Shown here one piece after another: positions 1-28,867 of a DNA stretch of 28,867 bases. Under the pieces are notes generated by a model. The model had not been told where the DNA came from and did not search any database. It saw only the letters and a program-made list of their open reading frames with translations. The DNA lies in IMG/VR virus record IMGVR_UViG_3300020055_002073, positions 1-28,867 of that record, one strand, 5' to 3'. Made by a program: the position numbers and the translations under genes. Position 1 is the first letter of the stretch; every line of letters starts with the position of its first letter. The stretch comes from a virus.

Positions 1-3
1 AGA

Positions 4-2484
4 ATGGAAAAAGGATTAAAATATTTGGTGAAGACCACCAAAACATATTCCAATTTGGTAAACTTCTTCAAAGGTGGAGGATTGGACCCATGGGGTAGAG
101 ATAACTCCAACGACATTATGATTCTTCCACCAACAGAACAATACCTATGTCAGAAGGGTAAACGACTCTTTAAGGGCTTTGATGAATACGATGAGGTTCA
201 CAGATTTGTATTCGATATTGAGACCACAGGTCTTTCACCTGAGGACAGTCATATATTCCTTATCGGAATGAAGGACAACAAAGGTTATGAGAAAGTGATT
301 TCTGCCGAAAATGCCGATGAAGAAAGAGAACTAATCATCCGTTTCTTTGATATTATCAATCACCTTAAACCGACTCTTATCGGTGGGTACAACTCAGCAT
401 TCTTCGATTTTCCGTTCTTGATTCGTAGAGCGGAGATATTAGGTTTGGACCCGAAAAAGATTATCAAAACACTAAATCCTGAGGTTCAGTTCAGAACAAA
501 GGATGGTATCCTTAAACTTGCAAATGAAATGGAAGACTACGTTCAGATGCAGATGTGGGGTTACAATGTGGTAGATATAGCACACGCAGTTCGTAGAGCA
601 CAAGCCATCAACTCAGACATTAAGAGTTGGGGTCTTAAGTATATCACTCAGTTTATTGGTGCAGAGAAGGAGAATCGTGTGTATGTTCAGGGTGATAAGA
701 TTGGTAAAATCTATTTTGATAATAAGGACTACTACTTCAATCCTAAGTCAGGTGGTTACAAAGAAGTCGGAGCACCTGGTACCGAAAACCTTTTGGAAAG
801 ATTCCCTGGTCACTATGAGAAGGTCAATGGTAACTACATTATTGAACGATACCTATACGATGATATTTGGGAAACAATGGTTGTAGATGAAGAATACAAC
901 CAAGCAAACTTCCTTCTTGCTAAGTTGGTACCAACTACCTACGAACGTCTTTCTACTATGGGAACCGCGACACTATGGAAGATGATTATGGCGTCGTGGT
1001 CATATAAGAATGGATTAGCAATTCCTGCAAAGGGGGACAAAAGACCGTTTACTGGTGGACTTTCTCGTCTTCTTGCAGTGGGATACTCTACTGATGTGTT
1101 AAAACTTGACTACTCGTCTCTATACCCTTCTATACAGTTGGTTCACGATGTGTTTCCTAAGTGTGATGTTACAGGGGCGATGAAGAGTATGTTGAAGTAT
1201 TTCCGTGATACTCGTATCAAATACAAACAACTCGCAGCAGAATACTCATCAACAGATAAGAAACTATCGTCACAGTATAACCGTAAGCAACTTCCTATTA
1301 AAATCTTCATCAACGCATTCTTCGGTTCATTGTCGGCACCTCACGTATTCCCATGGGGTGATATGGATATGGGGGAACAGATTACTTGTACTGGTCGTCA
1401 ATACCTACGTCAGATGATTATGTGGTTTATGTCTCGTGGTTACAAACCTTTGGTAATGGATACGGATGGTGTGAACTTTTCCGCCCCTCCTGGTCGTGAA
1501 AAACATACCTACATCGGTAAAGGTCTGAACGGATTGGTAAAAGAAGGTAAGACATATTATGGAACTGAAGCTGATGTTGCTGAATATAACGACATCTTCA
1601 TGAGAGGTGAGATGGGTCTTGATACCGATGGTGTTTGGCCGTCAACAATCAATGTGGCTCGTAAGAACTACGCACTTCTTACAGAATCAGGAAAAGTAAA
1701 ACTTACTGGTAATACCATTAAGTCTAAGAAACTCCCAACTTATGTTGCTGAGTTTTTGGATAAAGGTCTTCGTATGTTGTTAGACGGTAAGGGTCATGAA
1801 TTTTTAGAATATTACTACGAATATGTGGATATCATCTATAATCGTCAGATTCCAATTTCTAAGATTGCTAACAAAGCTCGTGTAAAACAAACGATTGCGG
1901 AATACAAAGTTCATATCACAAAAAGAACAAAGTCAGGTTCATTGATGTCACGTCAAGCACATATGGAATTGGCTATGAAACACGATTTACCTGTTGGTTT
2001 GGGAGATACAATCTACTATGTTAATAATGGTGAAAGAAAGTCTCACGGTGATGTTCAGAAAAAGAAAGACCAAGTGGTTCTAAACTGTTACCACGTAGAT
2101 GAAAAGGATATCACCGAAAAACCTGACATGTTAGGTGAATACAATGTTCCTCGTTACTTGGCGGCATTTAACAAACGTATTGAACCTTTGTTGGTTGTTT
2201 TCTCCACTGATATTCGTGATGAGATTTTGGTAGAGGACCCGTCACAAAGACCATTCTTCACTAAGACACAAACAGAATTGGTAAGAGGTTATCCTCGTCG
2301 TGAAGGGGACCAAGATACGTTGGAAGAAGTTTTGACTATTTCAGATGGTGAAATTTCGTTTTGGAATAATGTTGGTATTGACCCATACTACATGTATGTG
2401 GATGGTACAATGGAATTAGTGGATGGAGAGTATGTTAAGAAGAATAGAGAACTTATGAGTTCTTCAGTCCATCAGACGACATAA
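4..2484 (+). CDS. Family B DNA polymerase (T4 gp43-type), probably 5'-partial
   Basis: Replicative DNA polymerase with a 3'-5' proofreading exonuclease. Counting from the first ATG, exonuclease motif I is DIETTGL (D71, E73), motif II is N130..F134-D135 and motif III is Y283..D287. Polymerase motif A is DYSSLYPS (D369), motif B is KIFINAFFG (K433, N437), with Phe where family B usually has Tyr, and motif C is MDTDG (D486, D488). All carboxylates expected for both activities are present. About 50 more residues separate exonuclease motifs II and III than in T4 gp43 (region roughly 222-275). In T4, motif I lies near residue 112, so roughly 40-100 N-terminal residues probably lie upstream of the window; the frame is still open at base 1. 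The 3' end overlaps the convergent small gene by 32 bases. Confidence 0.95.
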   Translation: MEKGLKYLVKTTKTYSNLVNFFKGGGLDPWGRDNSNDIMILPPTEQYLCQKGKRLFKGFDEYDEVHRFVFDIETTGLSPEDSHIFLIGMKDNKGYEKVISAENADEERELIIRFFDIINHLKPTLIGGYNSAFFDFPFLIRRAEILGLDPKKIIKTLNPEVQFRTKDGILKLANEMEDYVQMQMWGYNVVDIAHAVRRAQAINSDIKSWGLKYITQFIGAEKENRVYVQGDKIGKIYFDNKDYYFNPKSGGYKEVGAPGTENLLERFPGHYEKVNGNYIIERYLYDDIWETMVVDEEYNQANFLLAKLVPTTYERLSTMGTATLWKMIMASWSYKNGLAIPAKGDKRPFTGGLSRLLAVGYSTDVLKLDYSSLYPSIQLVHDVFPKCDVTGAMKSMLKYFRDTRIKYKQLAAEYSSTDKKLSSQYNRKQLPIKIFINAFFGSLSAPHVFPWGDMDMGEQITCTGRQYLRQMIMWFMSRGYKPLVMDTDGVNFSAPPGREKHTYIGKGLNGLVKEGKTYYGTEADVAEYNDIFMRGEMGLDTDGVWPSTINVARKNYALLTESGKVKLTGNTIKSKKLPTYVAEFLDKGLRMLLDGKGHEFLEYYYEYVDIIYNRQIPISKIANKARVKQTIAEYKVHITKRTKSGSLMSRQAHMELAMKHDLPVGLGDTIYYVNNGERKSHGDVQKKKDQVVLNCYHVDEKDITEKPDMLGEYNVPRYLAAFNKRIEPLLVVFSTDIRDEILVEDPSQRPFFTKTQTELVRGYPRREGDQDTLEEVLTISDGEISFWNNVGIDPYYMYVDGTMELVDGEYVKKNRELMSSSVHQTT

Positions 2485-2785
2485 TATACCAACCTTGTCC
2501 AAGAAATCTTAATTCGACAGAGGCACCTCTTTCGGTTTCAATTTGATTATATTCGTCATCTATCAATTTGTCACTATAGATTGTGACGTTTGTCATAGAT
2601 TTAATTGTTATGTGGTCAGTGGTTGTTTCATCTAAAGTTACAACACACTGTTCTACGCCTTTTACAATAATTGCGGCTTCTCCTTTTGTTGTGTGTGTTG
2701 AGTTTGTGCAAATAATAGCATCAGAAGTTTTAATTTCTTTTCCATTAACGATTTTTGTTACAGGATAACTTTTAAAAATTGCCAT
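2453..2785 (-). CDS. Small beta-rich protein, possible virion component
   Basis: A 110-residue protein that I do not recognise. It is rich in Thr, Val and Ile in alternating patterns that suggest beta strands, with no signal peptide or membrane segment. It ends with an aromatic stretch, GQGWYIMSSDG, of a kind seen at the end of small phage head or fibre decoration proteins. It starts one base after the stop of the neck-like gene, so it is the last gene of the leftward operon. Its own stop lies inside the end of the convergent polymerase gene, a tail-to-tail overlap of 32 bases with no visible terminator. A structural role is inferred from position and composition only. Confidence 0.6.
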   Translation of the reverse strand: MAIFKSYPVTKIVNGKEIKTSDAIICTNSTHTTKGEAAIIVKGVEQCVVTLDETTTDHITIKSMTNVTIYSDKLIDDEYNQIETERGASVELRFLGQGWYIMSSDGLKNS

Positions 2786-2786
2786 A

Positions 2787-3899
2787 TTAAACTATATAAA
2801 TCTGACGTGGAAGAGCTCTGTATTGTAGTTGTTTGTTCAGACTTTCAGCTTGATTTGCCTTAACTTCCATCATTTTATCAGGACGGAGTCTTTCTAATCT
2901 TAATTTTAATTCCTCTTCTAATTTAGACTTCTCATCTTTTGATTCACTCAATAATGAATCGTATTCTAATTGAAGTTCAGAATCAGGAGTTTTAAGATTA
3001 CCGCTAAATTTACCTCTTACTCTACCTAATGTTTCTTTGACGTAGGCGGTAAACCATCTACGAACCCAAGTTTGTGCGGGTGAGTTAAGTTCATCCCATC
3101 TTAAGTTATCTAAGTTAACGTCAGAAGGAAGACGAACGATATCGGGGTTTTCGGCTAAACAAGATTCCCTATCATCTGTTTCGTAATACCAATACCACAC
3201 ACGGTATTCGTTGTTTGCTATATTACCAAAATCGAACTTACCACCTGGTACATTATAAAGGTGGACTGCTTTTTTACCTTCAGGAAGTGCGGTTACTCTA
3301 TAAGTAAGTTCACCACCGATAAGTCTTCTTTTGATATTGATGTCTTGCATCCTCAATAAGATATCAAATGCTGGTGTAACGAAGTAGTTACCTTGACCAC
3401 CCATTTGTGAGAAACCGGCACCACCACCGAGACCGATACCACCAAATCCTCCGAAACCACCCATGAATGGGTCGAAGAATGCGGCGTCTAACTCTGCTCT
3501 TGTAAACCATAACAATTCGTTAAGTTCACGACCGGCAGGGATTTCATAAATCTGTTGGTTTCTTTGTAGGTCGATGTAGTCCTTTTTAAGAACTGAATCT
3601 CCACCAGCTTGTAGGCCAACAATCTTAGAATAAGCGTAAGTGTATTGTGTTTCCCAATCTAAAGAACGAGTAATAAGTGCTTTGGCAACAGATTGAGTAT
3701 CTTGATTTAGTCCGTATAGAGATGTCCATTGAGACTCAATTAACCAATCATTTACATATTGAGAATAGTCTTCAACAGATAATTCCAATAATGAATCCAT
3801 CATCTCATCTTCAATCTCAATACCTCTAAGAGGAGCACCAAGAAGGTGACGAATTCTCGTATAAAGTTTGGTTCTTTGTGGTTCTGTAATAATTGACAT
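2787..3899 (-). CDS. Probable neck / head-tail connector protein (gp13-like)
   Basis: A 370-residue protein. The region around residues 277-300 (WVRRWFTAYVKETLGRVRGK) resembles the helical segment of T4-type neck proteins, in which a W..R/K..A..KE.LG..R.K pattern precedes a short loop. This is recognition by eye, not by search. Residues 146-170 form a glycine/phenylalanine-rich stretch, probably a flexible loop. Residues 310-350 are strongly charged and likely a helical or coiled-coil tail. The start follows a TATTTATAA box by 13 bases, and the helicase and dismutase-fusion genes are upstream on the same strand. Alternatives are another connector or a portal-associated protein. Confidence 0.55.
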   Translation of the reverse strand: MSIITEPQRTKLYTRIRHLLGAPLRGIEIEDEMMDSLLELSVEDYSQYVNDWLIESQWTSLYGLNQDTQSVAKALITRSLDWETQYTYAYSKIVGLQAGGDSVLKKDYIDLQRNQQIYEIPAGRELNELLWFTRAELDAAFFDPFMGGFGGFGGIGLGGGAGFSQMGGQGNYFVTPAFDILLRMQDINIKRRLIGGELTYRVTALPEGKKAVHLYNVPGGKFDFGNIANNEYRVWYWYYETDDRESCLAENPDIVRLPSDVNLDNLRWDELNSPAQTWVRRWFTAYVKETLGRVRGKFSGNLKTPDSELQLEYDSLLSESKDEKSKLEEELKLRLERLRPDKMMEVKANQAESLNKQLQYRALPRQIYIV

Positions 3900-3912
3900 C
3901 GCGGACTTTTAT

Positions 3913-3921
3913 TTATAAATA
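3913..3921 (-). promoter_or_regulatory. Probable late promoter box upstream of the neck-like gene
   Basis: Read on the minus strand the sequence is TATTTATAA, extended here to TATTTATAAATA. It ends 13 bases before the ATG at 3899. The same box in the same orientation precedes several other genes in the window. Confidence 0.6.
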
Positions 3922-3936
3922 TCCAGTAAAGGTCAT

Positions 3937-5478
3937 TTATTTAGGATTTACCCAACTATCTACAGGGAAGGTAAATCTACCATTAACAATCTGTGTATCG
4001 TCGTTTTTGAATACGATGGTACCTTTGGAGTCACTGTGGAAAGCAATATAGTCAGTTGAATATGGTTTTACGTTACCTGTTCCATAAACTACGATTCTAC
4101 CTTCTTCTTCATCGTGACCGTTGAAAGGTTTAATTTGGATAGTTTTAGTTTGACCATCAATTTCAACGGTAGCATCAACTCCACCAATCATATCGTCTTT
4201 ACCTCCGAGTTCACCCACTTTGAATACCTTCTTTGTATCAAAGATATCCTTCATGTTTACAACCGCTTTGAGTTCTCTTTCATCCCCGAACTTATTTGAC
4301 TTATCTAATGAAGCCATAATTGTTTGGAATGTTGCAGAATCTTGGTTGAAAATACGGTGTCTGAACTGAACCATGAGGTTAATCATTCTTTGAACTTCGT
4401 ATAGTTGACCTTTGAAGTCCTTATCTATAAAGTTCAATGGGTCTTGTCCGTAGTGTTTTAGAACTGCATTGAGGTCGTTAACCAAGATACAGAACGCACT
4501 ATAGTTGGTGTTTAGTTTGTTGATTACCGAACGACCAGGTTGTTCAAAGTCGTAGATACCTGACATCTGACCTTGAGCGTATTGGTTTTTATCATAGTAG
4601 AAATCAGAGAATACCTCTTTTAAGATATCCATGATAGCATACATAAATTTCTTCTTCACCTGAGGGTTTTTGTTGAATATCATTCTGTATGTATTCACCT
4701 GTTTTGGAGAACACCCACGTGATACACCTTCAGTGATAAGTTCTTTTACCACTCTTGATTCGTTTAGTTTACCCTTTTGAAATTGGTCAAACTGTTTGTT
4801 GACGAATGACCAGTTGATTACATCAAAGAAGTTATCAACGTATTCGTCCCTTTTGTTTTTGTATTTTAAGTAGTAAGCGTGTTCCCACAAATCCAACCCT
4901 AATAGTGGAATACCACCATTTTTCATGGTGTTCATCATTGGGTTATCTTGATTTGAGGTGGTCATTACTTTTACGTCACCACTCTTTGTTAATACCAACC
5001 ATACCCAACCTGAGCCGAATTGTTGTTTTGCTTTGTTCTTAAATTCTTTTTTGAAATTAGCGTAAGTCTTAAACTTCTTCTTAATCTTATCTAAAACAGG
5101 ACCTGTTGGTTCTTGTTTTTTTGGTGATAACATTTGCCAAAATAGTTCGTGGTTGTAAGCTCCACCCGCATTGTTTCTGATGGTTCTGTTGTAACGAGAT
5201 ATACCTTTGATAAGAAGTTCCAAATCTAAGTCTTTGTCTTTGACTGACTTCAGAGCGTTGTTGAGTTTCTTAATATACCCTTTGTAATGTTGATTGTAGT
5301 GAACATTCATTGTCTCTTTGTCAATGAATTGGCCTAATGAAGAATAAGAATACGGTAACTTAATTGCCGTTATCCTTTTCATTTTCTTTTCTTGTTCTTG
5401 AATTATTTCTTTTTTTTCAGAATCCGAGATTTGTTTTTCTATCTCATGGATTCTTTGTTGGCTTTTTTTGAATTCCAT
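3937..5478 (-). CDS. Mn-type superoxide dismutase domain fused to a C-terminal domain of possible PD-(D/E)XK nuclease type
   Basis: A 513-residue fusion. Residues about 38-230 form a full-length Fe/Mn superoxide dismutase domain: the LPYSYSSLGQFID start, NAGGAYNHELFW, GSGWVWLV and LDLWEHAYYLKYKNKR. All four metal ligands are present (H60, H110, D196, H200), matching E. coli SodA H26, H81, D167 and H171. The second-shell residues H64, Y68, W158, Q177 and E199 are also kept. Gly106 with Gln177 is the MnSOD pattern. This domain should convert superoxide to oxygen and peroxide. Residues 1-35 are a charged helix with no signal peptide. Residues 235-390 are helical and unrecognised. Residues 400-455 carry E402, D435 and Q448-I-K450, a spacing that could be a PD-(D/E)XK core with Gln for Glu; this second assignment is tentative. 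The gene sits in a late operon beside a neck-like gene. Confidence 0.9.
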   Translation of the reverse strand: MEFKKSQQRIHEIEKQISDSEKKEIIQEQEKKMKRITAIKLPYSYSSLGQFIDKETMNVHYNQHYKGYIKKLNNALKSVKDKDLDLELLIKGISRYNRTIRNNAGGAYNHELFWQMLSPKKQEPTGPVLDKIKKKFKTYANFKKEFKNKAKQQFGSGWVWLVLTKSGDVKVMTTSNQDNPMMNTMKNGGIPLLGLDLWEHAYYLKYKNKRDEYVDNFFDVINWSFVNKQFDQFQKGKLNESRVVKELITEGVSRGCSPKQVNTYRMIFNKNPQVKKKFMYAIMDILKEVFSDFYYDKNQYAQGQMSGIYDFEQPGRSVINKLNTNYSAFCILVNDLNAVLKHYGQDPLNFIDKDFKGQLYEVQRMINLMVQFRHRIFNQDSATFQTIMASLDKSNKFGDERELKAVVNMKDIFDTKKVFKVGELGGKDDMIGGVDATVEIDGQTKTIQIKPFNGHDEEEGRIVVYGTGNVKPYSTDYIAFHSDSKGTIVFKNDDTQIVNGRFTFPVDSWVNPK

Positions 5479-5492
5479 ACGTTTTCATTTTC

Positions 5493-5501
5493 TTATAAAT
5501 A
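5493..5501 (-). promoter_or_regulatory. Probable late promoter box upstream of the dismutase fusion
   Basis: On the minus strand the sequence is TATTTATAAGAAAA. The box ends 14 bases before the ATG at 5478, the same spacing seen before the tape measure, 1528-residue baseplate and 74-residue genes on the other strand. Confidence 0.6.
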
Positions 5502-5522
5502 ATATCGTATGGGAAAATATTC

Positions 5523-7280
5523 TTACCTTCTTGAAATTGTATTTAAGATTTCCTCTACAATGGTTCCTTTGTCCACGTTGTCACCCATAACTGTTTCAAA
5601 TACATTTTTCTTGTTTGATAAGATGTCATAAATAACACCTTCAATAGTATTTTCAAAAATTGGATAAAAAACGGATACGTTTGATTTCTGTCCATATCTA
5701 TATGCTCGGTCTTCTGCTTGTGAGTGGTCAGAAGGAACGAACGAGAGGTCATTCATAATAACGGCTTCTGCTGCGGTCAGTGTGATACCCACACCTGCGG
5801 CTTTGAGGTTACCAACAAATACCATTACCTTTTCATTATTTTGGAATTCATCCACCGAGTGTTGTCTCGCTGGTTTACTCATTCTTCCGTCCAATGCGAC
5901 GGCAGCCTTTCCAAAGTGTGATTTTATTTGGTTTAATGTATCGGTAAAGTTGGTGAAGATAATAACTTTCTTTCCCTGTTCAATAGTATTTTGTGCAATC
6001 TCAATGGTGTCTCTAACCTTCTCTTCGGCGATGACTTGTCTTACTTTCATCAGTTTTGAGAATTGCACGGTTAATGAGGATGATTCCTCTGAGTTGTTGT
6101 CATACCAATCAAAATATTCCCCCATCAGGGCTTCGTATTGTTTTGACTTCAATCTTAGATAAACGGGTGTAAGAATTTTTTCAGGTAAATCTAAGATGTC
6201 TTCTTTTAATCTTCTTAGGACATGTGTCTTTGTTCGGTCTCTAAGTTCTGTTAGGTTGGACGCCCCATTGACATTCCATACCTTTCTGTTACCAACATTG
6301 AATTGGTAACCTTCACAATAACGAATGGCGTATGCCATCCAATTATAAGCGATAGGTGAGTCTACCAAATCTAATAAGTTGAAGTAGTTGATAGGACGAG
6401 AGGTCATCGGTGTACCAGTCAACAACCAAACCTTACCAACCTTCTTACAGATATCATTGGCAATCTTTGTTCTCTGTGCTTGTTTGTTTTGAATATAATG
6501 AGCTTCGTCAATAATCACCAAATCAAACTCTTCTTTCAATACCAAAGACTCTTTTACCTTCTTTAGGTCATGAAAGTTTTTAAGAATATCAAAGTTAATA
6601 ATGGTGAAGTCTGCAGGTTCCCATTTCTTTCCTTCAACAATAGAAACCTCTCTATCGGTATAATTTGCAATCTCACGTTGCCAGTTAATCTTAAGTGATG
6701 CGGGACATATGATTAAGATTTTCTTTGCACCTGTCTCTAACGCGGCAATTACTGTTGAGGTGGTTTTACCTAATCCCATATCGTCAGCAAGAATGTATTT
6801 GTCATTACCCACCAATTTTTCAACTGCAAGTTTTTGGTGTTCCAATGGTGGACGGTGAGAATACTTTGAGTAGTCTATTTCAACTTGTCTTTCTTTGTTT
6901 TGGATGATGGCGGCTCGTGGTAACCAAAAGTCATAAAGTTCTTGGTTCTCAAACAACTTACCGTAGATATGGAATGATTTGTCTTTTTCCACCAATATCT
7001 TTTCAACATAAATTTGAGTCGGTCTTTTGGTAAGGAGTTTTTCCTCCATCATCTTCTTTCCGAAGTATTCGTCCAACACCACCCATTTTCTTGCTATCTT
7101 TGGGGTGACATCGTGGAAGTCAATGATGTAGTCTGCCTGAGCACGAGTCATCTTAAAATGCTTTTTGATTTGCATTTTTTTCTTGATAGACAGGATATAA
7201 TTATTATACCCCTCATATTCCTCTAAAATACGAGTTGCCTTTATCTCAGGTATATTTGCTACAACTTTATTTTCTTCCAT
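5523..7280 (-). CDS. SNF2-family DEAH helicase / DNA translocase
   Basis: A 585-residue superfamily 2 ATPase of the SNF2 type. Walker A is DDMGLGKT (K172), the DEAH box is at 258-261, motif III is LTGTP near 287-291, and motif VI is Q521..R525..R528-x-G-Q531, as in SNF2 proteins. The compact two-lobe layout, with about 140 residues before the ATPase core and no large insertion, resembles the annealing-helicase-like SNF2 proteins of large phages. A role in fork remodelling, recombination or repair, as for UvsW in T4, is likely but inferred. It is the first gene of the leftward block and diverges from the connector-like gene with about 50 bases between the starts. No Shine-Dalgarno sequence precedes the start. 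Confidence 0.93.
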   Translation of the reverse strand: MEENKVVANIPEIKATRILEEYEGYNNYILSIKKKMQIKKHFKMTRAQADYIIDFHDVTPKIARKWVVLDEYFGKKMMEEKLLTKRPTQIYVEKILVEKDKSFHIYGKLFENQELYDFWLPRAAIIQNKERQVEIDYSKYSHRPPLEHQKLAVEKLVGNDKYILADDMGLGKTTSTVIAALETGAKKILIICPASLKINWQREIANYTDREVSIVEGKKWEPADFTIINFDILKNFHDLKKVKESLVLKEEFDLVIIDEAHYIQNKQAQRTKIANDICKKVGKVWLLTGTPMTSRPINYFNLLDLVDSPIAYNWMAYAIRYCEGYQFNVGNRKVWNVNGASNLTELRDRTKTHVLRRLKEDILDLPEKILTPVYLRLKSKQYEALMGEYFDWYDNNSEESSSLTVQFSKLMKVRQVIAEEKVRDTIEIAQNTIEQGKKVIIFTNFTDTLNQIKSHFGKAAVALDGRMSKPARQHSVDEFQNNEKVMVFVGNLKAAGVGITLTAAEAVIMNDLSFVPSDHSQAEDRAYRYGQKSNVSVFYPIFENTIEGVIYDILSNKKNVFETVMGDNVDKGTIVEEILNTISRR

Positions 7281-7309
7281 ACGGCTAAATACCCATAATA
7301 ATAATCAAT

Positions 7310-7318
7310 TTATAGATA
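7310..7318 (-). promoter_or_regulatory. Variant promoter box for the helicase gene
   Basis: The minus-strand sequence TATCTATAA differs at one base from the common TATTTATAA box and lies 29 bases before the helicase ATG. Two of its bases overlap the rightward box at 7317, which would give back-to-back divergent promoters. Confidence 0.4.
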
Positions 7319-7325
7319 TTTATCA
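7317..7325 (+). promoter_or_regulatory. Variant promoter box for the connector-like gene
   Basis: TATTTATCA, similar to the TATTTATCG box before the small gene at 9032. It ends only 4 bases before the ATG at 7330. If it acts as a -10 element, the transcript would start at or just after that ATG, so either translation uses a later start or another promoter serves this gene. Confidence 0.35.
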
Positions 7326-7329
7326 ATTG

Positions 7330-7845
7330 ATGAGTCAAAGAAAAGTTCCAATAACGAGATTAAACAAATTCTTCGCAGATGAAGATTTTGATTTAGATAT
7401 TTCCATCGGCCAAGAATGGTTGCATGGAGATATGAACTTTACGTTTGTATTGTATCGTGTAGACAGACAAAGAACAAAAAAAGACGATGTCTATGGTGAG
7501 GTGGTATCCGAAGGGGTACAATATCACGCACCTGTTGAACTTAAGGGTTATGTTCAGATTGAAGCTCCGACGAATGCGTTTATGGGGTCGTCAAGGATTG
7601 GGCAGGTTGAACCTGGTAATCTCAAAGTCGGTATCTATCAATCTTATTTAGAGGAGATGGGTGTGGACATAGAGTTCGGAGACTACATTGGTTATTATGA
7701 AAAAGAAGATAGAGTTAGATACTATTCCGTCGTTGATGACGGTCGTATCACCTCGGATAACAGGCACACTTATGGTGGTTATAAACCATATTACCGCAGT
7801 ATCACTGCGTCGCCGGTTACAAATGATGAATTCAACGGAATCTAA
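7330..7845 (+). CDS. Putative head-tail connector / neck structural protein
   Basis: A 171-residue protein beginning MSQRKVPITRLNKFF; a TTG codon lies directly before the ATG, but ATG is preferred. It is mostly beta, with a central E..G.DI.FGDYIGY segment followed by RYYSVVDDGRI and ending in a YRSI..SPV strand. This looks like the small beta-barrel connector proteins found next to gp15-like genes in T4-type phages, but I cannot assign it to gp14 or another named protein with certainty. It overlaps the next gene by one base (TAATG), so the two are probably translationally coupled, and it starts the rightward tail block. Confidence 0.5.
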   Translation: MSQRKVPITRLNKFFADEDFDLDISIGQEWLHGDMNFTFVLYRVDRQRTKKDDVYGEVVSEGVQYHAPVELKGYVQIEAPTNAFMGSSRIGQVEPGNLKVGIYQSYLEEMGVDIEFGDYIGYYEKEDRVRYYSVVDDGRITSDNRHTYGGYKPYYRSITASPVTNDEFNGI

Positions 7846-8882
7846 TGGCACTACCAAAAAAGATAAAAAAGACATTGAACCTAGTCCCTAAGAAAACGGG
7901 ATATGAAAGAAGGGTTGAACTCTTGGAGGATATCCAAAGGGACGGGACTTATTTGCCGAAAGGTATCGGTCATGCCGATTTGGACCGTGGGATGTTGGAC
8001 TTTGTAAAGAACGACCTAAAAACATTCATGGATGGTAAAGTAATCCCAACAGTGGATATTATCATTACCACTCAGAACTGGTCTCAATTTACTGAAACTT
8101 GGAACTTCCAAGATTTGGATAAGAATGTTAAACCACCTTTTGTCTCTACAGTAAGACAACCTGAGGTTCCTTATGGTACCAACCCATCATTACAATATAC
8201 TATTCCAAATAGAAAACAATTTTATTACGCAAAGGTACCAACTTGGGACGGACAAAGAAAAGGTGTTGACGTATATAAAATACCTCAACCTATTCCTGTT
8301 GATATTACTTATAATGTTAAACTGTTTGTAAACCGTATGAGGTCGTTGAATGAGTTCAACAAAAATGTATTACAAAACTTTGCGTCACGTCAGGCGTATA
8401 CAACAATTAAAGGACACTACATTCCAATTATTCTTAACAACATTTCAGATGAGTCTGTTTTAGATATTGACAGAAGAAAATACTACATCCAAAACTATGA
8501 GTTTACAATGTTAGGATTCTTGATGGATGAAGATGAATTTGAGGTGAGTCCTGGTATTTCGAGAACCTTAACTATGATTGAGGTACCTCAACTGAATAAA
8601 GCGAGAAAAGTTAACCCTCAACCTGAAAACCCTAACGAGTTCCCTGTTAATTTATTGTTTGTTAGTGGTAACACATCTTTGAGTGAAAGGTTTACATATA
8701 CCGCCGATTTGATATTAACCGAAACTTCTAACATAGATAGTTTTTCTGTATATATTAACGACAATTATGTAGGGGATGATTTAACTAAAATTCAAGTTAA
8801 TACAAATGATTTGGTTAAGTTTGAAGTTGTTAAAAATTCTGTTGGGGAATCAAAGATAGAGACCACTGCAAAACTTTTATAA
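7845..8882 (+). CDS. Probable tail completion / sheath-terminator protein (gp15-like)
   Basis: A 345-residue protein. The first 50 residues are basic and unrecognised. Residues 65-240 contain alternating strands, including PIPVDITYNVKLFVNRM followed by a helix, then HYIPIILNNISDES and a YEFTMLGFLMDE strand. This layout fits the T4 gp15 type that caps the tail tube and sheath at the head end. The position directly before the sheath gene matches the T4 order 15-18-19. The last 90 residues are Asn/Thr/Val-rich and look like an extra beta domain, longer than T4 gp15 (about 270 residues). The assignment rests on pattern and order. Confidence 0.5.
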   Translation: MALPKKIKKTLNLVPKKTGYERRVELLEDIQRDGTYLPKGIGHADLDRGMLDFVKNDLKTFMDGKVIPTVDIIITTQNWSQFTETWNFQDLDKNVKPPFVSTVRQPEVPYGTNPSLQYTIPNRKQFYYAKVPTWDGQRKGVDVYKIPQPIPVDITYNVKLFVNRMRSLNEFNKNVLQNFASRQAYTTIKGHYIPIILNNISDESVLDIDRRKYYIQNYEFTMLGFLMDEDEFEVSPGISRTLTMIEVPQLNKARKVNPQPENPNEFPVNLLFVSGNTSLSERFTYTADLILTETSNIDSFSVYINDNYVGDDLTKIQVNTNDLVKFEVVKNSVGESKIETTAKLL

Positions 8883-9032
8883 TTACTCTCCGTAGATATC
8901 TTTTGGTCGAGAACATTTTTCCATTATCATCTTTTCTAAAAACTTATACATCTTTAATCCATTCTCCTCACAGTATTCTTTTAGTGTGGTGTGAACCTCT
9001 GTTGATATCTTAATATTCTTTATGTCTTTCAT
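8883..9032 (-). CDS. Small ribbon-helix-helix-like DNA-binding protein
   Basis: A 49-residue protein starting MKDIKNIKISTEVHTTLKEY. The short strand IKIS followed by two helices (TEVHTTLKEYCEENG, then MYKFLEKMIMEK) is the Arc/CopG ribbon-helix-helix plan, in which the strand contacts DNA as a dimer. The gene is on the minus strand between two rightward tail genes, its stop abuts the stop of the gp15-like gene, and it has its own promoter box at 9073-9081. Such proteins are usually repressors or promoter modulators; the target is unknown. The reading frame fills the gap exactly, which supports it being real. Confidence 0.75.
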   Translation of the reverse strand: MKDIKNIKISTEVHTTLKEYCEENGLKMYKFLEKMIMEKCSRPKDIYGE

Positions 9033-9072
9033 AATTAAAGGTAGAAAAAAGGCAGAAAAAATTCTCCCTAAT

Positions 9073-9081
9073 CGATAAATA
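9073..9081 (-). promoter_or_regulatory. Promoter box for the ribbon-helix-helix gene
   Basis: Minus-strand TATTTATCG, 40 bases before the ATG at 9032. It diverges from the sheath promoter box at 9119, with 37 bases between the two boxes. Confidence 0.45.
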
Positions 9082-9108
9082 TAGTCCTGGTGTAAATGTT
9101 TTTTGGGA

Positions 9109-9132
9109 TTTTCTTAAATATTTATAAGAAAA
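9109..9132 (+). promoter_or_regulatory. Tail sheath promoter box inside a perfect inverted repeat
   Basis: The TATTTATAA box is at 9119-9127, 30 bases before the sheath ATG. It overlaps a perfect 8-base inverted repeat, TTTTCTTA at 9109-9116 and TAAGAAAA at 9125-9132, with an 8-base spacer. The dyad could be a binding site for a dimeric regulator; the neighbouring ribbon-helix-helix gene is an obvious but untested candidate. Confidence 0.5.
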
Positions 9133-9157
9133 ATAAATTCTAAAGAAATTAAAAAAC

Positions 9158-12100
9158 ATGGCAAGTTCAAACAAAGTTTTCGTATCTCCAGGTGTTTATA
9201 CATCAGAAAGAGACTTGAGTTTCGTGGCTCAAAGTGTTGGTGTAACTACTTTAGGTATCGTAGGTGAGACCTTATCAGGACCCGCTTTTGAACCTATCTT
9301 TATTTCCAACTTTGACGAATTTCAAGCATACTTCGGGGGTACTAATCCAACGAAATTTGTGAATACACAAATTCCAAAATATGAAGCCGCTTATATAGCG
9401 AAAGCATATTTACAACAGTCTAATCAGTTATTTGTTACTAGAGTATTAGGTTTGTCTGGATATGATGCAGGTCCTTCTTGGTCTATTACGACACAAGCAA
9501 ATGTAGACCCAGCAACATTATCAGCGGGAACCCTTACTACTTGGTCGGTTGACTTCAGTGCTACTACAGGTTCAACACAAGTTGAATTCTTAGACCCATT
9601 CACTGCACCGTTAAGTGATTACATAACAGATTCAATTACATTATATAACGGTAGTTCAACTACAATGTCAGGACAGTTATCAACATTCTTATTGTCAATA
9701 GGAACCAATAATTCATTGAGTGGAGCTTCAGGTGCTCAGTGGGGGGTTATGTCTGATGCTGCTCATTCATCATTCACAGGTGCTGGATATACCGCAATAA
9801 CTAACAGTTTATCTGTTGATGGTCTATACGATTCAGTTGCTGACTATGATGATTCATTGATGGACCCTTGGTATTACGGGTGTTTCGAACCAGGAACAGG
9901 TGATAATTACTCAGGTATCTCATGGAATGCTGCGGTAACTTCGTTTACTGATTTTAGCACTAACCCGACACTTTCAGGTACTGGTTCGTATTCAGGAACG
10001 GTTTCAGGAACAGTATTGACGTATGTAGCAACGGCATTTACAGAATACAATGACTTAGTAGTTGCAACATTACGTTCAAGAGGTATTAACAATAATTCAG
10101 ATGGTGGTCCTGTCTACATGACAAGTGGAACATCTCAAGTGGTTATGGACTGTAGTGGTGATTATGCTGACGTTCAGAAAAATCCTTATTCATCATTCGG
10201 TATTTCGGGTGTTACTAATGAAGGTGATAATTTTACTTTTAAAACATCATTTACTGTTTCAGACACGAATTATATGACCAAAGTGTTTGGTAAGAGTAAT
10301 TTTGGTAAGAATAGAACTGAAGTTCCATTGTTTGTTGAAGAGATTTACTATAACTTATTAACTAATTCATATAGATTAGGTAAAATTAGAGGTCTTAATT
10401 GTGATTTAACAGCATTACCTTCGGCTAGACAAGATAATGCAACTAACACGTCTATCGGTTGGTATTTAGAACAATACCAAACTCCTTCAACTCCATATTT
10501 AGTTTCTGAGTTACGTGGTTCACAGGTTGACCGACTATTTAGATTTATTTTGATATCTGACGGTAATGTCGCAAATAATTTAGTAAAAATTTCCATAGCG
10601 AATATTTCTTTTGCTAATTCAACGTTTGACGTGATTGTTCGTGATTACTTCGATACAGACGCAAATCTTGTGGTGTTAGAAAAATTCACTAACTGTTCTA
10701 TGAATCCAGGTGAAAATAACTTCGTAGCTAAGAAAATTGGTACGTCTAATGGTGAATTTGAATTGAAGTCTAAATACATTATGTTGGAGATGGATGAAGA
10801 TGCACCAATCGACGCTCTTCCTTGTGGATTCGAGGGTTATGTATTCAGAGAATACTCAGGTGTTAAGAGTCCATTCATTATTTATAAAACAAAATATAAC
10901 ACACCGGGTGAAGTTATTTACAACCCACCATTCGGAACAACAACTGGTACAGACAATTCAACAAGAAGTGCTGGTGATAAAGTAAGAAAAACTTATTTAG
11001 GTGTTTCTAATACTGTAGGTATTGATTCTGACTTCTTCATGTATGGAGGTAAACAAAACCCAACTGATATCGCAACTGCGACTGAAGGTAATGATTGGGC
11101 ATACTTAACTAAAGGTTTCCACATGGATTCAGGAGCAACAGTAGTAACAATCGCTGGTGGTTATGTTACTTCAGGTGAAACAGCGTTTGAGGTTGGTGAT
11201 GCTGAATTTAGAGCGGAACCAACATCACAAACAAGTCCTTATTATAGATTAAACTCTCGTAAGTTTACTGTATCACCTAAAGGTGGTTTCGATGGTTGGG
11301 ATATCTATAGAGAATTTAGAACAAACCAAGACCAATTCCGTTTAGGTGGAACAGGTTACTTGTTAGGTGCAGCACCTTCGGTATCGTTCCCTACAGCAAC
11401 AGGTTGGGGTCAGTTCAAACAAATCACAGTAGGTGAAAATTCTGTGGGTTGGGCAAATACTGACTACTACGCTTACTTGTTGGGTCAGAAAACATTCGAA
11501 AACCCTGAAGCTGTTAACATTAACATTTTCGCAACACCAGGTGTTGATTACTTGAATCATTCTAACTTAGTAGAGGACGCAATCGACATGATTGAGACGG
11601 ATAGAGCAGACTCAATTTACATTTGTACTACTCCTGACTATAACATGTTTGTTCCTAACACTTCGTCGTTTGATACAGACTTCATCTATCCAGATAGTGC
11701 AGTGGATAACTTGGAAGAAACAGGAATTGATTCTAACTACACTGCAACTTACTACCCTTGGATTTTAACAAGAGATAGTGTGAATAATACTCAAGTATAT
11801 ATTCCACCTACGTCAGAGGTTGTTAAGAACTTGGCATTGACTGATAATATCGCATTCCCTTGGTTCGCAACTGCAGGTTACACAAGAGGTTTGGTATCAG
11901 CAGTTAAAGCACGTAAGAAGTTAACACAAGACGATAGAGACACCTTATACCAAGGTAGATTGAACCCAATTGCAACATTCTCAGATGTGGGTACTGTGAT
12001 TTGGGGTAATAAAACTCTACAAATTAGAGAATCTGCACTTGACAGAATCAATGTAAGAAGATTGTTGTTACAGGCTCGTAAGTTGATTTCAGCGGTGGCA

Positions 12101-12352
12101 GTAAGATTGTTGTTTGAACAGAATGATGACCAAGTAAGACAAGACTTCTTGGATTCTGTAAACCCAATCTTAGACTCTATCAGAAGAGATAGAGGTTTGA
12201 TTGACTTCCGTGTGGTTGTAGAAAACACACCTGAAGATATGGATAATAACCAATTGACAGGTAAAATCTACTTGAAACCAACAAGAGCACTTGAATTCAT
12301 TGATATTGAGTTCTTGATTACTCCAACGGGAGCGTCGTTCGAAGATATCTAA
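9158..12352 (+). CDS. Tail sheath protein (gp18-like), enlarged
   Basis: Subunit of the contractile sheath around the tail tube. The N-terminus (VFVSPGVYTSERDLS, then GVTTLGIVGETLSGP) is the typical sheath start. The C-terminal 130 residues, with NPIATFSDVGTVIWGNKT, RINVRRLLLQARKLI and a final GKIYLKPTRALEFIDIEF strand, form the conserved sheath core. At 1064 residues it is far longer than T4 gp18 (659). The extra length appears to lie mainly in residues about 110-400, a Ser/Thr/Gly-rich region that probably forms surface domains. The start is A-rich with no Shine-Dalgarno sequence, 30 bases after a promoter box, and a hairpin follows the stop. Confidence 0.93.
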   Translation: MASSNKVFVSPGVYTSERDLSFVAQSVGVTTLGIVGETLSGPAFEPIFISNFDEFQAYFGGTNPTKFVNTQIPKYEAAYIAKAYLQQSNQLFVTRVLGLSGYDAGPSWSITTQANVDPATLSAGTLTTWSVDFSATTGSTQVEFLDPFTAPLSDYITDSITLYNGSSTTMSGQLSTFLLSIGTNNSLSGASGAQWGVMSDAAHSSFTGAGYTAITNSLSVDGLYDSVADYDDSLMDPWYYGCFEPGTGDNYSGISWNAAVTSFTDFSTNPTLSGTGSYSGTVSGTVLTYVATAFTEYNDLVVATLRSRGINNNSDGGPVYMTSGTSQVVMDCSGDYADVQKNPYSSFGISGVTNEGDNFTFKTSFTVSDTNYMTKVFGKSNFGKNRTEVPLFVEEIYYNLLTNSYRLGKIRGLNCDLTALPSARQDNATNTSIGWYLEQYQTPSTPYLVSELRGSQVDRLFRFILISDGNVANNLVKISIANISFANSTFDVIVRDYFDTDANLVVLEKFTNCSMNPGENNFVAKKIGTSNGEFELKSKYIMLEMDEDAPIDALPCGFEGYVFREYSGVKSPFIIYKTKYNTPGEVIYNPPFGTTTGTDNSTRSAGDKVRKTYLGVSNTVGIDSDFFMYGGKQNPTDIATATEGNDWAYLTKGFHMDSGATVVTIAGGYVTSGETAFEVGDAEFRAEPTSQTSPYYRLNSRKFTVSPKGGFDGWDIYREFRTNQDQFRLGGTGYLLGAAPSVSFPTATGWGQFKQITVGENSVGWANTDYYAYLLGQKTFENPEAVNINIFATPGVDYLNHSNLVEDAIDMIETDRADSIYICTTPDYNMFVPNTSSFDTDFIYPDSAVDNLEETGIDSNYTATYYPWILTRDSVNNTQVYIPPTSEVVKNLALTDNIAFPWFATAGYTRGLVSAVKARKKLTQDDRDTLYQGRLNPIATFSDVGTVIWGNKTLQIRESALDRINVRRLLLQARKLISAVAVRLLFEQNDDQVRQDFLDSVNPILDSIRRDRGLIDFRVVVENTPEDMDNNQLTGKIYLKPTRALEFIDIEFLITPTGASFEDI

Positions 12353-12359
12353 TTTGATA

Positions 12360-12368
12360 TATTTATAA
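12360..12368 (+). promoter_or_regulatory. Promoter box after the sheath gene
   Basis: TATTTATAA lies 8 bases after the sheath stop codon and 60 bases before the 47-residue gene. A hairpin begins 3 bases downstream, so a transcript started here would begin within or next to that structure. Confidence 0.45.
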
Positions 12369-12370
12369 TT

Positions 12371-12394
12371 TGGAGGTCACACTTGTGGCCTCCA
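12371..12394 (+). terminator. Hairpin after the sheath gene, possible terminator
   Basis: The 10-base arms TGGAGGTCAC and GTGGCCTCCA pair with one G-U wobble around a 4-base loop. The sequence that follows is T-rich but lacks a long T run, so termination may be weak. It could instead protect the 3' end of the sheath transcript. Confidence 0.55.
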
Positions 12395-12428
12395 TTAGCC
12401 TTATTAAACGTTTAATTAAAATAAGAAC

Positions 12429-12572
12429 ATGGAATTTAAGAAATCAAACTTAATGGAACACCTAAATGTAGAAACTAACGGTGTTAAAACATTTTCTGAA
12501 AAACCACAAAACATTGTGATTTCAGAAGAACAATTAGAAAGATTAATTGAGAGATTAAACGAAACAGAGTAA
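12429..12572 (+). CDS. Small 47-residue protein of unknown function
   Basis: A short open frame starting MEFKKSNLMEHLN and ending ISEEQLERLIERLNETE. The last 18 residues are a charged amphipathic helix with heptad-like Leu/Ile spacing, so it may form a coiled coil. It overlaps the next gene by one base (TAATG), which indicates translational coupling with the HAD-like enzyme. I do not recognise a family. The intact frame, A-rich start and coupling support it being real. Confidence 0.65.
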   Translation: MEFKKSNLMEHLNVETNGVKTFSEKPQNIVISEEQLERLIERLNETE

Positions 12573-13426
12573 TGATTCGTAAAATCTTAAAAGAATATAT
12601 TGAGGAAAAAGAACTCAAGGAAGGTTTTGACGACGTGGGTCGTCCTGATATGAAGTATTATGCTTTTGATTGGGATGATAATATTATGATGATGCCCACA
12701 CAGATTATCGTTAAAACTGAGGAAGGTAACGAGGTAGGTATGTCTACTGAGGACTTTGCGGAGTATCGTAATATAATTGACAAGGAACCTTTTGAATACA
12801 AAGGTGAGACAATTGTTGGTTATGCGGATAATCCATATAGGAATTTTACCACTGAAGGTGATGCACAGTTTATTGTTGATTCTATGATTGCAGATGTTGG
12901 TCCATCTTGGGACGACTTTGTTGAAGCAATCAACGGAGGTTCAATTTTCTCAATAATCACAGCTAGAGGACACACCCCGTCTGTTTTGAGGGACGCAGTA
13001 TATAATATGATTATGACCAATCATAAAGGTATTAACAAGGAGGAATTGGTTTCAAACCTTAAAAAATTCCGTGATTTTGCGGGTGAAGAGGGTATGACTG
13101 ACGAAGACTTAATTGAAAAGTATTTGGATATGTTGAAGTTCCACCCTGTAACTTATGGTGAGGGAAGTGCTGCAAACCCTGAAGAAGGTAAAATTAAAGC
13201 CTTACAAGGATTTGTTTCTTATGTGAAGGATATGGCTTCAAGATTGAGACAAAGAGCGTTCTTTAAGGATGATGTAAACAACAATTTTGTTCCTAAGATT
13301 GGTTTTTCAGATGATGACCCAGCAAATTTAAAGGCTATCGGTGATTATTTGAAAAATGCTTATCCAGAGGGAGATAAACCAGTAAAGACTTATTTAACTA
13401 AAGGAGGAGAGAAAAAAGAAGTATAA
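12572..13426 (+). CDS. HAD-superfamily-like hydrolase (putative phosphatase)
   Basis: A 284-residue protein. Motif I is FDWDDNI (nucleophile D33, acid/base D35; Asn37 where Thr or Val is common). Motif II is IITARG (T130). A candidate motif III lysine is K207 or K209, and motif IV is GFSDDDP (D247-D249). The order and spacing fit a haloacid-dehalogenase-type Mg-dependent phosphatase; the cap would be residues 40-120. The first 18 residues (MIRKILKEYIEEKELKEG) form a separate charged helix. The substrate cannot be told from sequence; phage HAD enzymes include polynucleotide 3'-phosphatases and nucleotide phosphatases. It lies between the sheath and tube genes, which are adjacent in T4. Confidence 0.75.
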   Translation: MIRKILKEYIEEKELKEGFDDVGRPDMKYYAFDWDDNIMMMPTQIIVKTEEGNEVGMSTEDFAEYRNIIDKEPFEYKGETIVGYADNPYRNFTTEGDAQFIVDSMIADVGPSWDDFVEAINGGSIFSIITARGHTPSVLRDAVYNMIMTNHKGINKEELVSNLKKFRDFAGEEGMTDEDLIEKYLDMLKFHPVTYGEGSAANPEEGKIKALQGFVSYVKDMASRLRQRAFFKDDVNNNFVPKIGFSDDDPANLKAIGDYLKNAYPEGDKPVKTYLTKGGEKKEV

Positions 13427-13499
13427 AAATTTCTAGTTAGCTTCTATATAATGAAATTTTCAAAATAAAAGTAAATAGAAATATTTTTCCTTATCCAAC

Positions 13500-13508
13500 T
13501 ATTTATAA
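13500..13508 (+). promoter_or_regulatory. Probable late promoter box for the tail tube gene
   Basis: TATTTATAAG, with the box ending 34 bases before the tube ATG. The leader between them is almost pure A/T with no Shine-Dalgarno sequence. The 116-base gap from 13427 holds nothing else I can identify. Confidence 0.6.
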
Positions 13509-13542
13509 GTAATAAACAAAAAAATATAAAAACGAAAATACA

Positions 13543-14031
13543 ATGGCTGATTTATTAATGAAAATGCCGGTACCTTATGAACCAAAAAGAAAGAATAGGT
13601 TCATCATGACCTTTGACTCTTCATTAGGTATCAACTCTTGGTACGTTGAATCAACTTCACGTCCTCAAGTGTCAATTAACCCTGTTCCAATTCCATTCTT
13701 GAACACAGAAACATATGTTGCTGGTAGATTTACTTGGAGCACACTTAACGTAACATTCCGTGACCCAATCGGTCCTTCTGCTTCTCAAGCGTTGATGGAG
13801 TGGGTTCGTTTACACGCAGAATCTGTAACGGGTCGTATGGGATACGCTGCAGGTTATAAGAAAAATATCAACTTGGAAATGTTAGACCCAACAGGTGTGG
13901 CAGTTGAAAAGTGGATTTTACAAGGAACATTCCTAACTGATGTGAACTTCGATTCACTTGGTTATGGTGACGATGGTATTGCAACAATCACGGCAACACT
14001 ACGTCCAGATAGATGTATATTAGTTTACTAA
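13543..14031 (+). CDS. Tail tube protein (gp19-like)
   Basis: A 162-residue protein matching T4 gp19 (163 residues) in length and layout: a short N-terminal segment with PYEPKRKNRF, a strand IMTFDSS, the Y.AGRFTWSTLNVTFRDP region, a central helix ALMEWVRLHAE, then the INLEMLDPTG and W.LQGTFLTDVNF strands. It should form the hexameric rings of the inner tube. It follows a promoter box and is closed by a strong terminator at 14070-14101, so it probably has its own abundant transcript. Confidence 0.9.
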   Translation: MADLLMKMPVPYEPKRKNRFIMTFDSSLGINSWYVESTSRPQVSINPVPIPFLNTETYVAGRFTWSTLNVTFRDPIGPSASQALMEWVRLHAESVTGRMGYAAGYKKNINLEMLDPTGVAVEKWILQGTFLTDVNFDSLGYGDDGIATITATLRPDRCILVY

Positions 14032-14069
14032 GATATACTCTTTACGAAAAAATCAGTTCATTTATATTT

Positions 14070-14101
14070 AACCATAGAGGGGAGACTCTCTATGGTTTTT
14101 T
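14070..14101 (+). terminator. Rho-independent terminator after the tail tube gene
   Basis: Perfect 10-base arms AACCATAGAG and CTCTATGGTT around an 8-base loop are followed at once by a T run, giving TTTTTT at 14096-14101. It ends 11 bases before the next ATG, and I see no full promoter box between them, so downstream expression may depend on read-through. Confidence 0.85.
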
Positions 14102-14112
14102 AATTTAAAGAT

Positions 14113-14862
14113 ATGGATACAGCAGCACAATACGGTCAACAAGACTTCAATTTACCACACGATGTGGTTTCATTACCTTCAAAAGGAAGGTTTTATCAAA
14201 ACGGAAAATCATCTGTAAAGGTGGGTTATTTGACCGCTGCGGATGAAAATACATTATTGGGACAAAGAAATCCTGATAACTTAATCCCAAACTTGTTGAG
14301 GTCAAAATTATACGAACCAGGAATGGATGTTAATTCACTATTGGACTGTGATGTTGAAGCTATTCTTATTTTCTTGAGAAACACTTCGTTTGGTTCCGAA
14401 TATAATTTTAATTTAAGGGACCCTAAGACATTAAAAATGTTTGATGCTTCTGTAACTCTTGATGAGTTAAGTGTTAAAGAACCGACAATCCTACCAAATG
14501 AGAATGGTCTATTTGAACTAACCTTACCAAAATCAGGTAAATTAGTTAAATGTAAGTTGTTAACTATTGGTGATACCCAAGAACTTACAAAACTACAAGA
14601 GGCTTATCCTGAAGGGGTTGTTGCCCCTGTTATTACAAAGAGGTTAGAAAAACACATCAAAGAGTTTGATGGTTCAACTGACCCTGCGGAAATTGCCTCA
14701 GCAATTCAAGTATTACCTATTGCTGATTCTAAATATATTAGAAATACTCTTAGAGAGGCTGAACCACGTTTGGACTTAGAGAGAGTGTTTACAGCCCCGT
14801 CAGGAGAAAAGGTGTCCGCAAGAATCACCTTCGGGGCTGAGTTTTTTCGTCCTTTCTTCTGA
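14113..14862 (+). CDS. Tail assembly chaperone / baseplate protein (gp26-like), upstream partner
   Basis: A 249-residue protein with LPSKGRFYQNGKSSVKVGYLTAADEN near the start, then a DVEAILIFLRNTSFG helix and a C-terminal helical part (KLQEAYPEG, then IASAIQVLP). The PSKG.FY...V.V..LTA.DE pattern is typical of the T4-type baseplate/chaperone proteins encoded between tube and tape measure genes in large myoviruses. Its last codons lie on a T run, and the +1 frame is open from 14780 across the stop into the 50-residue gene, so a longer fused product of about 304 residues is possible. The gene begins 11 bases after the tube terminator. Confidence 0.65.
   Translation: MDTAAQYGQQDFNLPHDVVSLPSKGRFYQNGKSSVKVGYLTAADENTLLGQRNPDNLIPNLLRSKLYEPGMDVNSLLDCDVEAILIFLRNTSFGSEYNFNLRDPKTLKMFDASVTLDELSVKEPTILPNENGLFELTLPKSGKLVKCKLLTIGDTQELTKLQEAYPEGVVAPVITKRLEKHIKEFDGSTDPAEIASAIQVLPIADSKYIRNTLREAEPRLDLERVFTAPSGEKVSARITFGAEFFRPFF
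14842..14848 (+). promoter_or_regulatory. Candidate programmed frameshift site (TTTTTTC)
   Basis: In the upstream frame this reads TTT TTT CGT (F244-F245-R246). Slipping the second Phe codon one base forward gives TTC, still Phe, and enters the +1 frame, which runs without a stop through the 50-residue gene. The same frame would be reached by a -2 shift. This is a candidate only. Confidence 0.4.
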
Positions 14863-14875
14863 TTATAGAAAAGTT

Positions 14876-15028
14876 ATGCTTGATGAAATCTACTATCTCG
14901 TTAAAGAGATGGGGTTTTCGTATGCTGATTTGTTGATAATGCCAACCTTTGAGAGAAAATATTTTATCAATAAATTTATCACAGAGATTGAGGAAAGAAA
15001 AGAAGCTCAAAGGAAATCAGGAAGGTGA
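14876..15028 (+). CDS. Tail assembly chaperone downstream partner (gp51-like)
   Basis: A 50-residue protein from its ATG, starting MLDEIYYLVKEMGFSYADLL. The pattern EIYYL....GFSY.DL..MP..ER.YFI.....E is typical of the short second tail-chaperone segment found before tape measure genes. The reading frame continues upstream of the ATG to 14780, overlapping the 249-residue gene. It may be made alone, by coupling to the upstream stop 13 bases before, or as the end of a frameshift fusion. No Shine-Dalgarno sequence precedes the ATG. A promoter box for the next gene starts right after its stop. Confidence 0.75.
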   Translation: MLDEIYYLVKEMGFSYADLLIMPTFERKYFINKFITEIEERKEAQRKSGR

Positions 15029-15037
15029 TATTTATAA
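15029..15037 (+). promoter_or_regulatory. Probable late promoter box for the tape measure gene
   Basis: TATTTATAAGAAAA starts directly after the stop codon at 15026-15028. The 9-base box ends 14 bases before the ATG at 15052, so the leader would be very short. Confidence 0.6.
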
Positions 15038-15051
15038 GAAAAGGTTAATCA

Positions 15052-16902
15052 ATGTTTTTACAAAATGAAGCGGGTGAAGGTAAGTCCTTAAATGGTGCTT
15101 TTGAGAATTTCAGGAAAAGTTTAAAGGGACTTGCAGATGAAATGTTGGCTTTTGATACTCAAGCAAAAAAGGTTGTGGGTGACACCTTCGGTCAAGGGGC
15201 TGAATTTGCTGATAAAATTAGACAAAGCCTTGGTCTTGCTGTTGCCAAAACTGCCGACTTAGGGTATACTACTGAACAATATGCGACTTTGTTAACTCAA
15301 ATCAGTAGTAGTCTTCAAACAAACGTCTTATATACTACAGAACAACTAACCAATATGATGCTATTTTCCGATGCTGCAGGTATAACGGCAGAAGAAACAG
15401 GGAAAATAGTTGCTGGATTTCAAAATATAGGTATAGGGGCAGAAGCAGCACTTAAGGACATGGAAGGAATGGCCAAGACGGCAAGAACTTATGGTGTCAA
15501 TGTTTCTCAATATATGGGTGTTATTAGTGAGAACCTTAAAATAATGAACCAATTTAAGTTTCAAAATGGAGTCGATGGATTGGCTAATATGGTTGCAAAG
15601 GCTCAAGCACTTAGGATTAATATTAATACGGTAACTACATTAGCCGAAAAGTTTTTGGACCCTGAAGGTGCAATTGATGCCGCTGCTAGTCTCCAAATGA
15701 TGGGTGGTCAACTCGCTCAACTGGGTGATGGATTTCAGTTGATGAATTTGGCTCAAAATGATATTGATGGTTTATTCGATAGTATTGTTGAAGCGACTGC
15801 GGCCTCTGCATCTTTCAACGAAGAGACGGGTAAATACGAACTTAGCGTTTTAGAAATGAGAAGGTTAAGGGCAACCGCAAAAGAACTTGGTGTTGATTAT
15901 GATGAATTGGCTAAAGGTGCTCTAAATTTTGCGGAAAGACAAGATAAGATTTCACAGTTAGACTTTTTAGGTTATAGTGATGAGGATAAAGAATTTTTAG
16001 CGTCTATAGGTCAATTAGATAAAGGAGGAGAATTAAAATTTGCTATTGATAGGGGTACTGATGAAGAAGGTAATCCAATTATAGAATTCAAAAACGCAGC
16101 AGATTTACAAAAGAATGAAATTGAAAAATTGAGGGTTGACTTTAATGAGCAATCTAAAGAAAATGCAAAGTCTAGCGATGATATTGCGAGAGAACAGAGA
16201 AATTTATTACAAGAAATCTATGACCAAGGTTTAATTATTAGAAAAATTACCACAGGACAAGCGGTGTCTGCCGAGGACGAGACTTTTGAAAACTTTTCAG
16301 ATGCGGTTGTAGAATTAGGAAAGACGTTCAAAAGTGTTACCGACACGGTAATGGATAATGACTTATTTGAAAAAGGAACCACATTATTAGTTAAAGGGAT
16401 GGATGAAGCTGCCAAAGCAATGACAGGAGGGGCCAATATATTTGAAGGTGCAATGGAGAAATTTAGTAACTGGGTGAGTGGTGTTGCAACCATTACTTTT
16501 GAGGGTGAGACTGAGCTCGGAGACGACTTAGTATCTTTACCTGGATATGGGAACAGGGTATTGTCAGGTCCTGAAGGTTCAATACATTTAAATGATAATG
16601 ACACCGTAATTGCCGGTACGGATTTAATGGGTGGTAATGAAGATAGAAACACCGAACAGATTATGGGTAATCTCCCAAAAGAATTTGCAAATGTTTTACA
16701 AAATAATTTAAGTAATGTAGAATCACCAAAAATATCATTCGAAGATTTACAAATTACCCACTCTGGTAGTATCAGGTTAGAGGGTGACGGTAGATTCTTA
16801 ACTTTGGACATGTTAGCCAATAACCCTCAGATGTTAGAAAACCTAACAAACATGATTAAACTGAGAATGTCTTCTCAAACTATGGGTTATAACAACGCGT
16901 AA
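15052..16902 (+). CDS. Tape measure protein
   Basis: A 616-residue, largely helical, Ala/Leu/Gln-rich protein that should set tail length. The N-terminal third contains helical phage tape measure patterns (LTQISSSLQTN, then GITAEETGKIVAGFQNIG). Residues 492-523 hold the SLPGYGNRVLSGPEGSIHLN segment followed by DTVIAGT, a motif common near the end of tape measure proteins. Its place after the chaperone pair and before the baseplate genes is the standard order. The length is close to T4 gp29 (590), so a tail near T4 size is expected. No transmembrane segment or lytic domain is evident. Confidence 0.8.
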   Translation: MFLQNEAGEGKSLNGAFENFRKSLKGLADEMLAFDTQAKKVVGDTFGQGAEFADKIRQSLGLAVAKTADLGYTTEQYATLLTQISSSLQTNVLYTTEQLTNMMLFSDAAGITAEETGKIVAGFQNIGIGAEAALKDMEGMAKTARTYGVNVSQYMGVISENLKIMNQFKFQNGVDGLANMVAKAQALRININTVTTLAEKFLDPEGAIDAAASLQMMGGQLAQLGDGFQLMNLAQNDIDGLFDSIVEATAASASFNEETGKYELSVLEMRRLRATAKELGVDYDELAKGALNFAERQDKISQLDFLGYSDEDKEFLASIGQLDKGGELKFAIDRGTDEEGNPIIEFKNAADLQKNEIEKLRVDFNEQSKENAKSSDDIAREQRNLLQEIYDQGLIIRKITTGQAVSAEDETFENFSDAVVELGKTFKSVTDTVMDNDLFEKGTTLLVKGMDEAAKAMTGGANIFEGAMEKFSNWVSGVATITFEGETELGDDLVSLPGYGNRVLSGPEGSIHLNDNDTVIAGTDLMGGNEDRNTEQIMGNLPKEFANVLQNNLSNVESPKISFEDLQITHSGSIRLEGDGRFLTLDMLANNPQMLENLTNMIKLRMSSQTMGYNNA

Positions 16903-16917
16903 AATATTTAACCCATC

Positions 16918-16926
16918 TATTTATAA
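16918..16926 (+). promoter_or_regulatory. Probable late promoter box for the 1528-residue baseplate gene
   Basis: TATTTATAAAGAAAA, with the box ending 14 bases before the ATG at 16941, the same spacing as before the tape measure gene. Confidence 0.6.
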
Positions 16927-16940
16927 AGAAAATATAATAG

Positions 16941-19900
16941 ATGCCAAGTCCACTATCATTTAATTCAACTGAAGATTTCAGAAAAAAGCTGTTGGTAAGA
17001 AACTTACCACCTTTTAATAGTGATGGTTTTTCTCCGACTACAAACCCAGGACAGTCAGAGTTAAAACTGACTGATTATTCTATTATTGATAGTGAAGAAG
17101 TAGAAACAATCGGTGACCAAGAAGAAGTAAGGTTATACATCAACAATCAATATGGTCCTCCTGGTGGATATGACGATAGATATGTGGTACAAGACGTTCA
17201 AAAGATAGTCAACCAAAGAGATACCTATTATAAATTTGTATCGTCTTTCTATAATCCTGCAAGTATACTTTTTAGTGAGAACCCACAAGGTAGTGATGGA
17301 ACAGTTTCACAAGATTCTGTGATGATGCAAATTGCTGCAAAATCACTTAAAAATGAAATGGAGTATAGGGTAGGTGAGGAAGTTAGACAAGAAACGTTAG
17401 GTAGATTAAATTTTGTTAGTGCTTTACAAGACCCATTCATTGCTGGAGATATCATCACAGGTAGACAAGAATTGATAGAACCTGATTGGACTATCTCTGT
17501 TCCGAACAATATTGTAGCTAAAGGATTAGACTACATCTCAAGGATTTCAGGTGTGTATGTTCCATATTCATGGATACCTGGTGACTATTTTAGTGCCGAA
17601 CCACGTAAGTTATTTGTAAATCAAGCTGTAAATAAAATTACAGGTCTATTCACGAAGAAAGACGATTACTTATTGAAGTTACCAACTGAGAAAACGGGAA
17701 TGCAAACATTCTTGGACAACACAGGGGGAGGACAAAAGTCTGCGTTGTTAAAGTCATTAGATTATAATAGATACGGACCAAGTTACAATAAGGGATTATT
17801 AAATAACCTCAAAGATGATATTGTAAGTTTTTTCACGGGAGACAAGTCGGTTCAAGGATATTACGTGGGTAGTAAAGAATCTGACCCTTCTTTAGCTGAT
17901 AGTCCATCGGGTTCATTACCTACAAATCAAGACGGTGTTCAGGTTATGGCACCTGTGTATGGTTACGGAACACTTGGTAATGAATATGAAGGTAATCAAA
18001 TATTCAAATTCGGTTTAAATACTGTTGAACCCGGTGACAACCCTAACCTACAGGGAGGTTTTACCTGGGCTTCAACCAAAACTCAATCAGGGGTAAATAC
18101 AGACCAATCTACATGGGCTGGTACATTATCTACTAACTATACCTTCACCCCTGGTTCTATATTAGACGACACACAAAAACTTATTGAATCGGCAGACGGT
18201 CCGTCACATGTTGGTACAGCAATAGACCAAGCGTCAAGAATCTTTAATGATGGAACAAGAGAAATTACAAAAGGTTCTAGGGTCAAAACGTATATAAATG
18301 AAAACGGTATTGAAGTAGGTAAAGAATACTGTAGAATTTTCACCAAAGACAATCCGTATTCACAGATGAATGATTTACAGAAAATGGGCGGAAATATCCG
18401 AGGATTCTCAGGTTCTGTAATGACTAACACATATAATTTGAACATAGCTCCTCAACAACAAGGTGGAGTCCCAACAAACTTTGGACAAAGAAACGGAGAG
18501 AATATTACCAAATATATGTTGTCTTTGGAAAATTTAGCATGGAGAACATCAAAATTACAACAGGATTTACCCGAATGTGAAAAAGGACCAGCGGGTGGTC
18601 GTATAATGTGGTTCCCACCTTATGATTTAAGAGTGGATGAAAACATTACCGCAAGATGGAATAGTAATGATTTCTTAGGTCGACCTGAACCAATATACAC
18701 ATATTCGAATACACAAAGAGTAGGTAGTTTGTCATTTAAAATTGTGGTTGACCACCCATCGGTATTGAATACGTTGGTGAAAAAACAATTAAAAAATGTT
18801 GATAACACTGAAGTTAATAAAATTGTTGATTCGTTTTTCTCGGGATGTAAAACATTGGACATCTATGAGTTATTAAGAAAATTTGGACAATTCACTTTCA
18901 ATGACGTATATGAAATTGTGACAAAAACCACAAACCCTGAGACTTTCAGAAAATACTATGAAGAAATTCCTGCAGAAAGACCCGAACAAGACAGTAAACC
19001 ACCTGAAATCGAAACTGTTAAACCAGATTTGGATACTGAGTTTACTGGGTTAAAGGTTTATTTTGATAACGATTATCCTGAAGGTTATTCTACAAACGCC
19101 ACTACATCGATATCGAAGTATGAAACATATCTTAGTGAATACTTGTCAAGAAAATCAACATATATTACCGAGGCAAGTAAGTATAGTGGGGAGACGGAAG
19201 TAGAAAGTTTTTTTGATGATGAGATAACAAACTCAATGGATAATGTAAATTCCTTGATAACCAAAGCGGTAAACGCGGCGAACAATAATTACACAATTAA
19301 CATTCATTTACAGGCATCTGCATCATCACCTAATAGTAGTGAATATAATAAAAACCTTTCTAAAAGACGTCTTGATTCATTAAAAAAACAAATACTTGAG
19401 GACCCTCAAGTGGTGAGTGTTAATTCTGGTAGTAAAGGTAAGATTACAGTCGTTAGTGAGGATGCACAAGGTGAAGACACGGGAAATTGTAGTGAAGAGT
19501 TTACTGGTACTTACGCTGAAGTAAAAAAGACATATTCAGTTCAAGCTATGTCGTGTCGTAGAGCATCGGTGTCAAAAATAGATATTATTGAACCTGAGCA
19601 AGTAGAGCAGCCTGAACCTACTGACGGCTCCATTGATGATAATGTTGTTACTGATGGACCAAATTTAGTTCCTAAAATTGAAAAAGGACAAGGAGCGCCA
19701 ATTAATACTCAAGAACTTCAAATTAGACAGGATGTAACTAAAAGGCTACTAAGAAGAATGTTAACCGAGTGTGATTATTTTGAACAATTATCGGACGACA
19801 CTTCATTTTTATATCAAGAAATGAGTGAAAAAATTAAATATTTTAATCCTACCTTTCACTCTATCACACCTGAAGGTTTGAACTCAAGACTTACTTTCCT

Positions 19901-21527
19901 ACAACAGTGTTTAAGACCAGGAGATACAATACCAACGATAGGACCCGATGGAAAACCATTACAAAACGATGCTTTGAATACATCATTTGGAACACCACCT
20001 ATTTGTATTTTGAGGGTTGGTGATTTTTGGCATACTAAAATAGCTATAAATCAAATGAGTATTAGATACGAACCATTACAATTGGATTTAAATCCCGAAG
20101 GTATAGGTGTTCAACCTATGTTGGCGGATGTAAGTCTTTCTTTTTACTTTATTGGTGGACATGGACTCAAACAACCTATCGAAAAACTACAAAACGCATT
20201 ATCATTTAATTATTACGCAAATACAGAAATGTATGATGAAAGAGCCGATTTCACTGAAGATAGAAGTGAAATAGATGCTGAGTTTGCGTCAAACCTTCAA
20301 TTTGACACACCGTTTGGTATTAATAATATTGGGGATGAAAACAGTAGAAACGGAGCGAATCCGATTGGTGAAATCACCGCACAAAATATTGATATTAGCA
20401 CCGCTAGTACTGTTTCTATTTCAGGTGATATTACATATAAAAATGTTATGGACGACTTATTAGATAAGTCACAAGCATATAAAGAAACATTGGTTGCGAG
20501 TTTAGAAACAGTAACAAATTACTATGGGGAGATAGGTTTAAGATTATTTACCAAAAATAGAAAATATACAGGTGGAACAATTACCATTGATACTACACCA
20601 ACAGAATTAGATGTAAATCTATTTGGTAAACCTGCAGAGATTGATGATAAGTTAAACAGTCAATTCACAAAGGCTTTGACAGATGTAGATAATGGAACCT
20701 TTCCACTTATTCCGAACAATACCTCACAATTCAAGAATAAAGACTTGAAAAAATACAAAACTAAGATTAAAGAAATTATAGAATCACAGAAAAATAATTA
20801 TAGTGTGAATATGGCCACTGAGATACAAACGATAAGTAACGCACAATTGGAACTTATTGAAGTCTTAGATAAAATAAATGTGGTTCAAACAGAAATTGAT
20901 GGTGTTATAAATGATAAAGGAACTCCTATTGTATATGTTCTTACCTCAACTACGGAAACATTTACTGATGATTTTACAAACACATTAGAAGAAATACAGT
21001 ATGATTATAATAAAAATGGGGAAGCATTGAATGGATTTAATATTGTATTAGATGTTAATGATATAGTCACAACAAACCCTACATATCTATATGATGAAAA
21101 TCTAACAACACGCATTTTGACAAATGTTATATCTACAGAACAAGATAAAAGAATGTATCTTTTATTCTTCGATAGAATATTAAATGATAAACAAACACTT
21201 ATCGAAGAATTGTCAACGTTTGTAGATACAAACAATTTTACTAACGCTGATAAATGGAAAGATACAATATCAAAATTGATAACCACTCAGGAAACAAAAT
21301 TTCAAGTAGCAAGAACTAATATTAAAACTTTATTTGAATCATATAACAATAGTTCAGACCAAGACGAAGAAAATGTGGGGGCATATACTAGAGGAAAGAT
21401 AAGGAAATTTACATTTGCTGATGACCCTAACGCCACTGACGCACAGAAAAAACAAATTACACAACTTTATAGTGGAAATAATGAAGGTAAACCTGATAAA
21501 TGGAACGGTAAAGTTAGATTACAATAA
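16941..21527 (+). CDS. Giant baseplate protein with an embedded OmpA-like segment
   Basis: A 1528-residue protein. Residues 554-610 (RIMWFPPYDL...FLGRPEPIYTYSNTQR...VDHPSVLN) and 1019-1103 (VGDFWHTKIAINQMSIRY...LNPEGIGVQPMLADVSLSF...NALSFNYYANTEMYDERAD) look like beta-rich tube/baseplate modules of contractile tails; I cannot tie them to one T4 gene. Residues about 785-815 hold an OmpA/MotB-like signature, INIHLQASASSPNSSEYN then LSKRR, matching the E. coli OmpA segment containing YNQGLSERR. The Arg at 810 corresponds to peptidoglycan-binding R286, while Asp271 is replaced by Ser795. The C-terminal 350 residues are helical and Asn/Lys/Thr-rich. The stop overlaps the next start (TAATG). Confidence 0.7.
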   Translation: MPSPLSFNSTEDFRKKLLVRNLPPFNSDGFSPTTNPGQSELKLTDYSIIDSEEVETIGDQEEVRLYINNQYGPPGGYDDRYVVQDVQKIVNQRDTYYKFVSSFYNPASILFSENPQGSDGTVSQDSVMMQIAAKSLKNEMEYRVGEEVRQETLGRLNFVSALQDPFIAGDIITGRQELIEPDWTISVPNNIVAKGLDYISRISGVYVPYSWIPGDYFSAEPRKLFVNQAVNKITGLFTKKDDYLLKLPTEKTGMQTFLDNTGGGQKSALLKSLDYNRYGPSYNKGLLNNLKDDIVSFFTGDKSVQGYYVGSKESDPSLADSPSGSLPTNQDGVQVMAPVYGYGTLGNEYEGNQIFKFGLNTVEPGDNPNLQGGFTWASTKTQSGVNTDQSTWAGTLSTNYTFTPGSILDDTQKLIESADGPSHVGTAIDQASRIFNDGTREITKGSRVKTYINENGIEVGKEYCRIFTKDNPYSQMNDLQKMGGNIRGFSGSVMTNTYNLNIAPQQQGGVPTNFGQRNGENITKYMLSLENLAWRTSKLQQDLPECEKGPAGGRIMWFPPYDLRVDENITARWNSNDFLGRPEPIYTYSNTQRVGSLSFKIVVDHPSVLNTLVKKQLKNVDNTEVNKIVDSFFSGCKTLDIYELLRKFGQFTFNDVYEIVTKTTNPETFRKYYEEIPAERPEQDSKPPEIETVKPDLDTEFTGLKVYFDNDYPEGYSTNATTSISKYETYLSEYLSRKSTYITEASKYSGETEVESFFDDEITNSMDNVNSLITKAVNAANNNYTINIHLQASASSPNSSEYNKNLSKRRLDSLKKQILEDPQVVSVNSGSKGKITVVSEDAQGEDTGNCSEEFTGTYAEVKKTYSVQAMSCRRASVSKIDIIEPEQVEQPEPTDGSIDDNVVTDGPNLVPKIEKGQGAPINTQELQIRQDVTKRLLRRMLTECDYFEQLSDDTSFLYQEMSEKIKYFNPTFHSITPEGLNSRLTFLQQCLRPGDTIPTIGPDGKPLQNDALNTSFGTPPICILRVGDFWHTKIAINQMSIRYEPLQLDLNPEGIGVQPMLADVSLSFYFIGGHGLKQPIEKLQNALSFNYYANTEMYDERADFTEDRSEIDAEFASNLQFDTPFGINNIGDENSRNGANPIGEITAQNIDISTASTVSISGDITYKNVMDDLLDKSQAYKETLVASLETVTNYYGEIGLRLFTKNRKYTGGTITIDTTPTELDVNLFGKPAEIDDKLNSQFTKALTDVDNGTFPLIPNNTSQFKNKDLKKYKTKIKEIIESQKNNYSVNMATEIQTISNAQLELIEVLDKINVVQTEIDGVINDKGTPIVYVLTSTTETFTDDFTNTLEEIQYDYNKNGEALNGFNIVLDVNDIVTTNPTYLYDENLTTRILTNVISTEQDKRMYLLFFDRILNDKQTLIEELSTFVDTNNFTNADKWKDTISKLITTQETKFQVARTNIKTLFESYNNSSDQDEENVGAYTRGKIRKFTFADDPNATDAQKKQITQLYSGNNEGKPDKWNGKVRLQ

Positions 21528-21844
21528 TGCAGTATTACGATAGATATCAGAATTTCTTATTGAATGGACAACAAACTATTGTTCCAAATGTCAAATTGCC
21601 TTCAAAAACGACAGATAAGAGGTATGTTTATAGGGCAGGAATGAGTAGATTGGACAAGATTAGTTTCGAATTTTATAACACACCATATTTTGGTTGGTTA
21701 ATTCAGATGGCTAATCCACAATATGGCTCACTTGAAAAGGATATTCCTGATGGGACTGTATTGATGATTCCTTTCCCATTGACACAATCCTTACAAGATT
21801 ATAAAAATGCTTTAGATACACACTTCTATTACTATGGCCGTTAA
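21527..21844 (+). CDS. Baseplate wedge protein with LysM-like fold (gp53 / gpX-like)
   Basis: A 105-residue protein. The core YRAGMSRLDKISFEFYNTPY, then GWLIQMANPQY and PDGTVLMIPFP, follows the LysM plan: D.L..IA..YY, W..I...N, then G..L.IP. This is seen in T4 gp53 and P2 gpX, which tie the baseplate to the tube. T4 gp53 is longer (about 196 residues), so this is the LysM core with short ends. It overlaps the preceding gene by one base and the following gene by 11 bases, indicating tight coupling of three baseplate proteins. Confidence 0.75.
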   Translation: MQYYDRYQNFLLNGQQTIVPNVKLPSKTTDKRYVYRAGMSRLDKISFEFYNTPYFGWLIQMANPQYGSLEKDIPDGTVLMIPFPLTQSLQDYKNALDTHFYYYGR

Positions 21845-24800
21845 TAAAAATACAAGAAAATTTTATGGTGGGGAAAAGATTGCGTTTGAGCAAGAAGATA
21901 ATATTGTAGTAGTCGACCCCAACAAAATTATCAATTCTGATGGACAATTAGAGGAAAGACTAGTTGAACACGAGAATTTGATTATGTATGCCAATTTGGA
22001 AGCAAATATCATTCCGAGAACAAAACTTGCTTTAGGTGTAAATACTGACCAAATGGCGTCAACACTTACCATTGCAACATTTGGAGAAACAGAAGATGGG
22101 AAAATTAATTTTCTTAAACCTCAGGGTAAAGACTATTTGGACGCAACATATACTGACCAATTATCTGGTCAAAACGCATTAGAGGGTAATGGAATAAATC
22201 AAACACAAATTACTGAGGACAATAGAAGAACCGTTAGAAACACACAAGATACTCAATTATTAGGTATTACAAATATATCAATTAGAAACAACGCATCATT
22301 TATCCCTCAAGTTGATATTGATATGGTAGATGTTCAAGGAAGAACATTATTTGAATTGGGTGAAAATTCACCTTACTCAGCATTCTTCCAATTACCATAT
22401 CCATTATTTTACCTAACCGTTAAGGGTTATTATGGTAAGGCGGTCAAGTATGAACTTATGATGAAAAGTTTTAACGCTAGGTTTGACCCATCGGACGGAA
22501 ACTATAAAGTGTCAATTTCATTCATAGGTAGAACAGCGGCTTTATTATCTGATTTATCTCTTGGTGCGTTATATGCTTTACCTCATATGTATGAAAAAAA
22601 TGTATTGGTAAATGAAAATTCAAATGGTACTGATTTGAGTCCTGATTTAGCGTTGACCGTAAATAATTTCATAACTAATCAAATACAAAACGGTGTGGAG
22701 ACAACACCCGTAAAACCTGTCGTTAAAACTAGAGGTGAAGAGATTATAAATAATGTTTATCAAACTTATGTTAGTAAAGGATTAATAGATGAAGACCTCC
22801 CGAGGTTAAGTTTATCACAGTTAGAACTAAGGTTACAAAACCTCGAGGAGTTTGTTAAACAACAATTTACCAAAGAAGACTTGTCAGTCCTCAATGATAT
22901 TGAAAATTATAAGTCAAAAATATCTGAGTATAGACAAGATATCACTCTGTTAAGACTTAAGAATAGTTGGGCGGGTAAAAACTTAGATGCAGGAAAAAAA
23001 TATATTGATTTAGAAGGTAATGTTTATTATTTATCCAAAAAATCTTTAGAAGGTGACTTACAAAACCAAAAAGATACACAGGCGTCTTTGATTGCAAAAA
23101 TCAATAAATACAATAAAGAACTTACTGATAACGCAACTTTTGGAAATGACGGAGATTATACAATATTAGGTAAAACTAAATCTTCAACAATTCCTGTTGA
23201 TATTTCTTCAAATGATATTATTACAACCCTTGATTTTGAAGATGTTGATATGTTGGAGACATATATCGTTCAAACAAATTCTACTCCTAATGAAGCTGAG
23301 TTAGCTGCTTTTTCGGCTAAAACTTATACCAATTTTGAGTTAATTAAGAAATACTATAATAAGGATTTAACGCCCGATGACGATTTAAGTAATGTCTTCT
23401 ACACTTTTGGTGAAATTTCTCACAGTAGTAAATTTAAAGTTGGTGGATTTTTTAATAAAATTAATCTTATTGAAAAACAATTTACAGATAAGGCAGAAAT
23501 CATCAAAAAAGAACTATCTGAGGCTTTAGCTATAAAAATTGAAAGCCCTGATGGTGGTTTAGGTTTTAGACCTACAATTAGGAATGTTATGGCAATGTTG
23601 ATTGCTAATGTTGATGGTTTTTATAGGTTGATGGATGAAGTACATAGAGAGGCGTGGAATCTGAAAGATGACCCTGTTAGAAAAAGTGTAATTATCTCCC
23701 CCGAAACCACAAATGGTGTGGATTCCAAAGACTCTATTTTGGGTTCTCAAGGAGATGAAAACTTCATATACCCATGGCCACAATACTTTGAAAGAGAAGT
23801 CGACGGTAAAAACGTCAGAGACGTGATTAAATATTTGGGTGACCCGAGTTGTGAAGGGAGAACAAGGGCATATCTTTATGATAAATGGCCTGAAGTAGAA
23901 TTTACTGAAGAATTTATAAGGGCAGACCTACAAAGAAGAGAAGAACAAAAAACTCTAAATTATAAAAATAGTAAACAGACAATTGACGCAATATCAGTTA
24001 ATGCTGTTGAGTACCCATATAGAAATGAACCATATACAAACTTGTCACAAGTTAGTTTTTTTTATGAGTTGTGGGAAAGAACTTTTTTGGCTTCAAACTA
24101 TACTAAGTTATTTAGACTACCAAAATCTTTACTGAATATGGCTCAAGTTGTTGGTGAGTTTGAGGCTACCACAATAATCGAAGCGATTAAGAGAGACACA
24201 TTTTTAAGTAAGAAATTAAAAAACTATGGTTTAAACGCTGCTAATTTTGAATCGGTACTGAGAAGTGTGTCTAATGAGGGTAATGGTCCGAGTTGGGGTA
24301 AATACATTTCTGATGTTTTCGTTACACCATACATCCAAGAATATGAAAATAATTTTCAAAAGATTTATTCATTAGAAACTTACTATGCTGATTCTCCTAA
24401 AGCAACAATAGCTGTAGAGGCACAAGAAAAACTTAGAGAATATTTAATTAGCACAGACAATAATCGACTTACTTTTACTGATGTTTATCCATTAACCGAC
24501 ATAACATGGTTGAAGGCAAATATTCAAGATGGTGCAACTATTGGTTCTGCGAATTTAGCAAATCAAACTACAAAAACCTTTTTCTTTTTAGATTATAAAA
24601 AGGCTTTAGCGTCTTTTGACCCACAAACGGTAGATAGTGGTGATTATTCATACACACCATCTATGTTAACTACTTGGTATAATTATGATTCACCACCAAT
24701 AGAATTACCAAGTAAGCTGAATATTAAACAAAGATACACCGATAAAGTTAGTAAATACGAATACTTTGTTACTGAGGGTGTTGTTGACTATACAGGTAAC

Positions 24801-27800
24801 TATTCTGGTTATGTGGATAACCCAGTACAAACAACTTCATTATTAAACACACCATACTTTATTAATGCGATTGATGATGCGGTTACTAAAAGGAAGAATG
24901 GAACTGAAAATCCTAATGTCGGATTAGGATATTTGTTTGTTAATTCATTACCACTACAAACTTTAAGAGAAAAAATGAATAGAGGTAAAATCGACGAACC
25001 ATTTGGTGACTATAATTTTGCAGTCTATAATAAATTTGCCGCTTTACATAAATTACCATATGCATGGGTCGTTAAATACGGTTCTATTTGGCATAGGTAT
25101 AAAAAATATGTTCAACAACAGGTAGACATATTGGATGATATATGGAAACCAATTAATGAAAATACATTATTCGACCCTGTAACGTCACAGAAAACAACCA
25201 CATATAAAATTCCTGCGGGTACTGGATATACAACTGTTTCGTTGGATGATAGTAACGTAAATACTTTTGGTAATATAACACAAAGAGTTAATGTTGGGTT
25301 TTACCCTAAACTTGTCAATGATATAAATTATCTATTTTCATATCAGGAATTTATTACTGGATATACTCAATCAGATTTTACAAATTATAGTGAAGGTAAT
25401 ACTCAATTGGGTGGTAAGGGTTTGAAAATTTATTCAAATAGTAATGCAAATATTAATTATATACCTGGTAATGTTGATGGTGACCCAACTAAGAGTCTTT
25501 CTATTGTAAACAACTACGTTTTCTATGATTCACCCGATTTACATAGTGATGAATCTGTTGCAAAAGTGATATGTTATCCATCGGCTGGTGGTGATGACTT
25601 TAATCAACATAGATATGAAGTTACTGATGCTGCCAACAATGTTAAAAATCCTTTGAGACAAACTTTATATGATGGTTCTGTAAAATCATTGTGGGGGGTA
25701 TCACATTACGGGTATTTTGATGATTCTGCGGTGGTCAAACCGGACTATTATGAATATATTAAATCTATCGATACGAATAATGACAATCAAAATAGTTTTG
25801 ATTTATTATACTCGTTTGAATATTCTAGAATTGAAGAAATTTTTGCGGTATTTAATGAAGATGTTTTAAACATTTTTGAAACTGAGTTCTTAAAATTTTG
25901 TAAAGACCCTAATAGGGATTTGGTTAATAGTGAATATCCACACCTATTAGACACACTTAAACCCTTATTCTTTGTTGACAGACCCGCACTAACAGGTGTC
26001 GGAGAAGTCGATGGTAAATTAATTGCTGAAAAACAAAAATATGGTTTTAAAAAAGGTATTCGAAGACTATTGGATAGTAAGGTAATTTACAAACAAGGTA
26101 ATCCGACTTACTACGATAGAAGAGTATGGAATTCATTTAGTAGTGATGATTCTTATCATCCAAATCAAAAAATTAATTTTGGTAATTACGTAGTTAATTC
26201 TTTGCCGACCGCGGGTGGTTCTATTACTTTAGCTCAAAGTCAGGCTAATTACCCTGAGGCGTGGGAAGCATTGAACCTATCTGTTGGTAGATATTTTGCG
26301 GATGGGTATGTTTACACAAATAGTGGGTCAGTTATTACGGATTTCTTTGTTGATATGAACGTTGAATTTACAGAGACTAATGTAAGACTGCTTAGTCATA
26401 TTATTAAAATGTACGCTACTCAAAAATTCAAAAATCCATCAATGACAAAGGCTAATTTTGATACTATGTTCAATGATTACCTGTCATTACTTAATACGTC
26501 ACAACAGGATATTCAAAATATTTTATTTAGAAAATTAAACCAAGACTTACCAAATATCACAGAAGAAAATGATAAGATTGAATCCTCAATGAAGGGTGAT
26601 GTGGTAAAATTAGAGTTATATGAATTTTTCAAGACACTGAATGATAAATGGATTGCGGGTGGAGATTTTCAAGAAAGAACAATTTTTGAAGATTTCTTAT
26701 TTTTGGATAGAGCCAACAGGAATATTGGTGACAAATTAATAGTGAACGTTGATGGATTAAGAAGATTTTTAAATGCGAGAAATAGTAAAAATTCTGTTTA
26801 TACTTTAATAGGTCACCTGATTACAAATAATAACATGTTATTCATGGCATTACCTAGTTATACAAATTTCTATGGTATAGCAGAACCATCACCAGGTGCC
26901 ACACCTAAAGAGGGGATAGAAGACTCCGCTTCGAGCGTATTTGGAACATTTGCTGAGGTAGATTATTTAGATAACCGACCTAAATTCCTTTGTTTGTTTA
27001 CGGATAGAGTTTCAGAACATTTGAACTTAGAAAATAATATTGATTATCGTTATGGTAATGATGGTGTAGAATTCTTTAAAGACCCCGCACTTAGAGAAGA
27101 ACAATCAGATAAAGATGATTATGCTCTTTCAAATAAAGTTGTTGCCTTTAATGTAGATTTTGGTGTTAGGAATCAAGGAATTTTCCAGTCCGTGAGTTTG
27201 GACCAGTCACAATTCAAAGACACTTCTGAATCTTTCTTAATAACCACCGAGATTGCAAACCAAGCCAAAGGTTCTAAAACTTTCCAACAATCGACTTCAT
27301 TGTATAACATATATAAAAATAGAAGTTATAATTGCCAAGTCGTATCAATGGGTAATGTCATGATACAACCTACGATGTATTTTAACTTGAGATATGTTCC
27401 TATGTTTACAGGTCCATACTGGATTTTAGATGTGAACCATAGTATCACTCCAGGTAATTTTACAACAACATTTAGTGGAGTTAGAATGTCTAAATACTCA
27501 TTCCCTGATGTTAAAGATTTAGTAATGAGTGTCAATTTAGACATATTACAACAACTTAATGATACCTATAACAGTGAAGAAAAAGCGGCGGAAAGTAACC
27601 AAAATGCTGACGGAGCAACAGAGGATGCAACACCATCTAGTACTGGTGTAAGTGGAGAGGTTGAAGAAGTTAATCAAACCTTCTGTTCGCCGATTGCCGA
27701 ATATGAAACATTACCATATGTTACCCTTAGAGATGAAACGTTACCGTATTCTGAAATAAAAACTTATGTTGATGATATAACACTATCCAATGAAAATATT

Positions 27801-28271
27801 CGTAGACTTATTGCGTTGATACCATGGGTTGAAAATAATGTAACAGGTGGGGTAATTAAGTTTAAAAATGGTAATCTTGCTAATTTAACTACAGATGTTA
27901 CAACATTACGAGGTATTTTATATACCGATATTGAGGGTCAGGTTTGTGTTAATAATGGAAGTCAAAATAGACCGTTAGCGTCATTTATCGATTGGAAAAC
28001 AAGTATGGATGTTGTTAAGACAGTGTTGACCACATCATCAGTATCCAATGATATGACCCAAATCGGTCTTCCTGAATATGTAGATGAAAATGAAAAACTA
28101 TATGCAAAAATTTACATTAAATATCTTTATTCACAAATAGGAACAGATGCCGAGTTTGATAGAATTATTACCAGTCCAGCAAACGCAAGTGAACAACGTA
28201 TAAAGGACAGATATGATGCGGTTGTTCCTTCATTTAAAAGAGGAATTAATTGGTATGTAAGTGCATTCTAA
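21834..28271 (+). CDS. Giant baseplate hub-like protein
   Basis: A 2145-residue protein, the largest in the window. Residues about 145-250 (FIPQVDIDMVDVQGRTLFEL, then FYLTVKGYYGKAVKYELMM and a YKVSISFIGRTAALLSD strand) and residues about 1830-1890 (YNCQVVSMGNVMIQPTMYFN, then GPYWILDVNHSITPGNFTTT) look like beta segments of contractile-tail hub proteins (gp27/VgrG type), in which GxYxVxxVxHxI..G.yxT is a frequent signature. About 1,600 residues lie between them, including a coiled-coil-like part near 320-440 and long Asn/Tyr/Ser-rich stretches. The last 175 residues form a separate domain I do not recognise. It is the last of three overlapping baseplate genes. No lysozyme motif was seen. Confidence 0.65.
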   Translation: MAVNKNTRKFYGGEKIAFEQEDNIVVVDPNKIINSDGQLEERLVEHENLIMYANLEANIIPRTKLALGVNTDQMASTLTIATFGETEDGKINFLKPQGKDYLDATYTDQLSGQNALEGNGINQTQITEDNRRTVRNTQDTQLLGITNISIRNNASFIPQVDIDMVDVQGRTLFELGENSPYSAFFQLPYPLFYLTVKGYYGKAVKYELMMKSFNARFDPSDGNYKVSISFIGRTAALLSDLSLGALYALPHMYEKNVLVNENSNGTDLSPDLALTVNNFITNQIQNGVETTPVKPVVKTRGEEIINNVYQTYVSKGLIDEDLPRLSLSQLELRLQNLEEFVKQQFTKEDLSVLNDIENYKSKISEYRQDITLLRLKNSWAGKNLDAGKKYIDLEGNVYYLSKKSLEGDLQNQKDTQASLIAKINKYNKELTDNATFGNDGDYTILGKTKSSTIPVDISSNDIITTLDFEDVDMLETYIVQTNSTPNEAELAAFSAKTYTNFELIKKYYNKDLTPDDDLSNVFYTFGEISHSSKFKVGGFFNKINLIEKQFTDKAEIIKKELSEALAIKIESPDGGLGFRPTIRNVMAMLIANVDGFYRLMDEVHREAWNLKDDPVRKSVIISPETTNGVDSKDSILGSQGDENFIYPWPQYFEREVDGKNVRDVIKYLGDPSCEGRTRAYLYDKWPEVEFTEEFIRADLQRREEQKTLNYKNSKQTIDAISVNAVEYPYRNEPYTNLSQVSFFYELWERTFLASNYTKLFRLPKSLLNMAQVVGEFEATTIIEAIKRDTFLSKKLKNYGLNAANFESVLRSVSNEGNGPSWGKYISDVFVTPYIQEYENNFQKIYSLETYYADSPKATIAVEAQEKLREYLISTDNNRLTFTDVYPLTDITWLKANIQDGATIGSANLANQTTKTFFFLDYKKALASFDPQTVDSGDYSYTPSMLTTWYNYDSPPIELPSKLNIKQRYTDKVSKYEYFVTEGVVDYTGNYSGYVDNPVQTTSLLNTPYFINAIDDAVTKRKNGTENPNVGLGYLFVNSLPLQTLREKMNRGKIDEPFGDYNFAVYNKFAALHKLPYAWVVKYGSIWHRYKKYVQQQVDILDDIWKPINENTLFDPVTSQKTTTYKIPAGTGYTTVSLDDSNVNTFGNITQRVNVGFYPKLVNDINYLFSYQEFITGYTQSDFTNYSEGNTQLGGKGLKIYSNSNANINYIPGNVDGDPTKSLSIVNNYVFYDSPDLHSDESVAKVICYPSAGGDDFNQHRYEVTDAANNVKNPLRQTLYDGSVKSLWGVSHYGYFDDSAVVKPDYYEYIKSIDTNNDNQNSFDLLYSFEYSRIEEIFAVFNEDVLNIFETEFLKFCKDPNRDLVNSEYPHLLDTLKPLFFVDRPALTGVGEVDGKLIAEKQKYGFKKGIRRLLDSKVIYKQGNPTYYDRRVWNSFSSDDSYHPNQKINFGNYVVNSLPTAGGSITLAQSQANYPEAWEALNLSVGRYFADGYVYTNSGSVITDFFVDMNVEFTETNVRLLSHIIKMYATQKFKNPSMTKANFDTMFNDYLSLLNTSQQDIQNILFRKLNQDLPNITEENDKIESSMKGDVVKLELYEFFKTLNDKWIAGGDFQERTIFEDFLFLDRANRNIGDKLIVNVDGLRRFLNARNSKNSVYTLIGHLITNNNMLFMALPSYTNFYGIAEPSPGATPKEGIEDSASSVFGTFAEVDYLDNRPKFLCLFTDRVSEHLNLENNIDYRYGNDGVEFFKDPALREEQSDKDDYALSNKVVAFNVDFGVRNQGIFQSVSLDQSQFKDTSESFLITTEIANQAKGSKTFQQSTSLYNIYKNRSYNCQVVSMGNVMIQPTMYFNLRYVPMFTGPYWILDVNHSITPGNFTTTFSGVRMSKYSFPDVKDLVMSVNLDILQQLNDTYNSEEKAAESNQNADGATEDATPSSTGVSGEVEEVNQTFCSPIAEYETLPYVTLRDETLPYSEIKTYVDDITLSNENIRRLIALIPWVENNVTGGVIKFKNGNLANLTTDVTTLRGILYTDIEGQVCVNNGSQNRPLASFIDWKTSMDVVKTVLTTSSVSNDMTQIGLPEYVDENEKLYAKIYIKYLYSQIGTDAEFDRIITSPANASEQRIKDRYDAVVPSFKRGINWYVSAF

Positions 28272-28291
28272 GAAAATTAAGTATTTCGATA

Positions 28292-28300
28292 TATTTATAT
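28292..28300 (+). promoter_or_regulatory. Promoter box upstream of the 74-residue gene
   Basis: TATTTATATAGAAAA differs from the common box at the last position. It ends 14 bases before the ATG at 28315, repeating the fixed spacing. Confidence 0.5.
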
Positions 28301-28314
28301 AGAAAAGTAATATT

Positions 28315-28539
28315 ATGAACGTAAAATCATTATTAGACCAGTATTTGTCAAAAGACACGAGAATTACTGAAAGAGATGCCGGAAATGGTTACAAAGAAGT
28401 TTGTGACTTAGACACAGGAGACTGTTATACCGTTAGTATGAGAGACGGACTTATTGAGAGAGTTGATAATACAAGACAAGTAAACAGAACCCTTAAAGTT
28501 GAAACACCTCATGGTGTGAAAACATTATTAAACGGGTAA
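28315..28539 (+). CDS. Small protein of unknown function (74 residues)
   Basis: Begins MNVKSLLDQYLSKDTRITER and continues with YKEVCDLDTGDCYTV, where two Cys flank a D.D.GD turn; the second half is polar and beta-like. I do not recognise a family. It has its own promoter box, and its stop lies 13 bases before the next ATG, so it is probably cotranscribed with the acidic protein. The regular codon pattern and conserved spacing support it being real. Confidence 0.7.
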   Translation: MNVKSLLDQYLSKDTRITERDAGNGYKEVCDLDTGDCYTVSMRDGLIERVDNTRQVNRTLKVETPHGVKTLLNG

Positions 28540-28552
28540 AAAAAAGATTAAG

Positions 28553-28867
28553 ATGTCAGTAGATAATAAAATATTAGAAGAATTAAAAAGACATAACTCA
28601 ATCAACAAATATTTGACGGAGCAAGAAGCACCTGTTGACGCACCTGAAGGTGGTGATGATTTAGAGTTAGATATGGATGTTGATACGGATGCTGAAGAAA
28701 TTCCAGAACCTGTTGATATTGAGACTGACCCTGATGTTGAGAAAGTTGACGACGAGGGTAATGTTGAAGGTGAAGACATGGGTGGTGACACTGAAGAGTT
28801 AGAGATTACAGATTTAGTAAACAAGCAAAACGAAATCTCAGATAAACAAGATGAGTATATGGACTCA
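28553..28867 (+). CDS. Acidic protein, 3'-partial at the window edge
   Basis: The open frame starts MSVDNKILEELKRHNSINKY and runs off the window after 105 residues without a stop. A short N-terminal helix is followed by about 60 residues dominated by Asp and Glu with almost no basic residues, then ITDLVNKQNEISDKQDEYM, which looks like the start of a coiled coil. No family can be named from this part. Position after the baseplate genes and the helical sequence suggest a virion or assembly protein, which is inference. The start lacks a Shine-Dalgarno sequence and is preceded by an A run. Confidence 0.7.
   Translation, partial: MSVDNKILEELKRHNSINKYLTEQEAPVDAPEGGDDLELDMDVDTDAEEIPEPVDIETDPDVEKVDDEGNVEGEDMGGDTEELEITDLVNKQNEISDKQDEYMDS

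Follow-up and report, generated by a model that had tools for sequence, protein, structure and literature searches.

A superoxide dismutase-nuclease fusion of large T4-like phages and its possible packaging in the phage head

Results

The stretch of DNA that we analyzed, called the window here, is the 28,867-nucleotide IMG/VR virus record IMGVR_UViG_3300020055_002073. Positions 3937..5478 hold one 513-codon open reading frame encoding 513 amino acids plus a stop, as an earlier sequence-only reading had described; that reading missed that the gene lies on the minus strand, running from window position 5478 to 3937. The neighboring gene at 2787..3899 (minus strand), previously called neck-like, does match a head-tail adaptor family (PHROG 211) and has its own copy of the late promoter-like element TATTTATA. 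The same element lies at 5494..5501 on the coding (minus) strand of the fusion gene, 23 nt before the start codon, while the upstream neighbor, a UvsW-like helicase gene (5523..7280, minus strand), has no such element.

The protein begins with a leader (residues 1-28; 5395..5478, minus strand like all following segments) ending in EIIQE/Q, where the slash marks the point of possible cleavage; it is a putative capsid-targeting propeptide with an (I/L)xE site. The Fe/Mn superoxide dismutase (SOD) domain (residues 39-228; 4795..5364) is identified by Pfam and PDB matches, metal ligands, and the structural model. Linker residues 238-250 (4729..4767), with the sequence LNESRVVKELITE/G, form a second putative capsid-targeting-like segment and protease site at the border between SOD and nuclease. 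The C-terminal module (residues 251-513; 3940..4728) consists of a helical part and then a predicted PD-(D/E)XK-type domain, whose core (approximately residues 394-513; window 3940-4299) contains E402, D435, and Q448-x-K450.

Residues 39-118 match the Pfam family Sod_Fe_N (E 1.9e-20; 73.5 bits against a curated cut-off of 27) and residues 124-228 match Sod_Fe_C (E 6e-39; 132.7 bits against 20.9). The top PDB sequence matches are bacterial Mn or cambialistic SODs (E ~3e-54), and the match stops at residue 232. The three histidine and one aspartate ligands (H60, H110, D196, and H200) are where the sequence-only reading had placed them and are invariant among the aligned relatives, as is Q177 (in NQDNP), the Mn-type second-sphere glutamine equivalent to Gln146 of E. 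coli MnSOD. All ligand motifs were present in 69/69 distinct SOD-bearing relatives and the QDNP(L/M)M motif with the Mn-type glutamine in 66/69, and the bridging Glu/Tyr region is also conserved. In the full-length AlphaFold model (mean pLDDT 72.5) the N-terminal part has the SOD fold that the same reading had expected, with a TM-score of ~0.85 to the target when compared with MnSOD structures. The SOD part is under strong purifying selection, with dN/dS values of ~0.03-0.05 in pairs with the loci L003, L005, and L007; in the other two comparisons dS was saturated. Judged by its sequence, the segment of residues 39-228 is an MnSOD that keeps every metal ligand and is predicted to be active.

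For the C-terminal part, a nuclease core around D435 and Q448-x-K450 had been proposed. This pattern is present and invariant, and E402, unnamed in that proposal, is a third motif residue: E402, D435, and Q448-x-K450 do not vary across 42 aligned relatives, and all recur in a single-domain relative of 290 aa and ~23% identity, encoded by a 735 kb phage. Modeled alone from the 42-sequence alignment, residues 252-513 gave an AF2 pLDDT of 87.7 and a pTM of 0.80. Foldseek returned the homing endonuclease I-Ssp6803I (probability 0.99, E 1.3e-3), NhoI, and Hjc as top PDB matches, and the realigned structural neighbors were nearly all PD-(D/E)XK enzymes (Hjc, Z 8.1; Eco15I, 7.3; I-Ssp6803I, 7.2; HhaI; DpnI), the best being 2wcw (Z 8.1, rmsd 3.3, 100 aligned). 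The matches span residues 143-262 of the model (~394-513 of the protein), and for these last ~120 residues the PD-(D/E)XK core that had been suspected there is predicted at good confidence; the fold-match scores are modest, and the predicted assignment draws on the catalytic motif as well. Because the residues are invariant and the fold is predicted, we rejected a chance occurrence of the nuclease motif.

Searches with the C-terminal module produced only chance-level matches in Pfam and PHROGs, and a profile search of PDB sequences gave no solved chain with detectable similarity. One scan of ~85,000 cellular genomes found no copy, and a cellular origin of the module was rejected on this result. 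A scan querying with the relative from the 735 kb phage gave no confirmed matches. By these sequence comparisons, residues 251-513 represent a phage-specific, unnamed family of nuclease type, with predicted activity. The nuclease-type module also occurs as a divergent second copy, with a QIKPL motif and in proteins of 375-383 aa, at G027:C1:238411-238902 (L269:805-1932) and G001:C1:287530-288681, the latter with a TATTTATA element; one relative's genome has a divergent paralog away from the fusion locus.

A scan of IMG/VR added 20 loci that carry the fusion, 61-99% identical, with 2/20 truncated where the contig ends, and the fusion recurs at full length in dozens of independent contigs from many metagenomes at ~45-99% identity. 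Searching with the C-terminal module returned at least 452 relatives in IMG/VR. Among the best 80 of these, most have the leader, SOD, and C-terminal module (480-521 aa), and the others lack the SOD (277-294 aa); the three shortest members of the longer class begin inside the leader, the script having accepted ATG starts only. The locus order (UvsW-like helicase, fusion gene, neck-like gene, small gene, PolB) is conserved and is common to SOD-bearing and SOD-less members. Since separate assemblies contain this fusion between conserved neighboring genes, an assembly error joining two genes was rejected; the homolog comparison that the sequence-only reading had suggested thus points to one conserved gene. 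No cultured phage in the collection searched, from which near relatives of the window may be absent, carries the fusion.

In a quick maximum-likelihood tree of the C-terminal module, two changes in SOD presence or absence are needed. A SOD-less clade of 23 rows (SH-aLRT 99) is nested among SOD-bearing rows, and a second SOD-less group, L215 within a starred set of three, is nested likewise. An ancestral SOD-less state is thereby disfavored, on a quick tree whose root is unsure because the outgroup is very distant. With the same qualification, the SOD was lost at least twice while the leader and nuclease remained. In L215 and L216 the leader end and SOD start (MKKIEIEKL) are joined in frame to the linker (KSIISE/G), apparently an in-frame deletion scar of SOD loss; the scar is seen in L215, L216, and other 309-aa members. 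We found no second SOD elsewhere that might compensate for the loss in 10 SOD-less records of up to 308 kb. Conversely, at the same locus L021 has kept the SOD and lacks the nuclease module. The SOD is a removable domain within a larger nuclease family, a point missed by the sequence-only reading. In L021 the UvsW-like helicase (L021:7073-9889, minus strand) appears to be split by an intein-like insert at the Walker A motif (938 versus 585 aa), and the PolB (L021:12597-15644, minus strand) has an extra inserted domain.

Within the window, coding-strand copies of TATTTATA precede late and structural genes, including those for neck, sheath, and tube, by 22-43 nt; they lie at 3914-3921 and 5494-5501 for minus-strand genes and at 9119, 13500, 15029, 16918, and 28292 for plus-strand genes. 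Two relatives have the element ahead of 47/323 and 53/377 genes, compared with 3-15 for permuted motifs, and the genes so preceded include gp21 and portal-like genes. From its placement, TATTTATA is likely a late promoter element, and it differs from the T4 late element, TATAAATA.

Related contigs reach 297-318 kb. Relatives carrying the fusion gene encode gp21 (Peptidase_S77), a region that the 29 kb record of the window stops short of, and gp23, sought in eight related records, was found in three. Because related contigs of this size carry gp23 and gp21, we conclude that the viruses hosting the fusion are large T4-like phages. The gp23 of the relatives has SHLINE/AAN just before the Pfam match, at the expected mature N-terminus, which suggests that it is cleaved there. 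In T4, gp21 cuts C-terminal to glutamate, and capsid-targeting propeptides direct to the head both internal proteins and artificial cargo such as staphylococcal nuclease (PMC9026906, PMC5694885, PMC3012670); one example of a gp21 site is LIE-9 (PMC9026906).

The leader and linker of the fusion carry motifs resembling such sites. The site preferred by gp21 is (L/I)-x-Glu. The leader is variable in sequence, yet [IL]xE is present in 24/24 leader clusters as compared with 6.5 +/- 2.1 after shuffling (2000 shuffles, maximum 14 clusters), and in many divergent members the leader end takes the form (I/L)xE/MKKIGIEKLPYS. At the linker, 61/61 aligned sequences, with or without the SOD, have E250 and a hydrophobic P3 residue; among glutamates with a frequently hydrophobic P3, E199 alone is also near-invariant, and it belongs to the SOD active-site motif. 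In one SOD-less lineage (L210-L213) glutamine replaces the glutamate at the linker site, and the other sampled lineages keep the site. A regular expression for capsid-targeting-like segments matched the linker in 66/69 proteins and elsewhere in these proteins only the leader. The (I/L)xE motif is short, and the sites in the fusion are putative. A targeting-like segment in mid-protein is unusual, T4 propeptides being mostly N-terminal.

Three related genomes contain a family of leaders with similar ends, for example MAKKIIRLTESDIQKIVRNILNE/Q and MKKNVTLTESDLVRIINRVINE/G, defined by the pattern that also matches the linker. Its density is 1.35 per 1000 residues at N-termini versus 0.23 in protein bodies (~6-fold), and 27 N-terminal matches compare with 0-9 when the final glutamate is swapped for each of seven other residues. 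The regular expression and the leader tests were designed after inspecting the sequences, and related sequences are non-independent; because the pattern was shaped after inspection, we regard it as supportive, not decisive. A genome-wide, conservation-filtered scan for leader-like [ILVM]xE motifs showed no excess over control residues, and the association of leader-bearing genes with TATTTATA was weak and non-significant (7/26 versus 109/777, p = 0.08).

Similar N-termini were seen in other proteins. In relatives of 297 and 308 kb (L047-L061, L160-L175), leaders of the form xxxIIRLTESDLxxIVRRVLxE/ stand on many otherwise unrelated proteins, and this leader family may be a capsid-targeting code by which virion cargo is marked. 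Short leaders also precede the stand-alone SODs of two other phage backgrounds, with the ends LLLE/E (L021) and ILE/A (L265 and L266); the leader of the latter SOD (L265:2977-3606, L266:2977-3606), MKTFNQQISHILE/A, recalls T4 internal-protein propeptides, and the gene belongs to an unrelated phage that also encodes PhoH-like, radical-SAM, and NUDIX-like proteins. The window itself encodes a HAD-like protein (12572-13426) with the (I/L)xE-like N-terminus IEEKELKE/GFDD and an acidic protein (28553-28867, cut by the contig end) with INKYLTE/QEAP.

Discussion

The (I/L)xE sites and the late promoter-like motif, both missed by the sequence-only reading, suggest packaging in the head. We propose that the fusion is a late precursor that is targeted to the prohead, cut by gp21 at the (I/L)xE sites around the SOD, and packaged as its products, and we lean slightly toward this reading. 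The late-expressed precursor would consist, in order, of the leader, the MnSOD, a capsid-targeting-like helix, and the PD-(D/E)XK-type nuclease module. The leader, the linker helix, or both would bring it into the T4-like prohead, where a gp21-type protease would cut after E28, before the SOD, and after E250, behind it, so that MnSOD and nuclease module would lie separately in the capsid. The two would be enclosed together with the DNA and would probably enter the host on ejection; the SOD may clear superoxide near the phage DNA, and the nuclease may act on host or phage DNA. The computed support comprises the domain identities, the conserved catalytic residues, purifying selection, the late-type motif, the cleavage-like motifs, and the presence of gp21 and gp23. 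From these we infer catalysis, cleavage, packaging, injection, and benefit.

It is also conceivable, though we think it rather unlikely, that the protein acts uncut as a bifunctional enzyme in the late host cytoplasm, with the SOD guarding the cell or replicating DNA, the nuclease processing DNA, and (I/L)xE reflecting conservation of a helix or linker. The residues of both SOD and nuclease are intact, the genome-wide motif scan was negative, and a cytoplasmic SOD role is plausible because cultured jumbo phages (for example, the Pseudomonas PA5oct/Callisto group and Vibrio phage 2.275.O) have stand-alone SOD genes, which in the PA5oct/Callisto group adjoin clpX, ibpB, and clpS. However, both domain borders retain a motif ending in Glu, even where leaders diverge or the SOD is missing, and the plain-linker reading is disfavored because a plain linker would not need it; moreover, the late-type element of the fusion gene is common to head and tail genes.

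The constant part of the family invites another explanation, to which we assign a low probability: the C-terminal module would hold the older main function, as a junction-resolving or debranching nuclease that serves head filling as T4 endonuclease VII does, with the SOD a dispensable passenger. Every member of the C-terminal family that we examined has the module, and the SOD has disappeared at least twice; this constancy is, however, partly built in because the family was sampled by searching with the module, and L021 has a SOD at the same locus without it. Hjc Holliday-junction resolvases are among the best structural neighbors; since many nucleases share the PD-(D/E)XK fold, this similarity is no proof of resolvase activity. 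The gene adjoins a neck gene, and six large related records contain no Endonuclease_7 match over the cut-off and no RuvC match, so a head-filling resolvase role is possible, although these records are incomplete and the absence is weak evidence. That the SOD fold is instead reused as a non-catalytic, metal-binding structural module is very improbable. The fusion and its linkage to a structural gene would fit such a use, but the ligands, the Mn-type Gln motif (66/69), and the bridging Glu/Tyr region are conserved under strong purifying selection, and a structural need for the SOD is disfavored because two lineages have cleanly lost the domain.

Bacterial Mn/Fe SodA proteins (for example, of Sphingobacterium sp. 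T2, Clostridioides difficile, and Geobacillus) share with the SOD of the fusion both Pfam domains, the four ligands, and the Mn-type glutamine, at ~40-45% identity and a predicted-fold TM of ~0.85 to the target. They are single-domain cellular enzymes, whereas the phage late gene adds a leader before and a nuclease module after the SOD. The jumbo-phage enzymes of the PA5oct/Callisto group and Vibrio phage 2.275.O are likewise Fe/Mn SODs in large phages, but are encoded by separate, unfused genes in unrelated neighborhoods (~182-189 aa, 26-31% identical). In Pseudomonas phage Callisto, sodB (OR142618.1 81550-82098; L267) lies amid clpX, ibpB, clpS, and ftsH-like genes, a stress-protein cluster. 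The closest deposited entry is A0A6J5L953, an environmental protein of 501 aa with the same C-terminal fold (Foldseek E 1.1e-24, TM 0.89), and evidently the same kind of fusion; it is named only "superoxide dismutase [uncultured Caudovirales phage]", and its description does not include the second domain.

If our hypothesis is correct, the SOD-nuclease fusion would work like the T4 internal head proteins IPI-III and Alt and like T4 capsid-targeting-sequence fusions such as CTS-staphylococcal nuclease (PMC9026906, PMC3012670), with a probably late gene and a leader that ends in hydrophobic-x-Glu; a gp21-type protease is likewise encoded in the genomes of fusion-bearing relatives. Unlike these, the putative cargo here would be a natural MnSOD and a nuclease, with a second putative site between two folded domains. 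Known PD-(D/E)XK nucleases (I-Ssp6803I, NhoI/Eco15I, Hjc, and DpnI) match the C-terminal module in predicted core fold and in E...D...QxK; the module differs in its extra helical N-terminal half and has no detectable sequence similarity to them. In the literature searched, which covered few subscription journals, we found no report of a SOD-nuclease fusion or of a SOD with a prohead-protease leader. What this analysis adds is the recognition of the fusion and of how widely it occurs, the finding that the SOD is optional, a nuclease-type family without a name so far, and the proposal of head packaging.

The fusion belongs to large T4-like phages, a widespread aquatic group, and the family of unnamed phage nucleases that it defines comprises at least several hundred IMG/VR loci. 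Returning to the packaged precursor, its broadest form, in which MnSOD and nuclease are packed in the capsid as one protease-split precursor within a wider system of interchangeable (I/L)xE leaders and an antioxidant enzyme is delivered with the genome, has in our view not quite an even chance of being correct. If this is true, phage particles would contain a superoxide dismutase that is packaged there by nature, and oxidative stress would be directly linked to the entry of phages, or to their survival, in sunlit water. The leaders ending in (I/L)xE suggest a modular cargo-loading code for these phages, by which virion contents may be predictable from sequence.
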